Source: Mesorhizobium sp. ZC-5 (lineage in GTDB: Bacteria > Pseudomonadota > Alphaproteobacteria > Rhizobiales > Rhizobiaceae). Taken from it: a stretch of DNA of 64,000 bases. The stretch spans positions 657,032 through 721,031 of the forward strand of contig NZ_JAOWPT010000003.1 of NCBI RefSeq assembly GCF_025753855.1, read 5' to 3'. Within the stretch, counting starts at the first letter, position 1; each line of letters starts with the position of its first letter. The notes below the pieces were generated by a model. It saw nothing but the letters and a program-made list of their open reading frames with translations, was not told the DNA's origin and made no database searches. Shown here in pieces: positions 1 through 64,000 of the stretch. The position numbers and the translations under genes were made by a program.

Positions 1-71
1 CCGCCACGCCCATCTCAAACGGCTGTGTCTTGTCTTCCGTGACTTCGCCGCCGTTCATGACTGACCCGAAC

Positions 72-104
72 TTTTGGGGAGGCAAAGGGTGCGCCTCCCC
101 AAAG
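72..104 (-). terminator. Stem-loop downstream of the small exported protein gene
   Basis: An 11-bp perfect stem (TTTGGGGAGGC pairing with GCCTCCCCAAA) with a 9-base loop lies just past the stop codon of the exported protein gene. The U-tract on the minus strand is weak, so termination may be partial. Confidence 0.55.
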
Positions 105-114
105 ACTTGATTGA

Positions 115-432
115 CTACATGGCGCCGATCTTATCACACAATCCCTTGTTCTTGGCACCATTCTCGGCCATCTGGCATTCCTTTTTCATGGCAGCCTGGT
201 CCTCTGCCGACATGGCCTTGAAGGACGCGGAAATCTCGTCGTCGCTACGCATCTTCATCATGCCGCTGTCAGTGAAGAACGGTGCCATCTTCGCGGAATC
301 GTTCATCATGCTGGGAGCCGGATCTGAATTCGCTCCGCCCGTCGAAGAAGAACTGTTGTTGGATTGACCCAACGCTACGCCACCGGCCAGGCTGAGCGCG
401 ATAGCGGATACTGCTAGGATCTTGAGGTTCAT
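115..432 (-). CDS. Small exported protein of unknown function
   Basis: A 105-residue protein with a clear Sec signal peptide: a basic start (MNLK), a hydrophobic core to about residue 20 and a likely cut after ALG near residue 22. The mature part begins with an Asn/Ser-rich stretch, then a Met-rich, charged helical region with two Cys near the C-terminus (KKECQMAENG...LCDKIGAM). The start at 432 is chosen because AAGGAAA lies 8 bases upstream and it places the signal at the N-terminus; a longer frame to 507 would bury it. I do not recognise the family. The two Cys could form a periplasmic disulfide, which is inference. A stem-loop just downstream probably ends its transcript. Confidence 0.7.
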   Translation of the reverse strand: MNLKILAVSAIALSLAGGVALGQSNNSSSSTGGANSDPAPSMMNDSAKMAPFFTDSGMMKMRSDDEISASFKAMSAEDQAAMKKECQMAENGAKNKGLCDKIGAM

Positions 433-738
433 CGGACGTTTCCTTTTGTTTACGACCGCTCGAGGCGGCTGTGGACCAATCTGTTCGCGGCGGTCTTGTT
501 CCAACAAGCAAACGTGATGGGCGAACCGCGGTTTATGGGCTCGCCTACGTCAAATTTAATTGCACAGTGCAGAGAAGAGAAATAAGCGCGACCGGAGGTG
601 CATGGCCCGATTGCGCGGCATGTCTCCATCACCCATTCGGGCGGCGCTCCCGTCTGAAGCAACCTTCTCATCCTTTCACGGCATTGTCTTCCTGCCATGC
701 GCGCTTTATCGCATGACGGGAGACATGAGGAGCGTGAG

Positions 739-1548
739 ATGACGATACGGGTGGTGATGAGCGGCGCGACGGGCTGGGTGGGCAAGGCGCTGATCCCGGC
801 GATCGTCGCCGAAGCGGACCTGAAACTGGCAGGTGCGGTGGCGCGTGGCGCCGCCGGCTGGGATGCCGGTTCGGCCATCGGCGCGGCGCCGATCGGCGTC
901 GAGGTAAGGGCGACCCTCGAGGAGGCGCTGAAAAAAGCCGAATCCGATGTCGTCGTCGACTATACCAAGCCGGTCGCCGTGAAGGACCATGCGCTGACGG
1001 CGGTGTCGAATGGGCGTCATGTGGTGATCGGAACGTCGGGCCTTGGTGCTGCCGACTATGCCGAGATCGACGCGGCGGCGCGCGCCAATGGCGTCGGCGT
1101 CATTGCCGCCGGCAATTTTTCCATCACCGCCACGCTGATGAAGCGCTTCGCGCTGATGGCGGCGAAATATGTGCCGGATGTCGAGGTGATCGACTACGCC
1201 AGCGCCAAGAAGCCCGATGCGCCGTCAGGCACCGCACGCGAACTGGCGGAGGCGCTGGCCGACATTCGCGGCGCCTCGACGGCGAAACTGCAATCCGAGG
1301 TGTCCGGCGTTCCGGAAACGCGCGGTGGCGCTGTCGGCGCGGCACCCGGCGTGCAGGTGCATGCGCTGCGGCTGCCGTCCTATATCCTCTCCTGCGAAGC
1401 GCTGTTCGGACTGCCGGACGAGCGCCTGACCATCCGCCACGACGCAGGCTCGTCGGCCGCGCCCTATGTCGCCGGCACGCTGCTGGCGATCCGCCATGTC
1501 GTCAACATAAAGGGGCTGGTGCGGGGCCTGGATTCGCTGATCGACTGA
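739..1548 (+). CDS. DapB-like dihydrodipicolinate reductase paralogue
   Basis: This 269-residue protein has the fold signature of 4-hydroxy-tetrahydrodipicolinate reductase, the NAD(P)H-dependent step of the diaminopimelate/lysine pathway. An N-terminal Rossmann motif (SGATGWVGKAL) is followed by DYTKP, GTSG, a GNFS segment and the substrate-loop motif KPDAPSGTA. The start at 739 has GAGGAGCGTGAG just upstream. In the classical enzyme the segment before DAPSGTA reads E-HH-R-K and supplies the catalytic His; here it reads DYASAKK, so that His pair is missing although the following Lys is kept. The C-terminal substrate domain also differs from the usual one. It may be a divergent paralogue with another substrate, with the housekeeping dapB elsewhere. 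It converges on the sugar transferase gene. Confidence 0.75.
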   Translation: MTIRVVMSGATGWVGKALIPAIVAEADLKLAGAVARGAAGWDAGSAIGAAPIGVEVRATLEEALKKAESDVVVDYTKPVAVKDHALTAVSNGRHVVIGTSGLGAADYAEIDAAARANGVGVIAAGNFSITATLMKRFALMAAKYVPDVEVIDYASAKKPDAPSGTARELAEALADIRGASTAKLQSEVSGVPETRGGAVGAAPGVQVHALRLPSYILSCEALFGLPDERLTIRHDAGSSAAPYVAGTLLAIRHVVNIKGLVRGLDSLID

Positions 1549-1553
1549 CGGCC

Positions 1554-2255
1554 TCAGAGCCGAAGCGCCTTGGCGATCTTGGTCTTGAGATAGGTGGCGG
1601 TCCAGCGCTCCTTCCATGAGCCCGAGCCGAGATGCAGGCCATGGCTCACGCCCGAATTGCGCAGGATCTTGCGTTCCAGCGGTCCGTGCAGCCGGGTCGG
1701 GCTGAACACCGGCTTCTCGGTGACGACGACGCCTTGATAGCGGCTGCGGTTGGCGAAGAAGACACGGCTCAGGAAGCCGGGGCCGGTGGCGTCGATGACA
1801 TCCTTGTAGACGCCGACGCGCGGCGGGTTCTTCACCAGGTCGGCAATGACGTCCGCCCAGAAGGGATGGCCGGGCCGCGACGCGAATATGTAGTTCGCGA
1901 CCTGGTCGAGGCTGTCGCCGTAACTCACGGCGAATTCATCGGAAAGTACGAGTTCGGCGTTTCCATAGTCGTAGGGCCGCAGGAATTCGTAGTCGAGATC
2001 GGCATAGAGGCCGCCGAAATCGTGCATAGCCACGTAGCGGAACACGTCGGCTCGCATGATGTTCTTCTCGAAACCCTTGTAGACCGGCCACAGCAGCGTC
2101 TGCGTCGCCTCGACATGGGCGTCCATTTCCGTGTCGGTCCACAGCCGGTAGTCCCAGCCGGGATGGTAGCGGCGCACGCTGTCGACCGCGGCTTGCCAGC
2201 GCTGCGGGACATCGCGCGACTTCCAGGTCTGGTGGATGATTTTGGGGATGATCAT
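1554..2255 (-). CDS. Glycosyltransferase with DXD sugar-binding region (OCH1-like)
   Basis: A 233-residue protein beginning MIIPKIIHQTWKS, the typical opening of the OCH1/mannosyltransferase-like family that uses nucleotide sugars. The region FGGLYADLDYEFLRP holds the DXD motif (DLD) for the divalent metal and sugar donor, and ADVFRYVAMHDFGG is the usual segment before it. No membrane segment is obvious, so it probably acts in the cytoplasm on surface polysaccharide or glycolipid. The start at 2255 puts the family motif at the N-terminus; a 24-residue upstream extension has no such support. The acceptor is unknown. Confidence 0.8.
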   Translation of the reverse strand: MIIPKIIHQTWKSRDVPQRWQAAVDSVRRYHPGWDYRLWTDTEMDAHVEATQTLLWPVYKGFEKNIMRADVFRYVAMHDFGGLYADLDYEFLRPYDYGNAELVLSDEFAVSYGDSLDQVANYIFASRPGHPFWADVIADLVKNPPRVGVYKDVIDATGPGFLSRVFFANRSRYQGVVVTEKPVFSPTRLHGPLERKILRNSGVSHGLHLGSGSWKERWTATYLKTKIAKALRL

Positions 2256-2409
2256 GGGGTTTCCGGCGCGATTTCGGCGACATAACGTCAAAGCTTTGTG
2301 GCTGTCGAGAGGCGGTGCCCGGCACATGGCCGGTCAAGGCAGGAATCGGGTGGATGCGGCGATGCGGCGGACGTATCTCAGGATCATCGAAACCCGAGGA
2401 GATTTCACC

Positions 2410-2880
2410 ATGCTGATCCGCTATATCGCCTTGCCGACCGACCGCGTCCGTGCCTTGCAGGCCGGCGGCCAGGACGCCTATGGGATGACGCCGGAGCGCC
2501 GCGTTTCCGACGGGGACGGGGTGCCTTGCCGCCACTGCCTGCGCAATATCCGCGCCGGCGAGGATTATCTGATCCTGGCCTACCGGCCGTTTCCCGAACT
2601 GCAGCCTTATGCCGAGACGGGACCGATCTTCCTGCATGCCGAACCCTGCGAGCGGGCGCCGGAATCGGATGTCATGCCGGACATGTACCGGCCGACCGCC
2701 GACCACATCGTGCGCGGCTACGGCCATGACGACCGCATCGTTTATGGCACCGGCGCGGTGGTCGCCACCGACAAGATCTGCGAAAGGGCGCACGAACTCT
2801 TGCAACGTGACGACATCGCCTACCTGCACATGCGCTCGGCCAGGAACAACTGCTACGCCTGCCGCATCGAGCGCGCCTGA
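2410..2880 (+). CDS. DUF1203 family protein
   Basis: A 156-residue protein matching the DUF1203 pattern: an N-terminal segment ending in CRHCL, then LILAYRPF, the central GPIFLHAEPCER motif, YG..DRIVYGTG, and a C-terminal YLHMRSARNNCYAC. The paired Cys-x2-Cys and the central H/C motif hint at metal binding, but no activity is established for the family. The start at 2410 has GAGGAG 7-8 bases upstream. It stands alone, divergent from the sugar transferase gene. Confidence 0.75.
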   Translation: MLIRYIALPTDRVRALQAGGQDAYGMTPERRVSDGDGVPCRHCLRNIRAGEDYLILAYRPFPELQPYAETGPIFLHAEPCERAPESDVMPDMYRPTADHIVRGYGHDDRIVYGTGAVVATDKICERAHELLQRDDIAYLHMRSARNNCYACRIERA

Positions 2881-3028
2881 TCTGGAACGCGCGTTAACGA
2901 TTTCTTAACCAGCGGGAATCAGAATCGCATGAACTGTCGCACTGCCGTTACATCAACCCGGTAGAAGGCAGGTGTCGATCGATTTGGCCGACCGCGGATG
3001 AACCGGCGGAAAATCTCGACAGACGAGG

Positions 3029-3053
3029 AAGCGGGGCAAAACCCCGCTTTTTT
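3029..3053 (+). terminator. Rho-independent terminator on the plus strand
   Basis: The stem AAGCGGGG pairs with CCCCGCTT across a short CAAAA loop and is followed by a run of T. It lies about 150 bases past the DUF1203 gene and faces the alanine dehydrogenase terminator, so the two genes are insulated. Confidence 0.8.
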
Positions 3054-3080
3054 GTTGCCCTGATTTGCCTCTGGTCCAGC

Positions 3081-3109
3081 AAAAAGCCCGCCGAAATGAT
3101 CCGGCGGGC
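3081..3109 (-). terminator. Rho-independent terminator of the alanine dehydrogenase gene
   Basis: A perfect 8-bp stem (GCCCGCCG with CGGCGGGC, loop of 8) is followed on the minus strand by a run of T (positions 3085 to 3081). It sits about 33 bases past the ald stop codon. Confidence 0.85.
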
Positions 3110-3141
3110 CAAGGGAAGGAGGTTGTTTCGCTTGACGAAAA

Positions 3142-4257
3142 TCAGGCGGCGAGAACCGCCTTCGGCTCCGCCATCTCGTAGCCGAGCGCTTCGGCGACCG
3201 CGCTGTTGGTGATACGCCCCTTGTGGACGTTGAGGCCGTTGCGCAGGTGGTGGTCGTCGACCAGCGCCTTCAGGCCCTTGTTCGCCAGCTGAAGGCCGTA
3301 ATGCAGCGTCGCGTTGTTGAGCGCGTGCGCCGAGGTGACGGGCACGGCGCCCGGCATGTTGGCGACGCAATAGTGGATGACGCCGTCGACCTCGTAGGTC
3401 GGGTCGGCATGGGTGGTGGCGTGCGATGTCTCGAAGCAGCCGCCCTGGTCGATGGCGACGTCGACCAGCACCGAGCCCTTCTTCATGCCCGACAGCATCT
3501 CGCGGGAAACGAGCTTCGGTGCCGCGGCGCCGGGGATGAGCACGGCGCCGACCACGATGTCGGCCGAGAAGCACTCGTCCTCCAGCGCTTCGACCGTCGA
3601 ATAGCGGGTATGGACGCGGCCGTTGAAGATGTCGTCGAGCTGGCGCAGGCGCGGGATCGAGCGGTCGATGATGGTGACGTCGGCGCCGAGGCCGACAGCC
3701 ATCCTGGCCGCATGCAGGCCGACGACGCCGCCGCCGAGCACCGTAACCTTGCCTGGCAGCACGCCGGGCACGCCGCCGAGCAGCACGCCGCGGCCGCCAT
3801 TGGCCTTCTGCAGCGCGGTGGCGCCGGCCTGGATCGACAGGCGGCCGGCGACTTCCGACATCGGCGCCAAAAGCGGCAGCCCGCCGCGGTCGTCGGTGAC
3901 GGTTTCGTAGGCGACCGCGGTGACGCCCGAGGCAAGCAGGCCCTTGGTCTGTTCCGGATCCGGCGCCAGGTGAAGATAGGTGTAGAGGATCTGGCCGGAG
4001 CGCAGTTGCACCCATTCGTTGGGCTGCGGCTCCTTGACCTTCACGATCATGTCGGACTTCTCGAAAACCTCCTCGGCGGTCCTGGCGATCGCAGCGCCGG
4101 CCGAGCGGTAGGCATTGTCGTCGGCGCCGATGCCGGCGCCGGCGCCGGTTTCGATCAGCACCTCATGGCCATGGGCCACATATTCACGCGCCGAACCCGG
4201 GGTGAGCCCGACGCGATATTCATGGTTTTTGATTTCTTTCGGGCATCCGACGCGCAT
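3142..4257 (-). CDS. ald: Alanine dehydrogenase
   Basis: A 371-residue enzyme, full family length, that interconverts L-alanine and pyruvate with NAD and ammonia in the cytoplasm. It begins MRVGCPKEIKNHEYRVGLTP, with the substrate-binding Arg and a Lys in the usual N-terminal places. KVKEPQP..E and YTYLHLAPD follow, and the Rossmann motif VLGGGVVGLHAARMA starts near residue 170. The start at 4257 has GGAGGAG immediately upstream. The gene is divergent from an Lrp/AsnC regulator, the classical arrangement for alanine-induced control, and ends in a strong terminator. Confidence 0.95.
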   Translation of the reverse strand: MRVGCPKEIKNHEYRVGLTPGSAREYVAHGHEVLIETGAGAGIGADDNAYRSAGAAIARTAEEVFEKSDMIVKVKEPQPNEWVQLRSGQILYTYLHLAPDPEQTKGLLASGVTAVAYETVTDDRGGLPLLAPMSEVAGRLSIQAGATALQKANGGRGVLLGGVPGVLPGKVTVLGGGVVGLHAARMAVGLGADVTIIDRSIPRLRQLDDIFNGRVHTRYSTVEALEDECFSADIVVGAVLIPGAAAPKLVSREMLSGMKKGSVLVDVAIDQGGCFETSHATTHADPTYEVDGVIHYCVANMPGAVPVTSAHALNNATLHYGLQLANKGLKALVDDHHLRNGLNVHKGRITNSAVAEALGYEMAEPKAVLAA

Positions 4258-4407
4258 TGTGATCTCCTCCGGCTTTCCGCCAATTTCCCTGAGATAACGA
4301 TTGAACCACGGATGAGTTCGCATGTGTTTGCGAAGGCGGTTGAAGTTGCCCGCCGGAATCGTTATTCCTTGCGCAAACAAACAAAAAATTCGAAGGAAGT
4401 TCGAAGA

Positions 4408-4881
4408 ATGTCCCTGGACAGGATCGATATCGCGATTCTCGACGCCTTGCAGAAAGACGGGCGCATCTCCAACGCCGCACTTGCCGAGAAGGTCGGCCTG
4501 TCGCAATCAGCGTGTTCGCGCCGGCTCGACAATCTGGAGAAGACCGGTGTCGTGCGCGGCTACCATGCCCGACTGTCGAACGCGGCACTCGGCCACCAGA
4601 TGACGGCGATCGTGCACATATCCCTGTCGGGGCAATTCGAAAAGACCCTTTCGGATTTCGAGGCGGCGGTGAAGCGCTGCCCTAACATCCTCTCGTGCCA
4701 TCTGATGTCGGGCGAATACGACTACATCCTGCGCATCGCGGCGCGCGACCTCGCCGACTACGAGCGTATCCACAAGGAATGGCTGTCGGCGATGCCGCAT
4801 GTAACCAAGATCAATTCGTCCTTCGCGCTGCGCGAAGTGATCGACCGGACCGCCATGGGCATGAAGCCCGAAATGGCCTGA
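4408..4881 (+). CDS. Lrp/AsnC family regulator, likely controls ald
   Basis: A 157-residue regulator. Residues 3-60 form the AsnC-type winged helix-turn-helix (DRIDIAILDALQKDGRISN, then SQSACSRRLDNLE). The rest is a RAM ligand domain (HMTAIV..., CHLMSGEYDYILRI, NSSFALREVI). It reads away from ald across a 150-base spacer. Two TTCGAA palindromes, 11 bases apart at 4389-4394 and 4400-4405, lie just before its start and could be its own operator. AldR-like sensing of alanine is inferred from gene order. Confidence 0.88.
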   Translation: MSLDRIDIAILDALQKDGRISNAALAEKVGLSQSACSRRLDNLEKTGVVRGYHARLSNAALGHQMTAIVHISLSGQFEKTLSDFEAAVKRCPNILSCHLMSGEYDYILRIAARDLADYERIHKEWLSAMPHVTKINSSFALREVIDRTAMGMKPEMA

Positions 4882-4973
4882 CGAGGCATATCGCTTCAAA
4901 TTTGAGCGAAACGGGAAGCATTTCGTTTCATCATTTTGGCCATTCTCTGCAACCTGTCAGGAGGAGAGGTTGC

Positions 4974-7394
4974 ATGTCCGTAGCGGAAGGTTCGATACGC
5001 CGGTTTGCCCGGGCGGTATCGGATGCCGTGCTGGGGACCGCGTCGGACATCGTCACCACGCCCGAAGACCTAAACACCTTCAGGATCAGCCAGATCGAAG
5101 CCTTCAGCACGGTGCGGCCGACGCTCGTGGCCTCCAACCTGCTCGGCACCTTCGTCGCCTGGAGCAGCCTCGGCAATTTATCCGGCAGCGCTCTGCTGAC
5201 GGCCTGGTACGCGGTGATGGTCGCTCTCGTCCTCATCGACGTGATGACCGGGCCGCGCTTCTTCGGCTTTCACCCGACCGCCGAGAACGCGCCGGGATTT
5301 TATTGGCACTGCGTCCTGATGCGCCTTTTCTACGGTCTCGGCTGGGGTTGCGCCATGGCGCTTTTTTATGCCGGATCCGGCCCTGACGCGCGCCTGGCGC
5401 TGACGGTCCTGGTCTCTGTCTTCCTCTGCTCGTCGGTGTTCGTTCTCGCCTACATACCGACGGCGGTGTACGCCTTCACCATGCCGATCCTGGCCCTCTC
5501 GGCGCTCGCTTTCGCCATGGACGACGTGGGAGGGCATCGTTTCGAATTCGTGCTGATCGGCATCTTCTTCATCGCCTTTCCGTTCACGCTCTACCGCTAC
5601 ACGACATCGTTCGCCGAACGGTCGATGGCGCTGGTCAAGGTCGACGAGCAGAACCATCTCCTGAAACTGCTGCTCAACGACTTCGAGGCGCATTCGGATG
5701 ACTGGCTGTGGCAGACCGACGCCACAATGCGGATTTCGCGCGTTTCGGACGCCTTTGCCAAGCAATCGGGCGTGAGCGTCGAGGAACTGTCCGGCATGGA
5801 ACTCGACAGCTTCATCGCAGCCCATTCGCCGGAAAATCCGGACTGGGAGAGTGAGACGGCGCGTTCGCGCGAACTCATGCAGGCGCGCGAACCGTTTCGC
5901 GATCTCTCGATACAACTGAAATTCGGCGACAAGTACCAATGGTGGTCGGTGACGGGGACGCCGAGTTACGACCGCCACGGCTCGTTCATCGGCTACCGCG
6001 GCATCGGCCGCGAGATCACCGAGCAGAAGAGCCAGCAGCTGGCGATGAAATTTCTCGCCCACCACGACACGCTGACGGGCCTCGCCAACCGGGCGAGCTT
6101 CAACGCCGAGATCGAGCGCATACAACAGGCAAGTTCGCTGAAGGGCAGTCGCTTTGCGCTGATCATGTTCGACCTCGACGATTTCAAGGCCGTCAACGAC
6201 ACCGCCGGCCACGCTGTCGGCGACGCGGTGCTGCGCGCTGTCTGCAAGCGCATCGAAAAGACGCTGCCGCGCAACGCCTTTCTGGCACGGATCGGCGGCG
6301 ACGAATTCGCCGCGGTGATCGAACTCTCCAGGGACAAGGATGTAGCCGAGGTCTGCAATCTCGCAGTCCGCGTCGTTGCCAGCGTGAGCCGTCCGATGCG
6401 GCTTGCCGAAGGCAGGTTCAAGGTAGGCGCCAGCGCCGGCATCGCATTGCTGCCGGACGACGGCGACGATGTCGGCGCGGTCATGCAGCTCGCCGATATC
6501 GCGCTGTACAATGCCAAGGTCGACGGCAAGGAAAGGGTCTGCCTGGCCAGCGCGGAAGACGCCGCCGCCTATGCCTATCGCAAGCAGCTCGAGATCGATC
6601 TGCGCAAGGCCGTCGACGAGGATGCGCTGACGCTGTTCTTTCAGCCGGTCGTCGACGCCAGGACTGGAAAGACGATCCTGTTCGAGGCGCTGGCGCGGTG
6701 GAACCACCGCGAGTTCGGCATCATTCCGCCGGGCGAGTTCATCGGCATCGCCGAACAAACCGGCAGCATTCAGGAAATCGGCGCATGGGCACTGAACGAA
6801 GCCTGCCGGCATGCCGCTACCTGGCCGGAAACGATCCGCGTGGCGGTCAACATCTCGCCGCGCCAGTTCAACCTCGACGAGTTGCCGCAAGTCGTGGCCG
6901 CTGCGCTGAACAAGAACGGCCTTGCCGCCGACAGGCTTGAGCTCGAGATCACCGAAAGTGCGTATCTCGGCGGCATCGACCAGGTGCGGGAAATCGTCGC
7001 CGACCTGCAGGGGCGCGGCATCACCATCGCGATGGACGATTTCGGCACCGGTTATTCGAGCCTTTCGTCGCTCCAGGACGTGCCGTTTGACAAGCTCAAG
7101 ATCGATCAGTCGCTGATCGGACGCGGTCCCAAGGAGAAGCGCACCTTGAGCATCCTTCGCTCGATCGTCGCCATCGGCAAGGCGCTCGATCTGCAGGTGA
7201 CAGCGGAAGGCGTCGAGACGGTGGAGCAGGCGGTGTTCCTGCGCGAACTCGGCTGCAACAGCCTGCAGGGATACGTCTTCAGCCCGCCGATGCCAGAAGG
7301 CGACGTGCCCGCCTATCTGCTGGCCGAAACCGCTCGTGGCAACCAGCCGTTCGAGGAAGCGCTCATCCAGCGCGGCAGGACCGCCGCGGCCTGA
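4974..7394 (+). CDS. Membrane-anchored PAS-GGDEF-EAL cyclic-di-GMP protein
   Basis: An 806-residue signalling protein. About six hydrophobic segments fill residues 45-210, then comes a PAS-like sensor (about 225-355), a GGDEF diguanylate cyclase domain (about 365-530) and an EAL phosphodiesterase domain (about 545-795). The active-site loop reads RIGGDEFAA, so cyclase activity is possible. The EAL domain keeps FEALARW, the ITES glutamate, [13 protein letters not shown] and AEGVET, so it also looks catalytic. The net effect on cyclic di-GMP cannot be told from sequence. The start at 4974 follows GGAGGAGAGG. Confidence 0.9.
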
Positions 7395-7513
7395 TCCGTT
7401 CGCCGGCGAACATTCACGCTGCCGTCACGCACTCCTGCTGGACTCGGGAAAATTTCGGCGCGAAACTTGTCGTTTCGACGTCGATTTCCAACTCAGGCAA
7501 CCAGGAGAAAACC

Positions 7514-9493
<1,980 letters not shown>

Positions 9494-9600
9494 CGCGTGA
9501 AGCTGCCTGCATCTGCTCGACATCGGCGGCCGGTCTCTGCTAGAAACCGGTCGCTTTCGAGAGGCGCGGACCATTTGGGGTAACCTTTAGGGAGGGGAAG

Positions 9601-10218
9601 ATGCCAGAAGAGCTACTTGCGGAACTCACAATCGGTGACCATGAATTTTTAAACAATGAGCGTATCCAAACTGGCAGACTCCGGGTGTTGGCGAACTCTA
9701 CATGGCAGGTGAGGCATGGTTGCCAAGTGTACATCGAGTGCCAGGTGCTTACGCTCGATGGGAGCCTTACCCTGGATGTTCGCGGCGAGAACGGCGTGGA
9801 CGGGATCAATGGTAGTCCGGATCGGCCAGGGTGGCTCAGCGGTCCACCAGAGGACCATAGAGCGGCGTGCTGGAATTGGTGGCTGGCCGTGAACACGGAG
9901 AACAAGAGCGAGGAAGGCGTCGACGCGACTCCCGGCACCGACGGGGGCGACGGCGGTATGCTGACAATACGCTATGTAAAGACGGGAACCGGAACTGATC
10001 TGGGTTCAATCAAAGACCCCCTTACAAGCGGCGGTATGCCCGGCAAGCCCGCTTACGGCAGCAAGGGCCAACTGATGGTTTGTGGTGCGCCCTACCACCC
10101 GCACCTCAAGGGCCACGTAAGGCAACGACCAAACGGTCGAGACTGGTACGGCCAACCAGGGCGGCCGGGAGAAGTTGTAATTGAACGCATCACAAGCGTC
10201 GTCGCCTGGCCGAGCTAA
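9601..10218 (+). CDS. Hypothetical Gly-rich protein
   Basis: A 205-residue protein with no signal peptide or membrane segment, and of a family I do not recognise. The first 80 residues look beta-rich (VRHGCQVYIECQVLTLDGSLTLDVRG). Two short Gly-rich stretches follow, GENGVDGINGSPDRPG and GTDGGDGG, which recall short collagen-like Gly-x-y runs. The C-terminus repeats G-x-P patterns (YGQPGRPGEVV). GGGAGGGGAAG directly upstream supports the start. Codon use is less GC-rich than the neighbours, which may mean recent acquisition. Confidence 0.6.
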   Translation: MPEELLAELTIGDHEFLNNERIQTGRLRVLANSTWQVRHGCQVYIECQVLTLDGSLTLDVRGENGVDGINGSPDRPGWLSGPPEDHRAACWNWWLAVNTENKSEEGVDATPGTDGGDGGMLTIRYVKTGTGTDLGSIKDPLTSGGMPGKPAYGSKGQLMVCGAPYHPHLKGHVRQRPNGRDWYGQPGRPGEVVIERITSVVAWPS

Positions 10219-10423
10219 CGGGCGGTTGCAAGCGCTTGGCTGAAGGCGGCTTCGAAGCGCTGCGGGACGACACCGTGCAATCTCCGTGAAAGCGGCCTGC
10301 ATCCGGGTGATCGCGTCACACGCAAGGCTCCGAGCCGACTTCACACACAACCGTTCCGAAGCATCCGGCGGTCGCGTGCCCGCCGCTGGATCGCCAGATG
10401 CCGGGCGCGAAGGCGGAACGAGC

Positions 10424-11905
10424 ATGGATCAGCAGGTCGACAACACCAAGCCTCCGGCATCCGAGCTGGTTCTGTCTCAGCAGCAGAAGAATGTCGTGAT
10501 CGGCGGCGTGCTTCTTGCCATGCTGCTCGCCGCGCTCGACCAGACGATCGTGGCTCCCGCCATGCCGACGATCGGCAGCGCGCTCGGCCATGCCCAGTAC
10601 CTGCCGTGGATCGTGACGGCCTATCTGCTGGCGGCTACCGCGCTGGCGCCGCTCTATGGGAGGATTTCGGACATTTACGGCCGCCGCCCGACCATCATGG
10701 TGGCGATCGCGATATTCCTTGCCGGCTCCGTCATCAGCGCGATTGCGCCGGACATGCTGACGCTGATCATCGGCCGCGCCGTTCAGGGCATCGGCGGCGG
10801 CGGGCTCTTCACCATGTCGCAGACGATCATCGGCGATCTGGTGCCGCCGCGCGAGCGGGCGCTCTACGCGGGCTGGATCTCCGGCATGTGGGCGGTCGCC
10901 AGCATCGCCGGGCCGCTGCTTGGCGGCGCTTTCGCCGAGCATCTGCACTGGTCTCTGATCTTCTGGATCAACCTGCCGCTCGGCGTCGTCGCGGTCCTGA
11001 CCATCAACGGGCCGCTGAAGCGCCTGCCTGTCGCCGGCCGTCGCCACAGCATAGACGGCTGGAGCGCGGCGCTGCTGATCGTCGCCACCTCGCTTCTGCT
11101 GCTCGCCCTCAACTGGGGCGGCAGCACCTATCCGTGGAGATCGCCGGAAATTCTCGGGTTGCTTGGCGGCTCCGTGCTGGGTTTCGCCGCACTCGGCATC
11201 CGCCTTGTGAAGGCATCCGAGCCGCTGATCTCGCTCGAAATCCTCGGCAACCGGGTGGTGCTGTTCGGCACGCTTGGCGTCTTCATGCTTCAGGGCGCCA
11301 ACATCGGCCTTGCGGTCTACCTGCCCGTCTATCTGGAATCGGTGCAAGGATTGACGGCGGGCGAGTCCGGACTGGGGCTGCTGTCGCTGCTGCTCGGCAC
11401 CGTGGCCGGTGCGTCTATGAGCGGCCGCCTGACGGCGAAGCTCGTCCACTACAAGCGCATCGCTCTCTTCGGCATCTGCATCAGCGTCGCCGCGGTGATC
11501 GTGCTCGCTGTCGTGGCGGCGAGTGCGCCGCTCTGGCAGATCGAAGTCCTGCTCGCCATCGTCGGCATCGGTTCGGGCACGGTATTTCCCGTCACCACCG
11601 TCTCGGTGCAGAACGCCGTCGACCGCGCCCATCTTGGCGTCGCCACCGGCGTGCTCACCTTCCTGCGTTCGCTCGGCAGCGCGCTCGGCGTCGCGGTGCT
11701 GGGCGCGGTCGCCCTCGGCTACGGCATTCCGCTCGCCGGCGAAGCGATGCGCCATCACGCGGCCGCCGGTTCCGGCGACGGTTTTGCGATGATCTATTTC
11801 GTCTGTGCGCTGATGCTGGTCCTCGGGCTGGTGTCGCTGGTCCTGATGCCGGAGAAGCCGCTGCGGGGATCTGCCGACAACACGCCACCGCCCATGGAGG
11901 GCTGA
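10424..11905 (+). CDS. MFS multidrug efflux transporter, DHA2 (EmrB/QacA) family
   Basis: A 493-residue inner-membrane drug/proton antiporter, probably with 14 membrane helices. Helix 1 carries LDQTIVAPAMPTI, the D-x-T-I-V-x-x-A-x-P signature of this family. The loop 2-3 motif is GRISDIYGRRP, and helix 5 holds the antiporter motif (GISGMWAVASIAGPLLGG region). The start at 10424 puts a short cytoplasmic tail before helix 1, with AAGGCGGAACG upstream. No EmrA-like partner or TetR regulator is adjacent, so the substrate is open. Confidence 0.9.
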   Translation: MDQQVDNTKPPASELVLSQQQKNVVIGGVLLAMLLAALDQTIVAPAMPTIGSALGHAQYLPWIVTAYLLAATALAPLYGRISDIYGRRPTIMVAIAIFLAGSVISAIAPDMLTLIIGRAVQGIGGGGLFTMSQTIIGDLVPPRERALYAGWISGMWAVASIAGPLLGGAFAEHLHWSLIFWINLPLGVVAVLTINGPLKRLPVAGRRHSIDGWSAALLIVATSLLLLALNWGGSTYPWRSPEILGLLGGSVLGFAALGIRLVKASEPLISLEILGNRVVLFGTLGVFMLQGANIGLAVYLPVYLESVQGLTAGESGLGLLSLLLGTVAGASMSGRLTAKLVHYKRIALFGICISVAAVIVLAVVAASAPLWQIEVLLAIVGIGSGTVFPVTTVSVQNAVDRAHLGVATGVLTFLRSLGSALGVAVLGAVALGYGIPLAGEAMRHHAAAGSGDGFAMIYFVCALMLVLGLVSLVLMPEKPLRGSADNTPPPMEG

Positions 11906-11935
11906 GGCAGGCATTGTCCGGCGCGAACTGGTCTC

Positions 11936-12913
11936 CTACGGGGTGCCGCGAATGATCGGCATGATCAGATCCAGCCGGTCGGTGGAGATGCCGCCAGAAT
12001 AGCCGGCCGGAAGCTGCCTGACCGTTTCCGGATCGTTCAGCCCGTCGGAAAAGCCACCGCCATGATAGGGGCCGAGCAGATAGACGCGCGTGCCCGCTGC
12101 CTCCATGCGGTCGAGGAAGCGGTCCGGCCAGCCCCACAGCCACGGCGCGATGTTTATCGGGATGAGCAATGACGTTCCCCGGCAGGATTCCGGCACGTAG
12201 CCGCTCCAGCCGAGCCCTGCATAACGTAGGACGCAGTGCATCAGCGTCTTTCGCGACAGCACGCGCTGGTCGGGCAGGGCCGCCTTGACGGTGTCGACGG
12301 GGGTGTTGCCGCCATAGACGGTGTGCAGCCTGCGTTCATCGGGTGGCAGCGTCGTCAGGTAGGCGGCAAGCTTCTCGCCCTCGGAGGCATCATTGCTCTT
12401 AACGTTGATATGGAAGGCGCGGCCGGGAAATTGCGAAAAAACCTCGTCGAGCGAGGGCATCAGACCGACGCCCTTGCCCCGGAACGGAAATGTCTTGCCG
12501 CTGTCCGCGGTGTAGCCGTAACCGACATCCAGCTTCTTCAACTCGGCCATGGAATGCTCGCGGGTGACGCCGCTGCCTTCGGTACGGCAGTCGAGCGTCC
12601 AGTCGTGGAACACGGCGAACTTCCCGTCGGTGGTCGGGTGCACATCGAGTTCCAGCACGTCGGCGCCCGCGGCGAACGCCGCTTCCATCGAACGAATCGT
12701 GTTTTCCAGATAGTCGTGCCGCGGCGGCAGCATGCGTTCGGCGGTGCAGGTGTCGCCGGTCAGCCCCTCGCGGCTGTATTCCTGCGCCAGGCCGCGATGC
12801 GCAAGGATGACAGGCTTGCCGGCGGGACGGCTGGAAAGCAGCGACGTGTTGTTCAGATAGACGGCACCGGCGATCGCCAGCAGCGATAGGAGTGCGACGG
12901 TGCGCTTGCGCAT
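11936..12913 (-). CDS. Glycerophosphodiester phosphodiesterase, membrane-anchored or exported
   Basis: A 325-residue GDPD-family enzyme that cleaves glycerophosphodiesters to an alcohol and glycerol 3-phosphate. A signal anchor occupies residues 5-25. The TIM-barrel motifs follow: ILAHRG with the catalytic His, LENT, VLELDVHPTTDG with the metal-binding Glu and Asp, and FHD with the second His. An insert with two Cys (GDTCTAERM) lies after HRG. The start at 12913 is chosen because the upstream extension has no signal character. It converges on the MFS gene. Confidence 0.85.
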   Translation of the reverse strand: MRKRTVALLSLLAIAGAVYLNNTSLLSSRPAGKPVILAHRGLAQEYSREGLTGDTCTAERMLPPRHDYLENTIRSMEAAFAAGADVLELDVHPTTDGKFAVFHDWTLDCRTEGSGVTREHSMAELKKLDVGYGYTADSGKTFPFRGKGVGLMPSLDEVFSQFPGRAFHINVKSNDASEGEKLAAYLTTLPPDERRLHTVYGGNTPVDTVKAALPDQRVLSRKTLMHCVLRYAGLGWSGYVPESCRGTSLLIPINIAPWLWGWPDRFLDRMEAAGTRVYLLGPYHGGGFSDGLNDPETVRQLPAGYSGGISTDRLDLIMPIIRGTP

Positions 12914-13099
12914 GAAATGCCTCTCACGGGAATCTGGGCGCCAGCCTAAATATCGATGCGGCGATTTCGCGGCTGTGACACGGTTGTCCAGGGGCAATCG
13001 AAACCGGCCGGATTGTTTCGCCAACCGGTTGCAGTTGACGGAACGTCGCTACTTGGCGATGATCTGCCTTGGGTTGGGGCATGCACGAGGACTGTGCAC

Positions 13100-14461
13100 A
13101 TGACGGAAGTCGGCTCCATGGCGGCAGGTCGTGCCGCGGATCGTGGCTCGGTAGCGGGTTATTCAGGCGAGAGCATGGGATCCTCCAGGTCCTCGTCAAC
13201 ATCCTCCTCGAGCACATCCGGTTCATCCAAAAGTTCCAGCTCCCGCTCCGATTCGGGGTCGTTCGGGGAAGGTTCGATGGCTGCCGGCCGCGCGGCGGAT
13301 CGCGGCTCGGTCGCTGGTTATTCTGGCGACAGCCGGCAGGGCAGCGGTTCCAGCTCCCGCTCCGATTCGGGGTCGTTCGGGGAAGGCTCGATCGCCGCTG
13401 GCCGTGCCGCGGACCGCGCTTCGGTCGCCGGCTATTCGGGCGACAGCAAGGCTAGCCGGGATCGGGCGTCGTTTGACGCAACGGTCAATTCGATGGCCGC
13501 CGCCCGCGCTGCCGACAGAAGATCGGTTCCGGGGTATTCCGCCGATTCCAGGCCGTCAGTTTCATCCGTCGAAAGGGCGCGCGTAACCGACGCCTACGCG
13601 GAATACGCGAGGTCCATGCTCCAGGCCGGGGTGACCCTGTCGGGAAAACCCATCGGGGTCACCAATGAAGGTCTGCTCGATACCGTGACGAATTCGGTGT
13701 CCGATTTCATCAACGAAGCGGTTGAACCGGTGACGAAAGCATTGGGGCCTATCTCATACGCGATATCGGGACTGTCCATGGTGCCGGACATCACCAAACT
13801 GAGCGGGCTTGCCTATGCGAGTTCCGTTCTGAACAGGGCCAAGCCCCTTCATTCAGCGACCATAAGGTCGATCTGGAACGCAAGCACGGTGGATCAGGCC
13901 CAGGGCTTCCTCAAGACCGGGCAGGCCAAAACCGCGATGCAAACCGCATCCGAATTTGCCGAAAGGGTGGGAAAAATATCGACCGGTTTGAGCATTTCCC
14001 TGGTCGGCCTCGCGGCGGCGCTCGAATACCAGTCCACCGGCAGCACGCTGAAAGCCACGGGCACACTCACGGCCGAAACGGTCGACGCGGGCATTGGCGC
14101 CCTGGTGACGGCCGGTGCGGCGTGGGGTGCGGCGGTAGGGGCACCGGCCGCCGGTGTGGGAGCGCTTCCGGGCGGTGTGATCGGCGGGTTGATCGGCGCC
14201 GGCACGTATCTGGCGGCTTCCCAGTCCGATTGGTATCAGGATGCAAAGAAGTCGATCAAAACGGGGACGGAATCGTTGCTGAACGGATTTTCCTGGACCG
14301 CGGCGGAAGAGGCCTTTGCGCCCTATGCGCAAATGCAGACATCACCGGGGTTCAGCTATGGGCTTGGCTATCGGTTTGGCGAATGGCTGGCTGGAAAGGA
14401 TACTGAACCGACTACCGGGATGTCGGAGTTCGACGACCGCGACGGACATAACCGCCGCTGA
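13100..14461 (+). CDS. Repeat-containing protein with Gly/Ala-rich hydrophobic domain, candidate effector
   Basis: A 453-residue protein I do not recognise. The first 160 residues hold four copies of a 20-residue unit (consensus SMAAGRAADRGSVAGYSGDS) joined by Ser-rich linkers (SSRSDSGSFGEG). Residues 170-330 are helical and Ala/Ser-rich. Around residues 355-400 there is a long Gly/Ala/Val hydrophobic segment (VTAGAAWGAAVGAPAAGVG, then GGVIGGLIGAGTYL), a glycine-zipper pattern typical of membrane-inserting toxins and glycine-rich transmembrane regions. There is no Sec signal. The start at 13100 has GAGG 9 bases upstream. A four-helix membrane protein follows after 31 bases, the layout of an effector and immunity pair; that role is inference. 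Confidence 0.7.
   Translation: MTEVGSMAAGRAADRGSVAGYSGESMGSSRSSSTSSSSTSGSSKSSSSRSDSGSFGEGSMAAGRAADRGSVAGYSGDSRQGSGSSSRSDSGSFGEGSIAAGRAADRASVAGYSGDSKASRDRASFDATVNSMAAARAADRRSVPGYSADSRPSVSSVERARVTDAYAEYARSMLQAGVTLSGKPIGVTNEGLLDTVTNSVSDFINEAVEPVTKALGPISYAISGLSMVPDITKLSGLAYASSVLNRAKPLHSATIRSIWNASTVDQAQGFLKTGQAKTAMQTASEFAERVGKISTGLSISLVGLAAALEYQSTGSTLKATGTLTAETVDAGIGALVTAGAAWGAAVGAPAAGVGALPGGVIGGLIGAGTYLAASQSDWYQDAKKSIKTGTESLLNGFSWTAAEEAFAPYAQMQTSPGFSYGLGYRFGEWLAGKDTEPTTGMSEFDDRDGHNRR
13233..13272 (+). repeat. Direct repeat, copy 1 of 2 (40 bp)
   Basis: A 40-base segment coding for part of the Ser-rich linker of the repeat protein. An identical copy lies 114 bases on. The adjoining 20-residue units differ at many silent positions, so the linker was duplicated or converted more recently than the units. 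Confidence 0.85.
13347..13386 (+). repeat. Direct repeat, copy 2 of 2 (40 bp)
   Basis: Second, base-for-base identical copy of the 40-base linker repeat inside the repeat-protein gene. Confidence 0.85.
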
Positions 14462-14492
14462 TGGATATGGCGCGGGACGGGTCCATATTGTC

Positions 14493-15161
14493 GTGAAACT
14501 GATCGAGGATATCCAGGATAGGCTGGTTCGCCGGCACTTCTACCGCTCGCCCGGCGAAGCCGTGTTCTTTTCGGATAGCCACGGCAATGCGGTGGACGAA
14601 ACCGGCAAGCCTCTTTTCTATCGCGACGGCGCCTTGTGGTATGTCGGCGCGGCGCATCAGTCGGAAAAGTTCAAGAGGAGCATCTTCGCTATGCTGCTGG
14701 TGGCAATGCTGGTCCCGATCGTCCTTCTGATAAACAGGTCGCCGAATTCGATCGCCTGGGCCGTGGTTGTTTTTGCTGGCGTCATATCGCTGCTCCTCTT
14801 TGCATTTTTCCGGTCCAGAAAAGAGCAGGCCGCCGATATGTCGGAAGGGAGGACCTTCAGGAGAATCACCTACACGGAATTCCGAAGAAAATTTTTCGGA
14901 TACAATTCTTCCGTCAGGACGTTCTCGTATGGCGGTTTTTTCGCCCTGAGCTTCGCCTGCATTTTCACGCTGACCGCATTGCTGCTCTCGCACGGCGCCG
15001 TGCAATATCTGTTCGTGTTCGCATTCCTGGCAATGGCGGCTTTTCTCGTCCTCGCCCTCTACTCGCTGGCCGTCAGGAAGGCATGGGAGCGGTATCGCGC
15101 CAGCCACGGCCTGGCTGCCGAGGATTTCATCCGCCCGACCGGAGAAGCGTTGCCGCGGTGA
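14493..15161 (+). CDS. Four-helix membrane protein, candidate immunity partner
   Basis: A 222-residue protein with an N-terminal soluble part of about 65 residues, then two hydrophobic hairpins at about residues 70-112 and 145-195 (FAMLLVAMLVPIVLLI, VVVFAGVISLLLFAFF, FFALSFACIFTLTALLL and FVFAFLAMAAFLVLALYSL). Cytoplasmic loops are Arg/Lys-rich. The GTG at 14493 is preferred because earlier in-frame starts overlap the end of the preceding gene and have no ribosome site; the start remains uncertain. It follows the repeat protein closely on the same strand, so the two are probably co-transcribed. No family assigned. Confidence 0.65.
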   Translation: MKLIEDIQDRLVRRHFYRSPGEAVFFSDSHGNAVDETGKPLFYRDGALWYVGAAHQSEKFKRSIFAMLLVAMLVPIVLLINRSPNSIAWAVVVFAGVISLLLFAFFRSRKEQAADMSEGRTFRRITYTEFRRKFFGYNSSVRTFSYGGFFALSFACIFTLTALLLSHGAVQYLFVFAFLAMAAFLVLALYSLAVRKAWERYRASHGLAAEDFIRPTGEALPR

Positions 15162-15173
15162 CCGCCAAACGGC

Positions 15174-16430
15174 TCACGCCTTGTAGATCACCTGGCGAAC
15201 GTCGATGTATTCGGCGCGGAAGCCGGCTTCGCAGTAGTGGAGGTAGAACTCCCACAGCTTCTTGAAGCGGTCGTCGAAGCCGAGCGGCACGATCTTTTCC
15301 CACGACGCCCAGAAGCGGGTGCGCCATTCGGCCAGCGTGCGGGCATAATCCTGCGGGAAGGCGCGTTCGCGCAGGAACGACAGCCCTTGCTCGGCGCCAA
15401 GCGATTTCAGGATCGCCGGCGTCGGTAGCATGCCGCCCGGAAACACGTAGCGCTGGATGAAGTCCGGCCGCTTGCGGTAGGTCGGGTAGGCGGCCTCGTT
15501 GATGGTGATGATCTGCAGCCCGGCCATGCCGCCCGCTCTCAGGCACTCCTTCACCTTGCCGAAGAACACCGGCCAGTATTTTTCGCCGACCGCCTCGAAC
15601 ATCTCGATCGAGGCGATGCGGTCGTATTTGCCTGTCTCGTCGCGATAATCCTGCAGCTTGATCTCGACCTTGTCGTTCAGCCCGGCCTTGGCGATGCGCT
15701 CGCGGGCGAAATCGTGCTGCTCGCGGCTGATGGTGAGCCCGGTCACCTTGCAGCCGATCTCGCGGGCGACGAATTCGGCGAAACCGCCCCAGCCGCAGCC
15801 GATCTCGAGCACATGGTCGCCGGACCCGATGCCGACGTCGCGCGCCAACGCCCGGTACTTGGCGTTCTGCGCGCTTTCCAGATCGTTGGCGCCCGCCGAA
15901 AACAGCGCCGACGAATAGGTCATCGTCGGGTCCAGCCACTGTTTGTAGAACTGGTTGCCGAGATCGTAGTGCGCGGAAATGTTGCGCTTCGAGCCGTGCC
16001 TGGTGTTCTCGTTCAGCCAGTGGCGGATGCGCTGCACAGTGATCAGCAGCCAGTTGGCGCCGCCAGCGACCCTTTCGCCGGCTTCGTTGTTGACGACGAA
16101 GAGTTCGAGGAAGCTGGTGACGTCCGGGCTTTCCCAGTCGCCGTCCATGTAGGATTCGGCAACCCCGATCGTGCCGCCGGCAAAGGCCCGGCCGGGCAGG
16201 TTCCAGTTGTTGAGGATGAGTTCGGCTTCGGGGCCGGGGGCATTGCCGCCGACGATGACCGACCGCCCGTCCGGCATGCGGATGGTGAGCGAGCCGCGCG
16301 GCAGGCCCATGCCCGCGGAAAGCACCATCCTGGCCTTGGCGGGAAGTCCCCTCGATATTTCCGCCAGATTTTCCGCGGTGAGCCGCACCGGCGCGCTCCA
16401 CGCGATTCCGTCAGTCCGATCCTTTTCCAT
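15174..16430 (-). CDS. Cyclopropane-fatty-acyl-phospholipid synthase family methyltransferase
   Basis: A 418-residue SAM-dependent enzyme of the CFA synthase family, which methylates double bonds of phospholipid acyl chains. The N-terminal domain is followed by HYDLGNQFYKQWLD, MTYSSALF and the SAM motif VLEIGCGWGGFAEFVA, then EMFEAVGEKYW and a YVFPGG segment. It is the last gene of a three-gene minus-strand cluster with DUF1365 and FAD oxidoreductase genes. Similar clusters are known from photooxidative-stress and modified-lipid loci in other alphaproteobacteria, so the product may be a methylated or furan fatty acid rather than a plain cyclopropane. A second paralogue is at 41533. Confidence 0.9.
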   Translation of the reverse strand: MEKDRTDGIAWSAPVRLTAENLAEISRGLPAKARMVLSAGMGLPRGSLTIRMPDGRSVIVGGNAPGPEAELILNNWNLPGRAFAGGTIGVAESYMDGDWESPDVTSFLELFVVNNEAGERVAGGANWLLITVQRIRHWLNENTRHGSKRNISAHYDLGNQFYKQWLDPTMTYSSALFSAGANDLESAQNAKYRALARDVGIGSGDHVLEIGCGWGGFAEFVAREIGCKVTGLTISREQHDFARERIAKAGLNDKVEIKLQDYRDETGKYDRIASIEMFEAVGEKYWPVFFGKVKECLRAGGMAGLQIITINEAAYPTYRKRPDFIQRYVFPGGMLPTPAILKSLGAEQGLSFLRERAFPQDYARTLAEWRTRFWASWEKIVPLGFDDRFKKLWEFYLHYCEAGFRAEYIDVRQVIYKA

Positions 16431-16525
16431 CGTCCAACCCTGTGGGCGCAAAGCCGCCCGATCTTGCCCCTCTCAACAGCAAATACCCCTCCCGAAGCAT
16501 CTGCCCTCGGGAAAGGTTTGCAAGG

Positions 16526-17371
16526 TCATTCATCGGCTTCGACCGCACCCTCGTCGCGGTAGCTGACCGGTTTCGGCGGCGGCGGGCTCCGATGGAACCG
16601 GGCGCCCTTCAACCAGAGCTTCAACGCTTCCCAGTGAATTCCCACCATGATTTTCCACGTCATCAACGGAAACTTCAAGAGGCAAGCTGAAAGGGCGGCT
16701 GTGCCAAGCTTTTCGGCGTTGCCGCAGAAGGTGGCGGCGAGCAGCGGCTCACCGTTTTCGGTCTCATGGATACGCAGCCTGACAGTCCTGCCAGGCGGCA
16801 GGATGCGAAAATGATAGCGTGTCCCCATTTCGACGAAGGGTGAGACGTGGAAGATTTTCGTCCGCTCCTGCCGGATGCCGGCATCGCTGAGATCGCCGGC
16901 CAAGATTGGCGCCACATAGGTGTGACGTTCGCCGAACGTGTTGCGCACGGCGTAAACGAGCGCAATCAGCGCATCGTTCTCATCATAGGCGAAGTAGACC
17001 GAGATCGGATTGAAGACGTAGCCGAAGATGCGCGGGTAGGCGAGCAGCAGGATTCGCGCCGCCGGCTTTTCCAATCCTGCACCGGCCAGCAAGCGATCGG
17101 CATGGGCACGCAGGGTCTCGCCGTCGCGCTCGACATGGTCCTTCTCCCAGAACGAGGCGAGGTTGGCGCCGTTCACCGACAGCAGCCTCGACATGCAGCC
17201 GGCTTCCGTCAGCCTGTCGATGTCGACCAGCAGCGAAAACACAGTATAGACAAAGCGATGGCCGAACGGCTTCAGCCGGTGGTGCATGACCTCGCCGGGA
17301 TAGAGCACGGCCGCCGCCTTGGGTGGCGGGCCATTCTCGGCCATGGTGGTTATGCGGTCGACGCGGGCCAT
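16526..17371 (-). CDS. DUF1365 family protein
   Basis: A 281-residue DUF1365 protein, recognised by LYPGEVMHHRLKPFGHRFVY near the N-terminus, YPRIFGYVFNPISVYFAYD in the middle, and KIFHVSPF. The family has no settled activity but almost always sits between a FAD amine-oxidase-like protein and a CFA synthase, as here, and is thought to act on membrane lipids. It starts 12 bases after the stop of the upstream FAD gene, so the two are co-transcribed; a Met nine codons further in is an alternative start. Confidence 0.85.
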   Translation of the reverse strand: MARVDRITTMAENGPPPKAAAVLYPGEVMHHRLKPFGHRFVYTVFSLLVDIDRLTEAGCMSRLLSVNGANLASFWEKDHVERDGETLRAHADRLLAGAGLEKPAARILLLAYPRIFGYVFNPISVYFAYDENDALIALVYAVRNTFGERHTYVAPILAGDLSDAGIRQERTKIFHVSPFVEMGTRYHFRILPPGRTVRLRIHETENGEPLLAATFCGNAEKLGTAALSACLLKFPLMTWKIMVGIHWEALKLWLKGARFHRSPPPPKPVSYRDEGAVEADE

Positions 17372-17383
17372 TCCGGCGAAATC

Positions 17384-18727
17384 CTATTCAGCGGCCAGAG
17401 CGTATTTCGGCTCATCCTCTTTCGCGGCACGCCACGGCACCGTCGCGCCGAGCGCTGCCGCAGCATCGAGGCCGGAGCGAAGTCCGTCCTCGTGAAAACC
17501 GTGGCCGGTCCACGCGCCGGCAAAGTGCGTCAGTCGCACGCCCTGGATCTCGTCGAGGCGGGTCTGCGCGGAAAGCGCGCGGACATCGAACTGCGGATGT
17601 TCAAAACTCCATTCGCCGAAGACGAGTTCGTCGCGCGGCTCGATCGTTGGATTGAGCGAGACGAAAAGCGGCATGTTTTCGTCGATGCCCTGCAGCCGGT
17701 TCATCCAGTAGGTGACGCAGACCTCGGCCTCGCCGCCATTCTCGGCCGAGCGCAGATAGTTCCAGGCCGACCAGGCGGCGCGCCGTTTCGGCATCAGGCG
17801 CGGGTCGCGATGCAGGATCACCCGGTTCGGCCGGTAATGGATCGCCGACAGGATTTTCTTTTCCACCGACGACGCGTCGCCGAGCATCGTCAGCGCCTGG
17901 TCGGAATGGGCGGCGATGATGATGTGGTCGAAGCGCTCCGGCGGCCGGTCGCCGGCCCAGACGGTGACGCCGAACGCATCGCGGACGATCGTTTTCACCG
18001 GCGAGGACAGGCGTAGCCTGTCGCTGAGCGGTGCAAGCAGCCGCTCCAGATAGTTTTTCGCGCCGCCGGTGACTGTGCGCCAGCACGGCCGTTCATCATG
18101 CACGAGGCGGTGATTCTCGAAGAAGCCGATGAAGGTCTCGGCCGGATAGTCGAGCATCCTGGCGCGTGGTGTTGACCAGATCGCGGCTGCCATCGGGATC
18201 AGGTAATTGTCGCGGAAGCCGGCGGAGAACCGCCGCTCCTGCAGGTATTCGCCGATCGTGGCGTGGCCCAGCAGGCCGGCGTCGCGGTCGGCGACGCACT
18301 GCCGGTTGAAGCGCAGGATCTCGCGCAGCATCCAAAGGAACGAGGGCGAGAAGAAATTGCGCTTCTGGGCAAAGATCGACCGATAGCTCGTGCCGCACCA
18401 TTCCAGCCGTCCGCCGTCGAGCGACAGCGAGAAGCCCATATTGCTCTCATGGGTGGCAATGCCGACATGCGCAAAAAGGGCGGTGAGATCGGGATAATTG
18501 GGTTCGTTGTAGACAATGAAGCCGGTGTCGACGGCGACATCTCGGCCGTCGTAGTCGACGTCGACGGTGGCGGTGTGGCCGCCCGGCCTGGGCGAGGCTT
18601 CGTAGAGCGTCACGTCCGCCGTCGGGTTGAGCGCCCAGGCGGCGGAGGCTCCCGATATGCCGGCGCCGACGACGGCGATCTTTTTCCGTCCGCCGATGTT
18701 GCCTCGGCTGATAGGCGCAATGTTCAT
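17384..18727 (-). CDS. FAD-dependent oxidoreductase, amine-oxidase-like
   Basis: A 447-residue flavoprotein. The dinucleotide motif IAVVGAGISGASAAWAL begins near residue 15 and is followed by EASPRPGGHTATV, the second FAD contact typical of amine-oxidase and desaturase-like proteins. DTGFIVYNEPNYP, the WSAWNYLR segment and a C-terminal FAGAWTGHGFHEDG complete the pattern seen in the FAD partner of DUF1365/CFA synthase clusters. The start at 18727 has AAGGGGAA 7 bases upstream. It is the first gene of the cluster and probably desaturates or oxidises the methylated acyl chain, which is inferred from context. Confidence 0.88.
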   Translation of the reverse strand: MNIAPISRGNIGGRKKIAVVGAGISGASAAWALNPTADVTLYEASPRPGGHTATVDVDYDGRDVAVDTGFIVYNEPNYPDLTALFAHVGIATHESNMGFSLSLDGGRLEWCGTSYRSIFAQKRNFFSPSFLWMLREILRFNRQCVADRDAGLLGHATIGEYLQERRFSAGFRDNYLIPMAAAIWSTPRARMLDYPAETFIGFFENHRLVHDERPCWRTVTGGAKNYLERLLAPLSDRLRLSSPVKTIVRDAFGVTVWAGDRPPERFDHIIIAAHSDQALTMLGDASSVEKKILSAIHYRPNRVILHRDPRLMPKRRAAWSAWNYLRSAENGGEAEVCVTYWMNRLQGIDENMPLFVSLNPTIEPRDELVFGEWSFEHPQFDVRALSAQTRLDEIQGVRLTHFAGAWTGHGFHEDGLRSGLDAAAALGATVPWRAAKEDEPKYALAAE

Positions 18728-19030
18728 CGAGTTCCCCTTGATCCTGTCGTATGCTTCGAGCGCGAGGCGGCACGTGTTGTCGATGACAGGTACGGGACAG
18801 GTCGCACCAAGTTTCATTCCGGCATTCAATGGCGCGTGTTAGGGGCCTCGATGCTGAAACGCCATGTTTCGAAATTGCTCCGGCTAACGACGGAATCTGT
18901 TAGGGTTCCGGGGAAGTCGCGGGGCAGGGCGGGTCTTTCAATTCGGCCCCGGTGGAAATAGGTGAAGGGTTCGCGGTCTAGCGCCGGCCCAACCTGGGGG
19001 CGGCTGTCCGCAACGAAAATGGAGGCGCGG
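18728..19030. other. Intergenic region, nothing supported
   Basis: About 300 bases between the divergent FAD oxidoreductase gene and a small membrane protein gene. It must hold both promoters, but I see no convincing operator, RNA or additional gene. Confidence 0.5.
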
Positions 19031-19159
19031 ATGCGCTATGTCATCGCGGTCTGCATCGTCACCGGCTTCCTGATCTGGGATGGTGCCTACAATAACGGCC
19101 ACTACCTCGACATGCTGGTGCGGGAACTCCGGAATCTGGCACGGTTGGTGGGTATCTGA
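19031..19159 (+). CDS. Small single-pass membrane protein
   Basis: A 42-residue protein: MRYVIAVCIVTGFLIWDG forms one membrane helix, followed by YNNGHYLDML and an amphipathic C-terminal helix. The start at 19031 is favoured by GGAGG six bases upstream, which is much better than for the longer frame starting at 18962. Function unknown. Confidence 0.6.
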   Translation: MRYVIAVCIVTGFLIWDGAYNNGHYLDMLVRELRNLARLVGI

Positions 19160-19358
19160 AACCGGGCGGGGCGGCATCCGCGCAATAGGCCGCGCCTTCT
19201 CGACGCATTGACCTCGCCTGCCTGCTCATCGAAAACTCGCGTCGTTCATCTCGCGCATCGGGTCGGATCGCAATGCTTTGGCAAGCCACGATGCGCGGTG
19301 TCAGATATCCGCCGCGTCCTCGCGCACCGAAGCCATGGCGTTATGGAAGGAAGCCGCA

Positions 19359-19646
19359 TTGATCCGCCACATCGTGTTTTTCAGTGCCCGTGCGGACGAG
19401 GATGTCGATGCCGTCAGATCGGGGCTTCAACTGCTCGGCAGCATCCCTCATTCCAGCGTCTTCGAGGTTTCCCTCAACACCAAGGTAGACCCGCTTTGCG
19501 ATGCCGTGGACGTGGTCGTTTACGCGGAATTCGCTGACCAGGCAGCGCTCGCCGCCTACAAATCCCATCCGATTTACGCCGAAGCGACCCGGAAGGTGAG
19601 GCCATTGCGTGAAATGCGCTACTCGGCCGATATCGTTTCGCGCTGA
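19359..19646 (+). CDS. Dabb-family (stress-responsive alpha/beta barrel) protein
   Basis: A 95-residue protein of the Dabb ferredoxin-like fold. It begins IRHIVFFSA with the family's conserved His, followed by L..LGSIPHSSVFEVSLN, a D-VVYAEF strand and the signature AYKSHPIYAEA..KV.PL. TTG at 19359 is chosen as start because GGAAGGAAG lies just upstream and it gives the typical M-I-R-H-I opening; an ATG eight codons earlier is the alternative. Members bind small hydrophobic or heme-like ligands or are stress-induced. No operon partner is seen. Confidence 0.75.
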   Translation: MIRHIVFFSARADEDVDAVRSGLQLLGSIPHSSVFEVSLNTKVDPLCDAVDVVVYAEFADQAALAAYKSHPIYAEATRKVRPLREMRYSADIVSR

Positions 19647-19671
19647 ACGAGCAGGCGGCGCGAGTTGCGTC

Positions 19672-19956
19672 TCAATCGTCGTTCGCCGCATTGAGTTGAT
19701 CGGGGCGCAATCCTTCCGCCACGGTGGATTTTCGCAGCCGAACGCCAACCCCTTCGCCATCTTCGGCGAGGAAAATGACGCCGGCCGTCTGCAGCGCCGC
19801 CCGGATTGCCTCGACCGCCGCGGCGGAAGCGCGAAGTCCGCTTTCCGATTCGGCCCGCTTGATGGTAGGAATCGATAGTCCCGTCGCATCGGCGACCTGA
19901 CTCTGCGACAGGCCGACAAGGCTGCGCGCGGCTCGAATCTGTGCGGATGTGATCAT
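19672..19956 (-). CDS. Xre-family transcriptional regulator
   Basis: A 94-residue protein with an N-terminal helix-turn-helix (QIRAARSLVGLSQSQVADATGL, then SIPTIKRAE). The C-terminal tail, GVIFLAEDGEGVGVRLR, is of the kind found in small alphaproteobacterial Xre proteins. The island regulator at 27595 has the same layout, so the two are relatives. It converges with the Dabb gene. Targets unknown. Confidence 0.8.
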   Translation of the reverse strand: MITSAQIRAARSLVGLSQSQVADATGLSIPTIKRAESESGLRASAAAVEAIRAALQTAGVIFLAEDGEGVGVRLRKSTVAEGLRPDQLNAANDD

Positions 19957-20165
19957 TACCACGAGTGCTCATCCGATCATTTTTTGTTGATCTCAAAGTA
20001 TCAGTGCGTTTGCATGCCGGCAAGACGCCATCCCGGCCGACAACTCGTCTCGCTGCAACCTTTCCGTGAAACTTTTCGTTAGAGGCTTCCGTGCTTTGTG
20101 CCCGGCAACAGATCGTCGCCTCGCTTTCCCGCGTCGTTCTGCCTGCGAATGATGCGAGGAAATTC

Positions 20166-20387
20166 ATGACCAGACGCTTCGAAAGCCTTCTGGATCCGTG
20201 CGGCAATTGGATGATATGGGACCGGTCCCTCGATCTGCCCGCGATCTACCAAGGCCAGGTTCTGGAAGGTTTGGAGGCTGAAGACGCCAGGAAACTCGCT
20301 TCTCTGCTGAATGTCATGAACGACATCGAGCCCGCGGGCACGGCGGACGAACATACCCGTGCCGGCAAGCAAAATGGAGCCGCGTAG
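20166..20387 (+). CDS. Small hypothetical protein
   Basis: A 73-residue soluble protein (MTRRFESLLDPCGNWMIWDR...), Leu/Ala-rich in the middle with one predicted helix (DARKLASLLNVMNDIE). GCGAGGAAA upstream of 20166 supports the start. Family not recognised. Confidence 0.5.
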   Translation: MTRRFESLLDPCGNWMIWDRSLDLPAIYQGQVLEGLEAEDARKLASLLNVMNDIEPAGTADEHTRAGKQNGAA

Positions 20388-20463
20388 GTTTGCCCCGGCA
20401 TCCGGAACAAATCCGGATCGATCCCGTTCAGTCCTCTCAAGCTTGAATGGAAGGACACGGCCG

Positions 20464-20775
20464 ATGCTCTCGACCCTCTCACAACTTCGCGGCAACCTCG
20501 ATCACGACCTGCACAGGCAGATCGCAGCACTGGCAAAGCAGGTTTCGGCGCTGCAGGGCGCAGTCTCCAGCCGCGGCGGCCACGCAGTGGACGGTGCGTG
20601 GGACACGACCGCGGATCTTTATGATGACTTCCGCGACCGACTTGCCGACGCCATGCCGCATATCAGAAAGGGCGCCCGCACCGTCGAGAGGTCGGCACGC
20701 GATCATCCGGCAACCGCCGCGGTGGTCGGGCTGGTCGTCGTCGGGCTGGTCGTCGCTTTCATGTCGCGGCGCTGA
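20464..20775 (+). CDS. Small membrane-anchored helical protein, DUF883/ElaB-like
   Basis: A 103-residue protein made of a long amphipathic helix (LDHDLHRQIAALAKQVSALQ, then DDFRDRLADAMPHIRKGART) and a C-terminal anchor AAVVGLVVVGLVVAFMSRR. This is the layout of the ElaB/YqjD/DUF883 group, inner-membrane proteins that can tether ribosomes in stationary phase. AAGGA precedes the start. Assignment rests on layout rather than a diagnostic motif. Confidence 0.6.
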   Translation: MLSTLSQLRGNLDHDLHRQIAALAKQVSALQGAVSSRGGHAVDGAWDTTADLYDDFRDRLADAMPHIRKGARTVERSARDHPATAAVVGLVVVGLVVAFMSRR

Positions 20776-20808
20776 GGCGCGGCGCATGAGGTCGCGCGGA
20801 GGCCCCAA

Positions 20809-20829
20809 CCCGCGCCACACTGGCGCGGG
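20809..20829. terminator. Hairpin between convergent genes
   Basis: A perfect 9-bp stem (CCCGCGCCA with TGGCGCGGG) and a 3-base loop lie between the convergent 20464 and 20898 genes. Without a U-tract it may act as a two-way or processing hairpin. Confidence 0.55.
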
Positions 20830-20897
20830 CGGCTGCGCCGGCGAAGGCTCAACAAATCGGACCCGAATCGGTCGGCATGCGGGCTTCCATTTTGCTG

Positions 20898-21101
20898 CTA
20901 TTGAACTGGTGCGGTTTGCGTACCGCCGGGCGCGACAGTACCAGCCGGAGGCGGTGTTGTAGGCGCTGTAGTGCCGGAGGACGGGGGCGGCAATTCCGCA
21001 GATGTCGTAGTCTGCGATGCTCCTGATTGAGTTTGGTTGCATGCAGCCAAGGCAGCTAGCATCAGAGTGAGCGCACCGAAAATCGGAAGTTTGCGGATCA
21101 T
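20898..21101 (-). CDS. Small Pro/Thr-rich lipoprotein
   Basis: A 67-residue protein with a lipoprotein signal: basic MIRK, hydrophobic core, and the lipobox LAAC with Cys at residue 21. The mature tail is unstructured, rich in Thr, Pro and Gly. AAGGGA lies 7 bases before the start. Function unknown; possibly a small envelope lipoprotein. Confidence 0.7.
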   Translation of the reverse strand: MIRKLPIFGALTLMLAALAACNQTQSGASQTTTSAELPPPSSGTTAPTTPPPAGTVAPGGTQTAPVQ

Positions 21102-21197
21102 TTATAGTCCCTTTGTGGAGGCCGCCCGCTCGGGGAGCATCATCGGGACCGTGGCTGACAGGTCAACCGCTGGCGGTTCAAACATTCTTGCAAACGG

Positions 21198-21225
21198 TAA
21201 AAGCCCACCATCGGTTGGCGGGCTT
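21198..21225 (-). terminator. Terminator of the CAP-domain lipoprotein gene
   Basis: On the minus strand the stem AAAGCCCGCC pairs with GGTGGGCTTT (one mismatch) and ends in TTTT. It lies about 85 bases past the stop of the CAP-domain gene at 21308. Confidence 0.65.
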
Positions 21226-21307
21226 TGCGCTTTCCGCCCGGCTTCTCGTCACCGAACCCGGGCGCCAAGCCGAAGGCCCGTTCGTCTACGAGAAAAAGCG
21301 GCAGGCG

Positions 21308-21736
21308 TCACCCGCAAGCGAAGAACGTCGCGTAATCCCCGACCACCGAAACTCCTGCATAGCGAATGTTGGGTCGAAGCAGGTTCGTATTGTGGCCGGC
21401 GGAATTCTTCCATCCAGACACAAGATGCTGCGCGCTTCGATAGTTGTAGCCGACATTTTCGGTGCATATGCCGCTCAATCCGGCAGCCTTGGCCTGGGCC
21501 GATCTCTCACGGAAACCGCTGTGGCTGATGGCCCCTCGGGCAGCTTGATATTGGCTGTGCTGCCTCGCCAAGGCCTTCAAAGTGCCATTGGAGGCCAATG
21601 GAGAAAGACCACGACTCGCCCTGTAGGAATTGATTTGCGTGAGCGCCTGAGCACCGAAATCGATCGTCGTGCCCGCCGGCTGCGTCGTACAGCCCGAGAG
21701 CAGAAATGCAGCGGCGATTGTGCTTGGTTTTCTCAA
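21308..21736 (-). CDS. CAP/SCP-domain lipoprotein
   Basis: A 142-residue protein with a short lipoprotein signal (RKPSTIAAAFLLSGC, lipobox LSGC) and one CAP (SCP/PR1) domain: INSYRASRGLSPL, ALARQHSQYQAA, GICTENVGYN and a final HNTNLL with strand YAGVSVV. CAP proteins are exported and bind lipids or act at the envelope; several bacterial ones lack a known target. TTG at 21736 is chosen as start since it places the signal at the N-terminus. A frame to 21823 is open but would put 29 polar residues before it. The start is therefore uncertain. Confidence 0.75.
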   Translation of the reverse strand: MRKPSTIAAAFLLSGCTTQPAGTTIDFGAQALTQINSYRASRGLSPLASNGTLKALARQHSQYQAARGAISHSGFRERSAQAKAAGLSGICTENVGYNYRSAQHLVSGWKNSAGHNTNLLRPNIRYAGVSVVGDYATFFACG

Positions 21737-21844
21737 GCTAAGTCTGCTTTCATCGGACGAACGGAGTGCGTTGGCGGCGTTGCCTTTCGCGGCTGCGAGC
21801 CGGAAGTCTGGCTGCGAAACCACTACAATCGCCGCGAAAGTATC

Positions 21845-22138
21845 CTATTGCATGCCGACCCATTCCCGAGCAAATTTCTCAGCGGCTCGTTCGATGGCTT
21901 CCTCGGATAGAATCCCGCGATTGTCGGCAAACCGTTTGAATGCCTCCTGCGTTTCGCTAGCCGTTGCCTCCCCGCGGAGCGCCTTTACGCAAAGGTCGAT
22001 GGCGGCGTGATAGTCCAGGTCAGGAATGCCGTTCCATTCGAGTAGCACATGGTAGGCGTCTAGGACCGTCTCTACCGTGTGCGGAAAGCCGAGGCCCAAG
22101 ATGACGGAAACGGGCTGATCAAATCTACAAGCGGTCAC
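21845..22138 (-). CDS. DUF982 family protein
   Basis: A 97-residue protein fitting DUF982, a family almost confined to Rhizobiales: FDQPVSVILG at the start, a TVLDAYHVLLEWNG helix, DLCVKALRGEA, and a C-terminal EAFKRFADNRGIL. Function unknown. GTG at 22138 is the start, supported by AAAGGAG nine bases upstream. Confidence 0.78.
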   Translation of the reverse strand: MTACRFDQPVSVILGLGFPHTVETVLDAYHVLLEWNGIPDLDYHAAIDLCVKALRGEATASETQEAFKRFADNRGILSEEAIERAAEKFAREWVGMQ

Positions 22139-22580
22139 TGGCTGAAACTCCTTTGGTTCAGTTTGTCGCTATCAGCCGCTTGAAATCGGCGAAACTTGGA
22201 TTCGCTCCGTCACGTATGAAGACCAGCGCTACGTGTTCGTGAAGAGTTGGCGCCGGGCCGATTGACCGTACGGCGAGGATGAGGTTGAGTTACCTCCGCC
22301 AGGTCGTTGGAGGGGCTCATGAGATTACACGTGAGCCCAGCGGTCGCGACGGTCGCTCTCGCCATGGGAGGCCAATGAACGAAATGCAGCGCTCGCGTAG
22401 AAGATGAGCGATATTAAACTCCGGTCCGGCCACGCTACTTGAAACGCTCTTCGGTTCCGTGACAAACGACAAACCTGTGGTCGCTCCTCGCTGCGATAGG
22501 TGAGGAAAGTGCCGCCCCCGTTGAATCCGATCTTCCTAGCTGCTTCAAAGTCGGTCCTGGATCGCGAAGGGGGAAGTGAC
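22139..22580. other. Intergenic region, nothing supported
   Basis: About 440 bases between the DUF982 gene and the divergent methyltransferase gene. Open frames here lack ribosome sites and recognisable motifs. Confidence 0.5.
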
Positions 22581-23567
22581 ATGGTGGATTCTGATCGGAT
22601 CGACAAACTGATCGCAGCCGTGCCCCCGGCTCTGGCGCTTCGCGCCGGGCTGGACCTTGGCATCTTCACCCGGCTCGGTGGCGGCGCGGCGACTGCCGAC
22701 AGCCTTGGGGCCGCGCTCGAAGTCGAGCCCGATCGTCTGTCGCGGCTCCTCTATGCGCTGGCCAGCATCGGCCTTCTCGAAGTCGAGGATGGTCTATTCC
22801 GTAACGGTGCCGAAGCCTCGGCCTTCCTCGATGCGTCCAAGCCGACCTATCGCGGCGGCGATCATGCGCTCCTGCGCGAGCTCTGGGGAGCCGACCTTTT
22901 GACCGCGGAGTCGCTGCGACAGAAGCGGCCGGCCGCGCTGCACGACTTTTCCGAAGCGGAGCCGGAATCCGCGGCCGCCTTCAGCCGCATGCTCGCGCCG
23001 GGCGGGGTGATTTTCGGCCGAAATCTGGCCCGGGAGATCGACCTCTCTGCGATCGGTTCGGTGATCGACATCGGCGGGGGCGCAGGGACCATTCTCGTCG
23101 GACTTCGCGAGCGATGGCCGCACATTGCGGCGACGCTGATGGAACTCCCGACGGTCGCGGCGGTCGCGCCGGCGATCCTGTCGGAATACGGCGCCGACGA
23201 CGTGGTTGTCGAGGAAGGCGACATAACCGTCGCGCCGTCGATCGGCCGGCACGATCTGGCAATTCTGAAGGCCGTCGTTCAGGTCCTCCCGCTGGACAAG
23301 GCGCGCAGTTCGATCCTGAACGCAGCGCGTTGCCTCGCACCCGGAGGCGAGATCGCAATTGCGGGGTGGGGCGTCGTCGATGACGACCGCCTCGGCCCGC
23401 CCGAGGGTGTCTTCCTGAATCTCACCTTCCTGAACCTTTATCGCCACGGCGAATCGTACACTGAAGGTCAGTATCGCGCGTGGATGACCGAGGCTGGATT
23501 CCGGGACATCTCCAGGTCGCGCATGGCGGACGGCGGCACGTTGTTTCGTGCGCGTCTCACGGGCTGA
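22581..23567 (+). CDS. SAM-dependent O-methyltransferase
   Basis: A 328-residue enzyme. The N-terminal 90 residues form a winged-helix dimerisation domain (ALALRAGLDLGIFTRLG, RLSRLLYALASIGLLE). The C-terminal domain has the SAM motif VIDIGGGAGTILVGL near residue 157, then EEGDI, LAILKAVVQVLP and a CLAPGGEIAI segment. This is the Methyltransf_2 pattern of small-molecule O-methyltransferases such as CrtF-like enzymes. The usual catalytic His of plant-type members is not evident (VVQVLP instead of LHDW). GGGGGAAG precedes the start. No pathway partners are adjacent, so the substrate is open. Confidence 0.82.
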   Translation: MVDSDRIDKLIAAVPPALALRAGLDLGIFTRLGGGAATADSLGAALEVEPDRLSRLLYALASIGLLEVEDGLFRNGAEASAFLDASKPTYRGGDHALLRELWGADLLTAESLRQKRPAALHDFSEAEPESAAAFSRMLAPGGVIFGRNLAREIDLSAIGSVIDIGGGAGTILVGLRERWPHIAATLMELPTVAAVAPAILSEYGADDVVVEEGDITVAPSIGRHDLAILKAVVQVLPLDKARSSILNAARCLAPGGEIAIAGWGVVDDDRLGPPEGVFLNLTFLNLYRHGESYTEGQYRAWMTEAGFRDISRSRMADGGTLFRARLTG

Positions 23568-23661
23568 TCGTGGCTCAAGGGCTGGTTTCGGACGCAAAGC
23601 TCTCCAAGGCCCCCACTCTATCTCTCCGGGTAGCGTGGCAATCGTAGTGGCTCCCGATTGC

Positions 23662-24738
23662 CTAGATCGGCAGGCCACTAAGCTCAATTGGGCGAGCGGG
23701 CTGGGTGGTTGGAAACCGGTCCTTCAGCCTAAGGAAATATCGCTCCACTCCATAATATGAAAGCGACGCGATTGCATATGTTGCAGCGATGGCAATCAGG
23801 TTTCGGGTCAGATCGTCGAAGGGAAGTCGGTGACACGCCAGAAACATCGGGACGTGCCAAAGGTAAAGGCCGTAGGAGATTTCCCCTGTCCAACGCAGTG
23901 GCTCAAATCGCAAGGCCGACTTGAACCAGTTGGAGCCGGGATTTGCTGCTGCGCCTATGATCAACGATGCAAGGATGCCGATAAGGGTGTAGCCACCGAG
24001 ATATAAAAAGCCGTTGGATAAGAGGTTAAAGCGGGCGAGTACGAGGAACACAATCAGGGAGCCCCACCCTACCGCCGGGGGGACACGAACGGATCTCTGC
24101 TTGAAGAACAGCCACGCGGTGGCAGCCCCCCACATAAGGTTGTCAAAGCGCAAGTCCGTTCGGAAATAGAGGTGAAGGGATGGGCCGCTTTCCCAGACCA
24201 GGATCCGACAAATAGCCGGAGCGCAAATTCCCACGATCAGAGTGCCCATCAGCAGTCGGGGTTTGGGAAGCGCAACAATCAGGACGAAGGGCCAGATTAT
24301 ATAAAACTGTTCTTCGACCGACAACGACCAGAGGTGACTGAAACCCCATTGATGGAGCCAGGTGCCTGCCTCATAGTTAAATGCGAGCTTCCAATTCCAA
24401 AAGTAAAAGATAACCCATTTTGCATTATCCAAGGTCATCGCGAGCCGCGTTGGCTGAACCAGCCAAGTATAGATGATTACCCCACTCACAACGAGTAGCA
24501 ATGCCGGAAGAAGCCTTAGGGCACGTCGCGCGTAGAAATTTCCAACACTGATATATCCTGTTTTTCCATGTTCTGCGAGCAGTATCGAGGTGATAAGAAA
24601 GCCGCTTAGGACGAAGAAAAGGTCCACGCCGATATTCCCGCCAGGAAAGACTTGGGGCTTTGTGTGGGCAAAGAGAACTATCAGCAAAGCGATTCCGCGA
24701 AGGCCATCCAGCGATTGATTTCGATGAGTTTGCGCCAA
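23662..24738 (-). CDS. Membrane acyltransferase, OafA/YrhL (acyltransferase 3) family
   Basis: A 358-residue integral membrane protein with about ten helices. The N-terminal RNQSLDGLRGIALLIVLFAH has the catalytic His of the family. GVDLFFVLSGFLIT and FYARRALRLLPALL follow, and FSHLWSLSVEEQFYIIWP is the second signature. It O-acetylates or otherwise acylates surface polysaccharide. TTG at 24738 is taken as start because GGGAGAAC lies directly upstream and the family motif then starts at residue 6; frames from 24795 have no ribosome site. Codon use is clearly more AT-rich than the neighbours, suggesting horizontal acquisition. Confidence 0.85.
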   Translation of the reverse strand: MAQTHRNQSLDGLRGIALLIVLFAHTKPQVFPGGNIGVDLFFVLSGFLITSILLAEHGKTGYISVGNFYARRALRLLPALLLVVSGVIIYTWLVQPTRLAMTLDNAKWVIFYFWNWKLAFNYEAGTWLHQWGFSHLWSLSVEEQFYIIWPFVLIVALPKPRLLMGTLIVGICAPAICRILVWESGPSLHLYFRTDLRFDNLMWGAATAWLFFKQRSVRVPPAVGWGSLIVFLVLARFNLLSNGFLYLGGYTLIGILASLIIGAAANPGSNWFKSALRFEPLRWTGEISYGLYLWHVPMFLACHRLPFDDLTRNLIAIAATYAIASLSYYGVERYFLRLKDRFPTTQPARPIELSGLPI

Positions 24739-25036
24739 TTGTTCTCCCGTCTGCACGATGATTAGTCGCGAGGTGCATATCTCATTGAGTAACAAAGGAA
24801 AAGCCGGCCACCCTCAGCTTCCTGCCCAGCAGCCTTGCGGCCATCGACATGAGCAAGAGGGCTGTTCGCGGACGCCTCGATTACGGGGCGAAGGTTCAGT
24901 TGCTGGAGACGGACGTTGACCGGCCGCCAACGGTTGGCGTGTGGAGGCCGATAAAGGTGGGCAGGAACCAGCCTACGGTGTGGTCGCTTCAGCGGCTTAA
25001 GTGAACACTGAGATCAACGCGGAAGATATCGCACAT

Positions 25037-25183
25037 TCAGGAACTCGCGACCCACACCAACAGCAACAGCAGCATGCCGAAAGCTATGACACAGTCGAAA
25101 ATCCTTACCTGAGGAACGCCGATCAGCGCCAGCCCGGAACCAAAGAGCCCGCCCATCAATCCCAGCAGTATCATCTCAACCAT
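25037..25183 (-). CDS. Small two-helix membrane protein
   Basis: A 48-residue hydrophobic protein (MVEMILLGLMGGLFGSGLAL, IGVPQVRIFD, second helix FGMLLLLLVWVAS). GGAGG lies six bases before the start. A relative at 38557 shares the GLxGxGLALIGVPQxRIFD core. Function unknown. Confidence 0.6.
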   Translation of the reverse strand: MVEMILLGLMGGLFGSGLALIGVPQVRIFDCVIAFGMLLLLLVWVASS

Positions 25184-25415
25184 GCTGCCTCCGAGGAGCG
25201 GATTATAGCACTTTGCCAGTAGCGCACCAGACCGTGGCGGGGTCTCCAGCCGAGTTACTGTGCTGGCCGGCCCCGAGGGGCGTGCCGTGCTTCCGGATGT
25301 GCTGCACTTCAATTCTCATAGGATCAAGTGTTACCTTCCGGTGTACCGCATGAGGTACCTCGGGGAAGCTCAAACCCTTGCAATCCTTGAGTTCTAAGGG
25401 GTTTTCGGCGAGAAG

Positions 25416-25460
25416 TGGCTCCCCGGGCCGGATTCGAACCAGCGACCAACCGGTTAACAG
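25416..25460 (-). other. 3' half of tRNA-Asn, island attachment site
   Basis: On the minus strand these 45 bases read as the 3' half of a tRNA-Asn: anticodon loop CTGTTAA (anticodon GTT), variable loop, T-arm GCTGG-TTCGAAT-CCGGC, acceptor strand CCGGGGA and GCCA end. The 5' half is missing: upstream sequence does not form a D-arm or a matching acceptor strand. A tyrosine integrase gene follows 500 bases away. This is the expected displaced attachment copy left when an element integrates at the anticodon loop of a tRNA gene. The restored tRNA should lie at the other end of the island, to the right. Confidence 0.8.
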
Positions 25461-25962
25461 AAAGCTGCTCAAGCGTCTCATTGAGCGTCATCGCATCACG
25501 CGGCGTCCCATAATTGGTTGTTATTGCTCATAAAGCGCTCGGACAACCGTGCAATCGTGTCGCGCCGGGCCGCGCCGAAGCGCACAAGGCGTGTTGCCCC
25601 ACCGTTGCCCAGAAAGACGATCGAACCGGCGAGATTTCGACTGTCCGGTCAGGAGGACTCACCACAAGAATACCGGAGCAGCGGCAATTCAAAAGAGGAC
25701 GGTTGCTCGACAGTGCAAATCTCATCAACTTTTTGACGGTTCGCCCTCATCACCGCCGGTCCACTCCTACTCCGGTTCCACACCGACAGGAAGACGAGCG
25801 TCAAGGGTGTCGCATCAGGTAGCATCGTGACCAATGACGTCCAATGGCGTCGCAAGTTATTGATATCTTTACACAAATCGCGTTTCCCTATACAATCCAT
25901 GTTCCTTGGGCCATTCGACCCACGGCCTATTGACGCCCTGATTTCCTGATTGAGAGACGAGC

Positions 25963-27396
25963 ATGCCGAGGCGGAACGTTACGGACAGACTGTTGAAAGC
26001 CCTCAAACCTCCCGCCGACGGAAGGAGGTATGAGGTGATGGATTCGGTGGTACCGGGCTTCGGGGTGCGGGTGTCCGCCAAGGGTAAGCGCACATTCATT
26101 TTGATCGCACGCTACCCGCCCAGGAAACATCCTTCGAGGCGCGAAATCGGCGTATACGGAAAAATGACGCTCGATCAAGCCCGCGACACAGCCCGGAACT
26201 GGGCCCAGCTTGTCCAACAAGGTGTTGACCCTAATGAAAAAAATGAAGCGGATCAGCGGAAAGATTCACATCGTCGCGAGAATACGTTCGAGCTTGTCCT
26301 AGAGGATTACATAGAAAAAGCTGTGGAGGGCCCCAACAAGCTCGAACCGAAACTGAGGACGGCAAAGGAGGTGAAGCGAATCCTGTATTCCGAATACTGC
26401 AACGACAGAGTCGTAGGCAAAACGACGCGTAAGGGCTTGGGTCCAAAGCCGATAAGCGACGTTTCAAGGAAGGACATCCAAACTGTCATTGATGACGCGA
26501 TCGCGAGAGGCTCTGCGGGCGCTGCGCACCAGATTCTTGGGATGGTGAGAGCGATGATCAACTGGGCGATTGACCAAGGCAAATACGGCATCGAAAGCTC
26601 GCCGTGCGACAGGATGAAACCCAAACGCATAATCGGTCCCAAGCTGAAGAGAAGCAGGTTTCACTCCGATGAAGAGATCAAGGTGATTTGGGAGGCAGTG
26701 CAACTGCTTGGATATCCGTACGGCCCATTGCTCCTATTGCTTATATTGTTGGGAAGGCGGCGGGCCGAGGTTGCCAACGCGAGATGGCGCGAATTTGACC
26801 TCGAAAACAAACTTTGGCACGTACCCGGCAAGAGAATGAAGGGACAAATACCCGACGTTGTCCCGTTGACCGATACCGCAATATCCATCCTCCAGAGCCT
26901 GCCACGATTCAGTGGAGAGAATACGGGAGACTTCATCTTCTCGACCACGTTCGGGAAGAAGCCGGTCAATGGATTTGGCAAGATCAAAGTTCGTCTTGAT
27001 GAAATCGTTCGGCGCATGCTTTCCGACACAGCAAGGGTGGTTGGGCAGGAACACACAGCGACCAGCCATGCGATCCCGGTAGCGCGCTCTGCCTGCCTTT
27101 CGCCCAGCATCACCGAAATGGATCATTTCGTCCTCCATGATTTCAGGAGGACCATCCGCACCCATCTCCCAAGGCTGGGCGTTGACAGGGACGTTGCGGA
27201 GCTAATTCTTGCGCACAAAAAGACCGGGATCCAATCTGTCTATGACATCTATGAATATCTGGCCGAGAAACGGAATGCTCTCAACCGTTGGGATGCCCAC
27301 CTTCGTGAACTTGGCCTCTCGTTCCGCGCGGGCGTCGTGTGGACCTACGCCCGGAAGCCCCGCTGGCTGAAGCAAATTGGATCGGAAGCAGCCTAA
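25963..27396 (+). CDS. Tyrosine integrase, P4 type
   Basis: A 477-residue site-specific recombinase. The N-terminal arm-binding DUF4102-like domain reads GFGVRVSAKGKRTFILIARY. A core-binding domain follows, then the catalytic domain with Arg in LLGRRRAEVANARW, HDFRRT, the second His in LAHKKTG and the tyrosine in VYDIYEYL. All catalytic residues appear present, so it may be active. It lies 500 bases from the tRNA-Asn 3' half and reads into the island, as expected for the integrase of a genomic island or integrative element. Confidence 0.92.
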   Translation: MPRRNVTDRLLKALKPPADGRRYEVMDSVVPGFGVRVSAKGKRTFILIARYPPRKHPSRREIGVYGKMTLDQARDTARNWAQLVQQGVDPNEKNEADQRKDSHRRENTFELVLEDYIEKAVEGPNKLEPKLRTAKEVKRILYSEYCNDRVVGKTTRKGLGPKPISDVSRKDIQTVIDDAIARGSAGAAHQILGMVRAMINWAIDQGKYGIESSPCDRMKPKRIIGPKLKRSRFHSDEEIKVIWEAVQLLGYPYGPLLLLLILLGRRRAEVANARWREFDLENKLWHVPGKRMKGQIPDVVPLTDTAISILQSLPRFSGENTGDFIFSTTFGKKPVNGFGKIKVRLDEIVRRMLSDTARVVGQEHTATSHAIPVARSACLSPSITEMDHFVLHDFRRTIRTHLPRLGVDRDVAELILAHKKTGIQSVYDIYEYLAEKRNALNRWDAHLRELGLSFRAGVVWTYARKPRWLKQIGSEAA

Positions 27397-27594
27397 CCTT
27401 TGCCCCCTTTGGTTGGAGCGGCGCAAGGCAGGGCCATCATTTTTCAACTTCCGACGAGCCAACAACCCTTCATCCTGCGAGTCACGTCAACCTGTGCCCG
27501 CAAATTCGCTACTCGTGTGAGCGCCGCTATGCCGGATTCTGCCGTTCAGAATGTGGACTGCCATAAGCGAAAATAAGGAGCGCGCGCCGCTGCA

Positions 27595-27888
27595 TCATTC
27601 TCGAGTCAAACCCTGGACTTTCGCCTGCGACTTTCTCGGTCGCCGAATCGCAACGCCAGGACCTCGTTCGGCCTCACTGTCGATGAAAACAACCCCTTCT
27701 TTCTCCAACGCCCGTTTGACCTTCTCGAACGTTTCATAGGGTACCCCCTTACCGCTAGCTTCGATGCGGGCGATGGTTTGGCGGCTAACTCCGGCTCGGG
27801 CAGCTAGTTCTTCCTGGCGAAAGCCCAGCAGCGCCCTACCGGCCCTAAGCACTCCAACAATCTCCGGCAACGGCGGAAAGGGTTCCAT
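27595..27888 (-). CDS. Xre-family regulator of the island cassette
   Basis: A 97-residue regulator: helix-turn-helix at residues 12-50 (LRAGRALLGFRQEELAARAG, SRQTIARIEASG) and a C-terminal GVVFIDSEAERGPGVAIRR tail like that of the 19672 protein. It is divergent from the gene run that starts at 28129, and an imperfect inverted repeat lies between them, so autoregulation and control of the run are likely. ATG at 27888 is preferred over TTG at 27927, which lies inside that repeat. Confidence 0.82.
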   Translation of the reverse strand: MEPFPPLPEIVGVLRAGRALLGFRQEELAARAGVSRQTIARIEASGKGVPYETFEKVKRALEKEGVVFIDSEAERGPGVAIRRPRKSQAKVQGLTRE

Positions 27889-27918
27889 TCCGTCATCTCG
27901 AACGAGCGGACTGCGAAA

Positions 27919-27954
27919 TGTCAACAATTTGGCACCCTGCCCATATTGTTTACA
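27919..27954. promoter_or_regulatory. Inverted repeat, likely Xre operator
   Basis: TGTCAACAATTT and ATATTGTTTACA form 12-base arms with ten matching pairs around a 12-base spacer, 31 bases upstream of the Xre start and between it and the divergent cassette. Position and symmetry suit an operator. Confidence 0.5.
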
Positions 27955-28128
27955 TTAAAAGCGAATCGTGGGAATAATTCTCACATTATCCGCGTGTGCC
28001 GATGATGGGTTGACGGGAGGCAGTGAATGATTCGTCGACGCGTCCTTGAGCTTGATGGCTGTCGCGGCATGCAATGACTTGAACATCGGGCGCTCAAGGG
28101 CGTCGCTCAGGTAGAGGGAGGAGGGACC

Positions 28129-28491
28129 GTGTATTGTTTTGGGAACCGACGTGCCGAGACCGACTACTGCGCCATTCGCGCCGAAATCGCCCGCCTGGAA
28201 AAGCTTGTGGCAGATCTTGAGATCGTCAGCGGCACCCTCCCATTTCCGCTCGACCAAATGCTTGCGAGAGCCCATCCGACCGCGCCGATCCTTGATGACT
28301 GGCGATTTGCATTCAGCCCTGCGCCGTGCCTGGTCGCGCTATCGACCGGACATCCGCGATTGCCTGGCGATAGACGCTCGATTGTCACCTCGGAAATTTT
28401 CCTGATCTCGGAGGAAATCGGTTGGGCGCGCTCGTTTTCGCGCTGGTACCGCCTCGGGCGGCGGTTCGATGATGCGGCGGGAGATTATTGA
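28129..28491 (+). CDS. Hypothetical protein, first gene of island cassette
   Basis: A 120-residue soluble protein with a Cys pair near the start (MYCFGNRRAETDYC), a short coiled segment (AIRAEIARLEKLVADLE) and a basic C-terminal part (SEEIGWARSFSRWYRLGRRFDD). Not recognised. The GTG start has the very strong site GGGAGGAGGGA. Its stop is one base before the start of the AAA+ ATPase, so the two are translationally linked. Confidence 0.65.
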   Translation: MYCFGNRRAETDYCAIRAEIARLEKLVADLEIVSGTLPFPLDQMLARAHPTAPILDDWRFAFSPAPCLVALSTGHPRLPGDRRSIVTSEIFLISEEIGWARSFSRWYRLGRRFDDAAGDY

Positions 28492-28492
28492 C

Positions 28493-30355
28493 ATGTCCCC
28501 GACCTCAAACGCCGATATGTCAACATTTGATTCCCGTCTTGCACGCCACTTCCTGCGCAGGCTCAGTCATGCCGCCGGGGATGCCGCGCTTAAACTGGCG
28601 ATTAAAACGGGAATCCTTGAACCCGGATATGCGCTGATCGATGGCCGTCGCGTCAAAACCTTCCGACCCGGTGTGGTGCTTCGGGGCAAGAGCGAATCCG
28701 AAATCGAACGAATTCTGCAAAAAAGCCGCCGCCGGGCCGTGCGTCAAAAATGGCAATTCGGCTCCGATGAGAATGGCTTCAACCTGCCCACTTTTGGCCA
28801 GGAGCCGCCTGCTCCGGGAAGCGCAACGGACAATGGGGCGGAATTTTCTGCCGAGCGGGACGACGGTGACGCGGCTGAGACAAGGATTGAGCAAGTCGGT
28901 GAAGCCTTGCCCGCTCGACCGATTGCAGAGCTGTTGCGCATGGTGCGGCATTCCGCTGAATCCTCGCGCCCGCAGGACGTCGCAACCCTTCTGCTGGTGG
29001 CCCAGGGACTTGTTCGAAGTCGGATTTCGCTCGAAGAGGCGCTCCGCATACTGAGCGTTCCCCAACCGATCGTCGCGGTCTCTTGTGATGTGCTGGGCTT
29101 TGAAGACAGTTTTGTTGACCTGCTTGAGCGTGGGCTCGTGCTGCCCGGAAAAATCGCACGTGCGAACGGATACGACATTTCCCGGAAGCGAGGATTGGGC
29201 TTTTCGACAACCGGTGAGCCGCAATGGGAAGTTTTTTGCTTCGCTGGCAAGCAGCGTCCCGATGAGGATTGGGAGATTGGTGATGCCGCGCTGATGGGGT
29301 TTCCTATCGTGGGCGTCACCGAAAAGCGCGACGTCCTGCCAAAAGGACTGGCGGCTGCGGCAATGCTTGATCTGAATTGCGGTGCTCTGAGCGCCGAGAT
29401 CGTCAACGGTACAATAGAAGCCGTCCTCGGCGGTACCCCAAGCGAATCCTTGCAGCCCGGCGATTATCCGCGACTTGGGCTTTCGGATCTGGCGATCGCC
29501 ATCCGGCCCGGCGTCTCGCCGTCGCGGGCAATTGTTATTCTTCGGGAGATCGTTGCGGCAAAAGCGAAGGCTGGTGACGACGGCAAAGCCGAGGACGAAA
29601 CGTCCCCTAGAAAAATGTGGGACGGAAAAAAGCCCGCACATAATTCCACGGCAAAGAATGATCGCGGCAAGGGTACCTCAGGCAGCGAAATCATTCAGCC
29701 TGTGCGGCCGACGGGAGACGAGACCAAGGACTGGTCCATCCTGCGTGTCGAGACGCTGTCGGGTTATGGCGAAGAAGTCACCGAATGGGCGTTGGCGTTA
29801 AAACAGGACCTGGAGTTATGGCGGTCGGGTGGCCTTGCGTGGAGCGACATGGTCTCGAAGCTGTTGCTCTCCGGCCCTCCGGGCACGGGCAAATCGCAGT
29901 TCGCCAGGGCCTTGTGCAACACGCTGGGCATTCCGCTGATCGCCACATCGGTGGCGACCTGGCTGGAGCCAAGCTATCTCGGCGACGTCCTGAGACGCAT
30001 GTCGAAAGCCTTTGCCGAGGCGCAGGATCATAGTCCGGCGATCCTGTTCATCGACGAGGTCGACGGTTTCGGCAGCCGCGGGCGATCCAGGACCCACGAT
30101 GATTACTGGAACGCTTTCGTCAACAAGGGGCTGGAACTGCTCGACGGTGCAGTAAAATCCTCTGGCGTGATCATTGTCGGGGCTGCCAACAACCCCGGGG
30201 CCATCGACAAGGCGCTGCTGCGTTCAGGGCGGCTGGAGCCCCACTTTGAAATCCCGCGGCCAGATACCGATGCGCTGGCAGGCATCATACGTCATCATTT
30301 GAAGGATGATCTCGACGTGGTTGTCGCCAGTGCGCCCGTGAAGGCGAGGAGCTGA
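28493..30355 (+). CDS. Soluble FtsH-like AAA+ ATPase, lid domain and protease missing
   Basis: A 620-residue protein. The first 400 residues are unfamiliar, without membrane segments, partly low-complexity (around 100-140 and 365-400). An AAA+ core follows: Walker A GPPGTGKS near residue 460, Walker B ILFIDEVDG near 518, sensor GAANNP and the arginine finger in LLRSGRLEPHFEIP. It stops just after the start of what would be the small lid domain (ALAGIIRHHLKDDLD). The lid and an M41 protease domain are coded by the next gene, two bases away. The pair is therefore a split FtsH-like protease. It lacks the membrane anchors of true FtsH, so it should work in the cytoplasm. The start at 28493 follows GCGGGAG. 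Confidence 0.8.
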   Translation: MSPTSNADMSTFDSRLARHFLRRLSHAAGDAALKLAIKTGILEPGYALIDGRRVKTFRPGVVLRGKSESEIERILQKSRRRAVRQKWQFGSDENGFNLPTFGQEPPAPGSATDNGAEFSAERDDGDAAETRIEQVGEALPARPIAELLRMVRHSAESSRPQDVATLLLVAQGLVRSRISLEEALRILSVPQPIVAVSCDVLGFEDSFVDLLERGLVLPGKIARANGYDISRKRGLGFSTTGEPQWEVFCFAGKQRPDEDWEIGDAALMGFPIVGVTEKRDVLPKGLAAAAMLDLNCGALSAEIVNGTIEAVLGGTPSESLQPGDYPRLGLSDLAIAIRPGVSPSRAIVILREIVAAKAKAGDDGKAEDETSPRKMWDGKKPAHNSTAKNDRGKGTSGSEIIQPVRPTGDETKDWSILRVETLSGYGEEVTEWALALKQDLELWRSGGLAWSDMVSKLLLSGPPGTGKSQFARALCNTLGIPLIATSVATWLEPSYLGDVLRRMSKAFAEAQDHSPAILFIDEVDGFGSRGRSRTHDDYWNAFVNKGLELLDGAVKSSGVIIVGAANNPGAIDKALLRSGRLEPHFEIPRPDTDALAGIIRHHLKDDLDVVVASAPVKARS

Positions 30356-30357
30356 TC

Positions 30358-31113
30358 ATGAACGCTCCCGCAACTGACCCCGCTGCCGCCAACCGCGTGC
30401 TTCGCTACCTGGCGCGTAGAGCCAACGGCATGACCGGGGCGGATATCGAGCGCGTGATGCGCGAGGCCCGCCGCAAGGCTCGCAGCGAGAAGCACCCGCT
30501 CACCTTTGCCGACATCGAAGCAATCCTTGCCTCCTCAAAAATTGCCAGGCCCGATCATCTGCGTTTCCGCATGGCGATCCACGAGGCTGGGCACGCCGTG
30601 GCGCGCATCCGGCTGGAGCTCGGTGAGGTGACGATGATCACGATCGATGCCCCGGAGGGTGGTTTTGTCGCAGGATCCCGCGATAGTGCGTATGAGCCGA
30701 CGGAAGAGCTGCTCACTGGGATCCTGGTTTGCACACTGGCCGGACGTGCCGCCGAACAGGAATTGCTCGGGCCGATCGTGGCGTGTGCCGGTGACGACGA
30801 CACCAGCGATCTCGCTGTCGCGACCCGACTTGCCTTCGACATGGAGACCAGGCTTGGCTTCGCACGGGACTGGCCGTTGCTTTATCGCAGCACCGAAGAT
30901 CGAACGACGATCCTTCTCCAGAACCGGGAACTGGCAGCGCGGGTGAATGCACGGCTGGACAATGCCTGCGACGCTGCTCGCGAGTTGGTCGTGCGGCGTC
31001 GGCCAGCCATCGAATTCGTGGCGGGCGAGCTGTTGATACACGACACCCTGGAAGGCTCCCAACTCGATGCGGTTGTCACCCAGGTCAGGAAGATGGTGGC
31101 CGACCCGCCATGA
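30358..31113 (+). CDS. M41 zinc protease with AAA+ lid domain, partner of the ATPase
   Basis: A 251-residue protein corresponding to the C-terminal half of FtsH. Residues 10-60 are the AAA+ lid (RANGMTGADIERVMREARRK). The M41 domain has the zinc site HEAGH at residues 75-79 and the third ligand Asp near 151 in TSDLAVATRLAFDMETRLGF, which aligns with the E. coli FtsH D-x-x-x-A-T pattern. GAGGAG lies just upstream of the ATG, so it can be translated by itself. The reading frame differs from the ATPase gene, so either this is a true gene split or one fused gene broken by a frameshift near 30340. Confidence 0.82.
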   Translation: MNAPATDPAAANRVLRYLARRANGMTGADIERVMREARRKARSEKHPLTFADIEAILASSKIARPDHLRFRMAIHEAGHAVARIRLELGEVTMITIDAPEGGFVAGSRDSAYEPTEELLTGILVCTLAGRAAEQELLGPIVACAGDDDTSDLAVATRLAFDMETRLGFARDWPLLYRSTEDRTTILLQNRELAARVNARLDNACDAARELVVRRRPAIEFVAGELLIHDTLEGSQLDAVVTQVRKMVADPP

Positions 31114-31219
31114 TTTGGAACGCCACGGCGAAACGCGGCGGCACCAACGGGAAGAGCCTGCGCAACCGGGCCGATCGGAAGTCCGACATGCAGGCAAGAT
31201 GTAATTTGCGAGGGCCGAT

Positions 31220-32062
31220 ATGAGGCTTTGGATCTGGTCGGATTTGCACCTCGAAATGCAAGACATTCCACTGCCGTCCCAGGCTCCCGACGGGGTGGAT
31301 GTCATCGTCTGCGCCGGCGATCTCTGCTATGCGCCCGATCTCGAGCGCCGGGCCTTCGACATTGTGCGTCGTTACGATCTGCCTCTGATCTTTGTGCCGG
31401 GAAACCACGAATATTACTGGGGCGGCTCAAGCGCCCGGTCGAAGCCCTCCGATCATCGCGCAATGAAGGAGGCAGCCGAGGCGTCAAAATCCTGGCGGCA
31501 ACCACTCATTCTGCTGGATGACGACATCGCAGAGATTGACGGTGTTCTTTTCATCGGCGGCACGCTGTGGACGGATTTCAAAATGGGTCTCGAGAAAGAG
31601 GCTGATCTGCGGTGGCGGATGACAGCTGCACCGAACCAACTCGCCGATTTCTCGCAGATCCGGCAGGGTAACGGGGAGCGGCTGTCGCCGCAGGTGATGC
31701 TGGGCCTCAACATCTTGACCTACGGCTTCATCGAACGGGAGTTGTCGATCCCGTTTAATGGCAAGAAGGTGGTCGTCACCCATCACCTGCCGCACCCCGA
31801 CTGCACCCCGGAATTCTATCGTGGCGGTCATCGCGGCGATGCCAATTACCTGTTCGCCTGCAGCGAGCATCTATTCGGTGACATCCTGAACTCCGAAGCC
31901 GCTCCGGCTCTTTGGGTGTGCGGTCACACGCACCATCCCGCCGATGTCACTGTCGGTAGGACCAGAATCGTCTGCAACCCGCGCGGCTACCTGGCTTTCG
32001 CCAACGAGCGCAACAACGGCTTTCGCTGGGATCTCGTCATCGACACGGAAGAGTTACAGTGA
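31220..32062 (+). CDS. Calcineurin-like metallophosphoesterase
   Basis: A 280-residue phosphoesterase with all metal motifs: SDLHLE (D-x-H), CAGDLC, GNHEYYWG, VVTHHLPH and CGHTHHPAD. It probably binds two metals. The target could be nucleotides, nucleic acid ends or phosphoproteins. No signal peptide, so it is cytoplasmic. It overlaps the next gene by four bases (GTGA), and 106 bases separate it from the protease gene, so it is part of the same run. Metallophosphoesterases recur in phage-defence loci, which is context only. Confidence 0.88.
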   Translation: MRLWIWSDLHLEMQDIPLPSQAPDGVDVIVCAGDLCYAPDLERRAFDIVRRYDLPLIFVPGNHEYYWGGSSARSKPSDHRAMKEAAEASKSWRQPLILLDDDIAEIDGVLFIGGTLWTDFKMGLEKEADLRWRMTAAPNQLADFSQIRQGNGERLSPQVMLGLNILTYGFIERELSIPFNGKKVVVTHHLPHPDCTPEFYRGGHRGDANYLFACSEHLFGDILNSEAAPALWVCGHTHHPADVTVGRTRIVCNPRGYLAFANERNNGFRWDLVIDTEELQ

Positions 32063-32553
32063 ACGGTCTGGTTGGAATCCGGAGGAAGCTTGGCAACTAC
32101 GCGCTCGGACACGGCGGCCATTTTGAGGTCGCGAAGGCTGGCAAAGTTCTGCGTGTCACTGTTGATTTCCATGTCCACGAGATCTGCGGCGCAATGCGGT
32201 TCGTCGATCGGCTGTTCAAGGCTTCGGGCATTCGAAACAACGTCACAGTTGTCCTTGGGCCAGCCCGTCCCATAGACGGGGCAATGCTGGCCGCCTCAGT
32301 CTTCCTGGAGTTCTATCGATACGCTTGCGAGCACAGGGGGCGTTTTCATGTAAGCCCGCGGCTCGATAGGACGACGGTTCTGTCGAGCCTGGAAATCTTC
32401 GCCGATTTCGAAGTGGGCGAAGAAGCAGCGAGAGACTGGCTGGCCGAAACGATCTGGATGTTTGGGCTGAAGGCGACTGCACTACCGTGGCGGCTCCTCA
32501 ACGAAAGAGATCGGCAATGCCTCTTGGAGAGGAGCGAGGTCGTAGGCCTATGA
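32059..32553 (+). CDS. Unknown protein, first of two tandem paralogues
   Basis: A 164-residue soluble protein, family not recognised. It is clearly related to the next gene: both open with IRRKLxxYAxGHGGxF, share a V-V-F-H strand, a SGI turn, an RYAxHxxGRF segment, and end with WLxExIxM and LNExxR. GTG at 32059 overlaps the stop of the phosphoesterase gene, and its own stop overlaps the ATG of the paralogue, so the three are translationally coupled. Confidence 0.7.
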   Translation: MNGLVGIRRKLGNYALGHGGHFEVAKAGKVLRVTVDFHVHEICGAMRFVDRLFKASGIRNNVTVVLGPARPIDGAMLAASVFLEFYRYACEHRGRFHVSPRLDRTTVLSSLEIFADFEVGEEAARDWLAETIWMFGLKATALPWRLLNERDRQCLLERSEVVGL

Positions 32554-33068
32554 GCGAAAACGGAGCGTCTGCCGTGAACGTGCCCGACGAAATCCGCAGG
32601 AAGCTGAAGCTTTACGCCTTCGGCCATGGCGGACAGTTCGATATTGGCTCCACGGAAGACCGTGTTCGTGTTGGAGTAAAGTTCCACCCGTATACGTTTA
32701 GTCTCGCGTACATGTTCGCAGAAGACGTCTTCCGAGGGAGCGGAATCGATGTCGAGTTCAAGCCCACATTGCTCGACAGGATCGTCGAGCCCAACGGCGA
32801 GCAGGTGGTGCGGCTGTTTTATGACGAACTGAAGCGGTATGCCGAACACCAGAGCGGCCGTTTTATCTTCGCACGACCGCCGGGCAATCGCATCGCTACG
32901 TCATCGATGAAGGTCTACGTCGACTTCGCCGACGAGCAGGCCGCGGTCGGCTGGCTCGAGGAGATGATCATGATGCTCTTTTTCCCCGCGGTCGCCATTC
33001 GCTGGAGCAAACTAAACGAGGCAGCACGCAATCGGATTTTGGAAAGTGCTGGGGTGCTAGGCAAATGA
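32550..33068 (+). CDS. Unknown protein, second of two tandem paralogues
   Basis: A 172-residue paralogue of the previous protein (EIRRKLKLYAFGHGGQF, ELKRYAEHQSGRFIFARPPG). The start at 32550 forms an ATGA overlap. Divergence between the copies is high, so the duplication is old and the two may form a heteromer. It precedes the reverse transcriptase gene by 158 bases. Confidence 0.7.
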   Translation: MSENGASAVNVPDEIRRKLKLYAFGHGGQFDIGSTEDRVRVGVKFHPYTFSLAYMFAEDVFRGSGIDVEFKPTLLDRIVEPNGEQVVRLFYDELKRYAEHQSGRFIFARPPGNRIATSSMKVYVDFADEQAAVGWLEEMIMMLFFPAVAIRWSKLNEAARNRILESAGVLGK

Positions 33069-33226
33069 GCGTGGTGCGCAGTTTGTTGGGGGGCTCGACG
33101 CTTGCCGGGGAGCGCGTTGGCGGCCCACTTTGGCGAAGAATCGGGTGGCAGCCGAGCTAGGAGTTTATTTATTGCGTTTTTAGCCGTGCCTGTGCTGTGT
33201 TGCGCAGAGACTTTGGGAGGGGCGAC
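33069..33226 (+). other. Leader region upstream of the reverse transcriptase
   Basis: These 158 bases carry no gene. They contain GCTCG at 33093 pairing with CGAGC at 33153, with further GC-rich complementarity inside, so a folded RNA is possible. Many defence RTs have a partner RNA near the gene. No structure was computed. Confidence 0.3.
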
Positions 33227-34864
33227 TTGGGAGATATCAAACTCGGAGAGCCCTTTGGAATGGACCTCGCTGGGCTTTCCGACGCGGACTGGACCTTGTC
33301 GCTCCAGCGCGTCATCCATGATCTGCGTTCGGACTTCATCTACGCGCCGCATATCGGCTTCATCTATCGGAAAGTCGGTCAGGATCTCGTCGAGATCGTC
33401 AAGCGGGAGCTGAAAGACGGCCAATACAAGCCAGGCCTGCCGCTTACGATCGAAGTCCCCAAATCGCACCGCATGCGAGTAAGAGTTCGTCCGCCGAGGC
33501 CAGGTCCAGCCTATTCCCGGCCCGGCAGCATTCTGTTGCCGAAAGACCGGTTATTCTACCAACTCTTGGCCGACAAGGCAGCTCCGATCATCGAAGCGAA
33601 AACTGATCAATCGCGATCGTTCAGCCATCAGCTTGAAGACGGCGGTTCACCCAGCATGTTTAAGTCGACGCGGGCGTGTTGGGCAGAACTTCAGAAGGCG
33701 CTGAGCCGGCACTCGTCCGGCAAGAAAAACAAGTACGTTGTGAAGATAGATGTCGCGAACTTCTTCGGATCACTGAATCAACACACGCTGATCAACGTCC
33801 TCGCTGACGCCGGTTATCCCACTAAGTTTCTGACACGATTAGAAGCACTGCTCACGGCCTACACGGGCGAGAGGAGTTCGAGGGGCATTATCCAAGGTAT
33901 TTATCCTTCCGACCTGCTCGGGAATTTCTATATGGAACCTATCGACCGCTTCCTTGCTGATCAAGACATCCCGTCCGCGCGGTATGTCGACGACATGTAC
34001 ATATTCCTCAGCAGTGTCGACGCGTCCGAACAGTTGATGAGGCAATTGATTCCCGAACTCCGCAGCTACGATTTGGTGCTTAACGAGGCCAAGTCCGCGA
34101 TCATGCCGAAGACTGCATTGAACACGGAGGAGCCGGACCTTGAAGCCTTGTTTGAACAGGCTGTGGAAGAGATTTCAAACCAGATCGATGAAGAGGACTT
34201 CGACGCTGACTATGGATTCCAGTCAGAATGGGAAGACGAGGACGAGCCGGAAACCGAGCACGACGGTGAAGACGATGATGAAGACCTTGAGCTCAAGGCC
34301 ACGAAAGTACTATTTGATGCCATCGCCGACCATCCTGGACATGAGGAAACCATCGAGCGCTTCTGTCTCCCCCTATTCGCAAAAGCCTCATCCGATTACG
34401 CGGTTGATCATGTTCTCGACGCATTCAAGAAACGGCCGTCAATGTCTCAGATTTACGTTTCCTATCTGGCGAAATTTCTGCCCCAGATTACCATCTATCA
34501 GTTTCTCTGCCGAAGCATTGAAGACCGGTCACTGGTGGACTGGCAGGTAATGTGGATTCTGGCCGCACTGATCACCAAGGAGCCGCCTGACGATGCTCCG
34601 GTTAAGACGGCACTCCAAATCCTGAAGGATGGCTCGGTGCACGACGCGACGAGGGCGACGGCAGCGATCTACGTTGGCCGATATGGCGACGCGGCGAGAC
34701 GGCGCGCATTGATCGCTGTTTACGGGTCGCTCTCCCCATACGTGCAATCTGCCATCTATTTTTCGTCTCGATACTGGCCGAGGAACGAACGCAGCAACGC
34801 GAGAGCGCAGTGGGGCGCTCTCGGTCCGTTGAATGAGTTGCTCACGAAGGCAATGGCGAAATAG
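33227..34864 (+). CDS. Reverse transcriptase with helical C-terminal region (defence-type)
   Basis: A 545-residue protein. The RT domain occupies about residues 60-310: ILLPKDRLFYQLLAD (finger region), KIDVANFFGSL (motif A with catalytic Asp), GIIQGIYPSDLLGNFYM (motif B) and ARYVDDMYIF (motif C, the YxDD box with both Asp). A very acidic stretch (DEEDFDADYGF, EDEDEPETEHDGEDDDED) follows near 315-360, then about 180 helical residues that look like HEAT-type repeats. There is no maturase, so it is not group II intron type; the layout recalls Abi- and DRT-type defence RTs. TTG at 33227 is taken as start for its GGGAGGGG site; GTG at 33197 is possible. I cannot assign the subtype by eye. Confidence 0.85.
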   Translation: MGDIKLGEPFGMDLAGLSDADWTLSLQRVIHDLRSDFIYAPHIGFIYRKVGQDLVEIVKRELKDGQYKPGLPLTIEVPKSHRMRVRVRPPRPGPAYSRPGSILLPKDRLFYQLLADKAAPIIEAKTDQSRSFSHQLEDGGSPSMFKSTRACWAELQKALSRHSSGKKNKYVVKIDVANFFGSLNQHTLINVLADAGYPTKFLTRLEALLTAYTGERSSRGIIQGIYPSDLLGNFYMEPIDRFLADQDIPSARYVDDMYIFLSSVDASEQLMRQLIPELRSYDLVLNEAKSAIMPKTALNTEEPDLEALFEQAVEEISNQIDEEDFDADYGFQSEWEDEDEPETEHDGEDDDEDLELKATKVLFDAIADHPGHEETIERFCLPLFAKASSDYAVDHVLDAFKKRPSMSQIYVSYLAKFLPQITIYQFLCRSIEDRSLVDWQVMWILAALITKEPPDDAPVKTALQILKDGSVHDATRATAAIYVGRYGDAARRRALIAVYGSLSPYVQSAIYFSSRYWPRNERSNARAQWGALGPLNELLTKAMAK

Positions 34865-35027
34865 GAGGGACCTAGACCGCACATTTTAGCTAAACGCTGC
34901 GTCGACCGCCGAGGCAGCGGCGGATCGTGGCAGCATATGCTTGCTTACACACGCGCTGCAGGCCTTTCCTGAGGGCATGACGCACACAGACTTGGAATGG
35001 AGACCACACGAGGGCGGACCGCGTGAT

Positions 35028-36674
35028 TTAGCCGAATACACCCTCGGAACCGGGCACCTCGGGCAGCTTCTTCTTCACCGCAGCGAGGATATCTTTCACA
35101 AATTGGGGGATGTAGCCCTGCTGGACTAGGGCCTCGGCGACGAACCGGGCTACCAAGGGCTTGTTGCGATCGCTGGAGATGCCGAGTTCGATCCGCGCTT
35201 TTATCTCCAACTCGTCGTACAGGCCCGCTTGGATCGCCTCCACATGCGCGCGACATTGCAGTTCCCAGTTGCCCTGCAGGATCGCATAGTTGTCATTTAC
35301 GCAGGCGGCAGGCTCGTCCGCTTCGTGGAGCCCAAGTAGGCGACACAGCGTCCGGTTGGCGGCTTTCTCGGAAGGCTTTCCGCCGTCATTGTCGAAGACG
35401 ATGTAGGTCCGGATGCCATGCACCTCATACAGCTGCGCCAGCGTATCGATAGTGGCCTTGCCGCCCGCGGACACAACGGAAATACCATACTCGTCGAAGT
35501 CCAGGCCGCAGGAACGGGCGAACACTGGCATCGCCTCGCGCTCGGACGGACCTTCGACTACTATAGCAACGCTCGCAAAGAACACCTCCGTCATTTCGGC
35601 CGTGCGGACGTTCCGGATGAAGGCTCGTACCGAGTCGACCGTCATCTGGTCGCGATAGGGATGCAGCTTCTTTCGCGCTGCCAGCAGGTCTTCGCTGGAG
35701 GCCATCTGCACTTGTGTGCAGACCTCGTCATCTTCGTCCTTGCACCTATCCACAAGCACGATGCGGTCGCTGCGGGCCACATCCAGGAAATGCGCGCTAT
35801 GAGTGGAAATGAAGATCTGGTTGCCTGCCATTGCCAGCCCCTCGAATTGTTTCATCAGGCTGCGCTGCGCATGAGGGTGCAAATACAACTCGGGCTCCTC
35901 GATGCCGAGCACCGCGTCTCCCCGAAAAGACTTCGCGAATGCTTGGAAGAGCGCAAGCACTAGCACGTTCCGAACGCCCGAGCCGACCTCGAGCGGGCTC
36001 CGAGGCACACCGTGTTCAACCAGCGTCGGATAAAGGCTACGATAGAGGTTCGTCTCCTCGAGCGTGCGGAATTCGAATGAGACGTCGTAGCGGGCTGTCT
36101 TCAGCTGAGCCGCGAAGGCATTTTTTAGTTCCTGCTCAAAAGCTTTGTACTGCTCCGTCTGCAGCAGTCCATGCGCGGTGTTCAGCGCCTCGCGGAGCTG
36201 CGTCAGCTGCTCGCCGCTGTCCTTCAGAGTCTGATGCAGGTGGCGCAACGCCTGACCAAAGATCGACCAACGAGAGGTAGAGAACTGACGCTCGTAGTTG
36301 CGGCTGGCATCAACATAGGCGAAGGCCAGCTCCTCCCGGTGGGCATTCGTGAAGGGTCGGACGGGCCTTCCTTGGTTGTCGAGAGCGTTTAGCGAATATT
36401 GTGGTTTAGACGTGTCAAACTCGATCTCGGAAACGTATGGATGATCTAGGCAGAGCCGAATGTAGACGCTGTTGTCGCGAATACGCCCATAGAAGTCGGA
36501 GTCATCGAGGTTCGCGGGCATAGGCCACCGCTCCCCCAGAATAAAATTTATCGCCGATAGGATGTTCGTTTTGCCAGCGTTGTTAGCCCCGACAAGGATA
36601 CAAATGTCCTCCGGATAGAAGTCGACGTATTTGATCGACCGCCAGTTTGCGATTTGGACACGGGTAATCTTCAA
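35028..36674 (-). CDS. OLD-family ATP-dependent nuclease
   Basis: A 548-residue OLD-family protein. The SMC-like ATPase domain has Walker A GANNAGKTNIL near residue 30, a signature helix SPLEVGSGVRNVL, Walker B GIEEPELYLHP and STHSAHFLD. The C-terminal Toprim nuclease domain shows VVEGPSERE and FDNDGG. Such proteins cut DNA and act in phage defence, alone or with a UvrD-like helicase (Gabija). No GajB-like helicase is adjacent, so this is probably a stand-alone OLD protein. The TTG start at 36674 is preceded by GGGGGA. It converges on the reverse transcriptase gene. Confidence 0.9.
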   Translation of the reverse strand: MKITRVQIANWRSIKYVDFYPEDICILVGANNAGKTNILSAINFILGERWPMPANLDDSDFYGRIRDNSVYIRLCLDHPYVSEIEFDTSKPQYSLNALDNQGRPVRPFTNAHREELAFAYVDASRNYERQFSTSRWSIFGQALRHLHQTLKDSGEQLTQLREALNTAHGLLQTEQYKAFEQELKNAFAAQLKTARYDVSFEFRTLEETNLYRSLYPTLVEHGVPRSPLEVGSGVRNVLVLALFQAFAKSFRGDAVLGIEEPELYLHPHAQRSLMKQFEGLAMAGNQIFISTHSAHFLDVARSDRIVLVDRCKDEDDEVCTQVQMASSEDLLAARKKLHPYRDQMTVDSVRAFIRNVRTAEMTEVFFASVAIVVEGPSEREAMPVFARSCGLDFDEYGISVVSAGGKATIDTLAQLYEVHGIRTYIVFDNDGGKPSEKAANRTLCRLLGLHEADEPAACVNDNYAILQGNWELQCRAHVEAIQAGLYDELEIKARIELGISSDRNKPLVARFVAEALVQQGYIPQFVKDILAAVKKKLPEVPGSEGVFG

Positions 36675-37257
36675 ACGCGGAATCCCCCAAGCACGCCCAA
36701 ACTATAGTCACGCACGGGCGAAGGCGAATCGATTGTTTAACCCGGTCCGGCCTCAAGACCACGAGCGCCAGCCCATCCGCCGTCATTGATCTTCTAAGTC
36801 GCGGGCATTCCTTACCCTTAGATGACGATGAGCAGCGGACCGCCCATACCAACGCGCATCGCGTTGGACGCCAAGGACCGGGAACGCTGGTTTTGCCAAA
36901 TGCCTTCTCGATAGTGGACGGTCGGGTTGCGCCCCCCCTGTCGGCGAGGCCGCCAATATTTTTCAAACATATCGAAGCTCTCGCGCTGCTGGGCTGGGAT
37001 GGCGGCGGCATCAATGCCGCCCAACGTCAGCAACGGCGGCGACGATCGTTCTGCGCAGCCATACATGTCGCGGGGAATCCTGATGGGGCGCGTGCCAGGC
37101 AGGCTTATCACGACGCGTGGGAGCGGAATTGGTGCGCGCCTTGCCGTCGTTCGAGACATCCATCACAACAATCGAGTTGGCTCGATGTTGGCTGAGAAAC
37201 GCTAGCAGACGACAGGCTATAATCGGTTCGCCGATCCGCTTCACCGGTAACGCCGCG
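36675..37257. other. Intergenic region, nothing supported
   Basis: About 580 bases between the OLD nuclease start and the end of the sugar oxidoreductase gene. Open frames exist on both strands, but none has a ribosome site and a recognisable protein. It may be decayed island sequence. Confidence 0.5.
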
Positions 37258-38196
37258 CTACCACTCGAAGGGCGCAGCGTTTTCGCGTGCGCCGAGCAGA
37301 AAGGCGTCGGCCGCGAGCCTGAGCGGCGAACCGTCGGTTTCGCTGCGGCGCTTGTCGAGCAGTCGGGCGAAGTGTTCGTAGATTCGCTCATACTCTTCCG
37401 ACGGTGCCTCGACCGTGAGGAGACCATTCACGGTCAGAACCGTGCCGCCCTTTTCCAGTTTGAGGCGCGTGCCTTTCGCCGTCTCGATTGCGATGGTCCA
37501 TATCTCGCCACTCTCCTCGAGCCAATTGAAGCCGGCACTCATCTTTGGTCCGCCCGCGCCCGCCGTCCTGAAGGTCAGCTCTGCATCCACCGGTGCCTGG
37601 CGGTTTGAAGGGAAGGCTATGCGGGCACTTTCAACGAAGGCCTGAAAGGGCAGGATCTCAGTGAAGATCGAAAGTGCGTTGATGCCGGGGTCGAACACGC
37701 CGAAGCCACCGGGCTCCCATACCCAATCCTGGCCGGGATGCCATTTGCGCACGCTCTCGCGCCAGTCGATGCGCAGTGAGGCGACGCCCTCGCGCTTGAG
37801 GATCGCCTTGGCACGGGCGACGGCATCGTTGTAGCGCGAGTGCCAGGTCTGGAAGAGCACCCGCTTCCTAGCCCGCGCATGGACGACGAGGTCATCGAAT
37901 TCCGAAATGGTCGTCGTCGGCGGCTTTTCCATCAGCACGTCCTTGCCGGCATCCAGCGCCTCGCGCACCAGGCGATGGCGAACGCCGGGCGGTGTGCAGA
38001 TGGCGACGATGCCGATCTCTGGCAGTGCCTGGTAGAGGTCGGCCGGGCTGCGGAAAGCCGGTATCTTGCCATACGCCAAGCCACGGGTCGAAACGGTTGC
38101 GGCCAGTTCGAAATCGCTGCCCTTGTCGATCACCGGCAAATGCTGGTCCTGGGCAATCTTGCCGATGCCGATGACGGCGATCCTGCGTCTGGTCAT
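37258..38196 (-). CDS. Gfo/Idh/MocA oxidoreductase, D-galactose 1-dehydrogenase-like
   Basis: A 312-residue NAD(P)-dependent sugar oxidoreductase. The N-terminal Rossmann motif is AVIGIGKIAQDQHLPVI. VAICTPPGVRHRLVREALDAG and DVLMEKPP, with the conserved Lys, follow. In the C-terminal domain WEPGGFGVFDPGINALS carries the active-site Asp. The overall pattern, including FQTWHSRYN, resembles D-galactose 1-dehydrogenases, which make galactonolactone in the De Ley-Doudoroff route; substrate is inferred. No other galactose genes are adjacent. Confidence 0.85.
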   Translation of the reverse strand: MTRRRIAVIGIGKIAQDQHLPVIDKGSDFELAATVSTRGLAYGKIPAFRSPADLYQALPEIGIVAICTPPGVRHRLVREALDAGKDVLMEKPPTTTISEFDDLVVHARARKRVLFQTWHSRYNDAVARAKAILKREGVASLRIDWRESVRKWHPGQDWVWEPGGFGVFDPGINALSIFTEILPFQAFVESARIAFPSNRQAPVDAELTFRTAGAGGPKMSAGFNWLEESGEIWTIAIETAKGTRLKLEKGGTVLTVNGLLTVEAPSEEYERIYEHFARLLDKRRSETDGSPLRLAADAFLLGARENAAPFEW

Positions 38197-38556
38197 TGTT
38201 GATCCTGTTGCTGCGTCGGGCTGACCTACGGCGCGACGCTAACATCGCCGTCAAAGAGGGGAAAGCACCGGTTCAAGCGCCGAAGATGGGAGCATACCCG
38301 GCGCTTCGCGACGCGTTGTCCGGACACGATTATGCACTGATCGCTTTCGTCCAGAATATCTACTTTGAGAACTGACGGGACCTCGTGCACTTGATCGCGC
38401 TGAAGGTTGCGCGCAGCGGACCATGCAATCCAGTAGCCGCAACGACGGCTCGCGACCCTGGCTCTGTGAAAACGTTCTTACACAACCAAGTCCCATTGCG
38501 GACAGGCTTTGCTTGGCTGGCGCGCTGCGTGCTATGATCTGCGCGTAGGAGGCGGC
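38197..38556. other. Intergenic region, nothing supported
   Basis: About 360 bases between the divergent sugar oxidoreductase and small membrane protein genes. No recognisable gene or structure. Confidence 0.5.
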
Positions 38557-38712
38557 ATGATTGAGCTGACATACATGGCATTGATCGGCGGGCTGCTCGG
38601 TACGGGGCTGGCGTTGATCGGCGTTCCGCAGCTTAGGATTTTTGACGGCATCGTCGTGCTCTGCAATGGCATGTTGTTGCTGGCGCTGTTGGCGATGTTC
38701 AATGGCACGTGA
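38557..38712 (+). CDS. Small two-helix membrane protein, paralogue of the 25037 gene
   Basis: A 51-residue hydrophobic protein (MIELTYMALIGGLLGTGLAL, IGVPQLRIFDGIV, helix GMLLLALLAMF). AGGAGG lies six bases before the start. The GLLGTGLALIGVPQLRIFD core is shared with the small protein at the left border of the island, so the gene family is repeated. Function unknown. Confidence 0.6.
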   Translation: MIELTYMALIGGLLGTGLALIGVPQLRIFDGIVVLCNGMLLLALLAMFNGT

Positions 38713-38959
38713 GTGTCCGGAGAGCCCTTAAAATCGAGCCCCCGTCGAAACGGTTTCCGGGGCGGCCCGTGCGCATCCTTCAAGATTTGACCCTGACCGA
38801 GTGTGCGGATATTCCCGGCCTGTCGCATCGTGTCGAAAGGACATCGAGGCAGTGATATTGAGGCCTCCGGCGTCCGTCGCCCAACCACTGTCGTCAAAAG
38901 TTACTTCATCATCGGTGTCGCGCGCGCAATAGTCGACCTTGCGTGAATGACGGCCATTC

Positions 38960-40091
38960 ATGAAGAGAACAGCTAGCCTCACGACAGTTGCCCTCGCCAT
39001 GTTCGCCGCATTAGCGCAGGCACAAGGTCAGGAATCGCTGCTTGCGTTGTGCACGGAATCACCCGTCACGGACCGGACAATCGAGGTCTGTTCGCAGCTT
39101 CTGGAGAAAAATCACCAGATCACCCCGCACCAGCGAACAGAAGCCTTCCGGAAGCGGGCATTCCTTTATTACAGACAGGGCAACTTCGACGGCGCGATCT
39201 CCGACTATGACGAGGTGATCCAAAGCGATCCGAAGGATTCCTTTTCCTACACGGTCCGTGGTGAGGCCTATCGCACAAGGCGACCTGGAACGGGCGATGT
39301 CCGACGTTAACAAGGCCATCCGGCTCGACCCCACGAGCGCCGTGGCTTACGACGTCCGCGGCCTCACCTATATGCACGAGGGCAGGGCAAACATGGCAAT
39401 CGCTGATTTCGACAGAGCGGTTTCGCATAACCCGAATTTCGCCAGGGCATTCGCAAATCGTGGGCTGGCCTATCTCATGATCGGTCAAGCCGACCGCGCC
39501 ATCGTGGAATGTAGCGCGGCGATCCGGCTCGATCCAATCCAGGTCGATGCCTTAAATACTCGCGGTCTCGCCCATGCCCAAAAAGACAACTGGGACAGTG
39601 CAATCCGCGATTTCAACGAAACAATCCGCCTCGATCCGGAAAATCCAAGGGGCTACAAGGACCGCAGCTTCGCCTACAGCGTGTTGGGCGACGCGCAGCT
39701 CGCGGTTGACGATGCCGCTGAAGCCATCCGGCGCAACCCGTCGGACCCAACCGCCTACTACAACCGAGGCTACGCCTATTTCCTGTTGAAGGATTTCGAC
39801 CGCGTCATTGCTGACATGAGCGAGGCCATCCGGCTTCACAAGGAAGCCCGCGCGAGTGGATCGGATTCCGTATTCAGGAAAGACCTTCACTGGGAATCGT
39901 CGGACGGAACATTCCAGGTTGATCCCAATTTCGCAGACGCATTCGCAAACCGCGGCTTCGCTTATGGGAGCAATGGTGATTTTGAACGCGCGATCTCCGA
40001 TTTCGATGAAGCCCTTCGACTCGATCCCGACAATCGGCTAGTCCGCGATTTGCGTGAAAATGCGGCGACGGCTAAGGCAAACCAGAACTAG
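38960..40091 (+). pseudogene. Exported TPR-repeat protein, frameshifted
   Basis: Two overlapping frames together code for one TPR protein. The first (from 38960) has a signal peptide (TTVALAMFAALAQAQG) and the first repeat up to YTVRGEAYR. The second continues from QGDLERAMSDVNKAIRLDP to the stop at 40091 with about five more 34-residue TPR units (DFDRAVSHNPNFARAFANRG and so on). The switch falls near 39274-39280, where one base seems to be missing within CGCACAAGG. It is either a pseudogene or a sequencing error; with one base restored the protein would be about 375 residues. Confidence 0.8.
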
Positions 40092-40783
40092 CTTCCGTCA
40101 GGCCGTCGGCTGGTAGCAAGTTCTCAGAGATCGCGGATGGATGTCGGAAGACGTCGTACAGGGTGAGCACCTGTATGCGAACCACGAATTGTTCCTGGGC
40201 GGGCGTCCGAGTTTGGGCGGCACATGAAGGCCCTTTTCGATCACCTGACGGAGGAATGAGGATCGCGGTCGACATGGGCACGACGGTTGCTGGTCCGTCC
40301 GTAGCTGGCGCGCCAGTCATTGCCTAAACTCCGCTTGATTCCCAAGAAGGTTCGCCGCCCCGTGCCCGGGTGCCATATGGGCAGCTCGTTCGCTGGCAAC
40401 AACGACGAATTGTTGCGACGGCACACTAGCCGCCTCGTCTCTTCGTGAGGAGAGTTGTGGACGAGGCGGCCTGCCGACGCTGTTCGGGCTGACGGCAAGC
40501 CAATGTTGCGCAGAGAGAGGCTGCGTGCAAGCATCGCGTGGATCCGATGCAACAACTTCGATCCGACCGATCCTTGTCTGTGCGCTCGCCACCGGAAGAC
40601 GAGAAACAGTAACGATGAGCCCAAAAAAATGACGGCAAACTAAACCGCCAAACTGCCGATGGACGAATGGAGGTCGGCCATCATCATCGGCAAGGAACGG
40701 CGGTTAATGGCGGCGGCGTGGTAGACCGCCCATTGAACGGGCCAGCTTCTGGCCGGAACGACAACTGCAAACCAACCGGGGAA
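40092..40783. other. Intergenic region, nothing supported
   Basis: About 690 bases with only short, overlapping frames that lack ribosome sites and familiar motifs. Probably decayed sequence. Confidence 0.5.
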
Positions 40784-40972
40784 CTATGCCTGCGCGCGAC
40801 AGGCCTCAAGGAGCCGAGCGCACATGAAGGCTGGCGGGCTCTCCCCATCGCGTTCCAGGGAGCGATACAGGCGACGGATATCGGCAGCGACAACACCGTC
40901 TGCTTGCATGACGTGGCGGATGATCGGTTCGGATAGGATTTCCTCAAGCGTCGGTTCGCGCTCGTCCAGCAT
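40784..40972 (-). CDS. Small hypothetical protein
   Basis: A 62-residue, mostly helical protein (MLDEREPTLEEILSEPII, RHVMQADGV, DIRRLYRSLERD). GGAGG lies seven bases upstream of the ATG, which favours this start over a longer frame to 41188. I do not recognise a characterised family. Stand-alone. Confidence 0.6.
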   Translation of the reverse strand: MLDEREPTLEEILSEPIIRHVMQADGVVAADIRRLYRSLERDGESPPAFMCARLLEACRAQA

Positions 40973-41532
40973 GGGTCGCCTCCAAATTTTCTGATTGTTC
41001 CGAATCATAGCCGAGAACCGTGACCGAGTGATGTCGGCCGTTTGGCGTATGTGGGAATCCAAGCGACCAAAGTCACGGAATCGGGTCGCATCCTCCGTGT
41101 CAACAATGACCAGCAGCAACTTGCGGGGCGAGGAGCAAGATGCTGTAAGGGTCGAGCACGCGGCCTTGAGCAGTGTTGCCTTCCCCAAAGCGTCTTTGAA
41201 ACCACGCGGCGATCTGCGGTTCCGTCCGACGACTCGGACCGCACCCGTACGGTTGGCTGTTCGGTTGATCCGAGAAATAACCTGTTCGCTTCCGGCCAGG
41301 GTGATCTCGAAGTCAGCGGAGTGCAGCCGGGAGATCGGCGTGAAGACAAGGATACGAATGTCGTCCCCTTGAGCGAGGTCGGCTTTGATCTTCCGATGGC
41401 AACGCAGGTTGGTCCGATGCCGTTTGCCCGGTCGCTTGGCTCACGGATGCATTTGCTGTCCCACTTTCCCAAAGCTTAATCGCGGAGCCCGGAATCGACC
41501 CGGCATCAGCAAGTCTGTTCGAGAAGGGTAAT
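40973..41532. other. Intergenic region, nothing supported
   Basis: About 560 bases upstream of the small protein gene. A minus-strand frame is open for some 220 codons but lacks a normal start and any motif I know. Left unassigned. Confidence 0.45.
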
Positions 41533-42768
41533 TCACGTCTCTGACCCACCTGAGCCCTGCAAGCGCCTCTCTTCATCGGCAACATAATCTCGTATGACCG
41601 GGACATCGTCACGGCGGGTCGAGATCAGCATCTGGAAGACGAAGTTCGAACCGTTCAGGAAGCCGAGTTCGGCCGACGCCAAATAGAAATCCCACATCCG
41701 GCAGAAGCGATCACCCATCATGGCGACTGCCTCGTCGCGCTTCGCCTCATATCCGTGTCGCCAATCGCGGATCGTCCAGTAATAATGCAGCCGCAGATTC
41801 TCGCAGTCGGCGCACCAGATGCCTGTGCGTTCCAGCGATGCAAACACCTCGGATAGAGCCGGCGCATAACCACCAGGAAAGATATACTTGCGGATGAACG
41901 GTGCCGTCGTGCCGGGAGGTGACATACGTCCGATCGCATGCACCAATGCAAAGCCTCCCTCCTTCAGCAACCCGCGAATGGTCGTGAAATACCCGTCGAA
42001 ATGTCCCACGCCGACGTGCTCCATCATGCCGATTGAGACGACACGGTCGAACTGACCGGTGACCTCGCGATAGTCGACGTCGCGAAAGTCGATCTGGTCG
42101 GCCACCCCGGCCTCGATCGCTTGAAGGCGCGACGCGGCCAACTGCTCGGTCGAAACGTTAATGGCCGTGACCTTCACGCCGCAATATTTTGCGAGATAAA
42201 TGGCGAGCGAGCCCCAGCCCGAGCCGATCTCTGCCACATGCATGCCCGGTTCCAGCTTGAGCTTGGCGGCGATGTGGCGAAGCTTGTCCATCTGCGCTTG
42301 GTCCAGACTATTTTCCGGTGACCTGTAATAGGCGCAGGAATACGTCATCGTCTCGTCGAGCCAAAGCTCATAAAATTTCGTCGGAATGTCGTAGTGATGC
42401 TGAACGTTCTTGGCGGCGAGGCCGAGCTTGTTGTTCTGCTGGCGTCGCCGCAACACGCGCCAGATCTTCCGCAACGTCTTCTGAACTGGGTGCGCGCCGA
42501 GCCCGGTGCGGTTGACGGAAAAAAGCGACAAAAGGTCAAATACCTTGCCGCCGTTCTCGATCACCAGACGGCCATCCATGTAGGCCTCGGCCGCCTTTAG
42601 CTCCGGATTGAAGAAAATCTCGCGTTCCACCGCCTTGTCGGTCAGGCGGATCGTCACGTCGGGTCCATTTTGTCCGCTGCCGAAGGTTTGCCTAAAACCG
42701 TTCTCGAAGACGACAGTCAAGCGCCCGTTCTTTACAAAACGGGAAAGCAAATTTGGCAGCAGACGCAT
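41533..42768 (-). CDS. cfa: Cyclopropane-fatty-acyl-phospholipid synthase
   Basis: A 411-residue CFA synthase of usual length, which adds a SAM methylene across acyl double bonds of membrane phospholipids. Motifs: AAKNVQHHYDIPTKFYELWLD, MTYSCAYY with the conserved Cys, SAM motif VAEIGSGWGSLAIYLA, SIGMMEHVGVGHFDGYF, and the YIFPGGYAP segment. The start at 42768 begins MRLLPNLLSRFV; the frame stays open upstream to 43137 but that part has no CFA similarity. It is closer to the canonical Cfa pattern than the 15174 paralogue. Confidence 0.9.
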   Translation of the reverse strand: MRLLPNLLSRFVKNGRLTVVFENGFRQTFGSGQNGPDVTIRLTDKAVEREIFFNPELKAAEAYMDGRLVIENGGKVFDLLSLFSVNRTGLGAHPVQKTLRKIWRVLRRRQQNNKLGLAAKNVQHHYDIPTKFYELWLDETMTYSCAYYRSPENSLDQAQMDKLRHIAAKLKLEPGMHVAEIGSGWGSLAIYLAKYCGVKVTAINVSTEQLAASRLQAIEAGVADQIDFRDVDYREVTGQFDRVVSIGMMEHVGVGHFDGYFTTIRGLLKEGGFALVHAIGRMSPPGTTAPFIRKYIFPGGYAPALSEVFASLERTGIWCADCENLRLHYYWTIRDWRHGYEAKRDEAVAMMGDRFCRMWDFYLASAELGFLNGSNFVFQMLISTRRDDVPVIRDYVADEERRLQGSGGSET

Positions 42769-43175
42769 GATGGATCGTGGCTCCCGGCCGCCCATAGCAA
42801 TGGCGACAAGTATCGACCTGCCGCTGCCACCAGGGTTCTGACATTCGCCGTGGCGATCAATGGCAGGTGCCGGAATGCCAAATCCTAATGACGTCCCAGT
42901 ATACCCGCAAGGGATACTTGTCGTGTAGAAGCCGATGAGGATGGGCAGGAACCAGCCCAGACGTTGGCCGGCGACCACGCCGGACATCGCAGCTGCGCCA
43001 GGAGCGGTCATGCGCGTCTGGTTCGAATGTCGTGATTTGAGCCGCTTTCGCGAAGATGCGGGTTGGAGTTCGACTCCCCAACGCCGAATGTGTATTGATG
43101 CCGCGGGCAGCGTGCTCGTTGGCTCAGGGCCGCCCAAGACAAGTCACGTCTTCGCGAGTTATTGCCGGTGTCACT
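42769..43175. other. Intergenic region, nothing supported
   Basis: About 400 bases between the CFA synthase start and the LysR stop. The frame upstream of the CFA gene is open and includes a short hydrophobic stretch (GWFLPILIGF), but no independent gene can be supported. Confidence 0.45.
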
Positions 43176-44132
43176 TCAAGTTGCTGCGGCAGCTGCCACG
43201 CGCGCGCTCATTGCTCCTCCGCCGGATTGATCGCTCGGTGAATCGAGGTCAGTCGGGGACCTGGCATCCAGCAAGCACTTCGCCATTGTACGCACAAATC
43301 GCGATCGTTGGGCATCGGTGCGATAACCAAGGTAGAAATTGCACGGCATGATTGGTGTGAACGGGCGAAGCACCAGGTCAATGTTCCCTAACCCCTCGAT
43401 GGACGCTGGATTTACAAGACCAACCCCAGCGCCTGCGCTGATTATGGACAGGAGGGTCATGCACATTGGCGTTTCAGCGACAACGTTGAATTTGTAACCG
43501 CCCGCTTCCATAAGATCTGCCAATGCCCGCCGCATCCGAGCGGCCGGCGTATGAGCGATATACTCGACGTTGTGAAGGTCGGCAGGAGTGATGACGTCCT
43601 TGGTCGCCAACCTATGTGTCGGTGACATTGCGCACACCGCGGCGTCGCCTGAAAAGGGTTGGTACTCGACCCCTGAAATATCTGTTTCCTTGGGAGCTAC
43701 GCCAATGTCGACTTGGCAGGTTGCCACAGCCGTCCAGACCTCCGCGGTGGACATCAACTGAGCAGCGACGGCGACACCAGGATGTATCTGACGGAACGCA
43801 ATGATCGCCCGCGACACAATAGGCAAACCGATGCCTGGCATATTTGCGATCCGGACAATTCCTGGCCCGCGTTCACGGATTTGTGAAGCTGTGTGCTTTA
43901 ATACTTCCAGGCCGACAAAGGTGCGCTCAACATCAGTGTAAAACAGATGGCACTGCGGCGTCGGTTCCAACCGCCCATGCGTTCTGTCGAAGAGAGAAAA
44001 ACCAATCGTTTTCTCAAGCTCCGAAACCAACCGACTTACAGCAGGCTGCGTAATTCCCAGGGCATCGGCCGCGCGGGAGGCAGAGCCGGATTTCATGATG
44101 GCTCTAAGCGCTTCGATCTGACGGATGTTCAT
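43176..44132 (-). CDS. LysR-family regulator, likely of the pao operon
   Basis: A 318-residue regulator. The N-terminal helix-turn-helix is MNIRQIEALRAIMKSGSAS, then AADALGITQPAVSRLVSELE. The effector domain spans about residues 90-290. It diverges from the paoABC operon across a 290-base spacer, the usual arrangement for a LysR activator of its neighbour. ATG at 44132 gives the normal LysR N-terminus. The inducer, possibly an aldehyde, is unknown. Confidence 0.88.
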   Translation of the reverse strand: MNIRQIEALRAIMKSGSASRAADALGITQPAVSRLVSELEKTIGFSLFDRTHGRLEPTPQCHLFYTDVERTFVGLEVLKHTASQIRERGPGIVRIANMPGIGLPIVSRAIIAFRQIHPGVAVAAQLMSTAEVWTAVATCQVDIGVAPKETDISGVEYQPFSGDAAVCAMSPTHRLATKDVITPADLHNVEYIAHTPAARMRRALADLMEAGGYKFNVVAETPMCMTLLSIISAGAGVGLVNPASIEGLGNIDLVLRPFTPIMPCNFYLGYRTDAQRSRFVRTMAKCLLDARSPTDLDSPSDQSGGGAMSARVAAAAAT

Positions 44133-44421
44133 GGTCTCTCTATAAGGTTTGGTAATAGGGGTGCGTGAATTCTGAATTTGATTTCCCACGGGATACAACT
44201 AAGCTTGGCCCGGCCAAGTAAATTCGTCAATCGATCGGCGATGATCATCAGGATCATCAGCTCGGAGGCTTGCCATGCGGATTTCCATCAACTGAACGGA
44301 TCGGGGCGTTGACGCCGAACCGGACATACCGCTTGGGCCCGCGATACGTCGTGAATGTGACCAGCACGAAAATCGGCTGCAGGGTTACCCGCCTCGAGTA
44401 AAGCCAGCCCAGGGAGCGCCT

Positions 44422-45045
44422 ATGAATGACAAGTCAGATATGGCCCATGCGGCCCGACCAGTTGCTTCAACCGACATGTCTCGGCGCGACGTTCTTGCTC
44501 TCGCAGGTGCCACGGCCTCAGTCTCAGTCATCCCGACGCTGTTAGACAGCACGGCGATGGCCGAGACCGCTGTGGCGTCGATCACCGTGCTGGTGAGTTT
44601 CACCGTCAACGATCAGCGCCAGCAGCTGAACATCGATCCCAGGCAGTCACTCCTCGACGTCCTGCGCGAAACACTTGATCTCCCCGGGACCAAGAAGGGC
44701 TGCAATCAAGGAGCCTGTGGGGCCTGCACGGTTCTCGTCGACGGCAGGCGTATCGTGTCTTGCCTGACCTTGGCATCCATGCACGACGACGCACAAATCG
44801 AAACGATCGAAGGCCTTGAAAAGGATGGTGAGCTTCATCCTCTTCAGGAAGCCTTCGTCGCACACGAGGGCTTGCAGTGCGGTTTCTGCACGTCCGGCCA
44901 GATCATGTCCGGATTAGGCTGCATAGCGGAAGGTCATTCCGGATCGCCTGAGGAAATCCAGTTCTGGATGAGCGGCAACATCTGCCGTTGCGGTGCCTAT
45001 CCAGGGATCGTTGCGGCAGTCGCCGATGCGGCGAAAAGGAGTTGA
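44422..45045 (+). CDS. paoA: Aldehyde oxidoreductase, 2Fe-2S subunit (PaoA-like)
   Basis: A 207-residue iron-sulfur subunit of a periplasmic molybdenum aldehyde dehydrogenase. A Tat signal (SRRDVLALAGATASVSVIP) exports the folded complex. The first 2Fe-2S cluster is held by GCNQGACGACTVLVDG with a later SC, the second by LQCGFCTSGQIMS and ICRCGAYPGI. The start has GGGAG six bases upstream. paoB follows after three bases. Confidence 0.88.
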   Translation: MNDKSDMAHAARPVASTDMSRRDVLALAGATASVSVIPTLLDSTAMAETAVASITVLVSFTVNDQRQQLNIDPRQSLLDVLRETLDLPGTKKGCNQGACGACTVLVDGRRIVSCLTLASMHDDAQIETIEGLEKDGELHPLQEAFVAHEGLQCGFCTSGQIMSGLGCIAEGHSGSPEEIQFWMSGNICRCGAYPGIVAAVADAAKRS

Positions 45046-45048
45046 CCC

Positions 45049-46026
45049 ATGTTTCCCTTCACGCTGGAAAAAGCAGGTAGCGCTGAGGCAGCAATCGCCG
45101 CCGCCGCGACGGGCGCGCGTTACATCGCTGGTGGCACCACACTCATTGATCTCATGCGGGAGGAGGTGGAACGCCCGGAACGGCTCATCGACATCAACGG
45201 GCTCCCGTTAGGTGGCATACGTGTGGAAGGCGATGATCTGCTGATCGGCGCGCTCGCGCGGATGGCCGACGTCGCCGCGGATAACAATGTCCAGCGCCTG
45301 CAGCCGCTGATCGCGGAGAGCCTGATCGAAGGCGCGTCACCACAATTGCGGAACATGGCTTCCATGGGCGGAAACATGTTGCAGCGAGTGCGGTGTCCAT
45401 ACTTCCGCATGCTTGATGTCGGCTGCAACAAGCGCACTCCCGGGTCGGGCTGTGCGGCAATCGAGGGGATCAACGCGGGTCATGCGATACTTGGTACGAG
45501 CGATTATTGCGTTGCGACGCATCCGTCGGACGTTGCGGTAGCGCTGGTTGCACTTGATGCGACCATGCGGGTCCATGGTCCGCAAGGCGAGCGCAGCTTC
45601 CCGGTCGAGGATCTTTTCCGGATCCCAGGCGACACACCGCACCTCGAACACACACTGCTGCCGGGCGAGCTAATCGTAGAACTGCGCGTGCCAGGCGGAC
45701 CATATGCGCGCAACGCGCGCTACCTGAAGGTTCGAGATCGCGCTTCCTACGAGTTCGCCTTGGTATCAGCCGCAGCCGCCCTCGCTATCGAGAATGGGGT
45801 GATCCGCGAGGCACGCCTAGCAGTCGGCGGAGTTGGCACGCGTCCTTGGCGGCTACGCGCCTGTGAGGCCGCGCTCGCTGGAAAAAAGCCGGACAGACAG
45901 GCGTTCGAGGAAGCCGCGGAACTGGCGACTGAGGGTGTCCGGCCATTGCACCATAACGCCTTCAAGGTCGTGCTCCTGCCCAGGACGATTGTCCGCGCTC
46001 TGGAATTGGCAGGAGAGGTCGCATGA
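45049..46026 (+). CDS. paoB: Aldehyde oxidoreductase, FAD subunit (PaoB-like)
   Basis: A 325-residue FAD-binding subunit of the CO-dehydrogenase medium-chain type. FAD contacts are YIAGGTTLIDLM near residue 30 and NMASMGGNMLQ near 105. The insertion RCPYFRMLDVGCNKR.PGSGC holds Cys residues that match the extra 4Fe-4S cluster known in E. coli PaoB. The stop overlaps the paoC start (ATGA). Confidence 0.88.
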   Translation: MFPFTLEKAGSAEAAIAAAATGARYIAGGTTLIDLMREEVERPERLIDINGLPLGGIRVEGDDLLIGALARMADVAADNNVQRLQPLIAESLIEGASPQLRNMASMGGNMLQRVRCPYFRMLDVGCNKRTPGSGCAAIEGINAGHAILGTSDYCVATHPSDVAVALVALDATMRVHGPQGERSFPVEDLFRIPGDTPHLEHTLLPGELIVELRVPGGPYARNARYLKVRDRASYEFALVSAAAALAIENGVIREARLAVGGVGTRPWRLRACEAALAGKKPDRQAFEEAAELATEGVRPLHHNAFKVVLLPRTIVRALELAGEVA

Positions 46027-48236
46027 ACATGAACATCATTGGTAAGCCTTTGACCCGGGTCGACGGGCGCACCAAGGTTGCGGGCAAGGCGCGCTACGCC
46101 GCTGATTTCAACCAGCCAGACCAGCTCTATGCTGTCCTGGTCAGCGCAACCGTCGGTCTTGGCCGGGTGAGGGAAATAGAAACCGCCGAAGTGGAAGAGA
46201 TGCCTGGTGTCGTTTCGTTGATTACATATCGGAACGCTCCAAAGCTGACCTACCTGCCGCACAAGGGTGTCATCGATCCGGCAGTTGGCGAGCGCCTCCA
46301 TGTCCTTCAGGACGACACTGTCCGCTTCTACGGGCAGCCTGTCGCTATCGTCGTGGCGGACTCGCTCGACCATGCCGAGCACGCTGCAGCAGCTCTTCGC
46401 ATCCGCTATGACGCTCAGCGGCCGATGGTCGACCACGCCGACCAGCAGGTCGCCAGAATCGTTCCGGAAGCGGGCGGCGCGGACAGGTCGCGGGGCGATG
46501 CCGATGCCGCCGTTGCAGAGGCGGCCGTCAAGGTCGACGAGTACTACGACATGGCCCGCGAAAACCATAACCCCATGGAGCCGCACGCGACGATCGCTGC
46601 CTGGAGCGGTGATCGGCTGACGCTATGGAGCAAGAGCCAGTTCCTTATGAATGAGCAGGCGGAGATCGCGGCTGTGTTCGGCCTGCCCACCGAGAACGTC
46701 GAGGTCATCTGCCCCTTCATCGGCGGAGCCTTCGGGACGAGCCTGAGGACATGGCCACATGTGACGCTGTCTGCACTTGCTGCGCGGCACGTCCAGCGGC
46801 CCGTCAAACTCGTACTCACCCGCAAACAGATGTTCTTCACCACGGGCCATCGGCCGCGCTCGCTCCAGAGGGTTGCGCTCGGTGCCACCCCTGATGGCAA
46901 GCTTACAGGCGTTGTCCATGAAGGCACGGGAGAGACAAGTCGCTATGAGCAGTTCACGGAGGCCCTGACCGCCGTCACCGATTACCTGTACTCCTGCCCG
47001 AACGTGCGCACCCAGTATCGCCTGGCGCAACTCGACACAGGCACGCCCAACCATATGCGCGGCCCAGGTGAGGCAAGCGGCATCTTTGCGCTCGAAAGTG
47101 CAATGGACGAGCTGTCCTACAAACTTGGGATCGATCCGATCGAGTTGAGACGCCGGAACGAGCCACAGATCGATGAAGCAGAAGGCAAGCCGTTCTCCAG
47201 CCGCTCACTGATGCGGTGCTACGAGCTTGGCGCTGAACGCTTCGGCTGGGCCCGAAGGAGTCCCGAACCGCATTCCATGCGCGATGGGCGCTTGTTGATC
47301 GGCATGGGTGCTGCGACCGCCACATATCCCGCATTCCATGCGCCTTCGAGCGCCAGGGTGCGGCTCCTGGCAGACGGAACGGCCGAGATCGAAGCGGCCG
47401 CCAGCGACATGGGACCGGGCACCTACACATCAATGACACAGGTTGCTGCCGAATACCTGGGACTACAGCTGGAGCAGGTACGGTTCAGGCTTGGCACGAC
47501 GGACTATCCGCCAACGCCGTCTCACGGCGGCTCCTGGACTATGGCATCTGTCGGATCCGCGATTCGCGCGGCATGTCTGGAGGCGCAGTCTCAGGCAGCC
47601 CAACGCGCGATAGCCGATCAGAATTCACCGGTCTTTGGAGTGTCGAGGGAAGGTGTTGAATGGACGGAAGGACGGCTGCGTCGGCGAGGAGATACCTTGC
47701 CAGGGCTCTCCTACCGGGACATTCTGGCGAGCGCGGGCAATCCGATTGAGGCTGATGGTTTCGCCCGGCGCGATCCGGAAATTGCCGAAAAATATTCAAT
47801 GCATTCCTTCGGCGCGGTTTTTGCTGAAGTTGCCATCGATCCTGATGTCGGCACGATCAGGGTACGCCGTGTTGTCGGCGCGTATGGCATAGGGCGGGTG
47901 GTGAACCCGCTGCTCGCCAAAAGCCAATGCACAGGCGGGATGATCGGCGGCATGGGGATGGCGTTGATGGAACGCACGGTTCTGGATGCTCGTGACGGCC
48001 GCCCGGTTAATGCCCATATGGCCGACTACCTCATGCCGGTGAATCTCGACATGCCGGAATTGGAGGCGCTTTTCGTTGACGAGGTCGATCCGCATGTGAA
48101 TCCGCTTGGTGTGAAAGGGCTGGGGGAGATCGCCCTGGTGGGGACTGCTCCTGCAATTGCCAACGCAGTGTTTCATGCGACGGGCAAGCGTGTGCGGAAA
48201 TTGCCGATCCAAATCGAGAATATGCTGACCGCATAG
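46023..48236 (+). CDS. paoC: Aldehyde oxidoreductase, molybdenum subunit (PaoC-like)
   Basis: A 737-residue molybdopterin-binding catalytic subunit of the xanthine-oxidase family. Family landmarks are RVDGRTKVAGKARYAAD, EPHATIA, IGGAFGTSL, MRGPGEASG, and the C-terminal KGLGEIALVGTAPAIANA with the catalytic Glu. It should oxidise aldehydes in the periplasm with paoA and paoB. No paoD/XdhC-type maturation factor is adjacent, so cofactor insertion must use one elsewhere. Confidence 0.9.
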   Translation: MNMNIIGKPLTRVDGRTKVAGKARYAADFNQPDQLYAVLVSATVGLGRVREIETAEVEEMPGVVSLITYRNAPKLTYLPHKGVIDPAVGERLHVLQDDTVRFYGQPVAIVVADSLDHAEHAAAALRIRYDAQRPMVDHADQQVARIVPEAGGADRSRGDADAAVAEAAVKVDEYYDMARENHNPMEPHATIAAWSGDRLTLWSKSQFLMNEQAEIAAVFGLPTENVEVICPFIGGAFGTSLRTWPHVTLSALAARHVQRPVKLVLTRKQMFFTTGHRPRSLQRVALGATPDGKLTGVVHEGTGETSRYEQFTEALTAVTDYLYSCPNVRTQYRLAQLDTGTPNHMRGPGEASGIFALESAMDELSYKLGIDPIELRRRNEPQIDEAEGKPFSSRSLMRCYELGAERFGWARRSPEPHSMRDGRLLIGMGAATATYPAFHAPSSARVRLLADGTAEIEAAASDMGPGTYTSMTQVAAEYLGLQLEQVRFRLGTTDYPPTPSHGGSWTMASVGSAIRAACLEAQSQAAQRAIADQNSPVFGVSREGVEWTEGRLRRRGDTLPGLSYRDILASAGNPIEADGFARRDPEIAEKYSMHSFGAVFAEVAIDPDVGTIRVRRVVGAYGIGRVVNPLLAKSQCTGGMIGGMGMALMERTVLDARDGRPVNAHMADYLMPVNLDMPELEALFVDEVDPHVNPLGVKGLGEIALVGTAPAIANAVFHATGKRVRKLPIQIENMLTA

Positions 48237-48415
48237 GTGCGCCTGACGGGCGATGGGTGGGGCTGCCGGCCTCGGCAGTCGACAATCGACCTGACGCCTG
48301 TCGTCTTCGTTGCCCCGACGAGGCTGCTGCGGTCCCGGACATGCGGTTGAACCATCCTGACAGGAATGGGCCATGACGGGTGGTAGCGTTGCCTCAGGCA
48401 CACTTCCAGGAGGTC

Positions 48416-48775
48416 ATGATGTCTCAGATCAGCCGCCGCAAGATGTTAATCGGAAGCGTCGTTCTCGGCACGAAGCTTGTCCGTTCAGGTATGGCAAGGC
48501 AGCAGGAAGCCTCCGTCGATCTGGCGATGATAATCGAAGCGCACAGGGCTTCTTACGCGACGTTCATGGAGATGATGCGAAAGCCACATGGCCTTCGGAA
48601 TAACCATACTGCAAGCAACCAGGCCGAAGAGAAGGCGCTGCTCGCCGTTTGCGGGTTTCCCGCCGTCGGGGATGCCGATCGTCGCGTCAAGGCGACATAC
48701 CTTCTCCAGCTCGAGGCGCGTGGAGAACTCGACCTCAGGGAGCATATGCAAGCAGTTCTGCTCTCAATGATGTAG
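48416..48775 (+). CDS. Hypothetical protein with Tat-like N-terminus
   Basis: A 119-residue protein with SRRKMLIGSVVLGTKLV at the start, a twin-arginine-like but weak signal. The rest is helical (IIEAHRASYATFMEMM, EEKALLAVCGFP, LEARGELDLREHMQ). GGAGG precedes the ATG at 48416. It follows paoC on the same strand by 180 bases, so it may or may not belong to that operon. Family not assigned. Confidence 0.55.
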   Translation: MMSQISRRKMLIGSVVLGTKLVRSGMARQQEASVDLAMIIEAHRASYATFMEMMRKPHGLRNNHTASNQAEEKALLAVCGFPAVGDADRRVKATYLLQLEARGELDLREHMQAVLLSMM

Positions 48776-48851
48776 AGGCGGGATTTTCCCTGCTGAAGTT
48801 GCACATGCAAATGTGCCGTCGTGACGGTTCGACTGGCCGGGCTTCATCGCC

Positions 48852-49451
48852 ATGTTTTCCGGCTTGCGAATAGGATCCGGCAAGTGGCCAAGCGACCTGG
48901 AGCAAGTCCGCATTTGGTACGAGCCACATCTCGATCGCCTCCACGAAGACGCCACAGTCCGGCGCGCCGATTTGCTGCAACTCGAGCAGATTGCGGCTGC
49001 GTATCTCTCCCGGGAGCGCTTATTGACGGACCTGACCCTGGCACCACCAAGTGCAACAAGTGATGAGGCCGGTCCACCACATCTCGACGAGGATTATGTT
49101 ATCCTCTCCACCATCCATTCGGCGAAGGGCCAGGAATGGAAGAACGTATTTGTCCTGAACTCAGTCGACGGATGCATTCCAATCGACCTTGCCGTTGGCG
49201 AAAAGAACGAAATCGATGAAGAACGTCGGCTTCTCTATGTGGCCATGACTCGCGCCAAGGACGGTCTTCATCTGATCACCCCACAACGCTTCTACACTCA
49301 TGGGCAAACGAGCCGCGGCGATCAGCATGTCAATGCATCGAGGATACGATTAATCCCCGCACACATTCTCCTCATTTCGAGCAGACTTCGTGGTCACCCC
49401 CTTCGACAGCTCAAAACTCAGCCTCTCAGCGTGAAGTTCGCGTCGACCTGA
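48852..49451 (+). pseudogene. UvrD/Rep-type helicase, C-terminal fragment
   Basis: About 200 codons match only the C-terminal end of a superfamily 1A helicase: LSTIHSAKGQEWKNVFVLN (motif V region) and EERRLLYVAMTRAKDGL (motif VI with the Arg). The Walker A/B domains and most of the protein are missing, and the upstream sequence is unrelated. It cannot be an active helicase. It is probably debris from a rearrangement within the island. Confidence 0.8.
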
Positions 49452-49721
49452 AGTCGCGGATGCGAGGGATGTGGAAACAACCTGCTCTATCTAGGGGGGC
49501 TCTCGCAGAACCCGGTATTTCCAGCCGGCCGCCGCACTCGATCTACTTCCATTTCTCCCTCTCGAACCCAGGCCCGGCGTGCTGTTGTCCTCCCGGTCCG
49601 TTCCTGGATTGAAATGCTGCCTCCAAAATAGCTGGCGCTGGACAGGGTATTGCGGACCTGGCGCGTCGTGCTGTCTCTCCCCAAGGCAGAACTGAGGCCT
49701 CAGGCCGGTGTGGGTCGAAAG
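49452..49721. other. Intergenic region, nothing supported
   Basis: About 270 bases between the helicase fragment and a small gene, with no recognisable feature. Confidence 0.45.
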
Positions 49722-49895
49722 TTACGAACCATTGGAAGCTTTCTTATCACCGTTTGGATTTGGAGTCGGTGCCTCTCGTACGTCTCGCGGTGGTGGATCC
49801 ACGTGCTTGGGTTCGAATGGCGGCTTCTTGTCGCGAACAAGTGTCTCCTTCTTCGGCGTTTTCCTTGGTGATGTGTTGCCGATTTTCTTAAACAT
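49722..49895 (-). CDS. Small Lys/Pro-rich protein
   Basis: A 57-residue basic protein (MFKKIGNTSPRKTPKKETL, PPFEPKHVDPPPRD). The ATG overlaps the last codons of the 49888 gene by eight bases, so translation may be coupled. No ribosome site of its own and no known family, hence low confidence. Confidence 0.4.
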   Translation of the reverse strand: MFKKIGNTSPRKTPKKETLVRDKKPPFEPKHVDPPPRDVREAPTPNPNGDKKASNGS

Positions 49896-50121
49896 GGCGA
49901 AGTGCTCGAGGCACGGAACCCGGCACAATCGGCCCTTCATCCTGTTCGGGATCAGTTGGAGGTACTGGCGTTGGCGCAGGAAGAACCTTCTCGGGGTCAT
50001 CCTCTGGAGATGGCTCACGACCAGGCGTGGGCAATGGGGTATCGTCGCCTGGCTGCGGCTCCTGATGCGCCATCCATAGGGGTGTCAGTCCTGCTGGTAG
50101 GCTTCGTGCAAACTCGCTCAT
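49888..50121 (-). CDS. Small acidic Pro-rich protein
   Basis: A 77-residue protein: MSEFARSLPAGLTPLWMAH, then a disordered acidic Pro-rich tail (PSPEDDPEKVLPAPTPVPP). AAGGAG lies about nine bases before the ATG at 50121, which favours it over upstream in-frame starts. Function unknown. Confidence 0.5.
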   Translation of the reverse strand: MSEFARSLPAGLTPLWMAHQEPQPGDDTPLPTPGREPSPEDDPEKVLPAPTPVPPTDPEQDEGPIVPGSVPRALRHV

Positions 50122-50288
50122 AGCTTTAGCGCTCCTTTCGAATTCTATAAGATAAGTCATGGCTATCCCGTCGGTTCCGATCTTCCAGGCCGGGACTGGA
50201 GGCAGACGATGGGCAGCGAGGGGATTGGAAGGGCAACCATTCCTTCGGCAACGGTATTTCTTGGCCGATATGTGCGTGCCGCTGTGGA

Positions 50289-50328
50289 TCGTCATGTAAC
50301 TGTCACGCCACCGTCAGCTGGCCGTCAT
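50289..50328 (+). promoter_or_regulatory. Tandem Pho boxes upstream of phnCDE
   Basis: Four heptamers, TCGTCAT, CTGTCAC, CCGTCAG and CCGTCAT, begin at 50289, 50300, 50311 and 50322, exactly 11 bases apart. This is the PhoB direct-repeat pattern (CTGTCAT-N4-CTGTCAT), two full boxes in a row, about 130 bases before phnC. It predicts induction under phosphate limitation. Confidence 0.75.
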
Positions 50329-50458
50329 GTGGTGGGGATAGGCGTACCGCGAAACCCTGCCTTCTCAAGTGGTTCCTCAATTCAGGCGGGCCGCCATCGT
50401 GCCGGTCTGGTTATTGATCCGCTTCATCAGCTGTGCAGGGCCATCACGGCGAGGCGTC

Positions 50459-51298
50459 ATGACTGCAATTTCGGTTCGGAACCTGTCGAAAAGCTTCGGC
50501 AAGAAGCGGGCGCTGGACAATATCAGCCTGGATATTCAGCGGAGCGAAATGGTTGCGCTGATCGGCGCGTCCGGGTCGGGCAAAAGCACACTGCTGAGGC
50601 ATATCTGCGGCCTCGAGGTCGGACAGGGCGGGCACAGCAACATCGAGATCTTTGGACGCTCCATCCAGAATGGCGGCCGGCTTGATACCAAGGCACGTGA
50701 AATGCGCCGGGGAATAGGCGTGGTCTTCCAGCAGTTTAATCTCGTGGGTCGCCTGTCCGTTCTGTCCAATGTCCTGCTCGGCAACCTTGGGCATATCCCG
50801 GTCTGGCGCGGAACGCTTGGCCTCTTCTCCGCCGAAGAAAAGAAGGCGGCGCGGGCCGCATTGGCCCGGGTCGGTATTCCCGAAGTAGCTTGGCAGCGCG
50901 CTTCGACGCTTTCCGGTGGCCAGCAGCAGCGAGCCGCAATTGCCCGCACCCTGGTTCAACGATCGAGCATATTGCTGGCTGACGAGCCAATTGCTTCTCT
51001 CGATCCTTCGTCGGCGCGACGCGTCATGGAGATACTTGCGGCAGTCAACCGCGACGAGGGGATAACCTGCGTGGTCTCGCTTCATCAGGTTGAGTACGCC
51101 CGCCGCTATTGCCCGCGCACGGTTGCCTTGCGGGACGGAAGGATCGTTTTCGACGGCCCGTCCACGGAACTGACCAATCGGATGCTGGTCGAACTCTATG
51201 GATCGAATTCCGAGGAACTCATTTTGCCGGACGCCCCATCGCAACCGGTGAAACCGAAGCAGCTGCCGGCGCAGGATCTCGCGCCAGCCTTCGCATAA
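50459..51298 (+). CDS. phnC: Phosphonate-type ABC transporter, ATP-binding protein
   Basis: A 279-residue ABC ATPase of the PhnC type: Walker A GASGSGKSTLL near residue 36, Q-loop VFQQFNL, signature LSGGQQQRAAIARTL, Walker B ILLADEPIASLDP and switch His in SLHQVEYA. The N-terminus (ISVRNLSKSFGKKRALDNIS) and the RRGIGVVFQQFNLVGRLSVL segment are typical of PhnC. It opens the phnCDE operon behind the Pho boxes and beside the aio cluster. Confidence 0.9.
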   Translation: MTAISVRNLSKSFGKKRALDNISLDIQRSEMVALIGASGSGKSTLLRHICGLEVGQGGHSNIEIFGRSIQNGGRLDTKAREMRRGIGVVFQQFNLVGRLSVLSNVLLGNLGHIPVWRGTLGLFSAEEKKAARAALARVGIPEVAWQRASTLSGGQQQRAAIARTLVQRSSILLADEPIASLDPSSARRVMEILAAVNRDEGITCVVSLHQVEYARRYCPRTVALRDGRIVFDGPSTELTNRMLVELYGSNSEELILPDAPSQPVKPKQLPAQDLAPAFA

Positions 51299-51319
51299 CC
51301 AACCAAAGGGAAGCTTGTC

Positions 51320-52309
51320 ATGAACGCATTTATCAAGGGAGCGACTGCGGTCGCTTTTTCCGTCCTGCTCTCGGGTGCGGCCTACGCCGAGGAGATCAAT
51401 TTCGGCATCATTTCGACTGAGTCTCAACAGCAGCTGAAACCCAAGTGGGAGCCGCTTCTGGCAGATATGGAGAAAGCCACCGGCCTCACCATAAATCCGT
51501 TCTTCGCATCCGACTATTCGGGCGTGATCGAGGGCATGCGCTTCGGCAAGGTTCAGATGGCTTGGTATGGCAACAAGTCGGCCATGGAAGCTGTCGACCG
51601 CGCTGAGGGCGAAGTCTTTGCACAGCAGACCAACGCCAACGGCGAGCCCGGTTATTATTCATTGATCATCGCGCCCGCCGACAGCAAGCTGACGTCGGTG
51701 GAGGACCTCCTGAAGTGCGACGGGACGCTGAACTTCGGCCTCGGTGATCCCAACTCGACTTCGGGCTTCCTCGTGCCATCCACATTCGTGTTCGCGGCCA
51801 ACAACGTCGACCCGAAGACATGCTTCAAGAACGTGACCAATGCAAACCATGAAGCCAACTCGATGGCTGTTGCCAACGGTCAGGTCGACGCCGCAGCGAA
51901 CAACACCGAAAACATGACGCTGGTCGAACAGAACAATCCTGAGGCGTTCAAGAAGATCAAGGTGATCTGGAAATCGCCTCTGATCGCGTCCGATCCGATT
52001 GTGTGGCGCAAAGATCTGCCCGAGGAGACCAAGGGCAAGATCAAGGATTTCATGTTCAGCTACGGTTCCGGCAAGGCGACGGGCGATGCTGCGAAGGAAA
52101 AGGAAATCCTCGCGGGTCTGAAATGGGCCGGTTTCAAGCCTTCGGACAACAACCAGCTTCTGCCGATCCGCGTCATGGAGCTGACGAAGGCGATCGCAAA
52201 GGTGCAGGCGGACGCCAGCCTCTCGGACACCGACAAGAAGGCGCAGGTCGAGAAGCTCGAGGCACAGAAGGCCTCATTCGAAGAGCAGATCAAGAACCAG
52301 CAGAGCTAA
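51320..52309 (+). CDS. phnD: Phosphonate-type ABC transporter, substrate-binding protein
   Basis: A 329-residue periplasmic binding protein with a Sec signal ([18 protein letters not shown]). The PhnD pattern is clear: [57 protein letters not shown] and NNTENM. PhnD-family proteins bind phosphonates or phosphite; AioX at 55374 is a distant relative. The actual ligand is open. Two hairpins follow the gene, which may keep its mRNA more abundant than that of phnE. Confidence 0.9.
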
Positions 52310-52315
52310 GGCTGG

Positions 52316-52334
52316 ACCAGCGAAGCTGGTTTTA
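52316..52334 (+). terminator. Small terminator-like hairpin after phnD
   Basis: ACCAGC pairs with GCTGGT across GAA and is followed by TTTTA, seven bases past the phnD stop. Probably an attenuator, since the operon continues. Confidence 0.55.
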
Positions 52335-52343
52335 TCCTCCCAG

Positions 52344-52374
52344 GTCGGTCGCGCAATTTTGATGCGCGACCGAC
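52344..52374 (+). promoter_or_regulatory. Large hairpin between phnD and phnE
   Basis: A perfect 12-bp inverted repeat (GTCGGTCGCGCA with TGCGCGACCGAC, 7-base loop) lies 20 bases before the phnE start. Likely an mRNA-stability or processing element that favours the binding-protein message. Confidence 0.7.
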
Positions 52375-52394
52375 ATTGTTTGACGGTGAAAGAC

Positions 52395-53204
52395 ATGGCG
52401 AACGTCACCACATCCGATAATCCCGCTCCCGAGGTCGAGCGCGACTGGTCGCGCAGCATCTGGAACATGACGACCTGGATTATCCTGGCTGTGCTGCTTG
52501 TGTGGAGCTGGGCTCCCGCTGAAATGAGTCGCTGGACCTATTTGTTCAGTGATGCGGGCAATATGGCCACCTATGCCAGCGGCTTCGCTCGCCCCGACTT
52601 TACGGAGTGGCGCTATTACCTCGCCGAGATGGTCGGCACGATCCAGATCGCACTCTGGGGAACATTCCTCGCGGCAGTCCTGGCTGTCCCATTCGGTATC
52701 CTGTCCGCCCGCAACATCGCGCCCTGGTACATCGTGCAGCCGGTGCGCCGGCTGATGGATGCCTGCAGGTCCATTCATGAACTGGTTTTCGCCGTACTTT
52801 TTGTGGTTGCCGTCGGCCTTGGTCCTTTCGCGGGCGTGATGGCGCTGTTCGTGCACACCACCGGCATCCTGGCCAAGCTGTTTTCGGAAGCCGTGGAAGC
52901 GATCGATTTCCGGCCGGTCGAGGCCATCAGAGCCACAGGTGCATCGCGCTTGCAGGAGGTCGTGTTCGGCGTCGTTCCGCAAGTGATGCCGCTCTGGATG
53001 TCCTATGCGCTTTATCGATTTGAGTCGAATGTGCGCGCCGCCACGGTCCTCGGGGTCATCGGTGCCGGCGGTATCGGCCAGGTGCTGTTCGAGTCGATCC
53101 GCGGCTTTTACTATCCTCAGGCGTCGGCAATGCTAATCATCATGCTGGTGACGGTGTCGCTGATTGACCTGCTGTCGCAGCAACTACGCAAGCTCTTCCT
53201 ATGA
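52395..53204 (+). CDS. phnE: Phosphonate-type ABC transporter, permease
   Basis: A 269-residue inner-membrane permease with about six helices. [44 protein letters not shown] and the EAA-type loop [20 protein letters not shown] identify PhnE. The C-terminus has [15 protein letters not shown]. Only one permease gene is present. It converges on the permease gene at 53242, with a small hairpin between them. Confidence 0.9.
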
Positions 53205-53217
53205 CGTAGTGGACGGA

Positions 53218-53233
53218 GGGCCACCTTTGGCCC
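53218..53233. terminator. Hairpin between phnE and the convergent permease gene
   Basis: GGGCCA and TGGCCC form a perfect 6-bp stem around CCTT in the 37-base gap between the two convergent stops. It could terminate from either side. Confidence 0.45.
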
Positions 53234-53241
53234 ATGTGGAA

Positions 53242-54261
53242 TCAGATCACGTTCCAAGCCCAGTCAAAGACATATCCGGCGACCGCGGAGCCGATGACGG
53301 CCAAAGTCACGAACAGCATGAGGGTGGATGTCCGCAGGATGGGAACTACTGCGAGTACACCCCATATGCTGACGGCACTTCCCGACACCAGGAATGCAAG
53401 CGCCGCACCCGGAGACATGCCGAGGTCCAGAAGCGCTCGTACCATGGGGAGCGCCGCATATCCGTCCAGGTACATGGGAGCTCCAACCGAGACGGCGAGC
53501 GGGATTGCATAAGGCGAGTCAGTGCCGACATAAGTCCCAAGCAGATGGTCGGGCATTGCGTCCCTCAACAGGTACTCCGCCGCGAATGCCAAAGTCAGGC
53601 AAACCGCTACAAGTCTGGCGGTCTTTAGGAGACCCAGCCAGAAAATCCGGCTTCTTTCCGGGTCTCCCCATACCCAGGCCCGGTATCCGGCAACGCAGTG
53701 GCCGCACGTTTCCCCACTCGATGCACGTGATCGGCGCAGCGGTCTTTTCACTGCCTGCGTTGTTGCCAGGGCTGCCGTAACGCCCCCTGCGAAAATCCCG
53801 AGTCCCAGAGCGCTGATTGTCTTTGCAACAGCAAACGAGAGGCCCAGTGTTGCCCAGGTGGCTGCAAACATCGCGGGGTCGGTCACGGGGGACGAGAGCC
53901 AAAACGCCATCACCGGGGCAAGGGGAACTCCCGAAGCCAGGAGACCGGTCATCAGCGGGAGCACGGTTACTCCACACACGGGCGTGATCGTGCCTGCGAA
54001 AGATGCGAGGACAATCGTGGTGACCGGGCGGCCCCGGAAAATCTCCGCTGTAATGGTGCCGGCTCCACTGGCGGCCACCCAAGCTGACAACAGCAGTCCA
54101 GCACCGATGAGCAGTGCGACGTCCAGGAAGCTCACTGCAACGAAACGCGCGATTTCCACTGCCTTTTCAGGCCACTGCAGACTGGCACCGGCAGCAATTG
54201 CTACGGTCAATGCCCAGATGATGCGGGTCGATGGATAGGGAAGAGTTGCAGAACTGGCCAT
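53242..54261 (-). CDS. COG0701/ArsP-like permease
   Basis: A 339-residue membrane protein with about eight helices in two related halves. The first half carries TITPVCGVTVLPLMTGLLASG followed by AFWLSSPVTDP, and the second VGAPMYLDGYAALPMVRALL followed by ALAFLVSGSAVS, the paired pattern of PF03773 permeases. Relatives include ArsP, an exporter of trivalent organoarsenicals. Placement beside aio genes supports an arsenic role, though the multiple Cys reported for ArsP are not all seen. The start at 54261 follows GAAGG. It diverges from a LysR gene. Confidence 0.78.
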   Translation of the reverse strand: MASSATLPYPSTRIIWALTVAIAAGASLQWPEKAVEIARFVAVSFLDVALLIGAGLLLSAWVAASGAGTITAEIFRGRPVTTIVLASFAGTITPVCGVTVLPLMTGLLASGVPLAPVMAFWLSSPVTDPAMFAATWATLGLSFAVAKTISALGLGIFAGGVTAALATTQAVKRPLRRSRASSGETCGHCVAGYRAWVWGDPERSRIFWLGLLKTARLVAVCLTLAFAAEYLLRDAMPDHLLGTYVGTDSPYAIPLAVSVGAPMYLDGYAALPMVRALLDLGMSPGAALAFLVSGSAVSIWGVLAVVPILRTSTLMLFVTLAVIGSAVAGYVFDWAWNVI

Positions 54262-54262
54262 A

Positions 54263-54296
54263 GTGACCTTCGTGGTTGCCACCCAGCTTAGGTCAC
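54263..54296. promoter_or_regulatory. Inverted repeat between permease and LysR genes
   Basis: GTGACCT and AGGTCAC form perfect 7-base arms around a 20-base spacer, immediately upstream of the permease start and 40 bases from the LysR start. It could be a LysR-type operator controlling both. Confidence 0.45.
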
Positions 54297-54335
54297 CGAC
54301 TTTTATGAGAAAAACGAATAGTATATATATCAGCC

Positions 54336-55211
54336 ATGAGCACGAACGATGGCACAATTCCTTCGCTCGATAGCGATTTGCTGCGGACTTTCCTTGTCGT
54401 TGCCCAGGAAGGCAACGTCAGCCGAGCGTCGTCCAGATTGTTTCGCACCCAGTCAGCAATCAGCCTTCAGGTCCAAAAACTCGAGGAAACCGTCGGACAC
54501 TTGCTGTTCCAGCGCCACGGTCGCGGGGTGACGCTGACGCCCGCAGGCGAGAAATTGCTTCCGATCGCCAGGAGAGTGGTCTCAACGCTGGATCAGACGG
54601 TCAACGAGATGAGGGGCAATCAACCCGGCGGCGAGATCCGGATTGGCATCCCGGATGAATATGGCGAACGGGTTTTGGCCTCGATACTGGCATCGTTCTC
54701 GAGCACTCAGGCGAATGCGCAAGTGGTGGTCCGTTGCGGATCCAGCGTGGAATTCCCCGACATGATCTCGCGGGGCCAGCTCGATCTTGCCATCCATTCA
54801 CCTGAAATCGTATCGCCGGTCGATGTCGTGATCCACCGAGAGCCAGCCGTGTGGGCAGCTTCAACTTTCACGGATGTCTTGGACCGAAAACCGCTCCCTA
54901 TTGCGCTCTTCGACAAAGCATGTTGGTGGCGAAGCCGTTGTCTCGAGCTTTTGGAGGCGTCGGGCGTGAATTTCCAAGTGGTCTGCACAAGCGAAAGCGT
55001 GGCCGGAGTGAGATCGGCCATCGCAGCCGGCACAGCCGTCGGCGTGCTGCCGCGGATTTCAATGACTCCCCATCTGCGGGTCGATGGTGATGGCTTCCTG
55101 CCCCCATTGGGAGATTCCGAGCTTGTGCTTTCGAAAGGGACCGGAACTGCTAGAGAATTGGTCGACTCGATGGAGATCGCTATTCGGTCAGCATTTCAAA
55201 AGGCAGCCTGA
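54336..55211 (+). CDS. LysR-family regulator next to the permease and aio genes
   Basis: A 291-residue LysR regulator: SLDSDLLRTFLVVAQEGNVS, then ASSRLFRTQSAISLQVQKLEE (helix-turn-helix), followed by a substrate-binding domain with GEIRIGIPDEYGERVLA. The N-terminal form SLDSDLLRTF is common to LysR proteins of the PecT/LrhA-like subgroup. Divergent from the permease, which is its likely target. The aioX gene follows after 160 bases on the same strand. Confidence 0.85.
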   Translation: MSTNDGTIPSLDSDLLRTFLVVAQEGNVSRASSRLFRTQSAISLQVQKLEETVGHLLFQRHGRGVTLTPAGEKLLPIARRVVSTLDQTVNEMRGNQPGGEIRIGIPDEYGERVLASILASFSSTQANAQVVVRCGSSVEFPDMISRGQLDLAIHSPEIVSPVDVVIHREPAVWAASTFTDVLDRKPLPIALFDKACWWRSRCLELLEASGVNFQVVCTSESVAGVRSAIAAGTAVGVLPRISMTPHLRVDGDGFLPPLGDSELVLSKGTGTARELVDSMEIAIRSAFQKAA

Positions 55212-55373
55212 TGCGGCGGTAGAAAGAACGGCAAGCCGACCCGCTACGACGATTGAGCGATCTCCGCGTACAATCTCAAGCCGGGCCCCACCCTTAGGGT
55301 CGTCAGTCCGTCGCATTCCAAACCGATCTGGACTAATGTCGCCCATCAGGGTTGCCCCTGACGGGAGGTGAAT

Positions 55374-56264
55374 TTGCGAGCGACAAGTCGGGATCGAGTG
55401 CGCGGGAAGGGGCACTTGAACAGGCGGTGGTTCGTGACGGCGGGTTTGGCGGCCATGGCCACACCCGTTTTGGGTCATGCTGGTGAAACTTCCTTCAAAT
55501 TCGGCCTTACCCCTGTATTTCTCTCCAATGATTTGGAGCTCCTCAGACACTTGCGTTCGTATCTGGAGTCCCGATTGGGAGGGGCTGTCGAGTTGGTGTC
55601 CCGTCGAACCTATCAGGAAATCACGGCCCTGCTGGTATCGGGACAAATCCATGCCGCCTGGATCTGCGGATATCCTTATGTGCAATACAAGGCCGACCTC
55701 GACCTTGTCGCGACACCGTCCTGGCACGGCAAGCCGCTCTACCAGTCTTACTTGATAACCACCCAAGGCAGGGACGTCGGCGATTGGACTCGCCTCCACG
55801 GCGATATCCACGCTTTCTCCGATCCGGATTCCAATTCAGGTTTCCTTGTCACGCGCGCATTGCTGGCCGAAAACCGCATGCTCCCCGATCAGTTCTTCTC
55901 ACGCAACTTCTTCACGTACGGCCACCGCAACGTCATTCGCGCGGTCGCTTCCGGACTGGCACAGTCGGGAAGCGTCGATGGTTACGTCTGGGAGGTGATG
56001 AAAGAAATCGAACCATCCCTGGTGAATCGCACGATGATTGTCAGGAAGTCCGAATGGCTGGGCTTTCCGCCGATCGCCTCGGCGAAGTCCCTGGCTTCCG
56101 ATTCAAGGATCGCGGCGCTGCGCGACGCACTGGTGTCCATGTCGGGAGACAGAGAGGGCCGAAAAGTGCTCGAAATGCTCCGTCTCGATGGTTTTCTCGT
56201 CACGCCACCCGCGCTATTCGACACGATCGCGGCCAAGGTCGAGACGGTGAGGCAATTCGGATGA
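55374..56264 (+). CDS. aioX: Periplasmic arsenite-binding sensor protein
   Basis: A 296-residue PhnD-family binding protein that senses arsenite for the AioS kinase. An exported N-terminus has a twin-arginine-like signal (RRWFVTAGLAAMATPVLG). The body shows FKFGLTPVFLSNDLELLRHL, HAAWICGYPYVQYK with a Cys in the ligand area, and SDPDSNSGFLVTRALL. AioX proteins bind As(III) through Cys. TTG at 55374 is chosen since GGGAGGTGA lies just before it; GTG at 55368 would overlap that site, and TTG at 55416 with GGAAGGGG is another option. The stop overlaps the aioS ATG. Confidence 0.85.
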   Translation: MRATSRDRVRGKGHLNRRWFVTAGLAAMATPVLGHAGETSFKFGLTPVFLSNDLELLRHLRSYLESRLGGAVELVSRRTYQEITALLVSGQIHAAWICGYPYVQYKADLDLVATPSWHGKPLYQSYLITTQGRDVGDWTRLHGDIHAFSDPDSNSGFLVTRALLAENRMLPDQFFSRNFFTYGHRNVIRAVASGLAQSGSVDGYVWEVMKEIEPSLVNRTMIVRKSEWLGFPPIASAKSLASDSRIAALRDALVSMSGDREGRKVLEMLRLDGFLVTPPALFDTIAAKVETVRQFG

Positions 56265-57718
56265 ACCCGTTCCGACGCTGGCAATCGATTCCTGTTTCGT
56301 TTCGCGTGCCGGCGATCGTCGCCATCCTGATGGTCGTCATCACCGCCGCGATTTCCGAACGAGTTCTCGATCGATTGTCCCGTATCCAGGAAAGCTATCT
56401 CAACGGCTTGGCGGGCACGTATCTTGATGGCCTTTCGTCTTCAATATTGCCAGCCGTTTTGCGGGGGGACGTCTGGGAAGTATTCGACGCTCTCGATCGA
56501 TCCTCGACCGTTTATGAAGCTCTAGCCCCAATCGAAACGGTGGTCACGGGATCGGACGATCGTGTTCTTGCGGCAAGCGACCCGGGAAAGATTGAGACTT
56601 ACTCCGTACTGCCTGCAGAGTATTCGGCGCGTTACGGACCTGGCAACGTAACGATCGACGGCCAAAGGCTTACCGGGTTTGCCCACCGCGAGCTGATTTA
56701 CCAGGGCCAGCATATCGGTACGATCCACGCTACATTCGACGTGTCGCATCTTTTTGCGGAGAGGCGCGAGGTTCTGATCACCTTGTTGGTCACGAACGGA
56801 ATTGTTGCTGTCTTGTTCGCCTTCGGAGGCTTCCTGCTTGTTCGGCGCATGGTGGGTCCGATCCGCGTTCTGGAAAACCATATGCGATCGGCCGCCCAAG
56901 GGGTTGCCGAGCCAATTTCAGCGAACGAAATCCCCCGGGGGGATGGCGAAGTCGCCAGCCTTTTCCACGGCTACAACGCGTTGGTGCATGCCGAGCGCGA
57001 GCGTGCAAATTTCGCCATGCAACTTGCCGAGGAAGAAAAGTTGGCAAGCTTGGGTCGCTTGGCTTCAGGAATGGCGCATGAGATCAACAATCCCCTTGGC
57101 GGTCTGTTCAATGCCATCGACACCCTGAAGGAACACGGTCAGACCCCTGGAGTCAGGGAGACCTCGATCCGGCTGATTGAACGCGGACTGGCAGGCATTC
57201 GGGATGTCGTGGAGGCTGCTTTGGCCACGTACAGGCCGGAACGTTCACAGCACCCGCTGACAGCCGAAGATTTGGAGGACGTCGGCCTGCTGATCAGGCC
57301 GGAGTTGCGTCGCAAAATGCAGCGTCTCGAATGGGATGTCGTATGGCGGTCATCCAAAGAGCTTCCAATCCGGGGCGGTTTGGTCAGACAGGCATTGCTC
57401 AACCTGCTTTTGAACGCAACGGCAGCGACACCGGAAGGCGGCCAGGTGAGCTTTTCGGCAACAAGTACCGAGCGGATGTTGACCATCGATATTGGAGATG
57501 AAGGCCCGGGAATGCCGCCGGATATCGCAGGAATCCTGCTCGATCGTGATCCCGGACCTGCCGTACGGGCTGGTCGAGGTCTGGGTCTCTGGATGGTCCG
57601 TCGCGTGATTGACGATTTGGGCGGAACGATCAAGATAGGCGAAAAATCCACGGGAGGCACGGCGATTACCCTGCTGCTGCCCCTGGAATGGGAGGATCAG
57701 AAAGCCAATGCTGCCTGA
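56261..57718 (+). CDS. aioS: Arsenite-responsive sensor histidine kinase
   Basis: A 485-residue membrane kinase. Two membrane helices (about residues 15-35 and 170-195) enclose a periplasmic sensor domain of about 130 residues, the likely contact for AioX. A HAMP segment (LVRRMVGPIRVLENHM) follows, then the phosphoacceptor GRLASGMAHEINNPLGG, N-box LLNLLLNATAA, DEGPGMPPD and a GRGLGLWMV G-box. The start forms an ATGA overlap with aioX, and its end overlaps aioR, so the three genes are one translational unit. Confidence 0.9.
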   Translation: MNPFRRWQSIPVSFRVPAIVAILMVVITAAISERVLDRLSRIQESYLNGLAGTYLDGLSSSILPAVLRGDVWEVFDALDRSSTVYEALAPIETVVTGSDDRVLAASDPGKIETYSVLPAEYSARYGPGNVTIDGQRLTGFAHRELIYQGQHIGTIHATFDVSHLFAERREVLITLLVTNGIVAVLFAFGGFLLVRRMVGPIRVLENHMRSAAQGVAEPISANEIPRGDGEVASLFHGYNALVHAERERANFAMQLAEEEKLASLGRLASGMAHEINNPLGGLFNAIDTLKEHGQTPGVRETSIRLIERGLAGIRDVVEAALATYRPERSQHPLTAEDLEDVGLLIRPELRRKMQRLEWDVVWRSSKELPIRGGLVRQALLNLLLNATAATPEGGQVSFSATSTERMLTIDIGDEGPGMPPDIAGILLDRDPGPAVRAGRGLGLWMVRRVIDDLGGTIKIGEKSTGGTAITLLLPLEWEDQKANAA

Positions 57719-59042
57719 GCGGGCGAGAGTGGGTCTTGTCGAAGACGATCCGGTCATGGGCGGCTCGATCGTCCAGCGGCTCGAACTGGAAGGATGGCGG
57801 GTCACGTGGTGGGAGACGGGGAGGGAGGCGATCTCGGAAATCGGTACGCTGCCGCAATCCCTTGATCTGGTCATCTGCGACGTTCGTCTTCCGGATGTTT
57901 CGGGCGAGACCGTATTCAACGAACTTGCCAAGCTGCCCAATACGCCGCCCTTTATGTTCGTTACGGGGTATGGAGAAATCGATCAGGCGGTTCGATTGAT
58001 GAAGTCCGGCGCAGTCGATTTCATGACCAAGCCGTTTTCCATGGATGAATTCCTTCGCCGCATAGAACTCGGCCGCCGTCCTACCGGCACGCGTGCCCAC
58101 GACTATGTGCTTGGTGTCTCGGATTCCATGCATTCGGTCGAGGACATGTTGCGGCGCTATGCTCCGCACGATTTGCCTGTCCTCATCATGGGCGAGACTG
58201 GATCCGGCAAGGAAGTTGCCGCGCGCTATCTCCACCAGGTTTCCCCGCGCTCCGGAGACCCGTTCATCGCGGTGAACTGCGCCGCGATCCCGCATGAGCT
58301 TCTCGAGAGTGAGCTGTTCGGCCACGAAAAAGGATCGTTCACGAACGCCTCCCAGCGTCATCTTGGCTACGCCGAGAGGGCAGGCCGGGGCACCCTGTTT
58401 CTGGATGAAATCGGCGACATGCCCCTTGCCTTGCAGGCCAAGCTCCTTCGCCTCGTCGAGGAGGGGACTTTCCTGCGCGTAGGCGGTGAAGCACCTGTGC
58501 CTTTCAAGGCCCGTATCGTGTCGGCGACGCATCGCAACCTTCCCGCAGCCGGCTCCGGGAATTTTCGGGAAGACCTTTATTTTCGCTTGGCGGTCCTACC
58601 CGTCGACATACCCCCGCTCCGGGAGCGCGCCGACGACATTGCCTGGCTTATGGACCGCTTTCTCGCGGATGCGAGCACCCGGACCGACAACCGCATTCGC
58701 GGCCTCAGTGCTCTTGCGGAAGAGGCTGCGCTTTCGCACGGCTGGAAAGGCAACGTTCGCGAATTGCGAAACCGCATCGAGCGCGCGGCCGCGCTGTCGA
58801 CCACTGAGTGGATCATGCCCGGGGACCTTTTTCCGGAGCAGTTCGGAAGATCGACGGCTGAAGATTTTCTTTCTCTGTCGGTCGTGCGCGACGCGGCGGA
58901 AAAACGCCAGATCGAGCGTGCGCTGGAACAAACCGGCGGCCAGATCGCTAAGGCTGCAGGATTGCTTGCAGTCTCCCGAACCACGTTATGGGAGAAGATG
59001 ACGCGGTTCGGAATGGCTGATCGCGAACGTTCGGATTCCTGA
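57708..59042 (+). CDS. aioR: Sigma-54-dependent response regulator of arsenite oxidase
   Basis: A 444-residue NtrC-family activator. The receiver domain has VEDDP, the phosphorylated Asp in VICDVRLPD, and the Lys in FMTKPFS. The AAA+ domain has Walker A GETGSGKEVAARYL, the sigma-54 contact loop, Walker B GTLFLDEIGDM, and RIVSATHRNLP. A Fis-type helix-turn-helix closes the protein (GGQIAKAAGLLAVSRTTLWEK). The contact loop reads GSFTNA instead of the canonical GAFTGA; F and T are kept. It should activate the sigma-54 promoter before aioB. Confidence 0.9.
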   Translation: MLPERARVGLVEDDPVMGGSIVQRLELEGWRVTWWETGREAISEIGTLPQSLDLVICDVRLPDVSGETVFNELAKLPNTPPFMFVTGYGEIDQAVRLMKSGAVDFMTKPFSMDEFLRRIELGRRPTGTRAHDYVLGVSDSMHSVEDMLRRYAPHDLPVLIMGETGSGKEVAARYLHQVSPRSGDPFIAVNCAAIPHELLESELFGHEKGSFTNASQRHLGYAERAGRGTLFLDEIGDMPLALQAKLLRLVEEGTFLRVGGEAPVPFKARIVSATHRNLPAAGSGNFREDLYFRLAVLPVDIPPLRERADDIAWLMDRFLADASTRTDNRIRGLSALAEEAALSHGWKGNVRELRNRIERAAALSTTEWIMPGDLFPEQFGRSTAEDFLSLSVVRDAAEKRQIERALEQTGGQIAKAAGLLAVSRTTLWEKMTRFGMADRERSDS

Positions 59043-59045
59043 ACC

Positions 59046-59069
59046 TTCGGCACTGCACCAAGTGCGGAA
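59046..59069. promoter_or_regulatory. Inverted repeat, candidate AioR enhancer site
   Basis: TTCGGCACT-N6-AGTGCGGAA has 9-base arms with one mismatch, centred about 85 bases before the -24 element of the aioBA promoter. It fits the place and symmetry of an enhancer for an NtrC-type dimer. Confidence 0.5.
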
Positions 59070-59141
59070 ATCCGAACGGGCGGTAGAAACGATTTGCTCT
59101 GAATCCTTAAATAATGCCGCAACATCAATGGCTGGCGAAAT

Positions 59142-59157
59142 TGGCACGAAGGTTGCT
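59142..59157 (+). promoter_or_regulatory. Sigma-54 promoter of aioBA
   Basis: TGGCACGAAGGTTGCT matches the -24/-12 consensus (TGGCACG-N4-TTGCW) at every defined base. It lies 42 bases before the aioB start and just after aioR, the matching activator. Confidence 0.9.
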
Positions 59158-59198
59158 GTCTTCTTGGTGAGGTCAAAAACCATCATCGGGAGGAACGT

Positions 59199-59720
59199 AT
59201 GGAACGGTGCAGCAAACTGGTCGATATCGGCAGGCGTCAATTCCTCAGAGGGAGCGCATTCGCAGCTGCAGGAGTGGCAACGGCGGTCAGCCTGCCGACG
59301 CAGGCCAAGGCCGCGTCCGCACTTGCACTGGTCGAATACCCTTCCAACAAGCTGGCCAATGTTTCGGACCTGAAGCCGAATGAGCCCTTCGACGTCGGCT
59401 ATCCTGACGATGACGCTCCGGGCGTGCTTCTGAAGCTGGGCACTCGGGTCCAGGGGGGTGCCGGCCCCGACGGCGACATTGTCGGCTTCTCGACCGTGTG
59501 CCCGCACAAGGGTTTTCCCCTGACCTACAATGCCGACGACCACAGCTTCAACTGCCCGGGTCACTATTCCCGGTTTGATGCGGATGCCGGCGGCCAACAG
59601 ATATGGGGGCAATCGACTGCCAATCTTCCGCAGTACGCGCTGCGCATAGACGACAAAGGCGACATCTATGCCGAGGGGGTCGACGAGCTCCTCTACGGCC
59701 GCTTGAGCAATGTTCTCTGA
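59199..59720 (+). CDS. aioB: Arsenite oxidase small (Rieske) subunit
   Basis: A 173-residue periplasmic Rieske protein that takes electrons from AioA. A Tat signal (GRRQFLRGSAFAAAGVATA) exports the complex with AioA. The 2Fe-2S cluster is bound by CPHKG and CPGHYSRFD (Cys-x-His and Cys-x2-His). The positions of the optional Rieske disulfide are Phe (CPHKGF) and Gly (CPGH), so that bridge is absent, as in the Alcaligenes type. The ending YAEGVDELLYGRLSNVL is characteristic of AioB. GGGAGGAAC precedes the start. Confidence 0.93.
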   Translation: MERCSKLVDIGRRQFLRGSAFAAAGVATAVSLPTQAKAASALALVEYPSNKLANVSDLKPNEPFDVGYPDDDAPGVLLKLGTRVQGGAGPDGDIVGFSTVCPHKGFPLTYNADDHSFNCPGHYSRFDADAGGQQIWGQSTANLPQYALRIDDKGDIYAEGVDELLYGRLSNVL

Positions 59721-59734
59721 GGGAGGATCGGATC

Positions 59735-62197
59735 ATGGCCTACAAACGTCACGTTGACCGGCTGCCGATCATTCCGGCAGATGCCAAGAAGCACAACGTC
59801 ACCTGCCACTACTGCATCGTTGGATGCGGCTATCACGCCTATACCTGGCCAGCCAACAAACAGGGCGGTACCGAAGCCGCTTCGAATGTCTTTGGCGTCG
59901 ACCTGTCACAACAGCAGGCCGCCGAGACGGACGCCTGGTACGCGCCATCGATGTACAACGTCGTGAAGCAGGACGGCCAGGACGTCCATATCGTCATCAA
60001 GCCCGACCATGAGTGCGAAGTGAATTCCGGCCTCGGATCCGTCCGTGGCGCTCGCATGGGGGAACTCCGTTACTCGACGACCCGGAATTCGCAGTTGCAG
60101 AGGCTCACCGATCCCATGGTCTGGCGCTACGGGCAAATGCAGCCGACCTCCTGGGACGATGCGTTGGACCTCGTTGCCCGCGTGACCGCGGCGGTCGTCA
60201 AAGAGCAGGGGGAGGATGGCCTGTTCGTGTCGGTGTTCGACCACGGCGGATCAGCCGGCGGATACGAAAACACCTGGGGTACCGGAAAGCTTTATTTCGG
60301 ATCCATGAAGGTCAAGAACATCCGCATCCACAATCGGCCTGCCTACAATTCGGAAGTTCATGCCACCCGCGATATGGGCGTTGGCGAACTGAACAATTGC
60401 TACGAGGATGCGGAACTGGCCGACACGATCGTCTCGGTCGGAAACAATCCCCTGGAAACCCAGACGAACTACTTTCTGAATCACTGGGTACCGAACCTTC
60501 GCGGCACCTCCATGCAGAAGAAGCAGGAGCAGCTTCCGGATGAGCCGCACGCGAACGGCCGGATCATCTTCGTCGATCCGCGCCGGACGGTTTCGGTGAA
60601 TGCCGCCGAGGCGGAAGCCGGCAAGGATAACGTGATGCACCTTGCCATCAACTCCGGAACCGACATGGTGCTGTTCAATGCTTGGCTGACCGAAATTGCC
60701 GACAAGGGGTGGATGGACAAGGAGTTCATCGAAGCCTCGACAAAGGACTTCGACAAGGCGCTCGCCGCCAACAAGACAACTCTGGAACAGGCAGCCGAGA
60801 TCACCGGGCTGACCGTCGATCAGATACGCCAGTCAGCAGCCTGGATCGCCGAACCCAAGGAGGGCAAGCGGCGGCGCACCATGTTCGCCTACGAAAAAGG
60901 CCTGATCTGGGGCAACGATAACTATCGTACGAATGCTGCTCTCGTAAACGTTGCCCTGGGCACGGGGAATGTTGGCCGCGAGGGTGGCGGCTGTGTCCGC
61001 ATGGGCGGCCACCAGGAGGGATACGTACGACCCTCGGATGCCCACGTGGGGCGTCCTGCAGCCTATGTCGACAAGCTCCTGATCGAGGGGAAGGGTGGTG
61101 TTCATCACATCTGGGCCTGCGACCACTACAAGACCACGTTGAACGCCCACCAGTTCAACATGGTCTACAAGAAGCGCACGGACATCGTGAAAGACGCGAT
61201 GAATGCCGTGCCTTATGGCGATCGCGAGGGAATGGTGAAGGCCATTACCGATGCGATCAAGGCCGGTGGCTTGTTCTCAGTCGACGTCGACATCATTCCT
61301 TCGAAGATCGGGGCGGCGAGCCACGTCTGGCTTCCGGCTGCCGAGTCCGGCGAAATGAACCTGACCTCCATGAACGGCGAGAGGCGGATGCGTCTGGTCG
61401 AGCGCTACATGGACCCGCCCGGAAATGCGAAGCCCGATTGTATGATAGCCGCAGGCCTCGCCCAGCACATGGAGAAGGTCCTCCGCGAAATGGGAGACAA
61501 TGCCTATGCGGACCAGTTCAAGGGTTACGATTGGAGGACCGAAGAAGATGCCTTCATGGATGGCTACAACAAGAATGCAGGTGGCGGTGAGTTCGTGACA
61601 TACGAGCGCCTCCGCGCCATGGGCAACAACGGCTTCCAAGAGCCTGCCACGGCTTTCGAGGACGGCAAGATCGTCGGAACCAAACGTCTCTATACCGACG
61701 GCAAGTTCGGGACCAAGGATGGCAAGGCGACCTTTATGGAGGCCCTGTGGCGCGGCCTCCAAGCCCCGGGCAAGGAGGAGCAGAAAAAGAACAACAAGTA
61801 CCTCATCAACAACGGCCGCGCGAACCAGGTCTGGCAAAATGCCTTCCTCGATCAGGAAAGCGAGTTCGTCATGGATCGGTGGCCCTATCCGTTCATCGAG
61901 ATGAGTCCCGACGATATGTCCGAACTTGGTGTCAAGAACGGTGACCTCGTCGAGGTCTACAACGAGAGCGGCTCCACGCAGGCGATGGTCTACCCGACGC
62001 CGACGGCCAGAAAGGGAGAAACGTTCATGCTGTTCGGGTTCCCGACCGGAGTGCAGGGCAATGTAATTAACGCCGGCACGAACGAACTGATCCTGCCGAA
62101 TTACAAGCAAACCTGGGCGAACATCCGGAAAATTTCGGATGCGCCCGAAGGCGTGAAGCACCTGTCATTCAAGTCGCAGGAATACCAAGCGACGTGA
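59735..62197 (+). CDS. aioA: Arsenite oxidase large (molybdenum) subunit
   Basis: An 820-residue catalytic subunit that oxidises arsenite to arsenate at a bis-MGD molybdenum centre in the periplasm, exported with AioB. The N-terminal 3Fe-4S site is CHYCIVGCGYHAYTWP. Substrate-site landmarks are HNRPAYNSEVHATRD (His and Glu) and CVRMGGHQEGYVRP (Arg and His), which agree with residues known from AioA structures. The C-terminal cap is present (LFGFPTGVQGNVINAGTNEL). Full family length and no frame breaks, so it should be active. GGGAGGATCG precedes the start. Confidence 0.95.
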   Translation: MAYKRHVDRLPIIPADAKKHNVTCHYCIVGCGYHAYTWPANKQGGTEAASNVFGVDLSQQQAAETDAWYAPSMYNVVKQDGQDVHIVIKPDHECEVNSGLGSVRGARMGELRYSTTRNSQLQRLTDPMVWRYGQMQPTSWDDALDLVARVTAAVVKEQGEDGLFVSVFDHGGSAGGYENTWGTGKLYFGSMKVKNIRIHNRPAYNSEVHATRDMGVGELNNCYEDAELADTIVSVGNNPLETQTNYFLNHWVPNLRGTSMQKKQEQLPDEPHANGRIIFVDPRRTVSVNAAEAEAGKDNVMHLAINSGTDMVLFNAWLTEIADKGWMDKEFIEASTKDFDKALAANKTTLEQAAEITGLTVDQIRQSAAWIAEPKEGKRRRTMFAYEKGLIWGNDNYRTNAALVNVALGTGNVGREGGGCVRMGGHQEGYVRPSDAHVGRPAAYVDKLLIEGKGGVHHIWACDHYKTTLNAHQFNMVYKKRTDIVKDAMNAVPYGDREGMVKAITDAIKAGGLFSVDVDIIPSKIGAASHVWLPAAESGEMNLTSMNGERRMRLVERYMDPPGNAKPDCMIAAGLAQHMEKVLREMGDNAYADQFKGYDWRTEEDAFMDGYNKNAGGGEFVTYERLRAMGNNGFQEPATAFEDGKIVGTKRLYTDGKFGTKDGKATFMEALWRGLQAPGKEEQKKNNKYLINNGRANQVWQNAFLDQESEFVMDRWPYPFIEMSPDDMSELGVKNGDLVEVYNESGSTQAMVYPTPTARKGETFMLFGFPTGVQGNVINAGTNELILPNYKQTWANIRKISDAPEGVKHLSFKSQEYQAT

Positions 62198-62215
62198 ATG
62201 CCTCCCATTCCGAAT

Positions 62216-62241
62216 CCCGCCGCGAGAAACATCGCGGCGGG
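62216..62241 (+). terminator. Hairpin after aioA
   Basis: A perfect 10-bp stem (CCCGCCGCGA with TCGCGGCGGG, loop GAAACA) lies 19 bases past the aioA stop. There is no clear U-tract, so termination may be partial and moeA may still be partly co-transcribed. Confidence 0.65.
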
Positions 62242-62468
62242 ATCGTATTATGCCGTTGGGCGTGCCGCAGGAGCCGCGCGCTGGCTCAACTACTCCAAGG
62301 CATGATGACGAAGAACGGCCGTTTTCGGCTGGGGTGACACCGTTTGGCGGTGTGTCTGCTCAACTCGAGTGAGGTCCCGAATCCAAAATGGCTTTTGCGG
62401 AACCGAACGCCTGATGAAATCCGGGACCACGTCGCCTACCTTTAGAGTGCTCCCAAACAGAGGCTGAC

Positions 62469-63743
62469 ATGCAACCCGTCCTTGCCGTGACTGAAAACAA
62501 CTGCAGTGCAGGCGCAAAAAGCAGTGTCATTCCTGTCGACATCGCCGCCGCGAAGGCGGTTTCGATTGCAACGCCCGTCAGGGATACAGAACACCTCCCG
62601 CTCCTGGCAGCCGCAGGGAGAGTACTGGCCGGGGATATCAACGCACGGATCGATCTTCCGCCTTTCGACAACTCCGCGATGGACGGATATGCGATCAGGT
62701 CTTGCGAGGTGAAGGGCGAGGGCCCGTGGGAGTTTCAGCTGACGGGTCGCGTCGCAGCGGGCAGCTCCGGAAGTAGTTTCGCGACAACGGGGAACGTGGC
62801 CGTCCGGATATTCACAGGTGCGCCTGTGCCGACAGGTTTTGATACTGTCGTCATGCAGGAACATTGTGAGCGCGATGGTGACCGTGTCGTCATTGTGAAA
62901 GGTCCAAGATCAGGTGCTAACATCCGACGCGCGGGCGAGGACGTGCGTGGGGGAACGCCAATTCTGTCTGCTGGATCGCAATTGACCCCGCAAAGGATGG
63001 CCCTTCTTGCTGGCCAGGGTTTCGCGGAAGTCGAGGTCTTGCGAAAAGTTCGCATTGGCCTGATTTCCACCGGCTCGGAATTGCAGGAGCCAGGTGGATT
63101 TCTTTCTTTTGGGCAAATCTACAACTCCAATCGCGTGATGATCCACTCCACGATGGCTACGTTCGCTTGGGCCCAGGTTGTGGACTTGGGAATTGTGCCT
63201 GATAGCCGCGCAGCACTCGTCGAAATACTTGGGGAGGCCTCTCGGAGTTGCGATGTGCTTGTAACCACAGGCGGTGTCTCGGCAGGTGAGGAGGACCACG
63301 TTGTGTCGGCTCTCAATCACCATCGCGGCGCGCTGGATGTGATGAAGGTCGCCATGAGACCCGGGAAGCCAGTAAAAATCGGCTTGATCGACAAAATGCT
63401 CTTCGCTGGGTTGCCGGGCAATCCGAATGCGGCTTTGGTTACCTTCCTCCAGATCGCGCTACCTGCAATCCGGAAAACTGCAGGGTTGTCGGATGTAGGA
63501 CCGACCTGGCTGCCTGGCGTTGCAGGATTCGACTACGAAAAAAAGCTGGGCCGGACCGAGTTTGTCCCTGTCAGACAGATCGGAACGGACGACGTGGGGC
63601 GGCCAATCCTAGAAATGCTTGGACGCGGATCATCTCCCAGCCTTTCAGCCATGGCGTTGGCCGAGGGAATTGCGGTGTTGCGCCCCGATGCTACTGCAAT
63701 CGAACATGGCAATCCGCTTTATTTCGAATCCTTGATTTCTTGA
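62469..63743 (+). CDS. moeA: Molybdopterin molybdenumtransferase
   Basis: A 424-residue MoeA enzyme, which inserts molybdate into adenylated molybdopterin. Motifs are LPPFDNSAMDGYAIR near residue 60, VRIFTGAPVPTGFDTVVMQE, GANIRRAGEDV, STGSEL, TTGGVSAGEEDHV and MRPGKPVKIG with GLPGNPNA. It lies behind aioBA, as in other aio clusters, and would serve AioA and perhaps PaoC. The cytochrome c gene usual at this spot is missing. Confidence 0.92.
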   Translation: MQPVLAVTENNCSAGAKSSVIPVDIAAAKAVSIATPVRDTEHLPLLAAAGRVLAGDINARIDLPPFDNSAMDGYAIRSCEVKGEGPWEFQLTGRVAAGSSGSSFATTGNVAVRIFTGAPVPTGFDTVVMQEHCERDGDRVVIVKGPRSGANIRRAGEDVRGGTPILSAGSQLTPQRMALLAGQGFAEVEVLRKVRIGLISTGSELQEPGGFLSFGQIYNSNRVMIHSTMATFAWAQVVDLGIVPDSRAALVEILGEASRSCDVLVTTGGVSAGEEDHVVSALNHHRGALDVMKVAMRPGKPVKIGLIDKMLFAGLPGNPNAALVTFLQIALPAIRKTAGLSDVGPTWLPGVAGFDYEKKLGRTEFVPVRQIGTDDVGRPILEMLGRGSSPSLSAMALAEGIAVLRPDATAIEHGNPLYFESLIS

Positions 63744-63766
63744 GGAAGCACGTCTGAGAACGCGAC

Positions 63767-63786
63767 TTCCAAGGTCTTCCTTGGAA
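63767..63786 (+). terminator. Hairpin after moeA
   Basis: A perfect 8-bp stem (TTCCAAGG with CCTTGGAA, loop TCTT) 24 bases past the moeA stop. No U-tract follows. Confidence 0.5.
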
Positions 63787-64000
63787 TGACCCGAAAGACC
63801 TTTGCAATCCTTGCGGAATGACAGCTTCGCGCACCCAAGTCGGCCGCTCAGAGTGGTTTGATCGCTGCCTGAAAGCCGACCTTCCCGGCGACCGCTGACA
63901 GACGTGGATGCGCCAATTTCTGACCTTCCACACCGCTCAACCGGAGGGCTTGTTTCGGATCGGAACCAGTCGTTGGGCCGTGCCCACAATTCCTAAGCAC

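Follow-up and report, generated by a model that had tools for sequence, protein, structure and literature searches.

In AAA+ protease rings the core and the lid of a subunit normally lie on one chain, and each lid packs against the next subunit. Proteases have been recognised as immune triggers only recently. IetS, the protease of the anti-phage system IetAS, is a subtilase. Among the defence-associated reverse transcriptases (DRTs), DRT2, DRT9 and DRT10 have a conserved non-coding RNA adjoining the reverse transcriptase (RT) gene. In the nuclease-protease pairs and canu described in PMC12799240, a trypsin-like or caspase-family protease frees a nuclease of the MBL fold.

Gene content and setting of the locus

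The window is the whole 64,000-nt stretch of DNA that was analysed, and positions are counted from its first letter. Open reading frame calls and family matches bore out the genes, strands and gaps given in the initial annotation, including an integrase and an OLD nuclease beside the cassette, and the two proteins that it had called homologous but could not name prove to be genuine paralogues (identity 35%, E 1e-20). The features are as follows.

25416..25460, minus strand: 3′ half of a tRNA-Asn (45 bases); the intact tRNA-Asn of contig C15 contains an identical stretch
25963..27396, plus strand: island integrase (context); Arm-DNA-binding, PF13356 E 2e-14; PF00589 E 4e-11; phrog_1 integrase
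27595..27927, minus strand: divergent Xre-type regulator; HTH_3 E 3e-9
27928..28128, no strand: divergent control region; promoter-like TTTACA-18-AATAAT at 27949-27978
28129..28491, plus strand: DUF6634 small protein; PF20339 E 8e-12; GTG start, GGAGG ahead
28493..30355, plus strand: AAA chain; PF00004 E 7e-28; TIGR01241 positions 198-347
30358..31113, plus strand: M41 chain, most of the AAA+ lid and zinc metallopeptidase; PF01434 E 1e-11; TIGR01241 positions 355-597
31220..32062, plus strand: calcineurin-like metallophosphoesterase (MPE); PF00149 E 9e-12
32059..32553, plus strand: paralogue A; no family match; start overlaps the MPE stop by 4 bases
32550..33068, plus strand: paralogue B; no family match; homologous to paralogue A
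33227..34864, plus strand: UG20-type DRT reverse transcriptase; PADLOC RT_UG20 E 1.8e-233; TTG start, GGGAGG ahead
35028..36674, minus strand: OLD-family ATPase/TOPRIM nuclease; PF20469 E 4e-17; PADLOC GajA E 9e-46, Old E 7e-45

With these starts, the gaps from DUF6634 to the RT are, in order, 1, 2, 106, -4, -4 and 158 bases. All the active-site motifs looked for were present in the window (GPPGTGK, LFIDEVD, AANNP, RSGRLE, HEAGH, SDL, DLH/GD/GNHE/THH/GHTH and YVDD). The promoter-like matches in 27400-35100 both fall inside 27928..28128, their number being that expected by chance (2 vs 2.1). The tRNA-Asn fragment, at which no tRNA gene was called, is the probable attachment site of the island; the integrase is some 500 bases away, and the intact tRNA gene lies on another contig.

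The window's DUF6634 protein shares 31-58% identity with the six others aligned, and the Xre gene is divergent from DUF6634 also in L064, L066-L069, L143, L227, L228 and L268; no paper on DUF6634 was found in a literature search covering few subscription papers. Across the order, presence of the protease is patchy, with matches to the window's M41 at E 1e-12 in 30 of 297 genomes, the window's own included, the weakest of which may be ordinary FtsH. Xre, DUF6634, AAA, M41 and MPE, together with one extra AAA gene, occur at four loci in three Mesorhizobium-group genomes. Two plasmid copies lie near replication genes. Recombinases were found near 39 and restriction genes near 21 of the 80 nearest M41 loci kept, and near 0/31 control stretches (8 of them from one genome), a comparison that favours the test set because the test loci themselves supplied the probe proteins, though hits of a probe to itself were removed. 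The recombinase count leaves out a 776-aa gene without a Pfam match, and the tyrosine-recombinase probe itself matched the Pfam integrase family below its cut-off (21.8 vs 27.1 bits).

The two-chain AAA/M41 protease and its partners

The first 440 aa or so of the AAA chain have no Pfam match and are followed by the AAA core; the M41 chain carries HEAGH and SDL and has its own ribosome site (GAGGAG). By a simple hydropathy scan, no membrane helix was found in either (top 19-residue score 1.44 in AAA and 0.97 in M41). The M41 chain also matches AAA_lid_3 (E 5e-6) at 26.3 bits, just below the cut-off of 27.2, and a profile of seven M41 members retrieved FtsH from the solved structures (E 3e-26). 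These matches support a single zinc protease of the FtsH-like AAA+ type, divided between the AAA and M41 chains. It is the AAA+ module itself that is cut, with the core on one chain and most of the lid, together with the zinc protease, on the other. On 7vhp, the core of the fused homologue runs to residue 336 and the M41 profile starts again at 349, and on 2ce7 the two meet at 200; these alignment ends place the cut between the core and the greater part of the lid.

Among the 80 nearest M41 loci, 76 are split, two fused and two incomplete, proportions that do not hold for the wider family because the query was built from split M41 proteins only. Indeed, when the order was searched with the window's M41, 37 of 40 matches lay in open frames of at least 421 aa and so look fused; distant relatives are mostly fused, unlike the nearest ones. 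The AAA and M41 genes overlap by 4 bases in 56 of the 76 split loci, and in three loci a DUF6634-like gene stands between the two halves. In the tree, the split loci and both fused loci lie on one side of a branch (support 97/95), and the window has a fused form, from Chelativorans, as its sister (100/96); by this shared branch and the sister position, the fused and the split proteins are versions of a single machine. Judged from these loci, the split is conserved in the nearest relatives and is no accident.

The partners of the protease vary. The metal-site motifs of the MPE are invariant across eight aligned sequences, and it gives a partial PADLOC match to the candidate PDC-S10 (E 2e-7). 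Neither paralogue belongs to a family in Pfam, PADLOC, NCBIfam or PHROGs, and the paralogue profile reached a best E of 0.13 when compared by sequence with solved structures; paralogue B had no match in plasmids, nor had the paralogue alignment in viral contigs. An AF2 model of paralogue B, made from two sequences only, predicts two alpha-beta-beta-alpha-beta units (best of five pLDDT 86, pTM 0.80; weakest two 67 and 57).

Further loci of this kind were sought with B in 297 genomes of the order, with A in 248 of the family, and also in three genomes of the genus of G551, and the link of MPE and paralogue was found at one locus besides the window, in G551 (L268). The order there is Xre, DUF6634, a fused AAA/M41, two MPEs and one paralogue, the second MPE and the single paralogue both being broken. 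This second MPE-paralogue block has 77% DNA identity to that of the window, beginning at the MPE start codon, behind an AAA/M41 of just 34-35% protein identity, and for this reason the MPE-paralogue block looks like a separable, swappable module. An MPE stands immediately 3′ of M41 in four of the 80 M41 loci; none was detectable in the other 76 (two of which end less than 1 kb from M41), and the paralogues were absent from all 80. Conversely, DUF6634, AAA or M41 lay within 5 kb in seven of 33 other MPE loci, and 26 had no cassette gene within that distance. Loci of the Rhizobium branch carry, in place of the MPE-paralogue block, a gene that is read as PD-(D/E)XK-like from a motif recognised by eye in six sequences and from a VRR_NUC match below the threshold (E 0.008).

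Reading of the cassette and its alternatives

We favour, with a probability of about 0.55, the reading that Xre and DUF6634-AAA-M41-MPE-paralogue pair form a mobile conflict module of soil bacteria, most likely antiphage, in which a two-chain soluble FtsH-like protease would work with exchangeable effectors. Xre would hold the operon at a low level, and recognition of a trigger or substrate would fall to the N-terminal part of the AAA chain, possibly together with DUF6634. The lid-protease chain may dock between adjacent AAA cores and complete the ring, and ATP-driven unfolding and proteolysis would either destroy a phage protein or free or activate an effector. Next, the MPE, tuned by the paralogues, could hydrolyse nucleotides or nucleic acids, and the corresponding effector in the Rhizobium branch would be the PD-(D/E)XK-like protein. 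What the initial annotation envisaged as sensing, degradation and nucleotide processing may apply to the AAA/M41/MPE part only, and the RT and OLD would work independently of the cassette.

The initial annotation had placed the RT in a seven-gene cassette, and a single defence machine of all seven genes would agree with the shared strand, the 158-base gap and the DRT group of the RT, which matches RT_UG20 over residues 19-553 (profile 1-511) and has YVDD; it would also agree with Chelativorans, where an AAA/M41 and a UG20-like RT occur within 8 kb of each other. However, no cassette gene lies in the 18-22 kb around five of the six other UG20 RTs, and at the sixth, in Chelativorans, the AAA/M41 8 kb away is on the opposite strand; the RT is also missing from the G551 cassette and from the four Mesorhizobium-group loci. 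When four UG20 loci were compared, of which two share 81% identity in the gene, no DNA similarity extended beyond about 12 bases outside the RT gene; a diverged non-coding RNA beside it may have escaped this comparison. On these grounds the RT was rejected as a cassette member and the seven-gene machine is highly improbable; the gene neighbourhoods indicate that the RT is an independent neighbour, a UG20-type DRT standing alone, and the OLD nuclease, on the opposite strand, is likewise a neighbour outside the cassette. What stands of the proposed cassette is Xre, DUF6634, AAA, M41, MPE and paralogues, which recur together in G551 and the four Mesorhizobium-group loci, the paralogue in G551 only. 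Nine RTs in viral contigs aligned with the RT at 21-31% identity over part of the protein. By titles and term counts, no study devoted to UG20 RTs was found among the papers listed, one of which, PMC8934634, names UG21 once. That the split in the protease is a recent frameshift or a sequencing artefact of a fused gene might be suggested by L064, a close relative in which the gene is fused, but the ribosome site of M41, the split in 76 of the 80 nearest loci and the three loci with a gene in between make this hardly credible, and it was rejected.

The remaining alternatives concern what the protease is for. In ICEBs1, ImmA acts on ImmR, and the AAA/M41 protease might similarly remove Xre or an antitoxin-like partner, inducing or maintaining the island or plasmid instead of stopping phage. 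A divergent Xre does adjoin the metalloprotease operon, and the plasmid copies near replication genes and the recombinases near M41 loci would fit; however, just seven of the 80 loci gave a homologue of the window's Xre, so that no Xre partner is detectable for the split protease in the Rhizobium branch, and exchangeable hydrolase partners would be superfluous. We consider regulation or addiction rather unlikely. Accessory protein quality control, in which a mobile element would carry a soluble FtsH-like protease with no function in conflict, seems quite unlikely: both chains are relatives of FtsH, and distant relatives are for the most part apparently single, fused proteins, but the patchy presence, the lack of a membrane helix in the simple scan and the exchangeable hydrolase partners speak against it.

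The preferred reading, of a mobile conflict module, can be carried further only tentatively, to a new class of alphaproteobacterial mobile immune machine in which an AAA+ metalloprotease ring would be completed in trans by a lid-protease chain, with interchangeable effectors, the cut perhaps serving as a switch that allows assembly only on a trigger. With a natural, widespread family in which the AAA+ module itself is cut, it can be tested directly how far ring coupling needs the covalent link of core and lid. If antiphage, the module would add to immunity an ATP-driven metalloprotease with swappable hydrolase effectors. A false lead is also removed, in that the RT beside the cassette is to be treated as a stand-alone UG20 DRT.

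Comparison with described systems

The initial annotation knew of no named system with this set, and this held when PADLOC 2.0 and NCBIfam were run: no system model covers DUF6634, M41 or either paralogue, and no cassette gene scored above the cut-off of any known defence family. Literature searches on DRTs, FtsH-like/M41 or MPE defence, IetAS, soluble or separate-chain FtsH and rhizobial Zn proteases, covering few subscription papers, gave among the matches listed no title or opening of an abstract on the cassette.

Like FtsH, the window's protease has an AAA core, lid and M41 domain that align across both chains, and in the alignment HEAGH and the Asp of SDL sit at the positions of the zinc ligands of FtsH. 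It differs in being encoded by two open reading frames, with a ribosome site for M41, in having no membrane helix by the simple hydropathy scan, in the large N-terminal part without a Pfam match and in its patchy distribution; its chains reach 88 and 54 bits where the FtsH model of NCBIfam (TIGR01241) has a cut-off of 600. With IetAS the window shares an ATPase and a separate protease chain, and its AAA domain matches the IetA models (E 2e-17), but at 62 bits against the curated IetA/IteA cut-off of 510; moreover, its protease is an M41 enzyme, and no subtilase or IetS match was found among the ten window proteins scanned. As regards the DRTs, the RT matches the whole RT_UG20 profile but stands alone. 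The neighbouring OLD gene matches both the Gabija GajA and the OLD models, on the opposite strand and outside the cassette. Finally, PMC12799240 describes, in nuclease-protease pairs and canu, protease and hydrolase genes that travel together and are repeatedly recruited by conflict systems, a likeness that the window shares; it differs from them in combining an ATP-driven M41 protease with an MPE or PD-(D/E)XK-like partner, which the protease may activate.

Gene calls, island boundary and the reverse transcriptase

The coordinates, strands and gaps in the initial annotation proved exact, with starts at GTG 28129 for the small protein, ATG 28493 for the AAA ATPase and TTG 33227 for the reverse transcriptase (RT). 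Family scans recognized Xre, DUF6634, AAA, M41, metallophosphoesterase (MPE), an RT of the PADLOC class UG20, the OLD nuclease and the integrase; two cassette proteins were assigned to no family by any family scan and are, as had been proposed, homologous (paralogues A and B, with 35-36% identity). A 45-base copy of the 3' half of tRNA-Asn is present at window 25416-25460, about 500 bases from the integrase. The intact tRNA-Asn is found on another contig of the genome (C15:46904-46978). C3, of which the window covers positions 657032-721031 and whose end it shares, therefore lacks the island's far end, and the remainder probably lies on a different contig. Scans of the ten larger ORFs at window 41533-63743 gave molybdoenzyme, molybdopterin biosynthesis, LysR, two-component, permease and methyltransferase families, and no defence family.

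The RT had been counted among seven same-strand genes of a candidate defence cassette behind a divergent Xre gene. A UG20-like RT was also present at six further loci.

Further loci with a UG20-like RT (identity to the window RT)
Genome G323: UG20-like RT, 79% identical
Genome G056: UG20-like RT, 37% identical
Sinorhizobium medicae plasmid: UG20-like RT, 79% identical
Rhizobium acidisoli plasmid: UG20-like RT, 36% identical
Candidatus Manganitrophus plasmid (Nitrospirota): UG20-like RT, 62% identical
Chelativorans salis: UG20-like RT, 38% identical

Matches to AAA, M41, MPE, paralogue, DUF6634 and Xre (E 1e-3) are absent from five of these six loci (18-22 kb fetched); in Chelativorans, AAA/M41 lies 8 kb from the RT, on the opposite strand. 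When compared with window 32000-36700, the G323 and S. medicae loci show DNA similarity at 33224-34865 only, which is the RT gene itself, and the Manganitrophus locus matches only parts inside that gene. Thus, membership of the RT in the cassette, as first annotated, was not borne out and is now most improbable. The UG20-type RT, present in three of 397 genomes in an order-wide search (own included), is instead a candidate stand-alone DRT, possibly without a flanking RNA.

The lone UG20-type RT occurs in Rhizobiaceae-type genomes and plasmids, in Chelativorans and on a Nitrospirota plasmid. In G323 (locus L034, contig C28, 4639-5433), an ORF of 264 aa that contains YMDD and lies some 4 kb away from the UG20 RT resembles by eye a second RT. 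On the R. acidisoli plasmid (L058, 8697-11573), the RT is matched in two frames, soon after a macro-domain/DarT-like pair and close to SIR2 and ATP-binding genes. In G056 (L035, 8044-15539), about 5 kb separate the RT from an OLD-like match (28%, E 2e-7); OLD also adjoins the RT in the window.

The divided AAA/M41 protease

Relatives of M41 were collected in one genome-collection scan, for which seven split M41 proteins were aligned as query, and the best 80 of 116 were kept (L115 and L036 are one contig). The AAA core and M41 lie in different frames at 76 of these best 80, a count that describes the nearest relatives, since only split forms went into the query, and the two genes overlap by 4 bases in 56 of the 76. 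Two loci carry a fused AAA/M41 (L064 in Chelativorans, L143 in Phyllobacterium), in two no AAA part is present on the contig, and in three (L065, L070, L072) a DUF6634-like gene separates the protease halves. With the window M41 as an order-wide query, 37 of 40 matches fell in open frames of at least 421 aa, which suggests a wider family that is mostly fused. The split is no private accident of the window. In a tree of 109 rows (drawn with a midpoint root), a branch with support 97/95 separates the split loci and both fused ones (87 rows together) from the rest, and the window is sister to L064 (100/96); the simplest history on this tree would have L064 and L143 arise by re-fusion.

Against the FtsH profile TIGR01241, the AAA chain matches to position 347 and the M41 chain from 355; the AAA_lid_3 match is located in the M41 chain. 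Against FtsH 7vhp, the core of the fused homologue stops at 336 and the match of the M41 profile picks up again at 349, and against 2ce7 the two meet at 200; thus, the cut is inside the AAA+ module. From FtsH structures, the first lid helix presumably stays with the AAA core. AAA+ and M41 motifs are present on the two chains, neither of which has a membrane helix by a simple hydropathy scan. That split and fused versions coexist speaks for the two chains acting as a single enzyme, and we consider it very likely that AAA and M41 form one two-chain protease.

Cassette partners and the MPE-paralogue block

Gene content at the 80 M41 loci was assessed by tblastn (E 1e-4). Relatives of a 295-330 aa upstream protein occur at 63 loci (inspection by eye of six sequences showed a PD...DxK pattern), a small protein of another sequence type at 56, the window-type DUF6634 at 14, Xre at seven and the RT at one (L064); the paralogues were found at none of the 80. 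MPE is found at four loci (L066-L069, from three genomes), directly 3' of M41; there, a second AAA gene (about 520 aa, 68-90% identity among the four, Pfam AAA shown for L067) lies between DUF6634 and the AAA chain. In L227 and L198, which have no M41 match, DUF6634 and MPE matches likewise have AAA proteins of 514-522 aa beside them. Examination of 33 MPE loci showed DUF6634, AAA or M41 at a distance of up to 5 kb in seven, and none of the three that close in the other 26. In the Rhizobium branch, the PD-(D/E)XK-like gene is preceded by one for a protein of about 400 aa without a Pfam match (L096, 4847-6118), whose cluster recurs at 42 of the 80 loci. The window's own genome has a second Xre-DUF6634 pair (L228, C12:126400-146300, at about 9187-10900), followed by an ORF that resembles by eye part of the AAA gene of about 520 aa in the Mesorhizobium-group loci.

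Recombinases (serine, tyrosine or window-type) were found in the fetched flanks of 39 of the 80 loci, restriction genes (type I subunits, Mrr) in those of 21, and OLD at none. No probe matched any of 31 control stretches from family genomes, eight of which are from one genome; the probes were drawn from the test loci, with self-hits removed, and this biases the contrast upward. RepA/replication-initiation or repABC genes are close to two plasmid copies.

Paralogue A was found in two of 248 genomes of the family (own and G551) and paralogue B in one of 297 of the order (own); paralogue B was found in no plasmid record, and the pair in no viral contig. In G551, from another genus of the family, DUF6634 (54% identity), a fused AAA/M41 (711 aa, 34-35% identity, with GPPGVGK and HEAGH), two MPEs (36% and 75-85% identical to the window MPE) and one remaining paralogue (73-82% identity to paralogue B) lie on one strand, with Xre divergent. 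Thus, the proposal that the genes travel together held for all of these but not for the RT, which had no match in the 20 kb fetched. DNA common to the window and G551 (about 77% identity) starts at the MPE start codon (31220), extends to 32126 and resumes over 32557-33073, ending five bases past the paralogue B stop; the close MPE and paralogue are matched in pieces over several frames. This block has 77% identity in DNA and the core about 35% in protein, a contrast that suggests block transfer; from this one locus, with no statistic attached, the MPE-paralogue unit may move between different AAA/M41 cores.

Proposed mechanism and nearest precedents

Xre would control the cassette, the N-terminal part of the AAA chain would be sensory, the lid-protease chain would dock in trans, proteolysis would be the trigger, and the MPE, in which metal-site motifs are present, would be the effector. 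Paralogue B was modelled once, from two sequences. Judged from sequence, we put the chance that the module is as described here and has a role in conflict slightly above even (about 0.55).

One of the nearest precedents is IetAS, to whose models there are matches; the score falls far short of the IetA cut-off, and the protease class differs. The other is the nuclease-protease pairs (PMC12799240), whose protease is of a class other than M41. Because of the missed cut-off and the difference in class, the cassette is neither an IetAS system nor a nuclease-protease pair.
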